52,487 nt of DNA from Methylobacter sp. Its GTDB lineage: Bacteria > Pseudomonadota > Gammaproteobacteria > Methylococcales > Methylomonadaceae. Numbering within the stretch: position 1 is the first letter of the stretch; every line of letters begins with the position of its first letter. A program made the translations under genes and the position numbers. The notes beneath the pieces are model-generated. The model was given only the letters and a program-made list of their open reading frames with translations, had not been told where the DNA came from and made no database searches. Below, piece by piece: positions 1 to 52,487 of the stretch. Location of the stretch: positions 1 through 52,487 of the forward strand of contig JAUXXQ010000211.1 of assembly GCA_030684815.1 (NCBI GenBank). Reading direction: 5' to 3'.

Positions 1-201
1 GTCAACGAAGCATACAGTACCCAAGCTTGTTCGTGTTGCGGGAGCATTTCCGCCAACAGTCCGAAAGGTAGGGCAGGACTTGGAATAAGAGAATGGGGGT
101 GTCCTGACTGTGGGACAAGGCATGATAGAGATATTAACGCCGCCAAAAACATTCTCCGATTGGGGCATCAATCGCTAGCTGTAGGAATCCCCGTCCTTTA
201 G
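1..201 (+). CDS. tnpB: TnpB-type transposon-encoded nuclease, C-terminal fragment
   Basis: The frame is open from the window edge and encodes about 66 residues, so the 5' part lies outside. It shows a four-cysteine zinc ribbon (ACSCCG, then GCPDCG) followed by [12 protein letters not shown], which carries the last RuvC aspartate of TnpB/OrfB proteins of the IS200/IS605 and IS1341 groups. TnpB is an RNA-guided endonuclease encoded inside these elements. The stop codon sits inside a hairpin typical of the element's right end, as is usual for this family. The gene points toward, and the element interrupts, the M48 protease gene on the other strand. The family call is firm; whether the full gene is intact cannot be seen. 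Confidence 0.9.
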
Positions 202-921
202 GGCGGGGAGGATGTCAAGTAAGGCCATGATTAAGCCTTCAGGGTCGCTGGTCAATAACACGGCCTGATGATCGGCATCAAATTCCCTTAGCCGCGATAA
301 TGAAAGTTGCAGAAAGCTGATTAGGGTTGGCGCCACGATGAGGATGCCTAAAGCAAACCAGGAGATTGTCACCAAGCCTAAAAAATACAATGGCAAGTTG
401 ATAAAGGTCAACAGAAAACCGGTTAAAGATAAGGTTCTGGTGATACGGCTAATAAGGTCGGCATAAGTCATTACGCGCACGTCATTATGCTGGATGTGGC
501 TGATTTCATGTCCCAGTACCGCAATAAGCTCACGAATGTTCAAGCTATTTAGCAGTGCGTCGCTTAGGCCGATTGCCGAATTTGCCGAGGTGCCAACAGA
601 GAAAGCGTTCATCAGTTGGTTGGGCAAATAATAAATTGCGGGCAGGGCGGGTAAGTCGGCGCGGGCACTCAGTTCCCGAACTATTTGGTAAAGGTCGGGG
701 GCATTATTTGCCGATAGCAATTTGCCCTCATACAGCGAGAAAATTAAAGATGGCGGGATGTTAGGGCTAATGGCCAGCACTAAAACCGCTAAAAATGCCG
801 CCCATAAAATGCCTTCAACGCCGGCCAACACAAAACCGACCAAAGCAAAAATAGCCCCCATGCACAGGAACAGCGTTAACGTATGCAGGACGTTTTTTAG
901 CTTGCGGTTGAATACCGTCAT
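175..921 (-). CDS. M48-family zinc metalloprotease (HtpX-like), 3' end cut off by the TnpB element
   Basis: This is a membrane-bound M48 peptidase. The zinc motif HEISH is at residues 138-142 and the third zinc ligand lies in REFDAD (E213). Hydrophobic segments near residues 12-55 and 165-205 fit the HtpX/Oma1-type topology. HtpX-like proteases degrade misfolded membrane proteins. The native frame runs to about residue 234; the last residues (about [11 protein letters not shown]) are read from the inserted element, so the original C-terminus is missing. The ATG overlaps the stop of the upstream MlaC-like gene (TAATG), which indicates translational coupling. The catalytic residues are intact, so partial function is possible, but the gene should be treated as disrupted. 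Confidence 0.8.
189..220 (+). mobile_element. Right end of the TnpB element, with terminal hairpin
   Basis: An 8-bp stem (189-196 with 201-208, one G-T pair, loop TTTA) overlaps the tnpB stop codon and is followed by GAGGATGTCAA. This matches the right-end structure of IS200/IS605/IS1341-type elements, which have subterminal hairpins instead of inverted repeats. In these elements the same region forms the 3' part of the omega-RNA, and the bases just beyond the end act as its guide. The outer boundary, near 218, is inferred from where the M48 protein sequence stops making sense; an empty site is needed to fix it. Confidence 0.7.
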
Positions 922-1565
922 TAGGAACCTTGGCCTGACAGCGCTTCGGCATTCCGTTGCGCCAATTCATCAATGACGATGCTTAACGCACCTTTTTTTT
1001 GAATTTGATCGTTAAAAGTTGTGCGGTAATTGGTCACTAGGCTGACGCCTTCAATTATAATGTCATAGACTTTCCATTCCCCCCGCTGTAACAGCATCCG
1101 GTAACTGACATCAACTGCTTGGCGGCCGGGCTGGAGAATGTCTGTCCTAACTATGATTCTTGTGGCTGCATTGGGCATTTGCAGGGGTCTAAAACGCATT
1201 GACCAATCAGTGTATTCGACAAATGCCCTAGAGTAGGTTCTGACTAATAGTGTTTTAAATTCCTGTTTAAAACGCTGCTGTTCTTGGGGGGTTGCTGTTC
1301 TCCAGTGCCTCCCTAACACTAACTGGGCAATTTGATTAAAGTCGGTATGCGGGTCAATAACGCCATCAACGAACTGTACAACGTGTGCAAAATTCCTGGT
1401 AAAGGATTTGTCCTTCATTTTTTGCTGTAACTGCGAGGAAACATTGTGTATGGCTTGCTGGGGGGGCAGTAAATTTTCCGCTATTGCTGTGGCTGCCGGT
1501 GTCAAGCCCAGTAATATCAAAGAAAACAAAATCCATCGTGCTGTGCATTGAGTTTGATTGCGCAT
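921..1565 (-). CDS. MlaC/Ttg2D-family periplasmic phospholipid-binding protein
   Basis: This 214-residue protein has a clear signal peptide (hydrophobic core about 11-27, ending at TAIAE) followed by the MlaC fold. Recognisable landmarks are the FVDGVIDPHTDFNQIAQ region, the LGRHWRTATPQEQQRF block and the EWKVYDIIIEGVSLV block. MlaC carries phospholipid between the outer-membrane MlaA complex and the inner-membrane MlaFEDB transporter. None of the other mla genes is next to it, so this is an orphan or second copy. It overlaps and probably is co-transcribed with the M48 protease gene. The family is sure; the exact transport partner is not. Confidence 0.85.
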   Translation of the reverse strand: MRNQTQCTARWILFSLILLGLTPAATAIAENLLPPQQAIHNVSSQLQQKMKDKSFTRNFAHVVQFVDGVIDPHTDFNQIAQLVLGRHWRTATPQEQQRFKQEFKTLLVRTYSRAFVEYTDWSMRFRPLQMPNAATRIIVRTDILQPGRQAVDVSYRMLLQRGEWKVYDIIIEGVSLVTNYRTTFNDQIQKKGALSIVIDELAQRNAEALSGQGS

Positions 1566-1775
1566 AGGGTTATCTCCGGTCTGTCATTGAGGTGGCCTTT
1601 AATATATATTTTAAACGCCCAGGTTTTCGGTTTTTGCAATCAGTATCAGCTATTCCGCGCCAAAAAAACTGAAAGCTTTATCTTTCACAACCTGGAAGGT
1701 CTGTAGTTCGGCATTTTTTTCGCCGAACATAAGCCGAAAACTTAACCGTTCAAACTATACAAGGCCTATCCTACA
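1566..1775. other. Gene-free stretch upstream of the MlaC-like gene
   Basis: Together with the decayed ORF beyond it, this makes a gap of about 450 bases. I see no convincing ORF, RNA gene or strong hairpin here. It should hold the promoter for the leftward mlaC-like/M48 pair, but I could not pick a convincing -35/-10 pair. Confidence 0.5.
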
Positions 1776-2014
1776 TTAAGTAAGCCGCTCAAAGAATAAA
1801 ACATCATCGTTTTGCCTGTCACTGCGTTTAATCAGAAAGGCATTGAACTCTGCTGCCTCCGTGCTGTTGTTTCGCCTAAACCTTTGACGTTGTGGTCAAT
1901 AATAGCCATTCTGCCAACACCTCTCTGGCTTCGGGTAAGACACGGCTGACGTGCTGTCGATACGCGCCGATAAAATGCGGTGGCCTGGATGATGGATGGC
2001 AATGCGGCTATCAT
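1776..2014 (-). pseudogene. Possible decayed ORF downstream of the nucleotidyltransferase gene
   Basis: Right after the stop of the nucleotidyltransferase gene, two reading frames in succession give protein-like sequence on the minus strand. The first contains AYRQHVSRVLPEAREVLAEW and then meets a stop; shifted by one base, the second contains STEAAEFNAFLIKRSDRQND and ends at a stop at 1776. A separate 60-codon ORF with ATG at 2014 overlaps both but has less natural composition. The simplest reading is a C-terminal gene remnant with a frameshift. I do not recognise the family, and chance cannot be excluded. Confidence 0.3.
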
Positions 2015-2940
2015 TAACCGATCACTTTAATATATTCGCCGTGCGCTTCGCGGCTGGAGCCGACCACGATACGTTTATCGCCGCGTGCCGATTGTTCCAG
2101 TACGCCCGCGACTTCCACGGTTTCGCCGTTAACGGCTTGCCCGGTGTAAGTGGCGGTAAAGCTGACGATGGCGTCGATGTCATCGTGATCTATTTTAAAT
2201 TCTGCCGGATAATCAAAGCTATAGGTGTCGTCGGTAATGCGGCATTGCAGTACAATCGCGCCGCATTTTTGATAATTGACCGTGTTTTCGCTGGCGGCAT
2301 GGTCAATAAAACTCAAGTCGAATTTACGCCCGTTAATTATGGCTTTGTTGCCTTTGCGCCGTTCATGGCGGGCATAATCGGCAAAACTCAAGGCGCAGGA
2401 ACGGCGCTGGTAAGATTGTTGCCAATCTTCATGAGTCAAATCCTGCAACAGTCCTTGCGCGATCAGTTGTTGGGTCAGTGTGCGGCATTGGTGGAAAACA
2501 GCGCGGTTGTAACAGACCAGGTCAAGGTCAGAATGTTGATTTTGCACGCCAATCAACACTGAGCCTGTCACCCCGATGTGCGCCAAATCCAGCCCGTGTT
2601 GCTGGAATAATGCGCATAACCGGAACAGGTCGCGCTCGACCTCATCATGCCGCTTTGTCTGCATTAGCTGCTGCAACCGCTGTTTAGGTTGATGGTGCTT
2701 AATGATTTTATCGGTGGCGACTGCGTGTAACTGTGCATCTAACACCGGGGAATAATGCAGGTAATCGGGGTGCTGTTGTTGCAAAAGCGCATTGGCTTGT
2801 TCCGTGGTCACTTTTTTCCAGCCGGAAGGCTCCTGCACGTAGCGTAAAAAACACAGCGCTTTGTTAGCTTCCAGACCTGGGGCGACCAAGGCAAAGATAA
2901 GCCCCTCAGCGGTTTCAATAAAATCTTTGGCAAAAAACAT
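2014..2940 (-). CDS. Predicted nucleotidyltransferase (Pol beta-like fold)
   Basis: This 308-residue protein has a nucleotidyltransferase signature in the middle: TGSVLIG (G126-S127) followed by HSDLDLV with metal-binding aspartates D138 and D140. The region before it (about 1-115) has no motif I can name; the region after it contains further conserved-looking basic segments (YARHERRKGNKAIINGRKFD). The domain plan resembles the predicted nucleotidyltransferases best known from archaea. The substrate is unknown. It is transcribed away from the HAD phosphatase gene. Its stop shares bases with the ATG of the small ORF discussed as a remnant. Confidence 0.65.
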   Translation of the reverse strand: MFFAKDFIETAEGLIFALVAPGLEANKALCFLRYVQEPSGWKKVTTEQANALLQQQHPDYLHYSPVLDAQLHAVATDKIIKHHQPKQRLQQLMQTKRHDEVERDLFRLCALFQQHGLDLAHIGVTGSVLIGVQNQHSDLDLVCYNRAVFHQCRTLTQQLIAQGLLQDLTHEDWQQSYQRRSCALSFADYARHERRKGNKAIINGRKFDLSFIDHAASENTVNYQKCGAIVLQCRITDDTYSFDYPAEFKIDHDDIDAIVSFTATYTGQAVNGETVEVAGVLEQSARGDKRIVVGSSREAHGEYIKVIG

Positions 2941-3081
2941 GATGTGACTGTTAAGGTGAGGGGTGAAAAGTTTTCGGTGCTGGCGATTTTTAATTTTGAG
3001 GCTTTATCTGTGCTAAATAGTAACGTATTTTTCCGTCATTCGTCAGGGTAACCCTGTTGTTGCCTGATTCCTGTCATTGTT

Positions 3082-3753
3082 ATGGTTTTTTTAATGCTTA
3101 AATTGGCTGATTTTTCTGCGGTTATTTTCGATATGGACGGCTTGGTTTTGGATACCGAAAGCACTTACTGCATTGCCTGGCAGCAGGCGGCCAGTGCTAT
3201 GGGGTATGATTTTTCCGATGATTTCTGCCTGTCGCTGTCAGGTTTGCATTATCAGGATATAGAGCTGAAACTGCTGGATGCTTGCGGGGGAGAATTCGAC
3301 CTGCAAACCTTTAACCGGCTAAGCGGCGAGTGTTGGCGCGACTATGTCAAATGCAACGGCATAAAAATCAAACACGGTTTTACCGGCCTACTGGATTTGT
3401 TAGTCCGGCAAAATATGCCTTACTGTCTGGCGACCAACAGCCGGACGGTCAATGCGTTGGAATGCCTTGAACTGGCGGGGATTAACGGGGTTTTTTCAGT
3501 CATCGTCACCCGCGATCATGTTCAACACGGCAAACCGGAGCCGGATGTTTTTTTACACGCGGCAACATTGCTGCAGGTGGATATTAAGCGCTGTTTGGTG
3601 CTTGAAGATTCCCATGCCGGTATCGTGGCGGCTGCCAGGGCGGGAGCGGTGTCGGTGTTTATACCGTCGACAGCGCAGGTCGATCCGTTGGCTGTTGAAT
3701 TGTGCGATCTGATGGTTGGCGATTTGGCGCAATTGACCGATGTTATAGCCTGA
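3082..3753 (+). CDS. HAD-superfamily phosphatase (beta-phosphoglucomutase/CbbY-like)
   Basis: This 223-residue protein has all the HAD motifs: DMDGLVLDTE (nucleophile D17, acid D19), CLATNS as motif II, the lysine in HGKPEPD, and LEDSHAG for metal binding. The insert between motifs I and II is a helical subfamily I cap, so the substrate is likely a small phosphorylated sugar or similar metabolite. An in-frame ATG at 3094 is an alternative start; neither has a strong ribosome binding site. It lies just upstream of the fumarase gene with about 75 bases between them. The class is firm and the substrate cannot be told. Confidence 0.85.
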   Translation: MVFLMLKLADFSAVIFDMDGLVLDTESTYCIAWQQAASAMGYDFSDDFCLSLSGLHYQDIELKLLDACGGEFDLQTFNRLSGECWRDYVKCNGIKIKHGFTGLLDLLVRQNMPYCLATNSRTVNALECLELAGINGVFSVIVTRDHVQHGKPEPDVFLHAATLLQVDIKRCLVLEDSHAGIVAAARAGAVSVFIPSTAQVDPLAVELCDLMVGDLAQLTDVIA

Positions 3754-3829
3754 GCAATTAAATGTTTGGCCGCTGATTAGCGATATAATCGGCGCCCTAT
3801 TAACTCAATCACATAGCCGGACACTGCCG

Positions 3830-5353
3830 ATGACTATCATTCGCCAAAACGACCTGATTCAAAGTATTGCCGATTCGCTGCAATATATTTCCTATTATCA
3901 TCCGCTGGATTTTATCGAGGCCATGCATGCCGCTTATCAAAAGGAAGAAAATCCGGCGGCTAAGGATGCTATTGCGCAAATCCTGATTAATTCGCGGATG
4001 TGCGCCGAAGGGCATCGCCCGATTTGTCAGGATACCGGCATTGTCACGGTGTTTTTAAAGGTCGGCATGAAGGTGCAATGGGACGCCGATATGAGTCTCG
4101 CGGATATGATCAACGAGGGGGTGCGCCGCGCTTATCTGAATCCTGATAATGTGCTGCGCGCCTCGATACTGGCCGATCCTGCAGGTAAACGCATCAACAC
4201 TAAAGACAACACCCCGGCGGTGATACATACAGAAATCGTGCCCGGCGACACGCTGGACATCGAGATAGCCGCCAAAGGCGGCGGTTCTGAAGCCAAGGCC
4301 AAGTTTGCCATGCTCAACCCGTCCGATAGCATTGTCGATTGGGTGCTGAAAACGGTGCCTACGATGGGCGCGGGCTGGTGTCCGCCGGGCATTTTGGGCA
4401 TAGGCATCGGCGGCACGGCGGAAAAGGCCATGATTCTGGCGAAACAGGCATGTATGGGTTCGATAGATATTCAGGAGTTGATTGCACGCGGCCCTGGCAA
4501 TGCGCTGGAAGAATTGCGCTTGGAGCTGTACGACAAAGTTAATGCTCTGGGCATTGGTGCGCAAGGTTTGGGTGGTCTGACCACGGTGCTGGATATTAAA
4601 ATCCTGGATTATCCGACCCATGCGGCCAACAAGCCGGTGGCGATTATTCCCAATTGCGCCGCGACCCGGCATGTGCATTTTGTGCTGGACGGCAGCGGTG
4701 CCGCCGAATTTAAGCCGCCGCGTCTGGACGATTGGCCGGAAATCACCTGGAATACCGGCGCGACGGCGCGCAGGGTCAATCTGGATACGCTGACGCAACA
4801 GGATTTGGCCGACTGGAAAACGGGCGAAACTTTATTGCTGAGCGGCACCTTGCTGACCGGCCGCGATGCCGCGCATAAACGCATGGCTGAGATTCTCGGA
4901 CGCGGCGAAGCCCTGCCGGTTGATTTCACCAATAAATTCATTTATTACGTCGGCCCGGTTGACCCGGTGCGCGATGAAGTGGTCGGCCCGGCCGGTCCTA
5001 CCACCGCAACACGGATGGATAAGTTCACCGAAGTGATGCTGGATAAAACCGGCTTGCTGGGCATGATAGGTAAAGCCGAGCGGGGGGAGGAAGGTCTTGC
5101 TGCGATTAAAAAGCATCAAGCGGTGTATTTGATGGCGGTTGGTGGCGCGGCTTATCTGGTGTCCAAGGCTATCCGCAAGGCGCGCATTGTTGCGTTTGAA
5201 GATTTGGGCATGGAAGCGATACACGAGTTTGTGGTTGAGGATATGCCGGTGACGGTGGCCGTTGATACGCAGTGCGTTTCGGTACACCAAACCGCGCCCA
5301 GTATTTGGCAGGCCAAGATTGGCAAGATTCCGGTTGTGGTTGAGGGCAAATAG
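3830..5353 (+). CDS. fumA: Fumarate hydratase, class I (iron-sulfur type)
   Basis: This 507-residue protein joins the alpha and beta domains of class I fumarases. It hydrates fumarate to L-malate in the TCA cycle with an oxygen-sensitive [4Fe-4S] cluster. The three cluster cysteines are visible as C66 (RPICQDTG), C184 (AGWCPPG) and C276 (IPNCAATRH). The C-terminal beta domain includes GPAGPTTATRMD and the AIRKARIVAFEDLGMEAI region. It is somewhat shorter than E. coli FumA (548 residues). A TATAAT at 3784-3789 may be its -10 box, but no good -35 is at the right distance. The gene stands alone between a HAD phosphatase and hfq. Confidence 0.93.
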   Translation: MTIIRQNDLIQSIADSLQYISYYHPLDFIEAMHAAYQKEENPAAKDAIAQILINSRMCAEGHRPICQDTGIVTVFLKVGMKVQWDADMSLADMINEGVRRAYLNPDNVLRASILADPAGKRINTKDNTPAVIHTEIVPGDTLDIEIAAKGGGSEAKAKFAMLNPSDSIVDWVLKTVPTMGAGWCPPGILGIGIGGTAEKAMILAKQACMGSIDIQELIARGPGNALEELRLELYDKVNALGIGAQGLGGLTTVLDIKILDYPTHAANKPVAIIPNCAATRHVHFVLDGSGAAEFKPPRLDDWPEITWNTGATARRVNLDTLTQQDLADWKTGETLLLSGTLLTGRDAAHKRMAEILGRGEALPVDFTNKFIYYVGPVDPVRDEVVGPAGPTTATRMDKFTEVMLDKTGLLGMIGKAERGEEGLAAIKKHQAVYLMAVGGAAYLVSKAIRKARIVAFEDLGMEAIHEFVVEDMPVTVAVDTQCVSVHQTAPSIWQAKIGKIPVVVEGK

Positions 5354-5487
5354 CCGTAAAAATGACCGTGTCGGCAACGATAATTGCGCTTGAATTTATA
5401 AAAATGCCCCCCACTGTGTTGTGTGATGATTCAGTAAAATCAAGCAGTACACGGTTTTAACGAAAAAAACAGCCGTATTGATTTGTA

Positions 5488-5516
5488 TTGATATGTAATT
5501 GCAGTTATCTTAATCA
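5488..5516 (+). promoter_or_regulatory. Candidate sigma-70 promoter of hfq
   Basis: TTGATA (5488-5493) and TAATCA (5511-5516) are separated by exactly 17 bases, and the hfq start is about 29 bases farther on. The -10 box is only a moderate match, so this is a candidate. Confidence 0.35.
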
Positions 5517-5544
5517 ATAGTTTTAAATAATAAGGAGAAATAGG

Positions 5545-5784
5545 ATGTCAAAAGGTCAAAATTTACAGGACAATTTTTTAAATGCACTTAGAAAAGAGCA
5601 TACGCCCGTTTCTATTTTCCTGGTCAATGGCATAAAGCTGCAAGGCAAAGTCGATTCGTTCGATCAATACGTTGTGATGCTGAAAAACACCTCAAGTCAG
5701 ATGGTTTACAAACATGCCATATCGACCATCGTGCCGAGCAAAGCGGTAAAAATGCCGCATGAGTATGAGCAAACCGAAGAATAA
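5545..5784 (+). CDS. hfq: RNA chaperone Hfq
   Basis: This 79-residue protein is a complete Sm-like Hfq core. The Sm1 motif covers [19 protein letters not shown] and the Sm2 motif is [14 protein letters not shown] with the YKHA signature. Hfq forms a hexameric ring that pairs small RNAs with mRNAs. It lacks the long disordered tail of the E. coli protein (102 residues), ending soon after the Sm fold. A strong ribosome binding site (AAGGAGAAA) precedes the ATG. The order hfq-hflX is conserved, but here an intrinsic terminator separates them. Confidence 0.97.
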
Positions 5785-5792
5785 ATCTATTC

Positions 5793-5834
5793 AATAGAAC
5801 ACCGATTTAAGGCGAGTCCCGGTGTTCTATTTTT
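5793..5834 (+). terminator. Intrinsic terminator after hfq
   Basis: A perfect 12-bp stem (5793-5804 with 5820-5831) runs straight into a T run. It lies 9 bases after the hfq stop and before hflX, so it should reduce read-through into hflX. Confidence 0.85.
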
Positions 5835-5886
5835 CCCGCTGCCAAATCTTTCCTTCTTTTACAATCAATCTCTATGGGGTATTTAA

Positions 5887-7152
5887 TTGTTTGATCGTCC
5901 CGAATCGGGTGAACGGGCTGTTCTCGTTCATCTGGCACTCCGTTCCATGCAGGAAGATATTTTAGAATTAAAAGAGTTGGCCAAATCAGCTGGAACCGAT
6001 CCGGTCTACGTGCTGACAGGTAGCCGCAAAAAACCTGACGCCAAATTTTTTATCGGTAAAGGCAAGCTTGAAGAGCTTAAAGTCATTATCGAAACCTATG
6101 AAGCCGACATTGTCTTATTCAATCACCCGCTTTCACCCAGCCAGGAAAGGAATCTTGAAGGTTATTTAGGTGTCCGCGTGGTCGACAGGAACGGCCTGAT
6201 TCTGGATATTTTCGCCCAGCGCGCACAAACCTTTGAAGGCAAGTTACAGGTTGAACTGGCGCAATTGCAGCATTTGTCGACCCGGCTGGTGCGCGGCTGG
6301 ACGCATTTGGAGCGGCAAAAAGGCGGTATCGGCTTGCGCGGGCCGGGCGAAACTCAGCTGGAAACCGATCGGCGTTTATTGAGTTTACGTATCAAGCAGA
6401 TTCAGCAGCGCCTGGATAAAGTCGACAAACAGCGGCATCAAGGCCGCAGCAAACGAAAAAAAGCCGAAGTGCCGTCGGTGTCTTTGGTCGGCTATACCAA
6501 TGCCGGTAAATCAACCTTGTTTAATGCGCTGACCGGCGCCGATATTTACGTCGCCGATCAGTTGTTTGCGACCTTGGATCCGACTTTGCGCAGTTGTCCG
6601 TTGCCCAATAATAGCGAGGTTGTGCTGGCCGATACCGTGGGTTTTATTCGGCATTTGCCGCATGAGCTAGTGGCGGCGTTTAAATCCACCTTGCAGGAAG
6701 TCAGTGAAGCGGATTTGTTGCTGCATGTGATTGATGCCAGCAGCGATGACCGGGTCGAGACCATTTATCAGGTTAATCAGGTGCTTGAAGATATTGAGGC
6801 CAATGAAGTCAGGCAGCTTGAAGTGTTCAATAAAATCGACCTGTTGCCGGATATTCAGCCGAAAATTGAGCGCGATGATGTCGGTAATCCAACGCGGGTC
6901 TGGCTATCCGCCGAGACCGGCGTCGGTGTCGATTTGCTTTATCAGGCACTGTCGGAACTGTTTGCCAATACCAAAGTCAAAAGAATCTGTCATTTGCAGC
7001 CGGATCAAGGCGACATCAGAGCCAAATTATTTGCTTGCGCCAAAATCATCAGCGAGAAAACCGATGAATTTGGCGGCTGTGAATTGGTCGTCGAAATGGA
7101 CACCAAATATTTGGGCTTACTAAAATCGGTTGAGGTTTCGGATATCACCTAA
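5887..7152 (+). CDS. hflX: Ribosome-associated GTPase HflX
   Basis: This 421-residue protein begins with TTG; the N-terminus MFDRPESGERAVLVH lines up with other HflX proteins (E. coli MFDRYDAGEQAVLVH), which decides the start. The N-terminal HflX domain (about 1-190, with GPGETQLETDRR) is followed by the G domain: G1 GYTNAGKST (202-210), G3 DTVGFI, G4 NKID. HflX binds the 50S subunit and splits stalled or hibernating 70S ribosomes. The length equals that of close homologues (about 426). Confidence 0.96.
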   Translation: MFDRPESGERAVLVHLALRSMQEDILELKELAKSAGTDPVYVLTGSRKKPDAKFFIGKGKLEELKVIIETYEADIVLFNHPLSPSQERNLEGYLGVRVVDRNGLILDIFAQRAQTFEGKLQVELAQLQHLSTRLVRGWTHLERQKGGIGLRGPGETQLETDRRLLSLRIKQIQQRLDKVDKQRHQGRSKRKKAEVPSVSLVGYTNAGKSTLFNALTGADIYVADQLFATLDPTLRSCPLPNNSEVVLADTVGFIRHLPHELVAAFKSTLQEVSEADLLLHVIDASSDDRVETIYQVNQVLEDIEANEVRQLEVFNKIDLLPDIQPKIERDDVGNPTRVWLSAETGVGVDLLYQALSELFANTKVKRICHLQPDQGDIRAKLFACAKIISEKTDEFGGCELVVEMDTKYLGLLKSVEVSDIT

Positions 7153-7200
7153 TTTCCTCGCGTCGCTTATAATACCGCCCAATTTTAACCAATTTTCTCA

Positions 7201-10131
7201 ATGGCACTTTCACCCATGGAACAGTTTATCCCCGGCCAACGCTGGATCAGTAACACCGAATCAGAGCTTGGTTTAGGCCTTATTCTTGAAGCGGTACACA
7301 AGCGCGTCACCGTGCTTTTTTTAGCTTGTGACGAAAAACGTATCTACGCACAAGATAACGCACCGTTAACGCGGGTGCGTTTTTCCGCAGGCGATGTGAT
7401 CGAATCGATTGATGAAGAAAAAGTCACCGTCACCGCTTTGACTGAACAGGACGGCTTGATTACTTATTTGGGCAAAAACGAGTTGGGTGAGGAAGTCGAA
7501 CTCGATGAAGTCGAATTAAACCATCATATTCAATTCAATAAACCCCAAGACCGGCTGTTTATCGGCCAGGTTGATCCTACCGCCTGGTTTTTGCTGCGCT
7601 ATGAAACCTGGCTCCGATTGCAGCAACATCAACAATCGCCGGTTAAAGGCTTATTGGGTGGGCGCGCTTCGCTGATTCCGCATCAGTTGTTTATTGCCCA
7701 CGAATCGGCTAACCGGTCGGCGCCACGCATCATGCTGGCGGATGAAGTGGGCCTTGGTAAAACCATTGAGGCCGGGTTGATTTTGCATCATCGGCTGATT
7801 AACGGCTTGAGCAAGCGGGTGTTGATTATCGTACCGGAAACGCTGTTGCATCAATGGCTGGTGGAAATGTTGCGGCGCTTTAATCTGCGTTTTAGTATTT
7901 TTGATGAAGCGCGCTGTCTCGACACTTATGCCGAAGACGATATGCTCGCCGACGCCGATGAAGTCGATAACACAGGCGATAATCCGTTTTTAACCGAACA
8001 ATTGATACTGTGCAGCCAAGGCTTTTTTTCCAACTATCCGCGCCGCCAGCAACAGGCGATAGCCGCCGGTTGGGATATGGTGATCGTCGACGAGGCGCAC
8101 CATTTGCAATGGAGCGAACAAGCGCCCAGCGCCGATTATCTGTTTGTTGAGCAATTGGCGCAAATTTCCCCCAGCCTTATTTTATTGACGGCAACGCCCG
8201 AACAATTGGGCAAGGAAAGTCATTTCGCCCGTTTACGCTTGCTCGATCCCGACCGCTTTTACAGTTTTGCCGCCTTCGTCGAAGAAGAGCGTTTATTTGA
8301 GCCGGTAGCTAACGCGGCTAAATCGCTGTTGGCGGAAGAAGCGCTGGATGAAGCGGCACAGCAACATTTAACCGCGCTGCTTAAAGATGACAATGTCGAT
8401 GGCTTGCTGAAAAATGTTATCGCCAGGGATGGTGTGTATGCCGCAAACCTGCCGGGAGCAGGTGCGGCAAATGATGCTGAAAAATCGGCGGCAGCGCGTG
8501 ATGCGTTGGTGAATGTGCTGCTCGACCATCACGGCACCGGGCGGATTTTGTTCCGCAATTCGCGGCAAACCGTGCAAGGTTTTCCTGAGCGGGAGCGTTA
8601 TGGCTATGCTTTAAGCGGATCGGCGAACAGCGATGATTTGCAACAAGACCCGCGTTATTTGTGGCTGGTGGATAAGGTTAAACAATTGGCCGGTCAAAAA
8701 GCCTTGGTGATCTGCAAACAGGCACAGACCGCGATTGATTTCGAACAAGCGCTGAAAAACCGCGCCGGTATTGCTTCGGCGGTGTTCCATGAGGGCATGA
8801 GTATTATTGAGCGCGATAGGGCGGCGGCGTATTTTGCTGATCCTGACAGCTCGGCACGCTTGTTGATTTGTTCTGAAATTGGCAGTGAAGGCCGCAATTT
8901 CCAGTTTGTGCATCATTTGATTTTGATGGATTTGCCGACCAACCCCGATTTATTACAGCAACGTATCGGCCGTCTTGACCGTATCGGGCAAAAATATATT
9001 ATTCAGATTCATGTGCCCTATCTGGAGCAGACCGATAACGCGGTGCTGTACCGCTGGTATGATGAAGGCCTCAATGCTTTTGTCTGTAATAGCTCATCGG
9101 CGCAGCGGGTTGCCGATGTTTTGCATGATGAGTTGGCGGCGGTTTTAGCGAATAATATCGCCAGGGATGGTGTGTATGCCGCAAACCTGCCGGGAGCAGG
9201 TGCGGCGCAGGCCGAGATTGACGCACTTATCGCAAAAACCCAGTCACTCAGCAGTGAGCTGGAAACCCAAATGCATAATGGCCGCGACCAATTGCTGGAG
9301 TTAAATTCCTGCCGCAAGGAATTGGCTAGCGAACTGATTGGGCAGCTGAATGCGTATGAAAAAGAAGGCGTGTTGTGGCCGTATATGGAAGATGTGTTTG
9401 AATGCTACGGCGTCGACACCGAGTTTCATTCGCCCAATTGTTTTATAGTGCGTCCTAGCGATCATTTGCGCGTGTCGCATTTTCCCGGTTTAACCGAAGA
9501 CGGTATGACCCTCACCGTCGACCGACAGATTGCGCTGGCGCGTGAAGACATGCAGTTTATGACCTGGGAGCATCCATTGGTGACTGCGTCGATGGATATG
9601 GTGCTGTCTTCCGAAACCGGCAATGCCGCAATCAGCGTGATTAAACACAATGATCTTAAAGGCGGCCAGTTCTTGTTGGAGTGTTTGTTTATTGTCGAAT
9701 GTAGTGCGCCTGCCGAATTGCAAATTGGCCGCTTTTTGCCGCACACGCCGATTCGGGTGTTGATAGATCAAAACCGGAAAGATTTAACGGCGGATATTGA
9801 GCATCGCGATTTGCTTGACGCCGGTATCAAGTTTGATAAGCACAAAATTATCGCCTTTTTGAGCAGCCAACGGCCTTATTTGATTAATATTCTGGGCGTA
9901 GCTGAACAAACCGCTAAAGCTGCAATGCAGCAGCTGGTTGAGCAGGCCACCCAGGCTATGTTGGAATCGCTTGGCAATGAGATCAAGCGCTTGGTTAGGC
10001 TGAAAAAAGTCAATCCGACCATTAGGACTGAAGAAATCGAGCAGTTAAAGGACATGACTATGTTGGCGCATGAAAACATCCAAGCCGCGCAGTTAAGGCT
10101 GGATGCGGTCAGATTTGTGATTACCAGTTGA
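7201..10131 (+). CDS. rapA: RNA polymerase-associated ATPase RapA (SWI2/SNF2), with two identical in-frame inserts
   Basis: This 976-residue Swi2/Snf2-type ATPase recycles RNA polymerase. After the N-terminal Tudor-like domains come Walker A (ADEVGLGKTIEAG), Walker B (VDEAHHLQW), and in the second RecA lobe SEIGSEGRNFQ and QQRIGRLDRIGQ. The C-terminal RapA domain includes FITWEHPL-like sequence (FMTWEHPLVTASMD). Unusual: residues 407-423 and 653-669 are both IARDGVYAANLPGAGAA, encoded by two identical 51-bp segments absent from the E. coli protein at the matching loops. The first falls in the insert between the ATPase lobes and the second after the second lobe, so the core fold should survive. 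It starts 48 bases after hflX. Confidence 0.95.
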   Translation: MALSPMEQFIPGQRWISNTESELGLGLILEAVHKRVTVLFLACDEKRIYAQDNAPLTRVRFSAGDVIESIDEEKVTVTALTEQDGLITYLGKNELGEEVELDEVELNHHIQFNKPQDRLFIGQVDPTAWFLLRYETWLRLQQHQQSPVKGLLGGRASLIPHQLFIAHESANRSAPRIMLADEVGLGKTIEAGLILHHRLINGLSKRVLIIVPETLLHQWLVEMLRRFNLRFSIFDEARCLDTYAEDDMLADADEVDNTGDNPFLTEQLILCSQGFFSNYPRRQQQAIAAGWDMVIVDEAHHLQWSEQAPSADYLFVEQLAQISPSLILLTATPEQLGKESHFARLRLLDPDRFYSFAAFVEEERLFEPVANAAKSLLAEEALDEAAQQHLTALLKDDNVDGLLKNVIARDGVYAANLPGAGAANDAEKSAAARDALVNVLLDHHGTGRILFRNSRQTVQGFPERERYGYALSGSANSDDLQQDPRYLWLVDKVKQLAGQKALVICKQAQTAIDFEQALKNRAGIASAVFHEGMSIIERDRAAAYFADPDSSARLLICSEIGSEGRNFQFVHHLILMDLPTNPDLLQQRIGRLDRIGQKYIIQIHVPYLEQTDNAVLYRWYDEGLNAFVCNSSSAQRVADVLHDELAAVLANNIARDGVYAANLPGAGAAQAEIDALIAKTQSLSSELETQMHNGRDQLLELNSCRKELASELIGQLNAYEKEGVLWPYMEDVFECYGVDTEFHSPNCFIVRPSDHLRVSHFPGLTEDGMTLTVDRQIALAREDMQFMTWEHPLVTASMDMVLSSETGNAAISVIKHNDLKGGQFLLECLFIVECSAPAELQIGRFLPHTPIRVLIDQNRKDLTADIEHRDLLDAGIKFDKHKIIAFLSSQRPYLINILGVAEQTAKAAMQQLVEQATQAMLESLGNEIKRLVRLKKVNPTIRTEEIEQLKDMTMLAHENIQAAQLRLDAVRFVITS
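8418..8468 (+). repeat. Palindromic insert, copy 1, in rapA
   Basis: This 51-bp stretch is identical to 9156-9206. Its 3' half folds into a hairpin: ACCTGC and GCAGGT around a 5-base loop, extended by CCGC/GCGG with a 2-base bulge. It is a multiple of three and keeps the rapA frame open. Confidence 0.9.
9156..9206 (+). repeat. Palindromic insert, copy 2, in rapA
   Basis: Identical over 51 bp to 8418-8468 and in the same codon phase, 738 bp farther on. Flanking bases differ, so only the element itself is shared. Confidence 0.9.
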
Positions 10132-10145
10132 AGTTGTAATAAATT

Positions 10146-10976
10146 ATGATAAATATCGGCAAAATAAATAAACTGAACGTGGTTAAACAACAAGGTGCCG
10201 ATGTCTATCTTGACGACGGCACTTCGGGCAAAGTGCTGCTGGCGGACAGACGTCTGCCTGCAAACTGCGAGGTCGGCGACAGCCTGGATGTTTTCGTTTA
10301 CGTGGATTCGGACGGCCATCTGGCCGCTACCAGCAGAAAACCGTTAGCCCAAGTAGGCGATATTGCCTGGCTGAAAGTGGTGGCGCTCAATTATGTCGGC
10401 GCGTTCCTGGATTGGGGGCTGCCAAAAGATTTGTTGGTGCCGTTTAGCGAGCAATATCACGAAATGGAAGTGGGGCGGTCTTATCTGGTCAGGGTGTTTT
10501 TGGATGAGCAAAACCGCATTGCCGCAACCACCAAGATTGATAAAACGCTGAGCGATGAATCGGTTGATTTTGAAGTCGGGCAAAAAGTGTCGCTGATTAT
10601 TGCCGGCACCTCCGATTTGGGTATTAAAGCCATCATTAACAACAGCCATTGGGGTATGTTGTATCAAAACGAGCTGTATCAGCCGGTCAAAAAAGGCCAG
10701 AAACTGGACGGCTACATCAAGCAAATACGGGAAGACCAAAAAATCGATCTCAGTTTGCAGCAGCCGGGCTACGGCAAAGTCGTCTCGCTGACCGACAGCA
10801 TTATAGCCAAGCTGAAAGCCAATGACGGCGAGCTGATGCTCAGCGATAAAAGCCCGCCGGAAGCCATTTATGCCGCATTCGGCGTCAGCAAAAAAGTATT
10901 TAAGCAGGCTATCGGCGCGCTGTATAAACAGCAGGTCATTACTATGGATAAAACTGGGATAAAACTGGTCGATTAA
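10146..10976 (+). CDS. CvfB-family S1-domain RNA-binding protein
   Basis: This 276-residue protein has the CvfB plan: successive S1-like beta-barrel domains (starting MINIGKINKLNVVK; second around VGDIAWLKVVALNYVGAFLDWG; third around KKGQKLDGYIKQIREDQKIDLSL) and a C-terminal winged-helix domain (SPPEAIYAAFGVSKKVFKQA). CvfB proteins bind RNA and affect gene expression in staphylococci; the role in proteobacteria is poorly defined. It follows rapA after 14 bases and may be co-transcribed with it. A bidirectional terminator lies about 100 bases past its stop. Confidence 0.85.
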   Translation: MINIGKINKLNVVKQQGADVYLDDGTSGKVLLADRRLPANCEVGDSLDVFVYVDSDGHLAATSRKPLAQVGDIAWLKVVALNYVGAFLDWGLPKDLLVPFSEQYHEMEVGRSYLVRVFLDEQNRIAATTKIDKTLSDESVDFEVGQKVSLIIAGTSDLGIKAIINNSHWGMLYQNELYQPVKKGQKLDGYIKQIREDQKIDLSLQQPGYGKVVSLTDSIIAKLKANDGELMLSDKSPPEAIYAAFGVSKKVFKQAIGALYKQQVITMDKTGIKLVD

Positions 10977-11073
10977 ACGCGGGAATTGTGTTTGCAGTGG
11001 GCGGGGCAGGGATGTTGATGCGCGGTTTTTTCTAGGCGTTTAGCAGATAAAGCGGCTAATGAATGTCGTGAAA

Positions 11074-11107
11074 AAAACTTCCAAGACTTGACAGCCTTGG
11101 AAGTTTT
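11074..11107. terminator. Bidirectional terminator between the CvfB-like gene and the small ORF
   Basis: A perfect 12-bp stem (11074-11085 with 11096-11107) has A-run/T-run flanks on both sides, so it can end transcription from both directions. It lies between the two convergent genes. Confidence 0.7.
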
Positions 11108-11141
11108 CGGTTTAGAGGGGTGGGACGATCAAATAATACCC

Positions 11142-11315
11142 TCATTTGCATGAAAATTGATCGGATTTAATTCTTTTACGGTTTACGTTAATGTTGCTGG
11201 CAATAGCCGCCGATGCGAACAAGGTAGATGAGATAATGAATTCACCGGAAATAAAGCCTAGCAGGCCGGTTACAAATACCGTTCCGGTTAAAATATCTTT
11301 GTGAAAGTCGCTCAT
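11142..11315 (-). CDS. Small membrane peptide, 57 residues, function unknown
   Basis: The peptide starts MSDFHKDILTGTVFVTGLLG and has one hydrophobic span (about residues 10-42, rich in small residues), ending with a basic tail (NRKRIKSDQFSCK). An AGGAC ribosome binding site lies about 6 bases before the ATG. A well-spaced promoter (TTGTCA, 17 bases, TATAGT) is placed 45-70 bases upstream on the same strand, and a terminator follows the stop. Promoter, ribosome binding site, ORF and terminator fit together, which argues for a real gene despite its size. I do not recognise the family. Confidence 0.6.
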   Translation of the reverse strand: MSDFHKDILTGTVFVTGLLGFISGEFIISSTLFASAAIASNINVNRKRIKSDQFSCK

Positions 11316-11359
11316 GATAAAGTCCTCATATCTAGTTGAAAAGTTTGTACTGCAACTTA

Positions 11360-11388
11360 ACTATAATCAAAGCGCCTATTCTTGACAA
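11360..11388 (-). promoter_or_regulatory. Promoter for the 57-residue membrane peptide
   Basis: On the minus strand TTGTCA (11383-11388) and TATAGT (11360-11365) are exactly 17 bases apart. The -35 lies within a 17-base palindrome shared with the opposite promoter. Confidence 0.55.
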
Positions 11389-11410
11389 GAATACTAGGGA
11401 TACATAGATT
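11382..11410 (+). promoter_or_regulatory. Promoter pointing toward carA
   Basis: TTGACA (11382-11387), a perfect -35, is 17 bases from TAGATT (11405-11410). It would give a leader of about 240 bases before carA, containing the hairpin at 11609-11642. The -35 overlaps the palindrome 11377-11393. Confidence 0.5.
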
Positions 11411-11608
11411 GTTTCTTTATTTGATACATTGGGTTCACAAATTATTCATATAAGTTGTGTAAAAAGCTTGAAAATTTAATCAGCTGTCGGCTGTATAAAC
11501 ACACGATGCCGCTTCGATAAAATAGGGCGCAACGCTTGATTCGAGAAAATTGTTAATGACCCAAACCGCATAATCTCGTAAAATTAGTCATAGTTTTGTT
11601 TTTTTTAT

Positions 11609-11642
11609 AACGGGGTGAGTCCTTAGGGAGTCATCCCGTTTT
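11609..11642 (+). promoter_or_regulatory. Terminator-like hairpin in the carA leader
   Basis: A 10-bp stem (11609-11618 with 11631-11640, one G-T pair) ends in a short T run, only about 20 bases before the carA start. No gene ends just upstream on this strand, so it may be an attenuator of carA. An alternative pairing partner was not identified. Confidence 0.45.
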
Positions 11643-11662
11643 GCACATTTGAGGTGACGTGT

Positions 11663-12790
11663 TTGACTAGGTCTGCTTTATTGGTTTTGGAAGATGGAAC
11701 GGTGTTTTACGGGGCGGCTATAGGTGCAGATGGGTGTTCCGTAGGTGAAGTGGTTTTTAATACGGCAATGACGGGCTATCAGGAAATTCTCAGTGACCCC
11801 TCTTATGCCCGGCAAATTGTGACCTTGACCTATCCCCATATTGGCAATGTCGGAACCACCCGCGAGGATGACGAGTCTGTCGGTGTTTTTGCCAGTGGCT
11901 TGGTAATCAGGGATTTGCCGTTATTGGCCAGCAACTGGCGTAGCGAAAAAACTTTAGAGCGCTATCTGCTGGATAACAATGTGGTTGCCATTGCTGATAT
12001 TGACACCCGGCAATTAACCCGGTTGTTGCGCGACAAAGGCGCACAACGCGGTTGCATTATGGCGGGCGAGTCGGTCGATGTGGACGTGGCTAAAAAAGCG
12101 ATTGAAGGTTTTCCCGGCTTAAAGGGGATGGATCTGGCTAAGGAAGTCACTGTCGATCAACCTTACGAGTGGGCTGAAAATATCTGGGATTTACAGCAGG
12201 GCCATACGCCAGCCGAAAATCTGACTAAGCATGTGGTGGCCTACGATTTTGGCGTTAAGCGCAATATTTTGAGATTACTGGCCAATCGCGGTTGCCGCGT
12301 TACCGTTGTGCCTGCTACCACGCCTGCTGAAACGGTATTGGCGATGAAGCCTGATGGCGTTTTTCTGTCTAATGGCCCCGGCGATCCAGAGCCGTGTACT
12401 TATGCGATAGAGGCGATCAAAACGATATTGGAAAAGAAGATTCCGGTATTTGGCATTTGTCTGGGGCATCAGTTATTGGCGTTGGCCAGTGGTGCAAAAA
12501 CCGAGAAAATGAAATTCGGCCATCATGGCGCCAATCATCCGGTTCAGGAAATAGCCACAGGGCGGGTCATGATCAGCAGCCAGAATCATGGCTTTGCGGC
12601 TAATGAAGCCAGTCTGCCTGCTAATGTTGTCGCGACGTATCGTTCATTATTCGACGGCAGTTTGCAGGGCATCAAGCGCACCGATTGCCCGGCAATGAGT
12701 TTTCAGGGGCATCCCGAAGCAAGCCCTGGGCCGCATGATGTGGAGTCTTTATTTGATGATTTTATTGAGATGATGGAGCAAGTTAAATAG
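11663..12790 (+). CDS. carA: Carbamoyl-phosphate synthase, small (glutaminase) subunit
   Basis: CarA releases ammonia from glutamine for CarB, feeding arginine and pyrimidine synthesis. I place the start at the TTG at 11663: it gives [12 protein letters not shown], matching E. coli [12 protein letters not shown], and GAGGTGA lies 6 bases before it; a GTG at 11654 is the alternative. The N-terminal domain (about 1-180) is followed by a class I glutamine amidotransferase domain with the nucleophile cysteine in GICLGHQ and the histidine in [11 protein letters not shown]. Length is about 375 residues, normal for the family. A nuclease-type gene separates it from carB. Confidence 0.95.
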
Positions 12791-12830
12791 ATTTAGTGGT
12801 AAATGATTGGAACTACAGCAGGAGATATTT

Positions 12831-13400
12831 ATGATGCCATCAACAGCTATTCAACATCATTTACTGAGTGTTAGCGATTATTACCGTATGGCAGAAGTTA
12901 ATATCCTAGCCGAAGATGAGCATGTCGAATTAATTAACGGAGAACTGTTCGATATGGCGCCTATAGGTAGTTTTCATGCGGGTTTAGTGACTCGTTTAAG
13001 TCGATTACTGATTAACCAGTTAGGCGAGTTAGCCATCGTTACTGTGCAAAATCCACTGTATTTGGCTGAGTTTTCTGCACCAGAACCCGATATTGCCGTG
13101 TTAAAACCGAGGGCTGACGACTATATGCAGTCGTTACCTACTGCACAAGATGTGCTGCTGCTCATTGAAGTTGCAGATACGTCGTTACATTATGACCGTA
13201 ATATAAAATTACCGCTGTATGCTAAATATCAAATTCCTGAAGTTTGGTTAATTGATGTGAAAGAAAAACGCTTAGATATTTATCAACAGCCGGATAACGA
13301 TTATTACCATTTACATTTACGCCCTAAAGCCAAAGCAGAAATTCAACCGCTGTTAGTTGCATCGGTTAGCTTGGATTGGCAGGCTTTATTTAGTTATTAA
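12831..13400 (+). CDS. Uma2-family (DUF820) putative restriction endonuclease
   Basis: About 189 residues. The start is taken at the ATG at 12831 because GGAG lies 6 bases before it; a TTG at 12807 would add 8 residues. The PD-(D/E)XK-type core is visible: VELINGELFDMAPIG, EPDIAVLKPR, LLLIEVADTSLHYDRNIKLP, then YAKYQIPEVWLIDVKEKRLD. Uma2 proteins are abundant in cyanobacteria and some proteobacteria; their biological role is not established. The gene sits in the carA-carB interval, 40 bases after carA and 80 before carB, in the same direction. Its base composition looks more AT-rich than carA and carB, consistent with insertion. Confidence 0.85.
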   Translation: MMPSTAIQHHLLSVSDYYRMAEVNILAEDEHVELINGELFDMAPIGSFHAGLVTRLSRLLINQLGELAIVTVQNPLYLAEFSAPEPDIAVLKPRADDYMQSLPTAQDVLLLIEVADTSLHYDRNIKLPLYAKYQIPEVWLIDVKEKRLDIYQQPDNDYYHLHLRPKAKAEIQPLLVASVSLDWQALFSY

Positions 13401-13480
13401 GCGCGTATTTAATTTGTACAAGAATACCCAGTGATTTATTTTAAAAATAGGTCATTTTAATCAACAGACAAAGTAACAAC

Positions 13481-16400
13481 ATGCCAAAAAGAACCGACAT
13501 AAAATCCATATTATTATTAGGCGCAGGCCCCATTGTTATTGGTCAGGCCTGCGAGTTTGACTATTCAGGGACGCAGGCTTGTAAGGCGCTGCGGGAAGAG
13601 GGTTATCGCGTTATTCTGGTTAATTCCAATCCTGCAACAATTATGACCGACCCGGAGATGGCCGATGCGACTTATATCGAGCCTATCGACTGGCAAACCG
13701 TAGAGAAAATTATCGCCAAAGAGCGCCCCGACGCCATTTTGCCGACTATGGGAGGACAAACCGCGTTAAATTGCGCACTGGATCTTGATGCTCACGGCGT
13801 GTTGGAAAAATACGGCGTCGAGATGATTGGCGCGACTAAAGAAGCGATTAACAAGGCCGAAGACCGCGAGCTGTTCAATCAGGCGATGCGCAAAATCGGC
13901 TATGAAGTGGCCAAATCAAAAACTGCGCATTCGATGGAAGAGGCGTTGGCGGCGCAGCAGGAAGTGGGTTATCCGACCGTTATCCGGCCTTCATTTACTA
14001 TGGGCGGCAGTGGCGGCGGTATTGCTTATAACAAGGAAGAGTTTGTTGAAATCTGTGAGCGCGGCCTGTATTTGTCGCCAACCAATGAGTTGCTGATTGA
14101 AGAATCGGTGTTGGGCTGGAAAGAATACGAAATGGAAGTGGTGCGCGATTCCAAAGATAACTGCATCATCGTCTGTTCGATTGAAAACTTCGACCCGATG
14201 GGCGTGCATACCGGCGATTCGATCACCGTAGCGCCTGCGCAAACCTTGACCGATAAGGAATATCAAATCTTGCGTAACGTCTCTCTGGCGGTATTGCGCG
14301 AGATCGGTGTCGATACCGGCGGTTCCAACGTGCAGGTTGCGATTAATCCGAAAGACGGCCGGATGATCGTGATTGAAATGAATCCGCGCGTATCGCGTTC
14401 GTCTGCATTAGCATCCAAAGCGACCGGTTTTCCGATTGCCAAAGTGGCGGCAAAACTGGCGGTGGGTTATACGCTGGACGAATTGAAAAACGAGATTACC
14501 GGCGGCGCGACACCGGCTTCGTTTGAGCCGACGATTGATTATGTGGTCACTAAGATTCCGCGCTTTACTTTTGAAAAATTCCCGCAAGCGGATGATCGTT
14601 TGACCACGCAGATGAAGTCTGTCGGTGAAGTCATGGCGATTGGCCGGACGTTCCAGGAGTCGTTGCAAAAAGCTTTGCGCGGCTTGGAAATCGGCATCAG
14701 CGGCCTTGATGAAATCATCGATTTGAACCGGGAAGATGCTTTAGAAAAAATGCAGCGCGAAATGCGTCATCCGGGACCGGATCGTTTGCTTTATGTCGCC
14801 GATGCCTTCCGTAGCGGTATGAGTCTGGACGATGTGCATGAGGCCAGTAAAATCGACCCCTGGTTTTTGGCGCAGGTGGAAGATTTGGTCATTACTGAAA
14901 AATCATTGTCGACTAAAACCTTATCGACCTTGAAAGAAGGCGAGCTGTATAAATTAAAACGCAAAGGCTTTTCCGATAGTCGTCTGGCTAAATTGCTGGA
15001 TACGTCCGAGTCCGAAGTGCGAAATGTGCGGCACAAACAGAATATCCGTCCGGTTTATAAACGCATTGATTCTTGTGCGGCCGAGTTTTCTTCCGATACT
15101 GCTTATTTGTATTCGACTTACGAGCAAGAATGCGAAGCGCGGGTTTCCGATAGGGAAAAAATCATTATTCTCGGTGGTGGGCCTAACCGTATCGGGCAAG
15201 GGATTGAGTTTGATTATTGCTGTGTTCATGCTGCGTTGGCGTTGCGCGAAGACGGCTATGAAACCATCATGATTAATTGCAATCCTGAAACGGTTTCCAC
15301 TGATTTCGATACGTCCGATCGTTTGTATTTTGAGTCGTTAACGCTGGAAGATGTGTTGGAAATCGTGCATATCGAAAAGCCCAAAGGCGTGATTGTGCAG
15401 TATGGCGGCCAAACGCCGTTGAAATTGGCGCGCGCTTTGGAAGCGGCCGGCGTGCCCATTATCGGTACATCGCCGGATTCGATCGATTTAGCTGAAGATC
15501 GTGAGCGTTTTCAAAAATTGCTGGAAAGACTGGATTTGAAGCAGCCGCCCAATGCCACTGCGCGTTCCACCGAGCAGGCGATTAATGCGGCAAAAAAACT
15601 GGGTTATCCGCTGGTGGTAAGGCCGTCTTATGTGTTGGGAGGCCGGGCCATGGAAATCGTCTTCAACGAAGAGGGTTTGCAGCGCTATATGAAAGAAGCG
15701 GTCAGTGTGTCCAATGATTCGCCGGTGTTGCTGGATCGTTTTCTTGACGATGCGGTCGAGATGGATGTTGATGCCATTTATGATGGCGAGCGGATTTTGA
15801 TCGGCGGTTTGATGGAGCATATCGAGCAGGCCGGTGTGCATTCGGGCGATTCGGCGTGTTCGTTGCCGCCCTATGAATTGGCGCCGCATCTTCAAGATAA
15901 ATTGCGCGAACAAGTGACAAAAATGGCCGAAGCACTGGGTGTCGTGGGCTTGATGAATACCCAATTTGCGATTCAGGGCGAAGATATTTATGTGCTTGAG
16001 GTCAATCCAAGGGCTTCACGTACCGCGCCTTTCGTTTCCAAAGCAACCGGTTATCCGTTGGCTAAAATTGCTGCGCGCTGTATGGTCGGGCAAACTTTGG
16101 CGCAACAAGGCATTACCGAAGAGCGTATTCCTGGTTATTATTCGGTTAAAGAAGCGGTGTTTCCGTTTGTTAAATTCCCAGGCGTTGACCCTTTGTTAGG
16201 GCCTGAAATGAAATCAACCGGCGAAGTGATGGGCGTGGGCAAAACTTTCGGAGAAGCGTTCGCCAAATCCCAGCGTGCTGCCGGCGTTAATTTGAATCAC
16301 AGCGGCAAGGTGTTAATTAGCATTCGCGATGTTGATAAAGCTAAGGCGCCTGAAGTTGCCAGAATGCTGGTTGATAAGAAATATGAAATTGTTGCGACCG

Positions 16401-16699
16401 GCGGCACGGCCAAGTTTCTAAAAGAAGCGGGCATTCCTTGTGAAGTGGTTTATAAGGTCAACGAAGGGCGTCCAAATACCGTTGATATGATCAAAAACGA
16501 TCAGATTCAATTGATTATTAATACCACCGAAGGCACTAAAGCCATTTCGGATTCATTTACCATGCGCCGGGAAGCGTTGCAGCACAGGGTAACTTATTAC
16601 ACAACGATGGCCGGCGCGAAAGCTGCCTGTTATGCGCTGGGCGAATTGGAAGCGGGCGACGTGAACTGTTTGCAGGATTTGCATAAGAGTTTGACTTGA
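13481..16699 (+). CDS. carB: Carbamoyl-phosphate synthase, large subunit
   Basis: This 1072-residue protein is full length (E. coli 1073). It starts [22 protein letters not shown]. The two homologous ATP-grasp halves can be seen as [14 protein letters not shown] in the first and [14 protein letters not shown] in the second; the oligomerisation region lies between, and the allosteric MGS-like domain (from about residue 935, [14 protein letters not shown]) ends the protein. It makes carbamoyl phosphate from bicarbonate, two ATP and ammonia passed from CarA. greA follows about 100 bases later. Confidence 0.97.
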
Positions 16700-16702
16700 A
16701 GT

Positions 16703-16770
16703 GCAAGGTGAAAGGCATGAGGTTAAAGGGGGGGGGGCGACTTTTACCTTGTACCTTGCCCCTTTCACCT
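16703..16770. repeat. G-rich inverted repeat between carB and greA
   Basis: AGGTGAAAGG (16706-16715) is the inverse of 16761-16770, and GCAAGGT/ACCTTGC offers a competing stem. The loop holds a run of ten G (16728-16737). It shares CCTTGTACCT with the repeat after greA. It may terminate carB, but no T run follows. Confidence 0.6.
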
Positions 16771-16797
16771 AAAATATAATTACTGGAGTTTTAAAGA

Positions 16798-17274
16798 ATG
16801 ATTAAAGTACCTCTCACCGTCAAAGGTGCAGAAAAATTACGCGCCGAACTGGAAGAATTAAAATCAGTGGTGCGTCCACGTATCATTAACTCAATTGCCA
16901 CAGCTCGGGCACATGGCGATTTGAAAGAAAATGCCGAATATCACGCGGCAAAAGAGCAGCAAAGTTTTGCTGAAGGACGCATTTCTGAAATTGAAGGAAA
17001 ATTGTCTAACGCGCAAATTATTGACGTGACCAAGGTCGATGCCAATGGCAAGGTGGTGTTTGGGGCGACGGTGGCGATAGAGGATATTGAGTCTGAGAGA
17101 AAAGTGACTTATCAGATTGTTGGCGAAGATGAAGCGAATATCAAGGAAGGTCGGATTTCAATAGGCTCGCCCATTGCCAGGGCTTTGATCGGCAAAGAAG
17201 TTGAAGATGTGGTGACAGTTAAAGCGCCGGGTGGCAATGTCGATTATGAAATTATTTCGATTGAGTATATTTGA
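16798..17274 (+). CDS. greA: Transcription elongation factor GreA
   Basis: This 158-residue protein has the N-terminal antiparallel coiled coil (about 1-75, with [20 protein letters not shown], carrying the acidic tip residues) and the C-terminal FKBP-like domain ([23 protein letters not shown]). GreA inserts its coiled coil into the secondary channel of RNA polymerase and stimulates cleavage of backtracked RNA. The length is typical. carB-greA proximity is common in gammaproteobacteria. It converges with yhbY. Confidence 0.97.
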
Positions 17275-17279
17275 GGATC

Positions 17280-17312
17280 AAGGTTCAAGGGGGGATAAGT
17301 TCCTTGAACCTT
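17280..17312. terminator. Inverted repeat / bidirectional terminator between greA and yhbY
   Basis: A perfect 11-bp stem (17280-17290 with 17302-17312) lies between two convergent genes, 5 bases after the greA stop. The following CCCCTTGTACC can also pair with part of the left arm. Confidence 0.6.
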
Positions 17313-17328
17313 TCCCCTTGTACCTATG

Positions 17329-17595
17329 TTATTTCTTAGGATTTAATCGGTAAATAACTGTAATTTGACCAATGCTTTGAATGGGTTCGGCGCCTGTCTC
17401 GGCGCATATTTTTTCGCTGATCAGTTTGCGGTCATCACGTTCGGCGCGTATGCGCACTTTAATCAGTTCGTGGCTATCAAGGGCTAATTCAATTTCTGCC
17501 AGCACCGCTGCCGTAAGTCCTGATTGTCCTATCATGATAACGGGCTTTAAGCTGTGCGCTTCGGCCCGGAGTTTTTTCTTGTCTGCAGCATTCAC
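17329..17595 (-). CDS. yhbY: CRM-domain RNA-binding protein YhbY
   Basis: This 88-residue protein is a single CRM domain, with KKLRAEAHSLKPVIMIGQSG at the N-terminus, the central HELIKVRI stretch and the C-terminal GQITVIYR. YhbY binds the pre-50S ribosomal subunit. It diverges from rlmE, with starts less than 50 bases apart; this yhbY/rlmE divergence is widespread in gammaproteobacteria. Confidence 0.93.
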   Translation of the reverse strand: MNAADKKKLRAEAHSLKPVIMIGQSGLTAAVLAEIELALDSHELIKVRIRAERDDRKLISEKICAETGAEPIQSIGQITVIYRLNPKK

Positions 17596-17642
17596 TCTTT
17601 AATTCCTAAGTAAAAATTGCAAATTTTACACTAAATACAGTT

Positions 17643-18260
17643 ATGGCACGAAGTAAAAGTAGTGGGCGCTGGATGCAGGAGCATTTCGATGACGAATATG
17701 TCAAAATGGCGCAAGCACAGGGTTATCGGTCGCGTGCGGTTTTTAAGCTGAAAGAAATTCAGGAAAAAGACCAGTTGATTAGGCCGGGGATGACGGTTGT
17801 CGATTTGGGCGCTGCCCCCGGCGGCTGGTCGCAGCTTGCTCGGCAGCTTATTGGTAAAAAAGACAAGATTATTGCATTGGATATTTTGCCGATGGATCCG
17901 TTGGAAGGTGTCGATTTTATACAGGGTGATTTTCGCGAACAAGCTGTTCTTGAACAGCTCTATGTTGCTCTAGGTGGCGCGCCGGTTAATCTGGTGATGT
18001 CGGATATGGCGCCGAACATGAGCGGCAATAAGGGCGTAGATCAGCCCCGCGCCATTTATTTGGGCGAGCTGGCTTTAGAAACGGCCAAAACCGTGCTGAC
18101 AAAAGACGGTGTTTTTTTGGTTAAATTATTTCATGGCGCGGGTTTTGAGGATTTTTTTAAGGACGTCCAACATTCTTTCGCTAAGGTTGCTATCAGGAAG
18201 CCAAAAGCGTCAAGGCCCCGCAGTAATGAAGTTTATATTTTAGCGAAAGGCTTTAAATAA
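17643..18260 (+). CDS. rlmE: 23S rRNA 2'-O-ribose methyltransferase RlmE (FtsJ)
   Basis: This 205-residue protein methylates U2552 in the A loop of 23S rRNA. The SAM-binding motif is [13 protein letters not shown], and the catalytic K-D-K-E set is supported by [28 protein letters not shown] and [13 protein letters not shown]. Length matches E. coli RlmE (209). The order rlmE-ftsH is conserved in gammaproteobacteria. Confidence 0.96.
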
Positions 18261-18420
18261 TCGTTTGTAGCCCTAATAATTGTAATATGAGGCGCGTCAA
18301 GCAGGGTGGAGCTGTATTTTAATATACTGATGCGCTTTAAATAACGATAGTTAGGGGGTAACTCCTGATATAATCAGTCAGTTTTTAAATCGAGAGCCGA
18401 TTAGGCCCAGGGTGTGTAAG

Positions 18421-20355
18421 TTGAACGATATGATGAAAAATATAATCCTATGGGTCGTCATTGCAGTTGTTTTGATGTCCGTGTTTAATAATTTTGGCCC
18501 CCAAACTGATAGGGCCGATTCGTCGATGTCTTATTCGCAATTTATTGATGCGGTAAAAGCCGGTCAAGTTCAGCAGGTGATGATTGAAGATAAAATCATC
18601 AAAGGTAAGATGCAGGGGGGGCAGATATTTAAGACTTATGCACCGTCAGATCCTCATTTGGTTGATGATTTGTTGGCAAATGGCGTTGAAATTAAAGCGG
18701 TTCCGCCTGAGCAGCCTTCTTTGTTAATGCAGTTGCTGGTTTCTTTTGGGCCGATGTTGTTGCTGATTGCAGTCTGGGTTTTCTTTATGCGGCAAATGCA
18801 AGGCGGCGGTGCTGGCGGTCGTGGTGCAATGAACTTTGGTAAAAGCAAGGCGCGCATGCTGGAAGAAGATCAAATTAAGGTCACATTTGCTGATGTGGCC
18901 GGCTGCGACGAAGCGAAAGAAGAAGTTGTTGAAATGGTTGATTTCCTTAAAGATCCGGCAAAATACCAGAAATTGGGCGGTAAAATTCCGCGCGGTGCTT
19001 TAATGGTTGGCCCCCCAGGAACAGGAAAAACCTTGTTGGCCAGAGCGATTGCCGGTGAGGCTAAGGTGCCGTTTTTTACCATTTCCGGTTCCGATTTTGT
19101 GGAAATGTTTGTCGGTGTCGGTGCTTCCCGTGTGCGTGATATGTTTGAGCAAGCTAAAAAACATGCACCGTGCATTATTTTTATCGATGAAATTGATGCG
19201 GTCGGCCGTCAGCGTGGTGCCGGTTTAGGCGGTGGTAATGACGAGCGTGAGCAAACGCTAAACCAACTGCTGGTTGAAATGGATGGCTTTGAAGGCAATG
19301 AAGGTATTATTGTCATTGCGGCGACAAACCGGGCTGACGTATTGGATAAAGCTTTGTTGCGGCCTGGGCGTTTTGATCGTCAGGTCACGGTCGGCCTTCC
19401 TGATGTTAGGGGGCGCGAACAGATTCTTAAGGTTCACATGAACAAAGTGCCGGCTGCGGATGATGTTGAGGTTAAATATATCGCCCAAGGTACGCCGGGG
19501 TTTTCTGGAGCGGATTTAGCTAATTTGATTAATGAGGCAGCTTTGCTCGCGGCCAGGGTTAATAAGCGTGTCGTTAATATGTCGGATTTGGAAAAAGCCA
19601 AGGACAAGTTGATCATGGGTGTTGAAAGGCATTCAATGGTCATGAATGAGAAAGAAAAGAAAATGACGGCTTATCATGAGGCTGGGCACGCTATTGTCGG
19701 TAAATTGGTGCCTGAACATGATCCTGTCTATAAGGTGAGTATTATGCCTAGAGGCCGGGCGCTGGGTATTACCATGTTTTTGCCCGAGCGCGACCAATAC
19801 AGCGCCAGCAAGCAAAAACTGGACAGTATGATTTCCAGTTTGTATGGCGGGCGAATTGCCGAAGAAGTGATTTTTGGTCGGGAGCAAGTGAGTACCGGTG
19901 CCTCCAATGATATTGAGCGCGCTACTGAGTTGGCCAGAAATATGGTGACTAAGTGGGGATTCTCTCAGCGTTTAGGGCCACTGTCTTATAGCGAAGAAGA
20001 AGGCGAGGTTTTTCTGGGTAGGTCGGTGACGCAGCATAAAACAGTCGCTGAAGAAACATCCCATACGATTGATGAGGAGATTCGTTCTTTCATTGACCGC
20101 AACTATGAGCGCGCAGAAACTATCTTGAAAGAAAATATAGATATTTTGCACGCCATGGCGGAGGCGTTAATGAGGTATGAAACTATTGATAAATATCAAA
20201 TTGATGATTTGATGGCGCGCAAGCCGGTAAGGGAGCCGCAGGGTTGGGGGGATGATAAGCCACCTTCCCATGGCAGTGTTGTTGCTGATGACGTTAAGGG
20301 CAAGGACGGCATAAAAATCGAGAAATCGATTGGCGGGGCTGCTGAGCAAAGTTGA
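18421..20355 (+). CDS. ftsH: ATP-dependent membrane zinc protease FtsH
   Basis: About 644 residues. I prefer the TTG at 18421 (giving [18 protein letters not shown]) because AGGG lies 8 bases before it; a GTG at 18412 and an ATG at 18430 are also possible. There are two transmembrane helices (about 7-24 and 103-122) around a periplasmic domain, then the AAA+ module with Walker A GPPGTGKT near residue 196, Walker [10 protein letters not shown], and the SRH; the protease domain has HEAGH near residue 420. FtsH degrades misfolded membrane proteins and LpxC. The C-terminal tail is short and charged. A strong terminator follows. Confidence 0.96.
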
Positions 20356-20375
20356 TTGTTTTCTGAGCTAAAATT

Positions 20376-20407
20376 AAAGGAGAGGTGTCATGCCTCTCCT
20401 TTTTTTG
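20376..20407 (+). terminator. Intrinsic terminator after ftsH
   Basis: A perfect 10-bp stem (20376-20385 with 20393-20402) with a 7-base loop runs into a run of T. Confidence 0.9.
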
Positions 20408-20440
20408 TGTTTAATCTTTTTGCCTTTTTAGGTTAAGGAC

Positions 20441-21781
20441 ATGACAAAAAAATATTTTGGGACTGATGGTATCCGGGGTAGGGTCGGTGAACAGCCGATA
20501 ACGGCAGATTTTTTCTTGAAGCTGGGCTGGGCGGCAGGGCGGGTATTTGCCAGTGAAGGGCATGGTTTTGTTCTAGTGGGTAAGGATACGCGAATTTCCG
20601 GCTATATGTTCGAATCGGCGTTAGAGGCCGGATTGACGGCTGCCGGCGTCGATACCCGTTTGTTAGGGCCTATGCCGACACCGGGCATAGCTTATTTGAC
20701 GCGGACGCTAAGGGCGCAGGCAGGTATTGTTATTAGCGCTTCCCATAACCCTTATTATGATAACGGCGTTAAGTTTTTCTCGGTGCAAGGGACAAAATTA
20801 CCTGACGATATAGAGCAAAAAATTGAACGCTATATTGATGCGCCAATGACGACGGTCGATTCGTCAAAATTGGGCAAGGCAAAACGATTGGTTGACGCTG
20901 CCGGCCGTTATATAGAATTTTGCAAGGCGAGTGTGCCAACGCGGCTCGATTTTAGCGGCATGAGGATTATTATCGATTGCGCTCATGGTGCGACTTATCA
21001 TATAGCACCGCATGTATTTAGTGAGGTTGGAGCGGAAGTGGTTACGATTGGGGCGGAACCCGATGGCCTCAATATTAATGACGAATGCGGCGCAACTAAG
21101 CCCGAAAAACTGGCGGCAACGGTATTGGCTTATCGTGCGGATTTTGGTATTGCCTTGGATGGTGATGGCGACCGCTTGATCATGATTGACCATAAAGGTG
21201 AAATTGTTGATGGCGACGAGCTTATTTATATTATTGCCAAAGCGAGGCTGGACAGAGGTTTAATGACCGGGCCTGTCGTAGGTACCTTGATGACCAATTT
21301 AGGCATGGAGCATGGTTTGAAAAAGCTGGGTCTCAGTTTGCTTAGGGCTAATGTGGGTGACCGCTATGTCATGGAGATGTTGACGGAACACAGCGGGATT
21401 CTAGGTGGCGAAAATTCCGGTCACATCATTTGTTTAGATAAAACAACTACGGGCGATGGCATTATTGCCGCTTTGCAGGTTATGGCGGAAATGCAGGATA
21501 GCGGTAAGAGTTTGCATGAATTGAAATCAGGGATGCAAAAATACCCACAAATCCTGGTTAATGTTAAAACTAATAAAAAAATGAATCTGGATCAGGATGA
21601 AATCATACAAAAAACGGTGAAAGCCATCGAGAAAAAGCTCGGTGATAGCGGGCGGGTGTTGCTTAGGGCTTCCGGAACAGAGCCGTTAATTCGTGTTATG
21701 GTGGAAGGGCAGCAGGGCGATGTGGTCAAAAACTATGCGCATCAAATCGCCGATGACGTGAAGAAAGTAATGGGCGCTTGA
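20441..21781 (+). CDS. glmM: Phosphoglucosamine mutase
   Basis: This 446-residue protein converts glucosamine-6-phosphate to glucosamine-1-phosphate for peptidoglycan and LPS synthesis. The phosphoserine is S101 in [12 protein letters not shown], the magnesium loop is DGDGDR, the sugar-binding loop is GGENSGH and the phosphate-binding loop is [18 protein letters not shown] lies just before the ATG. The gene follows ftsH after a terminator and is 55 bases from tpiA. Confidence 0.97.
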
Positions 21782-21836
21782 ATTAGGCGCTATTACTATA
21801 TATCATAAGCGGTTTGATTCTATGTGAGGAGTAGTG

Positions 21837-22583
21837 ATGCGTCAGTCTCTAGTTGTAGGAAATTGGAAGATGAATGGAACCCTTGCCGGTGCTGAGTCGC
21901 TTGCAAAAGGCATCATTGCTGGGTTAAGTGAAGGTAGTGCGGCTATCGCAATCTGTGTGCCTTATGTGCATATACCATCAGTCAGTGCATGGGTAAAAGG
22001 CACAGAGTTGGCATTGGGTGCGCAAAATGTTGCTGACAAGTCTTCAGGTGCGTTTACCGGTGAAATTTCAGCGGCAATGTTAACTGAGTTTGATTGTAAA
22101 TATGCTATTGTAGGCCACTCTGAAAGGCGCACTTATTATGGCGACACTAATGAATCAGTCGCTGCACGTTTTTGCCAGGCTCAAGAACAGAATATTATCC
22201 CTATTTTATGTGTAGGCGAAACGCTGGAACAACGTGAACAGGATCAGACCTTTGCAGTCATTGATGCCCAACTTGATGCGGTTGTAAATATGGCGGGTAT
22301 AGCCTCATTTGGCTCAGCTGTGATTGCTTATGAGCCGGTTTGGGCTATCGGTACAGGAAAAACGGCAACGGATGAACAGGCTCAGGAAGTTCATCAATAT
22401 ATAAGGCAATATATTGCGGCTAAAGATCAGGTTATTGCCGATAAAATACAGATTTTATATGGCGGCAGTGCTAAGCCGGATAATGCAAAAGGCTTGTTTG
22501 CCATGCCGGATATTGACGGCGGTTTAATTGGAGGGGCTTCGTTGGATGCGGAATCCTTTTTAAAGATTTATCATTCAATTTAA
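21837..22583 (+). CDS. tpiA: Triose-phosphate isomerase
   Basis: 248 residues. The start is the ATG at 21837, with GAGGAG 5 bases before it; a GTG one codon earlier is too close to that site. Active-site landmarks are GNWKMNG (Asn, Lys), VGHSERR (His) and AYEPVWAIGTG (Glu plus loop 6), then YGGSAKPDN for phosphate binding. It interconverts glyceraldehyde-3-phosphate and dihydroxyacetone phosphate. It leads into secG after 17 bases. Confidence 0.97.
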   Translation: MRQSLVVGNWKMNGTLAGAESLAKGIIAGLSEGSAAIAICVPYVHIPSVSAWVKGTELALGAQNVADKSSGAFTGEISAAMLTEFDCKYAIVGHSERRTYYGDTNESVAARFCQAQEQNIIPILCVGETLEQREQDQTFAVIDAQLDAVVNMAGIASFGSAVIAYEPVWAIGTGKTATDEQAQEVHQYIRQYIAAKDQVIADKIQILYGGSAKPDNAKGLFAMPDIDGGLIGGASLDAESFLKIYHSI

Positions 22584-22600
22584 GTAGTTTAGATTTTATT

Positions 22601-22960
22601 ATGTATCAGGTAATTATTGTTGTTCATGTGTTGTTGGGTTTAGGTGTTGTTGGATTGGTATTGATGCAACAAGGCAAAGGAGCTGATGCGGGCGCGGCTT
22701 TTGGTACAGGGTCTTCTGGTTCTGTTTTTGGTGCCCAAGGCGCGGCATCTTTTCTGTCACGGGCTACAGCGATTTTGGCAACGTTGTTTTTTATGACTAG
22801 CTTAGGTTTAGCCGTGTTAAACAGTAAGCAGGGTACAGATTATGACTTTATGGGCAGCCCTAAGGTCGAGCAGGATGCGCTGGGTGTGCCTGATGTGGGG
22901 GCGGAAGAAGTGCCTGTTGCTGTTCCTCCTGTCGGCCAACCCTCCATTGAGAAAAAATAA
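22601..22960 (+). CDS. secG: Preprotein translocase subunit SecG
   Basis: This 119-residue protein has the two SecG membrane helices (about 3-20 and 52-70) joined by a glycine-rich loop (MQQGKGADAGAAFGTGSSGS, then VFGAQGAASF). The C-terminal tail is acidic and proline-rich. SecG assists SecYE during export. tpiA-secG-tRNA-Leu is a well conserved order in this class. Confidence 0.95.
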   Translation: MYQVIIVVHVLLGLGVVGLVLMQQGKGADAGAAFGTGSSGSVFGAQGAASFLSRATAILATLFFMTSLGLAVLNSKQGTDYDFMGSPKVEQDALGVPDVGAEEVPVAVPPVGQPSIEKK

Positions 22961-23045
22961 TAAATATTGTGTGTGATGTTTGCATGTGCGCCGTCTAAAA
23001 AGCTCATTAAAACAGTGAATTAACGTCATTTGCAATCATGTTTTA

Positions 23046-23130
23046 GCCGATGTGGTGAAATTGGTAGACACGCCATCTTGAGGGGGTGGTAACGAAAGTT
23101 GTGCCGGTTCAAATCCGGCCATCGGCACCA
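23046..23130 (+). tRNA. leuU: tRNA-Leu, anticodon GAG
   Basis: The 85-base cloverleaf has a 7-bp acceptor stem (23046-23052 with 23120-23126), an encoded CCA (23128-23130), an anticodon arm CCATC-TTGAGGG-GGTGG with anticodon GAG, a long variable arm as in class II tRNAs, and a T arm with GGTTCAAATCC. It follows secG, as in E. coli leuU. Confidence 0.96.
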
Positions 23131-23137
23131 ATAATAT

Positions 23138-23174
23138 ACCCCGCTATGGATTTTTCCTGGCGGGGTGTTTTTTG
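23138..23174 (+). terminator. Terminator after tRNA-Leu
   Basis: A 7-bp GC-rich stem (23138-23144 with 23160-23166) followed by a T-rich run. Confidence 0.75.
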
Positions 23175-23319
23175 TCCGTTACAATGGAAAGTATAGAAAA
23201 AATTCTTATGTTTAATTGAAGTGCAATGCAGGAAAATAATTAGACTATAATTAAACATAGAATGCTGTAAATTCAGCGTGGGTTTTGCTTTGAAAATTTA
23301 GAGATTAATGGAGAAAACA

Positions 23320-23682
23320 ATGGCAAGTATTCTTGCAGTTGACGATTCGGCTTCAATGAGAAAAATGGTTTCATTTACGTTAAGAGCTGCTGGATACGAT
23401 GTTGAGGAGGCAGTCGATGGGGTTGATGCTTTAGAAAAGGCACAAGCTAGAAAATTTGATTGTGTGGTAACCGATGTCAATATGCCAAATAAAGACGGGA
23501 TCACTTTAATTAGGGATTTGCGCGCTCTACCTGAATATAAATTCATCCCCATGCTGATGCTGACGACTGAGTCAGGCATAGAAAAAAAGCAGGAAGGCAA
23601 GGCTGCTGGTGCTACCGGGTGGATGGTTAAGCCGTTTAATCCAGACCAATTATTGAAAACATTACTAAAAGTTTTGGGCTAG
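23320..23682 (+). CDS. cheY: Chemotaxis response regulator CheY
   Basis: This 120-residue single receiver domain has the acidic pair in AVDDSASM, the phosphorylated aspartate in VVTDVNMP, the threonine in MLTTES and the lysine in VKPFN. I take the ATG at 23320 because GGAG lies 6 bases before it; an ATG 12 bases earlier contains that site. CheA phosphorylates CheY. A TATAAT lies at 23246-23251, without a good -35. It opens the chemosensory cluster; its output (flagellar motor, pilus or other) cannot be told from this window. Confidence 0.93.
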   Translation: MASILAVDDSASMRKMVSFTLRAAGYDVEEAVDGVDALEKAQARKFDCVVTDVNMPNKDGITLIRDLRALPEYKFIPMLMLTTESGIEKKQEGKAAGATGWMVKPFNPDQLLKTLLKVLG

Positions 23683-23860
23683 TTAATGACATTGTGCCTA
23701 AGTGTGTTAAGGATATGCAGGGGCAATTGCTTGGGTGTGCTCCTAATACAAATACGTAGATGAGTGGCTTAGGTGTTATCCAGACAAAAAGACTAATAAT
23801 GAACGTTTTTGGGTTACGTTAATCTTGTTTAAATGAATTCAGGCGCATACAGGTAAATCT

Positions 23861-25978
23861 ATGTCTATTGATATGTCACAATTCCATCAGGTTTTTTTTG
23901 AAGAATGTTTCGAAGGCCTGGAAGCAATGGAATCAGGGTTATTAACGCTCGATATGGGAGATATCGATTCGGAAGTAATTAATACTATTTTTAGAGGGGC
24001 GCATTCTATAAAAGGTGGTAGTGGGACTTTCGGCTTCACTGTTGTTGCTGAATACACCCACATTATGGAAACCTTGCTCGATGAAATGCGCGATGGGCGC
24101 AGGAAGGTAACTCAACCCGCTGTAGACGTTTTGCTTGGATCGGTTGATTGCCTTAGGGAGATGTTGACCGCGATACAGAATGAACAGGATGTTAATGACG
24201 CTAGTGTGGCAAAGCATAAGTCAGCTTTGGAAGTTGTACTTAATGGCGGTTCAGTGCCGGAAAAATTGGCCACACCTGTTGAGCAGGAATCGGTAAAAGA
24301 AGAGCTTGTAATTAATACCGCCCCTGAAGTTGCCCAAGAAGAACCTATTGAATCACAAGAACAAGGCTGGAAAATAGCTTTTTGTCCCTATTTGGATCTG
24401 CTTAAAACGGGTAATGACCCTGTCAGGTTATTCAGGGAGTTGAATGAACTGGGGGAATTGACAACTATTGTTAATATTCAGGATGTTCCGGGGTTTTATG
24501 AGCTGGATCCCGAAGAATGCAACATCTCTTGGGATTTAAAGGTTGTTGGGGATATTTCTGATGATGAAATTAAGGAAATATTTAACTGGGTTGAAGGCGA
24601 TTGCGAGATGGAAATTCAGCCTCTTACTAAAACTGTAAAAGCGGCTTCCGCAGAAAAAAAAAATGATTCAGAACCTGTTTCGGTAATAGCCGACCCTCTT
24701 CCCTCTCCCCCAGCAGCACCTGTAGAAGTTAAGCCTAAAGTAGCCGCAGAGGCCAAAAAATCTAGCGCTCAAGATTCTGATAACGAGGCCGCAAAAGCTA
24801 CGACAGCAAAAGCCAGTTCGATTCGGGTCGATACTGACAAAATAGATACGTTAATCAATATGGTGGGTGAAGTGGTCATCACCCAGTCTATGCTGGGTCT
24901 GGTGGGTGAAAACTTTAGTATGGACAAGGTCGGGCAACTCAAAAGGGGGCTTGCCCAGCTAGAAAGGCATACGCGTGATTTACAACAAAGCGTGATGAAT
25001 ATTCGGATGCTGCCGATTAGCTTTGTTTTTAGCCGGTTTCCGCGCTTAGTTCATGATATCAGTAGCAAGTTAGATAAAAAAATTGTTTTGAAGCTGGTCG
25101 GTGAAAATACGGAAGTTGATAAGGCGGTGGTTGAGCTGATTAATGACCCTCTGGTGCATTTGATTAGAAATAGTTTGGATCATGGTATAGAAATGCCTGC
25201 GGACAGGGTTGCAGCGGGTAAGCCGGAAACTGGAACGATTGAGCTGAAAGCATATCATCGTGGCGGCCACATTGTTATCGAAATTACTGATGATGGCCGT
25301 GGTTTAAATAAAGATAAACTGCTGGCAAAGGCCATAGAGAAAGGCTTGGTTGAAGAAAATAATTTGCTTACCGAAAAGCAGATATTTGAGTTAATTTTTA
25401 TGCCTGGTTTTTCTACTGCTGAGCAGCTCACTGATATTTCTGGTCGCGGTGTCGGTATGGATGTGGTGCGAAGAAATATTCAGTCACTCGGCGGCAATAT
25501 AGAAATTATTTCAGAATTGGGTAAAGGTACAACGATTGCGATTCATTTGCCGTTAACTTTGGCAATCCTTGATGGGCAGTCTGTTGCGGTAGGTGAAGAG
25601 ACCTATATTGTGCCGCTGGTTTCTATTATCGAATCCATTAATATCACTGAAAGAATGCTAAATAAAGTTGCCGGAAAAGGGGAGACTTTTCGCCTGCGTA
25701 ACGAATATTTGCCGGTTATTAGGATGCGCGGAATTTTTAACGTAAATTCGGGCAATCCGACCAAGTCAAAAGAAGGTGTGTTGGTGGTCGTTGAAGGCCA
25801 AGGTGAGCTGTGTTGCTTGCTGGTAGATGAGTTATTGGGGCAACAGCAGGTTGTTATTAAGTCATTGGAAGCAAATTACCGGCGTGTGGAAGGTGTTTCA
25901 GGTGCAACTATTTTGGGTGATGGTTCCGTTGCGTTGATCCTTGATGTTCCGGGTTTAGTGAGATTTTCAGTTCGCTAG
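23861..25978 (+). CDS. cheA: Chemotaxis histidine kinase CheA
   Basis: 705 residues. The Hpt domain carries the phosphorylated histidine H48 in GAHSIKGGSGTFG. A second domain near residues 165-255 (AFCPYLDLLKTGNDPVRLFR, then ELGELTTIVNIQDVPGFYEL) replaces a classical P2. A proline/lysine-rich linker leads to the dimerisation domain, the ATPase (N box LIRNSLDHGIE, G1 DDGRGLN, G2 GRGVGMDVV) and the CheW-like C-terminus, which ends without a receiver. CheA couples receptor state to CheY and CheB phosphorylation. The 180 bases between cheY and cheA hold no gene I can see. Confidence 0.95.
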   Translation: MSIDMSQFHQVFFEECFEGLEAMESGLLTLDMGDIDSEVINTIFRGAHSIKGGSGTFGFTVVAEYTHIMETLLDEMRDGRRKVTQPAVDVLLGSVDCLREMLTAIQNEQDVNDASVAKHKSALEVVLNGGSVPEKLATPVEQESVKEELVINTAPEVAQEEPIESQEQGWKIAFCPYLDLLKTGNDPVRLFRELNELGELTTIVNIQDVPGFYELDPEECNISWDLKVVGDISDDEIKEIFNWVEGDCEMEIQPLTKTVKAASAEKKNDSEPVSVIADPLPSPPAAPVEVKPKVAAEAKKSSAQDSDNEAAKATTAKASSIRVDTDKIDTLINMVGEVVITQSMLGLVGENFSMDKVGQLKRGLAQLERHTRDLQQSVMNIRMLPISFVFSRFPRLVHDISSKLDKKIVLKLVGENTEVDKAVVELINDPLVHLIRNSLDHGIEMPADRVAAGKPETGTIELKAYHRGGHIVIEITDDGRGLNKDKLLAKAIEKGLVEENNLLTEKQIFELIFMPGFSTAEQLTDISGRGVGMDVVRRNIQSLGGNIEIISELGKGTTIAIHLPLTLAILDGQSVAVGEETYIVPLVSIIESINITERMLNKVAGKGETFRLRNEYLPVIRMRGIFNVNSGNPTKSKEGVLVVVEGQGELCCLLVDELLGQQQVVIKSLEANYRRVEGVSGATILGDGSVALILDVPGLVRFSVR

Positions 25979-26261
25979 CACATAGATAAAATCACAAGGC
26001 AAGCAACCTCTAAAGGGATGGTGCAACACAAATGTTTATGGCTTATTTTTTCCTTACCATGAAGAATATTAAAATAATAAAAGCAAGGGCGTTAATTATT
26101 ATTCCCACACACGGCATGGGAATGCAGTTCTGGTACATTGCGCAAAGCAACCCGTATATTTAACATCCCTAAGTGTCCTTGATTTTCGCGGCGTATAATG
26201 CGCCATGTGGCGTGCGGGAGCGAGGATATGACATTTTTTTGACTTAGCACCCAAAGCAGAT
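25979..26261. other. Gap between cheA and the first cheW
   Basis: About 280 bases without an ORF I can support. A 7-bp stem (26101-26107 with 26117-26123) is present but has no T run. TATAAT-like bases occur at 26190 without a matching -35. A promoter for the following genes may lie here. Confidence 0.4.
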
Positions 26262-26777
26262 ATGGCACAAGAATCTGAAAATAAAGATATTGATCAATAT
26301 CACTACAGTAAAAACTTAGATAATGCAGTGCAATACCTGAGTTTTGCCTTAGGGAAAGAAGAATATGGCGTTGATATTCTTCGTGTTCAAGAAATAAGAA
26401 GCTGGGAACCTGTATCCAGAATACCTAATGTCCCTTGTTATGAAAAAGGCGTGGTTAATTTGCGCGGTTCCATTGTGCCGATTCTCGATTTAAGGGAGCG
26501 GTTTAATTTGAGTAAAGCTGAATATACCCCATTGACCGTCGTGGTGGTATTGCAAACGGGTGATAGCAATAAGACCCGCATAATGGGAGTCGTTGTTGAC
26601 TCGGTTTCTGATGTTATTAATGTTGATAAAACTGAAATTCAAAGTGCCCCTGATTTTGGCGCTAAAGTCAGCAATGAATTCATTAACGGCCTAGTTTCGG
26701 TTAATGAACGTATGGTGATGCTGCTCGATGTGGACAAGTTGCTGAAATTAGAGGAATTGGATCAGGATGAAAGCTAA
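26262..26777 (+). CDS. cheW: Chemotaxis coupling protein CheW (first copy)
   Basis: This 171-residue protein is a single CheW domain after a 20-residue hydrophilic N-terminus. Landmarks are VQYLSFALGKEEYGVDILRV, GVVNLRGSIVPILDLRERF and VVDSVSDVINV. CheW links receptor tips to CheA. A second cheW lies behind the receptor gene, and the two are clearly diverged paralogues. Confidence 0.95.
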   Translation: MAQESENKDIDQYHYSKNLDNAVQYLSFALGKEEYGVDILRVQEIRSWEPVSRIPNVPCYEKGVVNLRGSIVPILDLRERFNLSKAEYTPLTVVVVLQTGDSNKTRIMGVVVDSVSDVINVDKTEIQSAPDFGAKVSNEFINGLVSVNERMVMLLDVDKLLKLEELDQDES

Positions 26778-26846
26778 TAATTTTCTGATACCCCTGCAGA
26801 GAAACGTATTTGGTATGGCCAGTGAGATTTTAAGAGGTAGCGTAGC

Positions 26847-29174
26847 GTGAAAATTAATATGCCGGTAACGAACAATGAACTCGTTCTGAAAAAAGGGCAA
26901 ATCCTGGTTTCAAGAACCGATTTGATGGGCCGTATTACTTATGTTAATGACGCGTTTGTTGAAACCAGCGGTTTTACCCGTGAAGAATTGATTGGTGCGG
27001 AGCATAATATTGTCCGCCATCCGGATATGCCTTCAGCCGCTTATGAAGATCTATGGAAAACGCTAAAGCAACTTAGGCCTTGGCAGGGCTTAGTGAAAAA
27101 CCGCTGTAAAAATGGCGATTATTATTGGGTTGAAGCCAATGCCATGCCGCTATTTAAAGATGGAAAAGTTTATGAATACCTTTCTGTCCGGCATCCGCCA
27201 AAGCGCGATTTGATTCCAGCGGCTGACATGTTGTACAAGAAAATTAGTGCTGGTGAAGTGAAATTAAACCCTACTGGTTTAGCTTCGGTAGCGAAAGCTA
27301 TTAGCGAAATTGCCATAACGAAAAAAAATGCTTTTGTGGTAGGTACTTTTCTATTGCCTATCATTTACCTGATGTATAGATTGTTCATGGAGCAGAATTA
27401 CATTTTGTTAGCCGGTGTTGCCGTATTAGCCACAGTTGCATCAGCACTGAGTATCAATATGACCAAGGTAATAACTGATACTTTGGAAACCGCCATTACT
27501 ATTTGTTACCGATTAAGCAGTGGTGGTTTCGGTAATAAAGTGAATTTGAAACGTGAAGATCAGCTGGGTGATTTTTTACGCGGTTTATATTGTATGGAAG
27601 TCAAACTAGGCGTTGATTTGGCTGATTTTAAGCAAAACCTTGCAGAATCCAAACGGATTAGTCAGGCTTTGGATAATGTTCAATCCCCTGTGATGGTGGC
27701 CAATAAGAATTTTGAAATCATTTACATGAACGATAGTGTTAAGAGGATGTTCGAGATAGCAGAAAGCGATCTTCGTAAAGAGTTGCCTAATTTTTCAGCC
27801 GATAAGTTAATGGGGTCAAATGTTGATTTATACCATTCTTCAATTAAAACTGGCGCGTTACAAAAAACACAAGAATCCGTTAAGGCGAATTTAGTTATTG
27901 GTGGGCGGCATATGAGTATTATTGCCAGCCCTGTGAATAGCGACGGCGAACGTATCGGTTATGTTGCCGAATGGCAGGATAGGACTCACGAGGTTTTAGT
28001 TGAGCAAGAAATTGATCATTTAGTGCAGGGGGTCAAATCAGGCGACTTGAGCGCCCGCATAAAATTAGCAGATAAAGAGGGGTTCACCAAGACGCTGTCT
28101 GAAGGCATTAATGAATTGACAGATGTCATTGAAAGTGTATTTAGTGATGTTAACCGGGTCATGGAAAGCATGGCTGAAGGTGATTTGACGACCTCTATTA
28201 CCAATGAATATCAAGGTGTCTATGCTGAATGTAAGGATAATATTAACGCCACTTTGGCAAAACTCAGTGAATTTATCATTCAAATCCGGGATGCCGCTGA
28301 TTTTATAGACAGTTCGTCACAAGAAATGGCCAGTGGCAATAATAATTTGTCGCATCGGGCAGAGCAACAAGCGGCTAGTCTTGAAGAAACAGCGGCCAGT
28401 ATGGAAGAGCTTGCCAGTACAGTAAAAAATAATGCGCAAAATACAGTTCAGGCAACTGAGGTCGTTAATTCCGCCAGTCAGTTGGCGCAAAAAGGCGGCG
28501 GTATAGTCAAATCAGCTATTTCTGCGATGCAGGAAATTAATGAAAGCAGCAATAAAATCGCTGAAATTATTGGTGTGATTGATGAGATTGCTTTCCAAAC
28601 CAATCTACTGGCATTAAACGCCTCGGTAGAGGCGGCGAGAGCCGGGGAGCAGGGACGTGGTTTTTCTGTTGTGGCAACCGAAGTGCGTAATTTAGCACAA
28701 CGCAGTGCGACTGCGGCACAGCAAAGTAATGAACTGATTCAAAATAGTGTGCAGAAAGTACGCGCCGGTACGGCCTTTGTTAACGAAACGGGTGCTGCGC
28801 TCACTGAAATTGTCGAAAGCGTTGCTAAAGTAGGCGATATTGTTGCGCATATTGCCAGCGCCAGCTCAGAACAATCGGCAGGTATCGAGCAAGTCAACCA
28901 AGCTGTTTCGCAAATGGATGATATTACCCAACAAAATGCGGCTTTGGCAGAAGAGGCCGCCGCAGGAAGTATTGCTATGAGTGAGCAGTCCACCAATATG
29001 ACACAGTTGCTTAGCTTTTTTAGGGTGAGTTCAAAAAATGGCTCGGCGGCGGCCAGGCCTGTTGCTCGTAGTAGGTCGCCAGCAGCACCTTCAAGGCCGC
29101 CGATAAAAACAGCGGCGTCTTTGCCTGTGAGTAAGCCAAAAGTAGAGAGCAGTGACGAATGGGAAGAGTTTTAA
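26847..29174 (+). CDS. Aer-like PAS-containing methyl-accepting chemotaxis receptor
   Basis: 775 residues, starting at GTG with GAGG 9 bases before. The N-terminal PAS (about 20-115; NIVRHPDMPSAAYEDLW, VKNRCKNGDYYWVEANAMP) closely resembles the FAD-binding PAS of Aer. Two membrane spans follow (about 152-170 and 178-197) with almost no periplasmic part. A second PAS (about 275-390) precedes HAMP-like sequence, then the signalling domain with the tip FQTNLLALNASVEAARAGEQ. The extreme C-terminus is EWEEF, a WxxF pentapeptide like the CheR/CheB tether of high-abundance receptors. It likely senses redox or oxygen in the cytoplasm (inference from the PAS). Confidence 0.9.
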   Translation: MKINMPVTNNELVLKKGQILVSRTDLMGRITYVNDAFVETSGFTREELIGAEHNIVRHPDMPSAAYEDLWKTLKQLRPWQGLVKNRCKNGDYYWVEANAMPLFKDGKVYEYLSVRHPPKRDLIPAADMLYKKISAGEVKLNPTGLASVAKAISEIAITKKNAFVVGTFLLPIIYLMYRLFMEQNYILLAGVAVLATVASALSINMTKVITDTLETAITICYRLSSGGFGNKVNLKREDQLGDFLRGLYCMEVKLGVDLADFKQNLAESKRISQALDNVQSPVMVANKNFEIIYMNDSVKRMFEIAESDLRKELPNFSADKLMGSNVDLYHSSIKTGALQKTQESVKANLVIGGRHMSIIASPVNSDGERIGYVAEWQDRTHEVLVEQEIDHLVQGVKSGDLSARIKLADKEGFTKTLSEGINELTDVIESVFSDVNRVMESMAEGDLTTSITNEYQGVYAECKDNINATLAKLSEFIIQIRDAADFIDSSSQEMASGNNNLSHRAEQQAASLEETAASMEELASTVKNNAQNTVQATEVVNSASQLAQKGGGIVKSAISAMQEINESSNKIAEIIGVIDEIAFQTNLLALNASVEAARAGEQGRGFSVVATEVRNLAQRSATAAQQSNELIQNSVQKVRAGTAFVNETGAALTEIVESVAKVGDIVAHIASASSEQSAGIEQVNQAVSQMDDITQQNAALAEEAAAGSIAMSEQSTNMTQLLSFFRVSSKNGSAAARPVARSRSPAAPSRPPIKTAASLPVSKPKVESSDEWEEF

Positions 29175-29210
29175 AGTTGCAAACCATATAACCGGTAGGA
29201 AACTATAACA

Positions 29211-29702
29211 ATGACAACAGATGCGCAGTCAAATAATAGTCGGGTAGAGCAATTTCTTACCTTTCAACTCGCAGACGAAGCATACGGGCTTGAAATATTG
29301 AAGGTACAAGAAATTCGTGGCTGGGAAGCTGTGCGCGTGATACCGAACACCCCTCCTTTTGTTAAAGGCGTGTTGAATCTACGTGGGTCTGTCGTGCCCA
29401 TCATCGATTTACGCGAACGATTTTCTTTGGAGCATTGTGAGTATTCGCCAAAAACAGTCGTGATAGTGCTTTGTGTTGATCATGGGGCAAGCCAGTTTGT
29501 AATGGGTATAGTGGCTGATGCGGTTTCTGATGTGTTGGATATTAATTTGAAAGACATCAAAAAAGCGCCGAACTTTGGTTCAAAAATTGATACCCGTTAC
29601 ATGCGTGGTATGCATGTGTATAAGAAAAAGATGATTATGCTCCTGGATGTAGACAAATTGCTCAATCCCGATGAGGTTGAGGGTATTGATAATCTGGTGT
29701 GA
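29211..29702 (+). CDS. cheW: Chemotaxis coupling protein CheW (second copy)
   Basis: This 163-residue CheW paralogue has EQFLTFQLADEAYGLEILKV, GVLNLRGSVVPIIDLRERF and VADAVSDVLDI. It follows the receptor gene by 36 bases and overlaps the ParA-type gene by four bases (GTGA), indicating coupled translation. Two CheW paralogues on either side of one receptor could serve different receptor types. Confidence 0.95.
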   Translation: MTTDAQSNNSRVEQFLTFQLADEAYGLEILKVQEIRGWEAVRVIPNTPPFVKGVLNLRGSVVPIIDLRERFSLEHCEYSPKTVVIVLCVDHGASQFVMGIVADAVSDVLDINLKDIKKAPNFGSKIDTRYMRGMHVYKKKMIMLLDVDKLLNPDEVEGIDNLV

Positions 29703-30472
29703 CGGTGAGAATTGTTGCGATAATTAACCAGAAAGGCGGTGTTGGCAAGACGACGACGACTGCAAATCTATGTCACGCCATTGCGGAATCCGGCTCAAAG
29801 GTGGTAGCTATTGATCTTGACCCTCAGGGGCATTTAGCTGTTTCTTTAGGCGTTACAGCGCAGAATATCGGCGGTATTGATGAAGCTATGCTGAAGCAGA
29901 AAACTGTTCAGCAGCAGTTGATTCCGGTCAGGGACAATCTGCAGTTAATTACAGCTGGGGCCAAGCTTAAGGAAATTGAGCATTTAGTCGCCAGTAATTC
30001 GCCCCGTGGTGTTTTGTTAAAAAATGCATTGCATGGCACGCTTAGCGACCAGGATTTTGTTTTTATTGATTGCCCCCCTTCTTCGGGCTTGTTGGTTGCG
30101 AATGCCCTGATTGCCGCTGATGAAATATTAATTCCTATGACCAGCGATTTTCTGGCTTTACAGGGTTTGTCCCATCTGATGGGGACAGTTAAGCGGTTTG
30201 AGAAGGCTTTACAAAGAAAATATAAAACATTATTAGTGATGTCGCGATATGCGCCTAATAGAAGAATATCTGTTCAGGTATTGAATGTTTTGCTTACGCA
30301 TTTTCCAGGGCAAATATTAGCGACAGTGATTAGGGAAACAGCGTTGCTCGCCGAGTGCCCCAGTTTCGGCAAAACAATTTTAGAATATAGTCCAAAAAGT
30401 CGTTCAGCAAGGGATTTTCGTAAGCTTGCTGATGATTTTCTTGAAGACAGGGTGATGTATGGCAACAAGTGA
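29699..30472 (+). CDS. ParA/MinD-type ATPase of the chemosensory cluster
   Basis: 257 residues with the deviant Walker A QKGGVGKTTT near the N-terminus, the AIDLDPQGHLA motif and FIDCPPSSG. The family includes ParA, Soj and the array-positioning ParC/PpfA proteins. It starts with GTG inside the end of cheW and its end overlaps the STAS gene by 14 bases, so the three are one translation-coupled unit. No parB is nearby, which fits a role in placing chemoreceptor arrays better than plasmid or chromosome partition (inference). Confidence 0.88.
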   Translation: MTVRIVAIINQKGGVGKTTTTANLCHAIAESGSKVVAIDLDPQGHLAVSLGVTAQNIGGIDEAMLKQKTVQQQLIPVRDNLQLITAGAKLKEIEHLVASNSPRGVLLKNALHGTLSDQDFVFIDCPPSSGLLVANALIAADEILIPMTSDFLALQGLSHLMGTVKRFEKALQRKYKTLLVMSRYAPNRRISVQVLNVLLTHFPGQILATVIRETALLAECPSFGKTILEYSPKSRSARDFRKLADDFLEDRVMYGNK

Positions 30473-31067
30473 AGAAAATGATTTAATTGGTTACGACCCT
30501 TTAGTTTGGATGGAGGGGAGTGCCGATAAAAATGAGAAATTAATCGGCGGCGATAATGATGTCGACGCCCAAGTCGGGGAGCCGCAGCTTGTTGATAATG
30601 AAGCGGGCATGGCAGATGACGTGCCGATTGATGATGCTGAAGAAGATTCGGCTTTGGCGGCAGCCTTGGATGACGCTGAACAAAGTATGGTTCAAGAAGA
30701 TGCGCCAGTCATAGATGACATCGAGGATGAGGTTGATAGCGCTATTATGGATGAGGTCGTTGCTGAGGATTCATTGACAGAAGCAACAGAGAGCTCCCAG
30801 ATTGATTTAGACGCTACACTGACTATTCAGAATGTTGTTAATTTGCATGAAAATATCAAACATGTTTTGGCGGCACACGATGAAATTGAAATTAATGCCT
30901 CCGATGTTGCATCAATAGATACCGCCACTTTGCAGTTGTTGGTTTCGTTGAAAAAAGATGCTGTTAAGCTACAAAAGACAGTGAGCATTATTTATCCGTC
31001 ACCACGATTTGTTGAGTCTGCCCGGTTATTAGGTTTGTTGGAGGTGCTTGATGTTGATGATGTCTGA
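30459..31067 (+). CDS. STAS-domain protein with acidic N-terminal region
   Basis: 202 residues. The first half (about 1-115) is very acidic and low in complexity, probably disordered. The second half (about 118-202) is a STAS fold: LTIQNVVNLHENIKHVLAAH, the switch region NASDVASIDTATLQLLVSLK, and a C-terminal helix. STAS proteins of this size act as anti-anti-sigma-like switches or adaptors. The possible phosphorylation site, in SIDTATLQ, keeps hydroxyl residues. It lies between the ParA ATPase and cheR, so its partner is probably part of the array. Confidence 0.85.
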   Translation: MATSEENDLIGYDPLVWMEGSADKNEKLIGGDNDVDAQVGEPQLVDNEAGMADDVPIDDAEEDSALAAALDDAEQSMVQEDAPVIDDIEDEVDSAIMDEVVAEDSLTEATESSQIDLDATLTIQNVVNLHENIKHVLAAHDEIEINASDVASIDTATLQLLVSLKKDAVKLQKTVSIIYPSPRFVESARLLGLLEVLDVDDV

Positions 31068-31095
31068 TATCTGACCAATAGGGAAGCAGCTTAAA

Positions 31096-31935
31096 ATGGC
31101 TATTGTTGAGAAAGCGAGAGAATTTAAATTCACTGCTGATGACTTTAATTTTTTAAGGAAGCTATCTAATGAGCATTCGGGGATTCAAGTACCCGATGAA
31201 CGTTTTGACATGTTTTATTCCAGGCTGTCCAAGCGGGTAAGAAAGCTTGGTTTACCCGATTTTAAGGCTTATTGCCAGTATCTTAATGATTATCCAGAGC
31301 ATGAGTTTACTGAGTTTATCAATGCTATAACAACCAACTTGACTGCTTTCTTTAGGGAAATGCACCATTTTGATTATGTCCGTGATGTTGTTATTCCTGA
31401 GGTATTGGAGAGAAATAAAACCTCTAAGCAAATTAGGGTCTGGTCTGCCGGTTGCTCTACTGGTGAGGAGCCTTATTCGCTGGCGATTACCTTGTTGGAG
31501 AATATGCCCGCTGACTGGGATATTAAGATTTTGGCGACTGATTTGGATACTAATGTCTTAAAAACAGCATCAGAAGGCATTTATACTGAAGAACGTGTTA
31601 GTGATTTGCCTGAAGATGTGCTTAAGCAATGGTTTATGCGCGGCAAATCATCACAGTCGGGCCAGGTTAAGGTAAGGCCTCAATTGCAGCAAATTATTCA
31701 GTTTAAAAAACTAAATTTAATGCAAGATTGGCCTATGAAATGTCATTTTGATTTTATATTTTGCCGGAATGTTCTGATTTATTTCGATCGTGAAACCAAG
31801 ACATTGCTGGCAAAAAGATATGCTCAGATGCTATCTAGCCGGTCATGGTTATTTATTGGGCATTCGGAATCATTAAACCAACTTTCAAATGAATTTGAGT
31901 TAGTTGCATGTACCAGTTACAGGAAAATTACGTAA
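31096..31935 (+). CDS. cheR: Chemoreceptor methyltransferase CheR
   Basis: 279 residues. The N-terminal helical domain (about 1-85) is followed by the SAM domain with VWSAGCSTGEEPYSLAITL, LATDLDTNVLKTASEGIY and FIFCRNVLIYFD. CheR methylates receptor glutamates during adaptation. The adjacent receptor ends in a WxxF pentapeptide that fits CheR's docking site. Seven bases separate it from cheD. Confidence 0.96.
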   Translation: MAIVEKAREFKFTADDFNFLRKLSNEHSGIQVPDERFDMFYSRLSKRVRKLGLPDFKAYCQYLNDYPEHEFTEFINAITTNLTAFFREMHHFDYVRDVVIPEVLERNKTSKQIRVWSAGCSTGEEPYSLAITLLENMPADWDIKILATDLDTNVLKTASEGIYTEERVSDLPEDVLKQWFMRGKSSQSGQVKVRPQLQQIIQFKKLNLMQDWPMKCHFDFIFCRNVLIYFDRETKTLLAKRYAQMLSSRSWLFIGHSESLNQLSNEFELVACTSYRKIT

Positions 31936-31941
31936 ATACTC

Positions 31942-32580
31942 ATGAGTGCTAATAATGATATTGGGCCGCCTTCAATTGAAGGGTTTGAACATATTAACCG
32001 GTATTTGGATAAAGAACGTGGTGTGGTAGCTGCGAAGATTTTACCCGGTGAATACTATGTCACGCAGGAAGATGAGTTGATTACCACCGTATTAGGCTCT
32101 TGTATATCGGCTTGTATCCGGGATAAGGTGTCGGGTTTAGGCGGGATGAATCATTTTATGTTGCCGGAAACCACAGCTGATAAGTTGAGGCAAGGTAATG
32201 AGGCGGTAGTAGGCAATGCAACCCGTTATGGGAATTATGCCATGGAGCATTTAATCAATACTATTTTGTTTAATGGCGGCAAAAGAAAAAATTTGGAAGT
32301 TAAAGTATTTGGCGGCGGTAAAATAATTCCGACCTTGACCGATGTCGGGCTTAAAAATATTGACTTTATTTTGGAGTATATCGACACCGAAGGTTTACCG
32401 TTATTGTCCCAAGACTTGGGCGATATTTATCCGAGAAAAATAATTTATTTTCCAAAAACAGGGAAAGTCGGCATGAAGAAAATCGAGCATTTACATAATG
32501 ACACAATTATAAGAAGAGAGCGGCAGTACTTTAATAATATTAAAAACGCGCCTGTTGAAGGTGATGTTGAGCTTTTTTAA
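31942..32580 (+). CDS. cheD: Chemoreceptor glutamine deamidase CheD
   Basis: 212 residues. The catalytic cysteine lies in TTVLGSCISACIRD and the histidine in GLGGMNHFMLPE; the family's FGGGKII motif is also present. CheD deamidates receptor glutamines and in some species is regulated by CheC, but no cheC is in this window. It lies 9 bases before the receiver-only cheB copy. Confidence 0.94.
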   Translation: MSANNDIGPPSIEGFEHINRYLDKERGVVAAKILPGEYYVTQEDELITTVLGSCISACIRDKVSGLGGMNHFMLPETTADKLRQGNEAVVGNATRYGNYAMEHLINTILFNGGKRKNLEVKVFGGGKIIPTLTDVGLKNIDFILEYIDTEGLPLLSQDLGDIYPRKIIYFPKTGKVGMKKIEHLHNDTIIRRERQYFNNIKNAPVEGDVELF

Positions 32581-32589
32581 GAGCATGCA

Positions 32590-33009
32590 ATGAATAAAAT
32601 ACGTGTATTGATTATCGATGACTCGTTGTTAATCAGAAAGGTGTTGACGGAAATCCTAAATTCATCTCCTGATATTGAGGTGGTCGGTACTGCAGAAGAT
32701 CCGCTTATTGCCAGGGAAATGATTAAGGAATTAAACCCGGATGTATTAACTTTAGATATTGAAATGCCGCGTATGGATGGAATAACCTTTTTACGTAACC
32801 TGATGCGCTTGAGGCCTATGCCTGTTGTAATGATTTCTGTATTGACGGAGAGCAATGCTGAAGTGACATTGACTGCTTTGGAATTGGGTGCGGTAGATTT
32901 TATCGCTAAACCCGTAGTTGATGTAGAAAACACATTAAATGATTATGCTGAGGATATTATTGACAAGGTCAAAGTAGCGTCTCAAGCTAACATTAGACGG
33001 CTGACATAA
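32590..33009 (+). CDS. Receiver-only copy of CheB
   Basis: 139 residues, nearly all a receiver domain. It aligns with the first 139 residues of the full CheB directly downstream almost without gaps; the two share, for example, [12 protein letters not shown] and [10 protein letters not shown]. The acidic pair (IIDDS), phospho-aspartate (LDIEMP) and lysine (AKP) are intact, so it should accept phosphate from CheA. It has no methylesterase domain and stops soon after the receiver. It looks like a tandem partial duplication that was kept. Confidence 0.85.
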
Positions 33010-33097
33010 TTAAAATTAACAACAATATTAAGTAAACGGCAACATAAAAATGTACCTATTTGGCGTCATGGTGATGGGTTTCTTTTAGAGTGGAGTT

Positions 33098-34225
33098 ATG
33101 GGTAAGATACGCGTATTAGTTATTGATGATTCAGCATTAATCAGAAAAATACTGACTGAAGTTTTAAGTTCGTCACCGGATATCGAAGTTGTTGGTGCGG
33201 CGGCTGACCCCCTGATTGCCAGGGAGATGATTAAGCAATTAAATCCGGATGTATTGACGCTGGATATTGAAATGCCGCACATGGATGGGATAACTTTCCT
33301 AAGCAACTTGATGCGTTTAAGGCCGACCCCGGTTGTGATGATTTCCACTCTGACCGAACATGGTGCAGAGGCAACCTTGAATGCCCTGGCACTAGGGGCC
33401 GTCGATTTTATTGCCAAACCTAGAGTTGATGTTGTTAATACGCTGAATGAGTATGCCGAGGAAATTATTTCCAAAGTTATTAGCGCAGCGCAAGCTAAAG
33501 TAGGCAATCTTTATAATCGGGCGGTCAAGCCGCCTAAGACCCAGCCTGTCGCAGCAACGGTTTCTGATGTATCAGAAAAACATTCTGTCGATGTAATTCT
33601 GAAAGCCGCACCGATAAAAAACCATATTAGCCCCACTAATAAGATTATTGCCTTGGGCGCGTCAACAGGAGGGACTGAAGCGATTAAAGCCGTTGTTAAA
33701 GGTTTTCCAGCCGATACGCCGCCTATTTTAATTACTCAGCATTTGCCCGCAGCTTTTAGCGACTCATTTGTTCGCCATATTGACCTTGCCACGGCAATGT
33801 CGGCCTGCATTCCAAAAGATGGGCAACAGGTTGAGCCTGGTAATATTTATCTTTCACCAGGCGACAAGCATATGCTGGTGATCAGAGAAGGCGGTAAATA
33901 TTTCATTCAATTGAATGATGGCTTGCCGGTTAATCGCCATAAACCTGCCGTTGATGTGTTGTTTCGTTCAGTTTCGCAATGCGCCGGTGCGAATGCGATT
34001 GCTGTGTTGTTGACAGGTATGGGTGCAGATGGAGCGATGGGCATGAAAGAAATGCATGATGCCGGTGCTAAAACAGTGATTCAGGATGAGCAATCCAGCG
34101 TGGTTTGGGGAATGCCTGGCGCCGCATTCAAGTTGGGATGTACGGACTATGTAGTGTCCTTAGATGAGGTTGCGAATAAGGTTTTGAGCCTAGTTAAATC
34201 TGGCGGTATTGGCAAGGCCAGCTAG
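33098..34225 (+). CDS. cheB: Chemoreceptor glutamate methylesterase CheB
   Basis: 375 residues with an N-terminal receiver (LDIEMPHMDG, AKP), a linker of about 40 residues, and a C-terminal methylesterase domain. The catalytic Ser, His and Asp lie in LGASTGGTEAIK, ITQHLPAAFS and LLTGMGADGA. CheB removes methyl groups from receptors when phosphorylated. It follows the receiver-only copy by about 90 bases and ends in a terminator-like hairpin. Confidence 0.96.
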   Translation: MGKIRVLVIDDSALIRKILTEVLSSSPDIEVVGAAADPLIAREMIKQLNPDVLTLDIEMPHMDGITFLSNLMRLRPTPVVMISTLTEHGAEATLNALALGAVDFIAKPRVDVVNTLNEYAEEIISKVISAAQAKVGNLYNRAVKPPKTQPVAATVSDVSEKHSVDVILKAAPIKNHISPTNKIIALGASTGGTEAIKAVVKGFPADTPPILITQHLPAAFSDSFVRHIDLATAMSACIPKDGQQVEPGNIYLSPGDKHMLVIREGGKYFIQLNDGLPVNRHKPAVDVLFRSVSQCAGANAIAVLLTGMGADGAMGMKEMHDAGAKTVIQDEQSSVVWGMPGAAFKLGCTDYVVSLDEVANKVLSLVKSGGIGKAS

Positions 34226-34246
34226 CTATTTAGCTGGTGGGCTTTT
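34217..34246 (+). terminator. Terminator-like hairpin at the end of cheB
   Basis: A 7-bp stem (34218-34224 with 34231-34237), overlapping the cheB stop, is followed within three bases by a T run. Confidence 0.5.
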
Positions 34247-34354
34247 TGCGGATGTAGTTGGCACGGTTTTTTTATCGAGATGTACTTATTAGCATTGACC
34301 CTACGCCAAGTATAAATTTAAGAAATATTACTTTTCACCCTTGTGTAATTAAAT

Positions 34355-34963
34355 ATGACTAATCAGACTAAATCACAATTTATTGCAGTCGCTTCGATTA
34401 CCTCGGAATTAAGTGCGGTTATGGTGGTCGCTAAGGAAATATCGCTGGCAGCAGCCAATGCCAAGGCTATTGCTTTCAGGGCTGGCGATAAAGCAAAAGG
34501 ATTTCAGCCAATTACTGATTTTATTAATGAATTGGCTAAAGAAACCATCGAATTAGTAACGAATATCAATATTTATGCGTTGGTGTTATATCGCTTAACC
34601 GTTAATGAGTTTCAAAAAACGGTCGCTTATAACAAATTCGAGTTAGCATCAAAGATGGCCGGAGATGCTGTTTATGCCAAATCGATGCAGGAGCCTGTCG
34701 AACATGCGAAGCTTTCGATGCAGGATTGCCAGCGGCAATTTAAACGGGATGTATCGCAACTTCTAGGTCAGCTTGAGGCGGTGATGCATCATGCACGCGC
34801 AGCACGCGTTATTGCTGCAAACTCAAGAATTGAAGCATCGCAGGCGGGTGAGTATTTGCAAAGCCTGCAAGCCGTTGCTGAAAGTGTGGATAAAGCCGCA
34901 CATACCATTCATGATAATGTGCAGCGTTGCAGAATCGCATTATCCATTTACCGCAATAGTTGA
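34355..34963 (+). CDS. Small soluble protein with two chemoreceptor-tip-like segments
   Basis: 202 residues, all helical in appearance, no signal peptide or membrane span. Residues about 30-65 (SLAAANAKAIAFRAGDKAKG, then FQPITDFINELAKETIELV) follow the pattern of the MCP hairpin tip (LALNASVEAARAGEQGRGF, then VATEVRNLA). A second, more degenerate copy near the C-terminus reads IAANSRIEASQAGEYLQSLQ followed by AVAESVDKAA. This is what one expects of a receptor cytoplasmic domain fragment or a receptor-derived antiparallel bundle. It could bind CheW/CheA or sense a ligand in the cytoplasm. Function is inference; the resemblance is seen in the sequence. Confidence 0.7.
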   Translation: MTNQTKSQFIAVASITSELSAVMVVAKEISLAAANAKAIAFRAGDKAKGFQPITDFINELAKETIELVTNINIYALVLYRLTVNEFQKTVAYNKFELASKMAGDAVYAKSMQEPVEHAKLSMQDCQRQFKRDVSQLLGQLEAVMHHARAARVIAANSRIEASQAGEYLQSLQAVAESVDKAAHTIHDNVQRCRIALSIYRNS

Positions 34964-34992
34964 TAGCTGCTAACTACAGAAGGCATTGTTTT

Positions 34993-35721
34993 ATGAAAAT
35001 GACCAAGATATATGAAGGATCGCACCAATGGATTATGTTTGGTAGGGATGAGGGGAAACCCGGCAATATCATCGATACCAACCAATATGTAGTGCGCACA
35101 GCTAACCGCTGTCTGCTGTTGGATCCGGGCGGTGCCGAACTATTTGCACCGATGATGGCTGCTGTTTTGCATCATGCACCGGTTGACCAAATAACCGATT
35201 TGTTCGCCTCGCACCAAGATCCTGATGTGATTTCTTCATTGGGTTTGTGGGATCAGGCTTTAACCAATGCCAAACTGCATGCGCCCGCTTTTTGGGAAGG
35301 TTTCTTGCGGCATTACAGTTGTGAATCAATAGAATATGTAGGTATTCCCGATAATGGCGGAACCATTAAATTAGAATCAGTGGAGCTGCAACTGATTCCT
35401 GCGCATTATTTGCATTCTTCTGCGAATTTTCATGTGTATGACCCGCAAGCTAAAATTTTGATGACGGGTGATGTTGGCGCGGCTATTGAAGGGCCGGATA
35501 CACCGGTGTTTGTCGAAAATTTTTCCGCCCATGTGGAAAAAATGCGTCATTGGCATCAGCGCATTATGCCGTCAAATCAGGCTAAAAGAGTCTGGATTGA
35601 GCGGGTAAGAAATCTGGATGTTGATATTTTGGCGCCGCAACACGGTCGAATGTTTAAAGGCGATGACGTTAAACGCTTTTTAGATTGGTTTGATGCTTTA
35701 CAGGTCGGTATAGCCGTTTAA
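34993..35721 (+). CDS. Metallo-beta-lactamase-fold protein, ODP-like (oxygen-binding diiron type)
   Basis: About 242 residues; the ATG at 34993 is favoured by AGAAGG before it, though a start at 34960 is open. The fold resembles flavodiiron proteins. The usual HxExDH motif is changed to SHQDPDV, followed by PAHYLH, MTGDVGAA and PQHGRMF as further metal ligands. Chemotaxis-linked ODP proteins carry such altered ligands and bind oxygen without turning it over. There is no flavodoxin domain. The position right behind che genes supports an oxygen-sensing role; a hydrolase remains possible. Confidence 0.75.
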   Translation: MKMTKIYEGSHQWIMFGRDEGKPGNIIDTNQYVVRTANRCLLLDPGGAELFAPMMAAVLHHAPVDQITDLFASHQDPDVISSLGLWDQALTNAKLHAPAFWEGFLRHYSCESIEYVGIPDNGGTIKLESVELQLIPAHYLHSSANFHVYDPQAKILMTGDVGAAIEGPDTPVFVENFSAHVEKMRHWHQRIMPSNQAKRVWIERVRNLDVDILAPQHGRMFKGDDVKRFLDWFDALQVGIAV

Positions 35722-35743
35722 TATTTCCCTCTAAAAATCATCT

Positions 35744-35788
35744 GCGCCTTTCGGATTTCCTTGTCCAAAGGCGCGAGGCGGATTTTTT
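35744..35788. terminator. Terminator between the ODP-like gene and the ABC1 kinase gene
   Basis: An 8-bp stem (35744-35751 with 35767-35774) lies between convergent genes, with a T run at 35783-35788 and an A-rich stretch on the other side. Confidence 0.55.
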
Positions 35789-35803
35789 GTCAATTAGTTA
35801 GCG

Positions 35804-37351
35804 TTATTGCAGCCATACCTGATAGGTTTTTCTGCCATCTTCGAAAACAAACAATTGCTGGGGAATAATGCCGTTAGTGCGGAGTGAATCGGTTAATTGT
35901 TTAAAATCGATGAGGCCTGATGCCACGATACGAGCCAGCACATCTTCGGGAATAAGATGCTCCAAATCCAGCACCGCTTCGGCAGGCATTTTGATTGAAA
36001 CGCGCTGTTCCCCATCTTCATTGACACGCACACATAATAAGGTTGCCTGCTGGTCAAAGCTTAATGCTGTTAATGTCGGCTGCTCGATTGTCGGCAAATT
36101 ATAGTTTGTAGCCTGCCGGATAAGTTCTGCACCAACAGCCTGTTGCAGTAGCGGCCACCACGGCAAATTGACTTCTAGCTGTTGCAGTTGTTGGATTAAG
36201 CCCTGAAAAGCGCGCATCAGCAAAAATAAGTCGGCAGGCCCGGCCGAGCGAAACCACCAGCGATACTCGCCTAGCAGTTCGTTAACGGACTGACCCAACT
36301 GCCATTGGGTAGGATCAAACGGATGATTGACTAAAAAAGGTTGGAATAATAATTGGCATAAAGCGGGCAGGGCGCCGCTGATAGATGCTAGCTTTTTGCT
36401 GCCAAAACCCAGCGCTGCAAAGCAGTCTAGCGGTTTTACAGTACTGCGTTCGCGGCAACCGACAATCAACTTCAGCAGCGCCATTCTGCGCGTTTCGGCA
36501 ATCGAAATAGTGCAACCGTAATCGAGTAAGGTGACTTGCGGCTGACCAGAGTCGTCATAAGCATAAAAGATATTACCGGGATGCGGATCGCCATGCACTT
36601 CACCGGCAACAAACAAGCTTTTAAACAGCGTCAACACCAGTATTTTGCCGACTTCCAGACGATCTTGTTCCGACCAGTGAGCAATTTTGTTGATCAATAC
36701 GCCTTCGCCCCGGCTTTGCACCAGCATCCGATCAGTGCATAAATCCAGATACACGCCGGGTACTTTTAGTCCCGGCACCTGTACCATCCGGCCAAAATAA
36801 TCCTGTCTTTGCGCTTCTGAGCGATAATCAAGCTCACGTTGCATATTGTCATGCAGGCAGGTTTTGTAGGCATCAAGATCAAATCCCCAGCGCTTGACCG
36901 GGCCGACACCGGGCAATAAACCGACCAGACGCAATTCGGCATCGACGGCATCGGCAATATCGGGGTAGCGGATTTTTATGGCGACTTTTTCGCCGTTTTT
37001 AAGTTCGGCCAAATGCACTTGGCCTAAGGATGCGGCGGCAATGGCAGGCTCGATAGCGCGAAAAACGCTTTTAACTTTTCGCCCCAGCTCTTTTTCCAAC
37101 AACGGAATCATGGTTTTTAACGGCAAGGGTTCTATGCTTTCGACCAGGTCTTGAAACGGCGTATTGCCGTCAGTGCCGGCAAATAATTGGCCGACTTTCA
37201 TAGTGATGCCGCGCGCATCGGCAAATAATCCGGCGAGCGCCTGTTTGGCCAGCAGGCGCTCGGTTTCGTTTTGGCTGCGTTGGAGTTTTTTTACCGCCCG
37301 CCCGATGCGGAAAAATTGCAGGGCGCGTTTTAGTGTTTTGAGGATGGCCAT
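35804..37351 (-). CDS. ABC1/AarF-UbiB-family atypical kinase
   Basis: 515 residues. Family marks are the KxGQ motif (TMKVGQLFAG), the ATP-site lysine in VAIKIRYPDI, the catalytic GDPHPGNIFY and the metal-binding LLDYG. UbiB-family proteins support ubiquinone synthesis in some bacteria, but this one lacks an obvious C-terminal membrane anchor like that of UbiB, so I do not call it ubiB. The last 100 residues are unlike the usual kinase. It is followed on the same strand upstream by mtaB and the toxin-antitoxin pair. Confidence 0.85.
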   Translation of the reverse strand: MAILKTLKRALQFFRIGRAVKKLQRSQNETERLLAKQALAGLFADARGITMKVGQLFAGTDGNTPFQDLVESIEPLPLKTMIPLLEKELGRKVKSVFRAIEPAIAAASLGQVHLAELKNGEKVAIKIRYPDIADAVDAELRLVGLLPGVGPVKRWGFDLDAYKTCLHDNMQRELDYRSEAQRQDYFGRMVQVPGLKVPGVYLDLCTDRMLVQSRGEGVLINKIAHWSEQDRLEVGKILVLTLFKSLFVAGEVHGDPHPGNIFYAYDDSGQPQVTLLDYGCTISIAETRRMALLKLIVGCRERSTVKPLDCFAALGFGSKKLASISGALPALCQLLFQPFLVNHPFDPTQWQLGQSVNELLGEYRWWFRSAGPADLFLLMRAFQGLIQQLQQLEVNLPWWPLLQQAVGAELIRQATNYNLPTIEQPTLTALSFDQQATLLCVRVNEDGEQRVSIKMPAEAVLDLEHLIPEDVLARIVASGLIDFKQLTDSLRTNGIIPQQLFVFEDGRKTYQVWLQ

Positions 37352-37378
37352 GATTTATTTTTGGTAATGCTCAAGCAT

Positions 37379-37690
37379 TCAAATCATTTTAATGACCAGT
37401 TTCTTGCCGCAGGCATGAGCATACTTTTTTAGCGTTGAGAACGATGGCGAATAATGCTCGCTTCTAAGTGATGACTCCAAACGTGAAACCGCACTTTTGG
37501 TCGTTCCCATACGGATGGCAACTTCTTCCTGGGTCAATCCCGCTAACTTGCGCGCCTGAATGAGCGCGTTTAATGCTGTGTATTCTTCCTCCAACGCTTC
37601 CCATGCTGCCTGAAATCCTTCTCGGTACATAGCGCGTTCCAATTCCTCTTTGGCATTGAGTTGAACAGGTTTGAATTGTTCAGTATTCAT
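37379..37690 (-). CDS. XRE-family antitoxin (HigA-like)
   Basis: 103 residues. The C-terminal half is a helix-turn-helix (KLAGLTQEEVAIRMGTTKSA, then VSRLESSL), as in antitoxins partnered with phage Gp49-like toxins. It overlaps the toxin gene by 11 bases, a usual toxin-first arrangement. It probably binds the repeated half-sites upstream of the pair and represses it. Confidence 0.88.
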   Translation of the reverse strand: MNTEQFKPVQLNAKEELERAMYREGFQAAWEALEEEYTALNALIQARKLAGLTQEEVAIRMGTTKSAVSRLESSLRSEHYSPSFSTLKKYAHACGKKLVIKMI

Positions 37691-37910
37691 TTTTAACCAC
37701 CTTCAGTCGTTTGCGTGCAATTTTTAATTCCCGGTCTGGTGTTTCTTGTGTCTTTTTGATGAAACTATGCAAAATCACAATTTGCCGCCCAACCATGGTG
37801 CAATAAAATACGCGGCCAATGCCTTCATTACCTTTGCAGCGTAATTCGTAGAGTCCGTTACCCATAGCGCGTGAATGTGGTAAACGCAAATCAGCGCCTT
37901 GTTTTTCCAT
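37680..37910 (-). CDS. HigB/RelE-type toxin (phage Gp49-like), N-terminus probably lost by frameshift
   Basis: The ORF from the first ATG gives 76 residues with the family's conserved core (SRAMGNGLYELRCKGNEGIG, RVFYC, LHSFIKKTQETP). Full-length toxins are longer at the N-terminus. Upstream in the same frame the sequence continues naturally as KHIIEWPVGIYADFLRLISL, directly after a stop codon. A candidate ATG (37976-37978) lies in a different frame; adding one A to the A run behind it would give MCKKHIIEWPVG. So a 1-nt deletion seems to have removed the true start, and the gene may be inactive or yield only the shorter form. Confidence 0.75.
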   Translation of the reverse strand: MEKQGADLRLPHSRAMGNGLYELRCKGNEGIGRVFYCTMVGRQIVILHSFIKKTQETPDRELKIARKRLKVVKNEY

Positions 37911-37990
37911 TAAGGAAATTAAACGTAAAAAATCTGCGTAAATACCGACAGGCCATTCAATAATGTGCTTTTACACATTTTCATTAAAGT

Positions 37991-38035
37991 AGCTAACTTT
38001 CTAATTCATTGTGAAATGTTAGCGTAGATGCTAAC
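37991..38035. promoter_or_regulatory. Candidate operator of the toxin-antitoxin pair
   Basis: GTTAGC/GCTAAC half-sites occur three times: 37991-37997 (AGCTAAC), and as a palindrome at 38018-38023 and 38030-38035 with a 6-base spacer. They lie just upstream of the toxin and overlap the 3' end of mtaB. Such repeats are typical autoregulation sites for HTH antitoxins. Confidence 0.5.
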
Positions 38036-39326
38036 TTTTGCCAACGATTTCCCCAACAACACAACCTTCTTCAACAGCCGTCATCACGCAGTTTAGCGTT
38101 TTGTTTTCCACCGAAATATCGCCATCAATCACGCAACCAACGCGAAGATAATTCGGCGTATAACCGAATACCCGTTGTTTGTTATCGGCCAGGGCTTCGC
38201 TGTAGCCTTCCCATAACACCGGGAATTCATGCCCCAGATTACCTGCAAAAAACTTCTGTTTCATTTGCTCGGCTAGCTCATGCAACTGTCGGCTACGCTG
38301 TTTCTTGATGTCATTGCTCAGTTGACCCGGCAGGCTGGCGGCTTTGGTGCCTGCTCGGCTGGAATAGGTGAAGATGTGAATATGACCGAAACCGGTTTGT
38401 TTGATGAAGTCAAAACTGTCCTGCCATTCCTGTTCGGTTTCGCCAGGGAAGCCGACGATAATATCGGTGGTGATATTAAAATACGGAATTTTTGCCCGCA
38501 ACTGGCTGACAATGGCGGCGAATTCTTCGGTTTTACAGCGCCGTGCCATGCGCCGCAGCACCGTGTCCGAACCGCTTTGCAGCGGCAAATGCAAATGCGG
38601 CATCAGGCGCGGATTGCCAAACAGCTCGAAAAAATCATCCGGCAATTCCCAAGGTTCCAGTGAGCCTAACCTTAGTCGTGGAATATCCGTTTCCACCAAA
38701 ATGGCTTTGATTAAGTCGGACAAATTGTTGCCCAAATCACTGCCGTAACCACCTAAATGTACGCCGGTCAAAATAACTTCGGTGATGCCTTGCCGGTGCA
38801 GCGCATTAATTTCATCGATAACTGCCGCTACCGGGCGGCTGTGCTCGATGCCGCGCGCCACGGTGACGATACAAAAGGTGCAGCGGTAGCGGCAGCCATC
38901 CTGCACTTTAACGAAGGCACGTTGTCTGCCGCGCGTGAACAGCGATATTTCACCCGGTTCGGTGGACAGGGCGGGCATGGTGTCCATGTTCAATTCAGAC
39001 AAGGTTTTTTCGACCAGCCGATCTTTGTCCTTGTTGCTGACGATAAGGTCAACGCCCAATAAAGATGCGGCTTCCTCTTCATTTAAGGTGGCGTAACAGC
39101 CGCTGACCACGAGTTTGGCTTGTGGATTATCGCGGTGAATACGCCGTATCAATTGGCGCGATTTTCTGGCAGCATCTTGGGTCACAGCACAGGAATTGAT
39201 GACGATAAGCTGGGCGGCTTCGGCTTGGCGGATGATTTGATGGCCGGATTTTTGAAAGGCTTGCGCCCAGGTTTCCAGTTCGGCTTCGTTCAGGCGGCAG
39301 CCGAGTGTTTTAAGATGGACTTTCAT
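38031..39326 (-). CDS. mtaB: tRNA t6A37 methylthiotransferase MtaB
   Basis: About 431 residues, start set at the ATG at 39326 (MKVHLKTLGCRLNEAE); an upstream ATG at 39383 would add 19 unconserved residues. The N-terminal domain holds three cluster cysteines (GCRLNEAE, NSCAV, SGCYA), the radical SAM domain has CRYRCTFC, and a TRAM domain ends the protein. MtaB adds a methylthio group to t6A at position 37 of ANN-decoding tRNAs. The length and spacing fit MtaB rather than MiaB or RimO. Confidence 0.88.
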   Translation of the reverse strand: MKVHLKTLGCRLNEAELETWAQAFQKSGHQIIRQAEAAQLIVINSCAVTQDAARKSRQLIRRIHRDNPQAKLVVSGCYATLNEEEAASLLGVDLIVSNKDKDRLVEKTLSELNMDTMPALSTEPGEISLFTRGRQRAFVKVQDGCRYRCTFCIVTVARGIEHSRPVAAVIDEINALHRQGITEVILTGVHLGGYGSDLGNNLSDLIKAILVETDIPRLRLGSLEPWELPDDFFELFGNPRLMPHLHLPLQSGSDTVLRRMARRCKTEEFAAIVSQLRAKIPYFNITTDIIVGFPGETEQEWQDSFDFIKQTGFGHIHIFTYSSRAGTKAASLPGQLSNDIKKQRSRQLHELAEQMKQKFFAGNLGHEFPVLWEGYSEALADNKQRVFGYTPNYLRVGCVIDGDISVENKTLNCVMTAVEEGCVVGEIVGKS

Positions 39327-39376
39327 TATAAAAAGTAAATGTCGGGGTTTATTCGATAAAAAAAGGTAAAAGCTTG

Positions 39377-39414
39377 TCACCACGAAGTACGCGAAGTTTT
39401 ATTCTTCGTGGTGA
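39377..39414. repeat. Palindromic repeat with CACGAAG arms
   Basis: A perfect 11-bp inverted repeat (39377-39387 with 39404-39414) lies between the DUF1640-like gene and mtaB. Its loop also contains GCGAAG. The arm shares CACGAA with the larger palindrome at 42151-42208. Confidence 0.65.
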
Positions 39415-39491
39415 ATAAAGCGCTTTCAGTAATCCTATTTGGTTTGAGAGATTTGATGTTGCCTGTAGCTAATGAGAGGTTGAGTAAAAAA

Positions 39492-39854
39492 TCAAACAGT
39501 CGCAACCAATTTCAATAACAAGCCGGTAATAATGGTTAGCTGTAATAAACCAACACCGACGACCCAGCGGATTAATTCCGCTTTTGATTCGGTAATTTCT
39601 TTTTTGACGGTTTCAATATCGCGTTTTAAATCGGAACGCACCAGCTCAATCTTTAACTCGGTTTCTTTAATACGCGCATCCAAGTCTTTATTCGTTACCA
39701 GATTGTCCAGACTATGTTCCTGTTTCACATAATCAATCGTTGCATTAGTGGCTTGTCGATGCAATCGGGTAATGACTTCGGCCTGCGATTCAGTTAAGCC
39801 CGCCTGTTTTAACTCGGTTACAAACTCATGGGTGTCAAAGGTTAATGTGGTCAT
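39492..39854 (-). CDS. Coiled-coil membrane-anchored protein (DUF1640/CCDC90-like)
   Basis: 120 residues. The N-terminus (DTHEFVTELKQAGLTESQAE) matches the DUF1640 pattern; a long coiled coil (about 45-95) follows and one transmembrane helix closes the protein (about 96-116). The family includes the eukaryotic MCU regulator MCUR1 domain; bacterial members have no known role. It stands alone, with short gaps on both sides. Confidence 0.75.
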   Translation of the reverse strand: MTTLTFDTHEFVTELKQAGLTESQAEVITRLHRQATNATIDYVKQEHSLDNLVTNKDLDARIKETELKIELVRSDLKRDIETVKKEITESKAELIRWVVGVGLLQLTIITGLLLKLVATV

Positions 39855-39895
39855 TTCTACGCCTATATTTTACAGGGAATGTTTCACCCAAGGTT

Positions 39896-41125
39896 TTAGC
39901 CAAAAAACCAATAGGTGACAAAAATGGAGGCAACGATACCGGCTAAGTCGGCTATTATCCCACAGGCAGGGGCATGGCGAATACGTTTGATGCCGACTGC
40001 GCCGAAGTAAATTGCCAGCACATAAAAGGTGGTTTCGGTGCTGCCTTGCACAATCGACGATAGGCGTCCGGCAAACGAATCCGCGCCCAGCGTTTTCATT
40101 GTGTCGATCATCATCGCCCGGGCACCGCTGCCGCTGAACGGCTTGATCAATGCGGTCGGCAGTACATCGACAAAGCGGTCGTCAAGCAAAAAATAATGCA
40201 CAGTGGCGCGCGCCAGGTCGGCCAGTAAATCCAACGCGCCGCTGGCTCTGAACACGCCGATGGCCGCCAGCATTGCGACCAAATAAGGAATGAGGGTAAT
40301 CGCGGTTTGGAAACCTTCCTTAGCGCCTTCAATAAAGGCGTCGTAAGCATTAATTTCCTTGTTGATCGCACCGAGGATAAACGTGATGATCAGCGAAAAC
40401 AGGATGAAATTGCTGATGCTGGCCGATTGTTCCAGCATTTGCTGTTGCGGCAGACTGGAAAAATACGCCAATATACCGCCAATCAACAGCGTAAAGCCGC
40501 CTAAATACGCCAGGATGACCTTATCCAGCAGATTGATTTTTTGCACGAAGGCGACGGCAAGCAAACCGGCCAGCGTCGACATATAGGTGGCTATCAGAAT
40601 CGGGATGAAAACATCGGTCGGATTGGCCGCACCCAGTTGGGCGCGGTAGGTGAAAATCGTCACCGGAAACAAAGTTACCCCGGAGGTGTTGAGTACCAGA
40701 AACAGAATTTGCGCGTTACTGGCAGTTTCGGGATGCGGGTTAAGCGTTTGCAATTCCTGCATCGCCTTGATGCCCAACGGCGTTGCCGCATTATCCAAAC
40801 CCAGCGCATTGGCGGAAATGTTCATCACCATAGCGCCCAACGCGGGATGGCCTTTCGGCACCTCGGGCATTAGCCGGCTGAATAACGGCGTCAGGCTTTG
40901 CGTCAATAACTGGATAAAGCCACTCTTTTCGCCGATGCGCATGATACCGAGCCATAAGGCCAATATGCCGGTCAGGCCGATGGAAATTTCAAAAGCCGAT
41001 TTCGACATGGCGAATAGAGCGGCCATGATGTCCGCAAAAATCTGCTGGTCGCCGATGAAAACCAGTTTGAACAGCGCCATACAAAAGGCGGCGAGGAAGA
41101 AGCTTATCCAGATGATGTTTAGCAC
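39896..41125 (-). CDS. SpmA-SpmB fusion, nucleoside-recognition (Gate) membrane protein
   Basis: 409 residues with about ten hydrophobic spans. The N-terminal half corresponds to SpmA (MNISANALGLDNAATPLGIKAM) and the C-terminal half to SpmB (VLPTALIKPFSGSGARAMMI, IVQGSTETTFYVLAIYFGAV). Both carry the Gate domain pattern. In Bacillus the separate proteins take part in spore core dehydration; the fused form is common in non-sporulating gammaproteobacteria, where it is likely a transporter of unknown substrate. Confidence 0.88.
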   Translation of the reverse strand: MLNIIWISFFLAAFCMALFKLVFIGDQQIFADIMAALFAMSKSAFEISIGLTGILALWLGIMRIGEKSGFIQLLTQSLTPLFSRLMPEVPKGHPALGAMVMNISANALGLDNAATPLGIKAMQELQTLNPHPETASNAQILFLVLNTSGVTLFPVTIFTYRAQLGAANPTDVFIPILIATYMSTLAGLLAVAFVQKINLLDKVILAYLGGFTLLIGGILAYFSSLPQQQMLEQSASISNFILFSLIITFILGAINKEINAYDAFIEGAKEGFQTAITLIPYLVAMLAAIGVFRASGALDLLADLARATVHYFLLDDRFVDVLPTALIKPFSGSGARAMMIDTMKTLGADSFAGRLSSIVQGSTETTFYVLAIYFGAVGIKRIRHAPACGIIADLAGIVASIFVTYWFFG

Positions 41126-41366
41126 GATAGCGAAGTTAAGGGAGGTAGGAAAATATAATCATCCAAAATGAATTCATAACTAACTGATATTTATATGTTG
41201 TATTTTCTAAACTGGACGATTATTAATTTCCATCTCCCTAAGTAGTAAAAAAGGGCGTAAATGCTTTAAACTTGAACATCAAAGTATACTTAAAATTACG
41301 TTAATGCTGATCTGCTACATCCCCCGACCAGATTTAACGATTAAAATCAGTTTATAGAACTACCTT

Positions 41367-41954
41367 ATGGATACACACCTCGTTTTTTTCTTCTTATATT
41401 TGCTTGCCGTTGTTTATTTCACAGGCCTGGTTTTGCTCAATAGCCCCGCGCCGATAAAAATCAAAGAGGTCTACCTGTATTCAGGGACGCTCGCCCTGAT
41501 AGGCTGTATTAGCGAAGTGGCCATCAATAGCTTTTGTAGGGCAGTTTTCGACTCGCCGCTTTGGATTTATCAGGTAACACCTGTACACGGTGGCGACACC
41601 TCAACGTTTGCATTTTTTCAGTGGTCGCTTTATGGCTATCACCTTTATTATGTCCAGAAAAAGCTACAATCTTTTAATTTTAAACATGAAGAAGCTATTT
41701 TTGTCTTTGCGCTCTCTATCGATGCGTTATTGCTTGAAATATTCGTCAACCTTTCCAGCCTTTTTTTTCTGGATACATTTATATTTTATTATCTGCCCGG
41801 CGACATTGGACATTTAACCACCATTTTTGTTTTTCCTTTTTATCTTCTAGGGGGCGCTATATTGATTGGGATTTTTAATCGATTTTTAAAAGACCCCCTG
41901 TTTTTCGGTACGTTGAGTTTCTCTATTGCATTTATTTTTGTGTTTTTAGCGTAA
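41367..41954 (+). CDS. Polytopic membrane protein, unknown function
   Basis: 195 residues, with about six hydrophobic spans (about 3-23, 37-56, 84-100, 111-132, 148-175, 178-195). Between the second and third span is a conserved-looking loop (WIYQVTPVHGGDTSTFAFFQ). I do not recognise the family. AT content is higher than in neighbouring genes, and it is flanked by gaps of about 240 and 300 bases, so it is probably a single gene of accessory type. Confidence 0.6.
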   Translation: MDTHLVFFFLYLLAVVYFTGLVLLNSPAPIKIKEVYLYSGTLALIGCISEVAINSFCRAVFDSPLWIYQVTPVHGGDTSTFAFFQWSLYGYHLYYVQKKLQSFNFKHEEAIFVFALSIDALLLEIFVNLSSLFFLDTFIFYYLPGDIGHLTTIFVFPFYLLGGAILIGIFNRFLKDPLFFGTLSFSIAFIFVFLA

Positions 41955-42150
41955 GCATTAGGTAACTGCTCAGCCCCTGCTAAAAATAATTAAATGGGAT
42001 TTGGAAATTGCCCCTGTATCCATGCAGTCGACGGATTACACAGATAAGGCGGATTTACATAGATTTTTTAAAATATACCGTGCTTTATCAGTGATTAGAC
42101 GATTTTCGAGAAATAACATCCATTGATGATTATGGCCTGTAAAAAATAGA
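41955..42150. other. Gene-free stretch with an imperfect direct repeat
   Basis: No ORF is supported. GGATTACACAGAT (42033-42045) and GGATTTACATAGAT (42051-42064) form a tandem-like pair 18 bases apart, resembling dispersed intergenic repeats. A large palindrome follows. Confidence 0.45.
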
Positions 42151-42208
42151 GTCCACGTTTAGCACGAAAGCCACGAAATTTTCGTGTTTTTTCGTGCTAA
42201 ACGTGGAC
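42151..42208. repeat. Large nested palindrome
   Basis: A perfect 19-bp inverted repeat (42151-42169 with 42190-42208) encloses a second palindrome (CACGAAATTTTCGTG, 42172-42186). The whole 58-base unit lies 52 bases past the mnmA stop, with no flanking T run in the needed place, so it looks like a dispersed repeat as much as a terminator. Confidence 0.8.
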
Positions 42209-42260
42209 AACTTTTGGTATATCTTTTCAGGAAATAGCTTGAAAACTTGAACAACGAGTA

Positions 42261-43352
42261 TCATGTATTCGATTTAGACTCAATAATCCCGCCGCCAAGA
42301 CACACTTCACCATCATAAAATACCACGGATTGGCCGGGTGTAATCGCCCGTTGTGGCTGGTCAAATACAGCTTTGCAGCGGTCATCGCCTAACGGTTCTA
42401 AATGGCAGGCTTGGTCGGCTTGGCGATAGCGGGTTTTGGCACTGCAACGGATAGCTTTAGTCAACGGCTTGTTGTTGCACCAATCAAGCTGGCTGGCTTC
42501 CAGGGTGTTATGCAACATTAACGGGTGGTCATGGCCTTGGCCGACAATCAGGATATTGTTTTCCAAATCTTTTTCCAATACATACCAGGGCTCATCCGGC
42601 GCATTTTTAACGCCGCCTATGCCCAAGCCTTGGCGTTGGCCGAAGGTGTAATACATCAGGCCGTGATGCTGGCCGATGTGCTGGCCTTCCGGGGTGCGCA
42701 TTTCGCCGGGTTGCGTTGGCAGATAGCGTTGCAAAAATTCGGTGAATTTACGCTCGCCGATAAAACAAATGCCAGTGCTGTCTTTTTTGCGGCTGTTGGC
42801 GAAACCGGCTTTATCGGCCATTGCACGGATTTCGGGTTTGTGCAGATGGCCTATTGGAAACAGGGTGCGCGACAGCTGTTTTTGCCCCAGCGTGTACAGA
42901 AAATAGCTTTGTTCTTTATTCGGATCTAAGCCCTTGAGCAAAAAGTATTCGCCATTGTTTTCGGCGACTTGCGCATAGTGGCCGGTGGCGATATATTCCG
43001 CGCCTAAGTCTTCTATCGCATAATTTAAAAAGGCTTTAAATTTAACGTGTTTGTTGCACAAAATATCGGGGTTAGGTGTGCGGCCGGCTTTAAATTCGGA
43101 CAGGAAGACTTCAAACACCTCGTCCCAATATTCGGCGGCAAAATTCACGGTTTTCAGTTCAATGCCCAATTTATCGCAAACTTGTTGCGCATCGGCTAAA
43201 TCTTCCATCGCGGTGCAGTATTCGGTGCCATCGTCTTCTTCCCAGTTTTTCATAAACAAACCAGTGACTTGATGGCCTTGTTCCTGCAGCAATAACGCGG
43301 TTGCCGAGGAATCGACACCGCCGGACATGCCGACGATTATTTTTTTACTCAT
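42261..43352 (-). CDS. mnmA: tRNA-uridine 2-sulfurtransferase MnmA
   Basis: About 363 residues. The ATG at 43352 ([16 protein letters not shown]) overlaps the end of nudJ by 8 bases; a TTG two codons earlier is less likely. The PP-loop SGGVDSS binds ATP, and the two catalytic cysteines lie in [13 protein letters not shown] and [12 protein letters not shown]. MnmA makes 2-thiouridine at the wobble position of tRNA-Lys, Glu and Gln. The nudJ-mnmA pair is conserved. Confidence 0.97.
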
Positions 43353-43806
43353 GGTCAAGATCGATAAATGATTTAAGCAAAGATAAAGGGTGGCGTTGCC
43401 CGCTGAGATATTCGTCTATACTGATCATCACCAAAGGACTGCGCAAACGATGTTGTTCGGCTTTGATCCCTTCGCGCGTTAACCAGTGTGTCGCGACGAT
43501 GCCTTCATCCAGCGGTTGTGCGGGGTTGTGCGAATGACAGCGGCCGGAAAAGCATACACGGACAAAGCTGGGGGAGTCAGGGTTTTTGCGCCAGAGCTGG
43601 ATAGAAACGATGTGTTCAGGCTCAAATTGCCAGCCGGTTTCTTCCTGCACTTCGCGCTTGACGGCGGCAATCAGGTCTTCACCTGCTTCAAGATGGCCGG
43701 CAGGCTGGTTAAATTGTAAACCGTTGGTAGTTTCTTCTTCTACGAATAAAAAACGTTGGTTTTGCTCAATAACTGCGGCAACGGTAACGTGCGGTTTCCA
43801 AACCAT
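43345..43806 (-). CDS. nudJ: NUDIX phosphohydrolase NudJ
   Basis: About 153 residues from the ATG at 43806 ([15 protein letters not shown]), which matches E. coli NudJ (MFKPHVTVACVV); an ATG 15 bases earlier is also open. The Nudix box [20 protein letters not shown] followed by TGW is complete. NudJ acts on pyrophosphates, including thiamine pyrophosphate and nucleoside triphosphates. The motif LRSPLV and the C-terminal SGQRHPL also match NudJ. Confidence 0.93.
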
Positions 43807-43939
43807 GATGCTAAATTCCAACTACAAAAAGCTGATATTTTACTGGATTCAACGATATTATGCTGGCAAAAAAAGACGCAGCAGGAAAGGAATGTGCGGT
43901 TTGTATCACTATTTGATTTAATTTGTTGGCATATTGGAG

Positions 43940-43968
43940 TTGAAATTCGTGGGAATTGGCACTATGTT
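43940..43968 (+). promoter_or_regulatory. Candidate promoter of clpS-clpA
   Basis: TTGAAA (43940-43945) and TATGTT (43963-43968) are 17 bases apart, 31 bases before the clpS start. Confidence 0.45.
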
Positions 43969-43998
43969 AGTGCTTAAAGTATTTTTAATTTTACGATT

Positions 43999-44322
43999 AT
44001 GTCCGATTTTGAACCGTTTAAAGATAAAGATGGCGGCTTGGCTGTTCAGGAAGCCAAGCCTAAGTTAAAAAGACCCCCTTTATATAAAGTGATCCTGTTA
44101 AATGATGATTTTACGCCCATGGATTTTGTCATTGAGATTTTGATGAATTTTTTTGCCATGTCCGAAGAAAAAGCGACGCAGGTAATGCTGCAAGTCCATA
44201 CGCAAGGGGTTGGTGTGTGCGGTCTGTATTCCAAAGATGTTGCCGAAACCAAGGTTTATATAGTTAACGATTATTCACGGGAGCATCACCATCCGTTGAT
44301 GTGCTCGATGGAAGAAGTGTAG
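43999..44322 (+). CDS. clpS: ClpS adaptor of the N-end rule
   Basis: 107 residues. The folded core begins after a flexible N-terminal arm of about 25 residues and has the family marks [20 protein letters not shown] and the [20 protein letters not shown] stretch; the N-degron pocket residues (NDD, H) are present. ClpS delivers proteins with hydrophobic N-terminal residues to ClpAP. clpA begins 11 bases after its stop. Confidence 0.96.
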
Positions 44323-44333
44323 GTGGAGAACTT

Positions 44334-46607
44334 ATGTTAAGTAAAGAACTTGAAATTACGTTAAATAATGCTTTTAAAAATGCGCATGACAAACGCCATG
44401 AATTTATCACGGTTGAGCATTTGCTGTTGGCTTTGCTTGAAAATGTCTCGGCGCAGCCGATTCTGATTGCCTGCGGTTGCGATATTAAGGTGCTGCGTGG
44501 CCAGTTAACGCAATTTATCGATGAAACCACCTCGTTGATCCCGATGGGTGTCCAACGGGAAACCCAGCCGACACTAGGTTTTCAGCGGGTGTTGCAACGC
44601 GCTGTCTTTCATGTGCAGGCTTCTGATAAAAAAGAAGTGTCCGGTGCCAATTTGTTTGTCGCTTTATTCAGCGAACAGGATTCCCATGCGGTTTACCTGT
44701 TGAATAAGCAGGATATTTCAAGGTTGGATGTGGTCAATTATTTGGCTCATGGCATTTCAAAAATTGATCCCGATAGTGATTCCTCAAATAACGCGTCTTC
44801 GGAATCCGGCAATGCTGAAGCGGAAGCCGCCGGCAGTCCGCTGGATAAGTACGCCACTAATCTTAATGAACAAGCCTTGAAAGGCCGGATTGACCCGTTA
44901 ATCGGCCGGGACGCGGAAGTTGATCGCACCATTCAAACGCTGTGCCGTCGTAGAAAAAATAATCCTTTGCTGGTTGGCGAGGCGGGCGTGGGCAAGACGG
45001 CTATCGCCGAAGGTCTGGCCAAGCGGATTGTCGAGGAGCAAGTGCCTGAGGTGCTGATGCACAGCGTGATTTATTCGTTGGATTTGGGCGCGCTAGTTGC
45101 CGGCACCAAATACCGGGGCGACTTTGAAAAGCGGCTGAAAGCCTTATTAAATCAACTGAATAAGGAACCGGATTCGATTTTGTTCATTGATGAAATTCAT
45201 ACCATTATCGGCGCAGGTTCCGCTTCCGGCGGGGTGATGGATGCGTCTAATTTAATCAAGCCGGCATTGGCTTCCGGCCAGTTGCGCTGCATCGGTTCGA
45301 CCACGTATCAGGAGTTTCGCGGCGTTTTTGAAAAAGATCATGCGCTGGCGCGACGGTTCCAGAAAATCGATGTGCTGGAGCCTTCGGTTGAAGATACGGT
45401 TCTGATTCTGAAGGGTCTTAAATCGCGCTTTGAAGAGCATCATGACGTTAAATATTCTTCTGATGCCTTGCGTGTCGCGGCGGAATTGTCAGACCGGTAT
45501 ATCACTGACCGGCATTTGCCCGATAAAGCGATTGATGTGATTGACGAGGCGGGCGCAAAACAACGCATGACGGCCGAGGCTGAGCGCAAGCAAGTGATTG
45601 ATGTGGCTGAAATAGAGGACATCGTGTCCAAAATTGCCAGAGTCCCGGCAAAATCGGTGTCGTCCAATGATATAGACAAGCTGGGCAATTTGGAAAAAAA
45701 CCTGAAAATGCTGGTGTTTGGCCAGGACGAGGCAATTTCTGCGCTGGCATCGGCAATAAAACTGTCGCGCGCCGGTCTTAGGGACAGCCAAAAAACGATC
45801 GGTTCATTTCTGTTTGCAGGCCCTACCGGCGTAGGGAAAACCGAAGTGACGCGGCAATTGGCCAAAGTGCTTGGGGTCGAACTGATTCGTTTCGATATGT
45901 CCGAGTACATGGAACGGCATACCGTGTCGCGGCTGATTGGTGCGCCTCCAGGTTATGTCGGTTTTGACCAGGGCGGCTTGTTGACTGAGCAGGTAACTAA
46001 GCATCCTCATGCTGTGTTGTTGCTGGATGAATTGGAAAAAGCCCATCCTGACGTATTCAATCTGTTATTGCAGGTGATGGATCACGGTTCGTTGACCGAT
46101 AACAACGGGCGCAAGGCGGATTTTCGCAACATTATTTTGGTGATGACGACCAATGCCGGGGCAGAGGAGGGCAGCCGGGCTTCAATTGGCTTTACCCAAC
46201 AGGATCATGCCACCGACAGCTTGAAGGTTATCGAAAAAGGCTTTTCGCCGGAATTTCGCAACCGTCTGGATGCCATTATTCAATTCAAGCCGTTGGACAT
46301 TTCAATTGTCGGGCATGTAGTTGATAAGTTTATCTTTGAATTGGAGGCTTTGCTGGCAGATAAGCACGTCACATTGGCGTTGGATTCTGATGCCCGCTTA
46401 TGGTTGGCTGAAAACGGTTGTGATCCTAAAATGGGGGCTAGGCCGATGGCGCGACTCATTCAAGAGAAAATCAAAAAACCGTTGGCTAATGATTTGCTGT
46501 TTGGCGAATTGGCGCACGGCGGACATGTACGGATTTACGTGAAGGATAATGAGCTGAATTTCGCTATAGAAAGTGCTGATGTGATTGTTCCTGAAGCCAA
46601 TTTTTAA
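44334..46607 (+). CDS. clpA: ATP-dependent Clp protease ATPase subunit ClpA
   Basis: 757 residues, taking the ATG at 44334 ([14 protein letters not shown]) preceded by GGTGGAG. The Clp N domain (about 1-145) binds ClpS. The first AAA+ module has GEAGVGKT, the second GPTGVGKT; the ClpP-docking tripeptide IGF is seen in SIGFTQQ, as needed to bind ClpP. Length equals E. coli ClpA (758). clpP is not in this window. Confidence 0.97.
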
Positions 46608-46682
46608 GGTAACGGCAAATCGATTGTTCAAGAAGCTGGCGCTGCAAATTTGTTTGGGATGGCTTTATATTTACCCGAAAGG

Positions 46683-46730
46683 CGTCAGGCGGGATGGCCT
46701 GACGTTAATCCTATTGTTAACAGGATTAAC
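46683..46730. terminator. Two hairpins between clpA and infA
   Basis: An 8-bp stem (46683-46690 with 46697-46704) is followed by a 9-bp stem (46704-46712 with 46722-46730) that overlaps the infA stop. They separate two convergent genes. Confidence 0.65.
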
Positions 46731-46944
46731 GCATACGGAAAGTGATGCGGCCTTTGGTTAAATCGTAAGGCGTCATTTCAACTTTAACGCTGTCGCCGGT
46801 CAGGATGCGGATATAATGCTTGCGCATTTTGCCGGAGATATGGGCGGTCACAACATGACCGTTTTCCAGTTCGACGCGGAACATGGTGTTAGGAAGCGTG
46901 TCAATCACTTTTCCTTCCATTTCAATTTGATCTTCTTTAGCCAT
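46726..46944 (-). CDS. infA: Translation initiation factor IF-1
   Basis: 72 residues, the normal length, a single OB fold: [38 protein letters not shown] and the C-terminal [15 protein letters not shown]-1 binds the A site of the 30S subunit. The clpA/infA convergent arrangement is conserved in gammaproteobacteria. Confidence 0.97.
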
Positions 46945-47164
46945 TTATAGTGTCCTAGTAATTAAAACCGCCAATCATAACATAAGCCTGTTTTTAACAA
47001 CAGAAGTCTGTTTATTTGTTGTTAATAAACCAGCAATTCCTGTAACGTTTCATTACCTGCAGTGGCATTAGGGCAGGTTCCAAACAGATTCACTTAATAA
47101 CTGTGTTTGTAGGATATAAGATGCCGATATTCCAGTCTATTAGTAAAGTTACCTATGAGTGGCT

Positions 47165-47704
47165 TTATGGCGCTTTAGTGGTAGCAATCAGTTTGAAAAA
47201 CTCGCTTTCTGCAACAATATCGACATTATTTTCAACCCTGTCCAGATAGGTTTTTCCTTCCAGATGATCGACTTCGTGCTGGAAAATTCTCGCCACAAAG
47301 CCGCTTAATTGCATGTCCTCTAAAGCGCCGCACGGGTCGGTATAGTGAACCCTAATGTCCCGATATCTCGGCACCAATGCGCGTATGCCCGGAATGCTCA
47401 AACAGCCCTCCCAATCCTTTTCCTGATTATCTGTTAACACATCAAAATCGGGATTTATCATCACCGTTGGTTCCATTAAGGGAGCCAACGGATAACGCGG
47501 CGTAGGCCGTGACGCGATGATAATGATCTGTTTTGCTATGCCGATTTGCGGCGCGGCAATGCCAACGCCCGACGTCGCGGCGAGGCTGCTTTGCATCGTG
47601 GCAATGATGTCGCGGATTTCACTGGCCTGAACATCAACGACAGCTTCGGCATATTGCCGCAGTACTGGATTGCCCAATTGGGCTATTTCAGAGGCCGCTG
47701 TCAT
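47165..47704 (-). CDS. def: Peptide deformylase
   Basis: 179 residues with the three motifs: GVGIAAPQIG, EGCLSIPG (metal cysteine) and FQHEVDHLEG (metal histidines). It removes the formyl group from nascent proteins. The first bases overlap the end of ppk1 by four (ATGA), so the two are probably one transcript. It is not next to fmt, so this may be an additional deformylase. Confidence 0.93.
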   Translation of the reverse strand: MTAASEIAQLGNPVLRQYAEAVVDVQASEIRDIIATMQSSLAATSGVGIAAPQIGIAKQIIIIASRPTPRYPLAPLMEPTVMINPDFDVLTDNQEKDWEGCLSIPGIRALVPRYRDIRVHYTDPCGALEDMQLSGFVARIFQHEVDHLEGKTYLDRVENNVDIVAESEFFKLIATTKAP

Positions 47705-49800
47705 TGCAATTCGTGCATCAGCACCGATTGCGCCTGAATCGGCTCCTCGGTTTCGGCTTTTTGCAACTGTTGATAACTGCCGTCAGGCTGTAGCAACCAA
47801 GCCTGGCTATTGTCGTTCAGATACAAATTCAAATCCTGCAAAACCCTACTTTGCAATTTCTTGTTTTCAATCGGAAAGCAGACTTCAACGCGCCGGAACA
47901 TATTACGGTTCATTAAGTCAGCGCTGGCTGCGAAAACCTCATTGTCGCCGTCATTTTCAAACGCATAAACCCTGGCATGTTCCAAAAACCGCCCGATGAT
48001 TGAGCGCACTTCTATGTTTTCAGACACCCCCGGAATCCCCGGTCTTAAGCAGCAAACGCCCCGGACAATTAATTTGACCTCAACCCCGGCCTGCGATGCC
48101 CGGTACAGCGCTTGTATGGATTGCTCCTCAACCACGGCATTCACTTGAATAATGATTTTTGCCGGTTTGCCGCTTTTGGCATGGCGTATTTCCCGCTCAA
48201 TTTTTTCCATCAACCCGCGATGTAAAGTGAACGGCGATTGCAGCAGTTTATTCAATTTGGTCACTTTGCCCAAACTGGTCAGCTGGGCAAATACCCGGCG
48301 CACGTCTTCGCCCAATTCCTTATCACAGGAAAACAAACCGTAATCGGTGTAAATCTGCGCCGTTTTCGGGTGATAGTTGCCGGTGCCCAGATGTACATAA
48401 TTGCGTAATTCCTTGCCTTCGCGCCTTAATACTAGGCACATTTTGGCGTGGGTTTTGTAACCGACCACGCCGTAAACCACATGCACGGCGGCTTCCTGCA
48501 ATTTGGATGCGAGGTCGATATTAGCCTTTTCGTCGAAGCGCGCCCTTAATTCAATCACCACCGTCACTACTTTACCGGCTCTCGCCGCCTTGATTAAGGC
48601 GCTGACAATCGGTGAGTCGGCGCCGGTGCGATATAGCGTTTGTTTGATTGCCAGCACGTCGGGCGAAACCGCCGCCTGACGGATAAATTCAACGACCGGG
48701 GAAAATGACTCGAATGGATGATGCAATAAAATATCGTGGCGTTTAATGGCGGCAAATATATCTTTGCTGCGTTCCAGTTGCTGCGGAACCGCCGGTTTGA
48801 ACGGGGTGAATTTAAGGTCGGGTCGGCCGATCAGGTTGTTGATTTCCTGAATTCGGTTCAGGTTGACCGGCCCATTAACCAAAAATAAACGGTCACGGTT
48901 CATTTCAAAACGGTCCAGCAAAAAGGTCACCGTTTCGTCTGGGCACTTGGCGTCAATTTCCAAACGTACTTCGTCGCCGTAATTGCGCATCGCCAGCTCG
49001 CCTTCGACGGCCAGCAATAAATCGTCAATGGCATCGTCGTCGACAAAAAAGTCGCTATTCCGTGTGACCCGAAATTGATAGCAGCCTTTGACATTCATGC
49101 CGTTAAATAACTGGCCGACAAACGCATGAATAATCGATGACAAAAAGACAAAATCCGCCGCCCCGCTAGCAGTCTCCTCGGTCGGTAGCTGAATAATACG
49201 CGGCAAGGCTCGGGGCGCCTGTAAAATAGCCCGGCCGCTGTTTCGGCCGAAGGCATCTTTTCCGGTTAGGGAAATAATAAAATTTAGGCTCTTGTTGAGT
49301 ATGCGCGGAAAAGGATGGGCAGAATCCAGGCCGACCGGCGTTAAAATCGGTAGCAATTCATTGTTAAAATAAGCCTCCAGCCATTTGTGCTGCGCTTCAG
49401 ACCATTCCTTGCGGCGAATAAAACGGATATTCTCTTCTGCCAGTTTAGGGATAAGAATCTCGTTAAGGACTTGATATTGTTCGTCAACCAGCTGATGTGA
49501 GTGAACCGCAATCAGTTCCAGTTGCTCGGCAGGCGTCAGGCCGTCGGGGCCGATCGCTTTAGGGTCCATCGCCGCCATTTGTATGACACTGGCAACGCGC
49601 ACCTCAAAAAATTCATCAAGGTTAGAGCAGGAAATGCACAAATAATTAAGCCGCTCTAGCAGCGGTACTGTTTCATCTTTTGCCTGCGCTAAAACCCGCT
49701 TGTTAAATTCCAGCAGGCTTAATTCGCGGTTAATATAAAGTTCCGGTTTTTGCAGGTCGATGGGTTGTTCGGTTTCGGTTGTATTTTCGTTTATATCCAT
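47701..49800 (-). CDS. ppk1: Polyphosphate kinase 1
   Basis: 699 residues, near E. coli Ppk (688). The N-terminal region starts ELYINRELSLLEFNKRVLAQ. The autophosphorylated histidine lies in YVHLGTGNYHPKTAQIYTDY and further PLD-like residues in KTHAKMCLVLRREGKEL. It makes and degrades polyphosphate with ATP. No ppx is adjacent. Confidence 0.96.
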   Translation of the reverse strand: MDINENTTETEQPIDLQKPELYINRELSLLEFNKRVLAQAKDETVPLLERLNYLCISCSNLDEFFEVRVASVIQMAAMDPKAIGPDGLTPAEQLELIAVHSHQLVDEQYQVLNEILIPKLAEENIRFIRRKEWSEAQHKWLEAYFNNELLPILTPVGLDSAHPFPRILNKSLNFIISLTGKDAFGRNSGRAILQAPRALPRIIQLPTEETASGAADFVFLSSIIHAFVGQLFNGMNVKGCYQFRVTRNSDFFVDDDAIDDLLLAVEGELAMRNYGDEVRLEIDAKCPDETVTFLLDRFEMNRDRLFLVNGPVNLNRIQEINNLIGRPDLKFTPFKPAVPQQLERSKDIFAAIKRHDILLHHPFESFSPVVEFIRQAAVSPDVLAIKQTLYRTGADSPIVSALIKAARAGKVVTVVIELRARFDEKANIDLASKLQEAAVHVVYGVVGYKTHAKMCLVLRREGKELRNYVHLGTGNYHPKTAQIYTDYGLFSCDKELGEDVRRVFAQLTSLGKVTKLNKLLQSPFTLHRGLMEKIEREIRHAKSGKPAKIIIQVNAVVEEQSIQALYRASQAGVEVKLIVRGVCCLRPGIPGVSENIEVRSIIGRFLEHARVYAFENDGDNEVFAASADLMNRNMFRRVEVCFPIENKKLQSRVLQDLNLYLNDNSQAWLLQPDGSYQQLQKAETEEPIQAQSVLMHELQ

Positions 49801-49829
49801 GTTGCGCTCAGATTTAAAGTCGGTTTAAT

Positions 49830-50726
49830 TTAGTGTCTTTTTCCCTGCAAACCGCCGGTATGTATCGTGATAATACGTGTACCGGGTTTGAAGTGGTGTT
49901 TTTTAATGAGATCGTAGAGGGCATACATCATTTTTCCGGTATAAACCGGCTCAAGAGGAATTCTAGTTTTTAATTCAAAGTCTTCAATGAATGCAGTTAA
50001 TTCGGTATTGGTTTTGGCAAAGCCGCCGAAAGGGTAATCCAAGTTTATCTGCCAGTTATTACGGCATTGTGGCAGCAGTGCTGCAACGTCTGCGGCTAAG
50101 AATCCGGCATTTTTTAAGGCGGCAAAGCCCAATACCGACACCTGTTCCGGTGCTGGCTCAACAATGCCCGCCAACGTTGTTCCGGTGCCGCAGGGTAGGC
50201 AAATCGTGTCGTAGCGGAGGTCTATTTCGGCGACCAGTTCCGCCACGCCTTTCAAGGCCAGGCGTTGCGCCCCGCCTTCCGGCAGCCAGTATTGCCCGGG
50301 TTTCAAGCCAGGCAAATCATGCCAGCTTTTATAGTGCCTGAGCAAGCGGTAATCGCTGCGGGAGACAAATTTTAACGCCATACCCCAAGCCTGCATGTCC
50401 CGTAACGTCGGCGTCAACATGGGCGGCTGCTCGCCGCGAACCAAGCCGATCGTTTTTAATCCTAATACCTTGCCCACATAAGCCAAGGCATGCAGATGGT
50501 TGGAATAAGCGCCGCCCATACTGACCAGTGTGTCAGCGCTTAGCGATAGGGCGTGGTCGATAATATATTTAAGCTTGCGCCATTTGTTGCCGGAAATGAC
50601 CGGATGCAATAAATCATCGCGCTTCATCCATAGTTCAATGCGCTGCGATGCGAGCAGCGGATCATCAATTTTTGTTAGAATCGACGGCGAGAAGGTTTTT
50701 TCCAGTTTTATCAGTTCGGGGTGCAT
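49830..50726 (-). CDS. PLP-dependent ACC deaminase / D-cysteine desulfhydrase family protein
   Basis: 298 residues of fold type II. The PLP lysine is K48 in SGNKWRKLKY, the substrate-binding serine/asparagine lie in MGGAYSNHLHA and the phosphate loop is PCGTGTTLAG. Family members act on D-cysteine or aminocyclopropane carboxylate; which one cannot be told here. It lies 30 bases upstream of ppk1 on the same strand. Confidence 0.88.
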   Translation of the reverse strand: MHPELIKLEKTFSPSILTKIDDPLLASQRIELWMKRDDLLHPVISGNKWRKLKYIIDHALSLSADTLVSMGGAYSNHLHALAYVGKVLGLKTIGLVRGEQPPMLTPTLRDMQAWGMALKFVSRSDYRLLRHYKSWHDLPGLKPGQYWLPEGGAQRLALKGVAELVAEIDLRYDTICLPCGTGTTLAGIVEPAPEQVSVLGFAALKNAGFLAADVAALLPQCRNNWQINLDYPFGGFAKTNTELTAFIEDFELKTRIPLEPVYTGKMMYALYDLIKKHHFKPGTRIITIHTGGLQGKRH

Positions 50727-50832
50727 GTATTACTGAAATTCTTACGCTGGTGCGCTCATCGTTATAGGCAGCTCGAAGTAAGCCGGGAGACTACAACATC
50801 CCGCCTATTTAAAACGTTGCATGTTAGACCTC

Positions 50833-50851
50833 CCAGGTTTTAAAAACCTGG
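50833..50851. repeat. Small palindrome beside the transposase gene
   Basis: A 9-bp inverted repeat (50833-50841 with 50843-50851) lies 9 bases past the transposase-like stop. It may be part of a terminal structure or a dispersed repeat. Confidence 0.5.
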
Positions 50852-50859
50852 CTACCAAC

Positions 50860-52487
50860 TTAAGACGGGACATCCAGTAACTTCAATGAGTTAGAATTCA
50901 GTCGCTCACGGCCTTTTCGAGGCAAGGGTAACTCCCCCATCTTATCAAGCACCCATAAAAATAGGTCTGGAAAGTCAGTATTAAACAACCGCATGGCGGC
51001 TGTGGTTCCATCTTCACGTTCAATGCCGTAGTTATGAATCACAGTCAATGCTTTTAAGCGTTTTCCGCTTAACCCACGGCCATTGTGAACCATCTGGGAC
51101 AAGCAACCATTGCGCCCTTCAACTGCAGATGAACTGCGCTGGAACTGCCTTGCCATGTTCTCCGCCCACAGCAGCCAGCGTTGTATTTCGCTGGTCGGCA
51201 ACGTTGCGGTCAAGTGATGCGCTTTAAAAGCAGCCGATGCAGATTCCCAGGCCTTTCGGTATTTGTCCCTGGCTTTGCGGCTTTTGGTTTGCCGCATTTT
51301 ATGGTGCCAATAAACCACAGGCAACAGTGTCGTCGTTAACCACTGCTCCAGTTCGGTGTCTTCCACCCCTAAACTGAGCAGCGTCTCATTCACCCATAAC
51401 CACCAGAAACTAACCGAAACCGCCAAAGCCCCAAACTGGTTGCGCAGTTTTTTTAGGGTATTTTTGTTATCCGTAATGTCTTGGTCTTCTGCGAGAGCCT
51501 CAAAGGCCTGCGCCCTGCCTTCGAGCCGTTGCACCACTTTTTCGGCATCGTTGACACTGTTGTCTGCCACTGAAAACGGGTGTACCTCATCGCTGATTCC
51601 TTGCAGGTTTTCGTGGTAGTCCTGTTGACTTTTCCTGGCGGTTTCCAGCGTTTTTTCAGCGGTTATCCTCTCCGCTTGGCGGCTAACTAACGCTGCCTCA
51701 TCCGCCCTCTTTGCAGCCTTATCTTCTGCGGCTTGCACGGCTGCCAGGCCTTTCTCTGCCTGAGTGACACGTTTCCCAAGCCTGGCTCCCAACCAACGGC
51801 TGGCATCCTGCTGGGCGTGGAAAACATCTGCGCCTGATTCACAGCCGAAGCCGGTCACAGCCATCTTTATCAGTGCCTTAGCACGGTCGCTGATCGCATG
51901 GCTGACTTCAATACCCAACGATTCCAGGCGTGGGGTTGTTTTTGCGTACCAGGTGTTAAAACATCTATCCTCGGTTATCTCTTCCAGCACTAAGTAGCCG
52001 GAGCGCAAGTCCATCAAAACCAAAATTATAAAATCGCCAAAAAATGTTTCGTCCAACCCCGCCACTATTTTTCGTGTCTGCTTTTTGGTGCTGTTTTCGC
52101 ACTCCGTCTGGAACTGGGGTAGCAGGACCTCCATTTTAGTGATCTGGTCACGCAATACCGACGGCGATACGCCGACATGCTTGTCAATCCGGATCGTTTT
52201 AAAAAACTGCGACAAGGCCTCCGCGCCAACGCCGGATTTCAGACCGAACTGGTACAAAGCCGCGAAGACCATCAACCTTAACCAAGCATAGCCTGCTTCA
52301 GTTTCCCAATGCGAAGATTCCGGATGCAGGTCACGCTTCTTTTTTGCCTGGAGCAGGCGATGGGCGCTGCTTTTGGAGCGGCCAATGGTTTCACCCAGCA
52401 CCCGAACACTTTGTTTGCCAATTTTGCCAATCTCAGTGACAATGCTTCTGCTAGCCGCGCGTATAGCTTGTGTCGTTCTGTTTTTTT
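50860..52487 (-). CDS. Large DDE-type transposase-like protein, 5' end beyond the window
   Basis: The frame is open to the window edge: before the first apparent start at 52401 (GTG) it continues as GKIGKQSVRVLGETIG, so the protein is longer than 513 residues. After an HTH-like N-terminus, acidic residues of an RNase H-like core are seen in AGLDETFFGD, ISDRAKALI and SSAVEGRNGC. A long charged coiled coil (about residues 205-310 of the visible part) sits between the second and third. This resembles transposase-like proteins with a DUF6399 label (from memory). No terminal repeats could be fixed from the single visible side. Confidence 0.7.
   Translation of the reverse strand, partial: KNRTTQAIRAASRSIVTEIGKIGKQSVRVLGETIGRSKSSAHRLLQAKKKRDLHPESSHWETEAGYAWLRLMVFAALYQFGLKSGVGAEALSQFFKTIRIDKHVGVSPSVLRDQITKMEVLLPQFQTECENSTKKQTRKIVAGLDETFFGDFIILVLMDLRSGYLVLEEITEDRCFNTWYAKTTPRLESLGIEVSHAISDRAKALIKMAVTGFGCESGADVFHAQQDASRWLGARLGKRVTQAEKGLAAVQAAEDKAAKRADEAALVSRQAERITAEKTLETARKSQQDYHENLQGISDEVHPFSVADNSVNDAEKVVQRLEGRAQAFEALAEDQDITDNKNTLKKLRNQFGALAVSVSFWWLWVNETLLSLGVEDTELEQWLTTTLLPVVYWHHKMRQTKSRKARDKYRKAWESASAAFKAHHLTATLPTSEIQRWLLWAENMARQFQRSSSAVEGRNGCLSQMVHNGRGLSGKRLKALTVIHNYGIEREDGTTAAMRLFNTDFPDLFLWVLDKMGELPLPRKGRERLNSNSLKLLDVPS

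Follow-up and report, generated by a model that had tools for sequence, protein, structure and literature searches.

The window, that is, the whole stretch of 52,487 nucleotides analysed here, belongs to a 4.29 Mb genome of Methylobacter sp. and carries rapA on the forward strand at 7201..10131, an intact ORF of 976 aa matched by the NCBIfam model PRK04914 (RapA) with 1140.5 bits over a 926-aa piece. Two 51-bp insertions lie in frame (phase 0) on the same strand of this gene, at 8419..8469 and 9157..9207; each scores 82.8 bits against R1, a covariance model built from an alignment of eight copies of the element, and both encode the peptide IARDGVYAANLPGAGAA, at residues 407-423 and 653-669, respectively. 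A preliminary description of this DNA had reported that 8418-8468 and 9156-9206 are identical over 51/51 bases and in the same codon phase of the RapA ORF, and both statements hold; its borders for the unit do not, since comparison with orthologues places the true unit one base to the right, the initial T of the former span being part of the target and the 51st base of the inserted unit differing (A vs G) between the two copies. At the first site, an insert-free orthologue reads AAT CTG|AAT GAT. The target bases of copy 1, identified with the flank logo of the family, are TGTT before it (8415..8418; the family's left target is YTWT|) and AATG after it (8470..8473, with the conserved G at +4), both on the forward strand, and the right-hand bases are the same in the insert-free orthologue L364. 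Relative to most orthologues whose DNA was compared, the second site shows a net gain of 48 bp, hence one codon is missing beside the insert. The identity of the two inserts is far above chance; other direct-repeat pairs of at least 20 nt reported in 7000-10600 are 71-76% identical. Elsewhere in the window there is a 300-nt direct repeat (32590-32889 and 33098-33397, 72% identical, start-to-start spacing 508).

As originally stated, E. coli RapA has no counterpart of the inserts, its alignment showing gaps at both places. The AlphaFold model of RapA is of low confidence (mean pLDDT 57.5), and it would place most of each insert in low-confidence coil between predicted helices; the peptide is probably without function of its own in RapA.

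The consensus of the 51-bp element is ATCGCCAGGGATGGTGTGTATGCCGC-AA-(stem)-CGGGA-(stem)-GCGGCG. Each repeat had been said to fold into a hairpin, and fold it does, but the strand forms two: in copy 1, a first hairpin with a CGCCA / TGGTG stem and a GGGA loop (8421..8434, forward strand), supported by the predicted fold and by pair counts, and a second, longer one with a GCCGC..GCGGC outer stem, an ACCTGC/GCAGGT inner stem and a CGGGA loop (8440..8468, forward strand), supported by the predicted fold and by covariation. The fold energy of one copy alone is weak evidence (-25.6 kcal/mol, z -2.24, with 6 of 200 shuffles folding equally well), and the compensatory changes across copies are strong evidence: over 150 aligned copies (118 distinct) 97.6% of cells pair and 11 of 16 pairs change on both sides, which 0/500 shuffles reach, the covariation score being 0.301 against at most 0.064 in slid controls. 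The 150-copy alignment was fitted to the covariance model, which favours this result; in the unfitted alignment of eight copies the covariation score still beats the shuffles (0/500 reach it), whereas the number of pair types does not (443/500).

Across 80 named RapA loci, 40 of which were compared at the DNA level, the first site is filled in five (one with two tandem copies) and insert-free in 75, and the second is filled in one; among aligned RapA sequences, copy 2 is present only in the window's genome and in its sister, Methylobacter sp. isolate C3_concoct.bin.75 (L074/G015), whose RapA is 98% identical. A third site, near residue 500, holds the element in antisense and in another frame in 10/80 loci, including two Methylovulum MAGs; the element is therefore not limited to one frame. 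Throughout the 713 kb of RapA loci, all 19 R1 matches fall inside rapA. One could imagine an old functional protein repeat kept by selection, given that the frame is kept and that nearly the same peptide occurs at site 1 in several species; the preliminary description had itself named the same peptide at both places in all close RapA orthologues, with diverged DNA, as what would refute a mobile insert. The occupancy of the two sites is the reverse of this, the stem bases covary, and the same DNA recurs in dozens of unrelated genes and outside genes, so that an old repeat is ruled out for practical purposes.

Recent spread or gene conversion had been suggested instead, and the comparison among hosts bears this out. 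Site-1 inserts differ by 0-2 of 51 bases (96-100% identity) between hosts whose rapA differs by about 4-18%. At site 3 insert similarity is independent of host relatedness, for the genes of L075 and L090 differ by 9% and their inserts by 29%, while those of L075 and L082 differ by 15% and their inserts by 4%. Both patterns are evidence that insertion or conversion has recurred at preferred sites, yet the low divergence at site 1 could come from gene conversion or segment transfer instead. That copies at shared sites stem altogether from conversion or from transfer of gene segments between species, with no fresh insertion, seems rather unlikely. Site-1 inserts of different species do share one stem variant, as this would predict; but neither process can make first copies at new sites, the target motif is found in most empty orthologues, and stem variants that differ between close relatives while the flanks are vertical are seen at site 3, though not at site 1. 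Conversion may nonetheless homogenise existing copies.

Searches of the genome and its relatives, which the preliminary description had proposed, found the unit at many unrelated loci. In the window's genome R1 gives 27 matches at E<=7.7e-4 and 30 at E<=1, although the weakest 8 or so of the 27 look, as judged by sequence, degenerate or of a sister type rather than full members. A pattern search allowing up to 3 mismatches added a third copy, which lies in the 5' part of leuS and shares the frame of the rapA copies. Further pattern searches brought up copies at the 3' end of pyrB (antisense), in prlC and yhdP-like genes and, as a tandem pair, next to dgkA; leuS, pyrB and dgkA were named by sequence reading, yhdP and prlC with NCBIfam support. 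The pyrB copy (L026, G000:C56:70815-70865) supplies a C-terminal extension and has one extra base.

All 23 Methylobacter genomes have R1 matches at E<=0.01, from 2 to 93 each (G001 93, G021 41, G019 2). In the family, at least 78 of 237 genomes, from at least 20 of 29 genera, have a match at E<=1e-4; the order yields at least 80 of 311 genomes and an even draw of the class at least 16 of 369, three of which belong to a single distant genus and have 6-11 weaker relatives apiece. These are lower bounds, some 25, 19 and 16 candidates per genome having been scored in the family, order and class searches, respectively. The expansion of the element lies in Methylobacter. Carriage by phages or plasmids was not detected, an exact 22-base core having 0 matches in viral contigs and a 60-base query none in plasmids; Rfam gave nothing relevant at four element loci, and the literature matches listed, limited to open-licence PMC papers, contain no paper on such an element in Methylobacter.

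For the analysis of sites, 216 R1 matches (the best 150 of 164 and 66 of 76, the 14 weakest of the 164 being left out) were reduced to 170 arrays by dropping duplicate copies, so that the set is mostly top-scoring. Coding status was called by a codon-score rule, not from gene annotation; it classes 87 of the 170 arrays, in 42 protein clusters, as coding, where an earlier, stricter threshold had called 7, and leaves 83 as intergenic or undecided. With only 24 codons ahead of it, the leuS copy (L003) does not pass this rule and was included manually when empty sites were tested. NCBIfam models were run on 40 of 49 representative ORFs. Hosts above the curated cut-offs include RapA, ValRS, PurH, AroA, DapC, NadD, SufD, MinC, oligopeptidase A, a Sua5/TsaC-type threonylcarbamoyladenylate synthase, GlnE, RNase R, TrmJ, RecO, ComEC and a nitrate-type ABC ATPase, among others; YhdP, LptD, RsmJ, a lytic transglycosylase and DNA polymerase III chi remain below them, often because the ORF is cut, and six of the 40 ORFs (L184, L186, L023, L282, L261 and L196) obtained no family. 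Among the matches listed for the 40 host proteins, no model covers only the insert. A lytic transglycosylase-like gene (L200) carries copies at two sites and in two frames, its relatives L046, L217 and L060 holding one or the other.

The preliminary description had proposed a coding-compatible element, and in-frame copies in unrelated genes agree with it; confinement to one frame, or to genes, does not hold, for intergenic copies exist, for instance a tandem pair between two ORFs at L010. If the last base is taken as G, 149/149 copies are open in the sense phase-0 frame and 118/149 in all six frames, whilst shuffles of one copy leave all six open in 1432 of 20000. Since 51 is divisible by three and most copies have no stop codon in any of the six frames, insertion into a gene usually adds 17 residues without a break. 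Frame use is nonetheless uneven over 43 independent coding sites, with observed (expected) numbers of 25 (11.1) for S0, 0 (3.9) for S1, 2 (5.8) for S2, 9 (9.7) for A0, 2 (6.6) for A1 and 5 (5.8) for A2 (chi-square over six frames, p 5e-5; sense phase-0 excess, p 1e-5), the expectations coming from a target model for which only 37 flank groups outside the coding class were used as training data. The favoured frame S0 reads IARDGVYAA..., and its excess suggests that, once the element is in place, selection favours peptides which the host protein tolerates; that the mobiliser itself prefers a phase cannot be ruled out.

The mode of insertion is most directly read from empty sites. Joined flanks were searched in three genomes, two of them nearly copy-free, and 40 sites were fetched in addition to 30 loci already to hand; 70 filled copies could be aligned over the junction to an orthologue, in some cases with gaps or to an orthologue that itself has element sequence. 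A filter that admitted only phase-0 frames, and so by construction none of the others, together with inserts of n x 51 bp and joins free of gaps, kept 26 of 32 site keys; in two of these (clusters 3 and 5, ComEC-like and DNA polymerase III chi-like) the orthologue carries element sequence, leaving 24 truly empty. At these 24 coding sites the insert is exactly n x 51 bp, with neither duplication nor loss. T stands at -1 in all 24 filled sequences and in 18 of the 24 empty ones, and G at +4 in 22 and 21, respectively. In the flank logo, which rests on 73 independent groups of flanks (168 of the 170 arrays have enough flank), position -1 is T in 92%, -2 is T or A in 90%, +4 is G in 82% and +5 is G in 3%; the logo is alike in the sense, antisense and not-coding classes. 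A target-site duplication is not apparent in 125 single copies either, where the flanks agree over four bases in none, over three in 4 and over two in 6. As shown by this comparison, insertion is scarless and takes place between T and NNNG, with YTWT|AANG preferred, in both orientations, in and outside genes.

Given that the element begins with ATCG, its own left junction, T|ATCG, fits the target rule, which predicts that an array gains its new copies on the left. The repeat period of tandem arrays is 51 bp. Their 5' copy is usually the nearest to consensus, scoring above the 3' copy in 35 of 46 arrays, with the remaining 11 disagreeing; by flank group the polarity is 17 vs 2, with 5 ties.

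The rapA inserts are very probably copies of a non-autonomous mobile 51-bp palindrome, an inference drawn from sequence alone, no new insertion having been observed. An enzyme acting in trans, as yet unidentified and perhaps a single-strand nuclease or transposase, would recognise the folded strand; arrays would grow because the left end of a resident copy is itself a target; and selection would then retain, for the most part, insertions that fall where they are tolerated and whose frame yields the small, Gly/Ala-rich peptide IARDGVYAASQSGTGAA.

As to the enzyme, the leading guess, tentative as it is, is a Y1 (HUH) transposase of the REP-associated or IS200/IS605 type that cuts the folded single strand and pastes it 3' of a short T-rich target. 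The hairpins, the absent target duplication and the conserved left target fit the peel-and-paste scheme and are shared with IS200/IS605 (PMC6006769), and Y1 genes (PF01797) are matched in 23/23 Methylobacter genomes. On the other hand, the element has no gene within its 51 bp, and its G at +4 lies on the opposite side from the IS608-type target tetranucleotide, a feature that the IS200/IS605 rule, in its published description, leaves unexplained (PMC6006769). Numbers do not track either, G001 having 93 R1 matches and one PF01797 match and G019 two and six. Among the 30 of 141 PF01797 matches checked with R1, none has a clear family copy, and in these 30 loci no link of the element to RAYT-type genes is seen; there is one weak sister-type match and one at chance level. 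The former, L303 (G001:C118), is the only Y1-transposase match of G001, with a sister-type palindrome about 220 bases downstream.

A rolling-circle transposase of the IS91/Helitron-like type (Y2) is a far weaker candidate. It would suit the lack of duplication, the tandem arrays and the hairpin close to the 3' end; yet PF04986 is without match in 15 of the 23 genomes, including the window's genome and G001, so that absence from high-copy genomes makes it unlikely. Equally tentative as the Y1 proposal is the possibility of an undescribed mobility system that recognises one and the same two-sided core, T|NNNG, both in the target and where the element begins on its left, inserting without a scar and building arrays from the left. 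Under such a system the element might amount to a natural, genome-wide peptide-insertion machine in conserved proteins, because the unit comprises 17 codons mostly open in all frames.

Among known systems, the analogy drawn in the preliminary description with the Rickettsia RPEs is apt for behaviour, that is, in-frame palindromes in unrelated genes, although sequences were not compared. RPEs and the Wolbachia WPEs are described as short palindromes in frame in unrelated conserved genes, also outside genes, their inserts being reported as solvent-exposed (PMC3767692, PMC2229807, PMC10969869). The Methylobacter element is likewise palindromic and in frame in 42 protein clusters, with insert-free orthologues; it differs in size and host (51 bp in Methylococcales vs 105-146 bp in Rickettsiales), and target duplication, entered as '?' for RPE in Table 1 of a 2007 review (PMC2229807), is here absent, with the target defined. 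It also resembles the GTAG/CGTC REPs, which are short stem-loops occurring singly or in groups, some inside genes (Opitutus, Thauera, Thioalkalivibrio) and some at gene ends (PMC3733652). Most copies, however, lack the tags, which also speaks against a REP-associated Y1 enzyme: among 125 single copies, each taken with 4 bases of flank at both ends, GTAG occurs in 5 and CGTC in 12. Membership of the tagged REPs was rejected, with GTAG in 3/125 and CGTC in 8/125 within about 8 nt of either end. MITEs (ERIC, Correia/NEMIS, RUP) are similarly non-autonomous and short and may fuse in frame, according to the same review (PMC2229807), but the element lacks target duplication and its ends are two separate hairpins, not one terminal inverted repeat. 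In the way it works the element resembles RPEs and intragenic REPs, and its insertion rule is unusually clear.

The spread of protein-coding palindromes is not yet understood, to judge from the '?' in the 2007 review (PMC2229807); here many empty sites define the insertion rule at single-base resolution, and, since the genus includes cultured strains, the mechanism is testable. In nature the element has also produced a series of conserved enzymes with 17-residue insertions in frame. For gene annotators, the insert peptides are not domains.

Related palindromes of the form CCAKGGATGG..GTATGCCG occur in several distant members of the class (G421, G537 and G635; L384-L392), and the relatives at L389 and L392 directly follow the T-run of a terminator-like stem. 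In the window's own genome, an aminotransferase gene (L008, G000:C38:46934-47097), which I take from sequence reading to be of the cobalamin type, contains two in-frame copies of a larger palindrome of about 102 bp, carrying the motifs CCATGGATGG and GGGTAGGGAACCC and apparently representing a sister repeat family.
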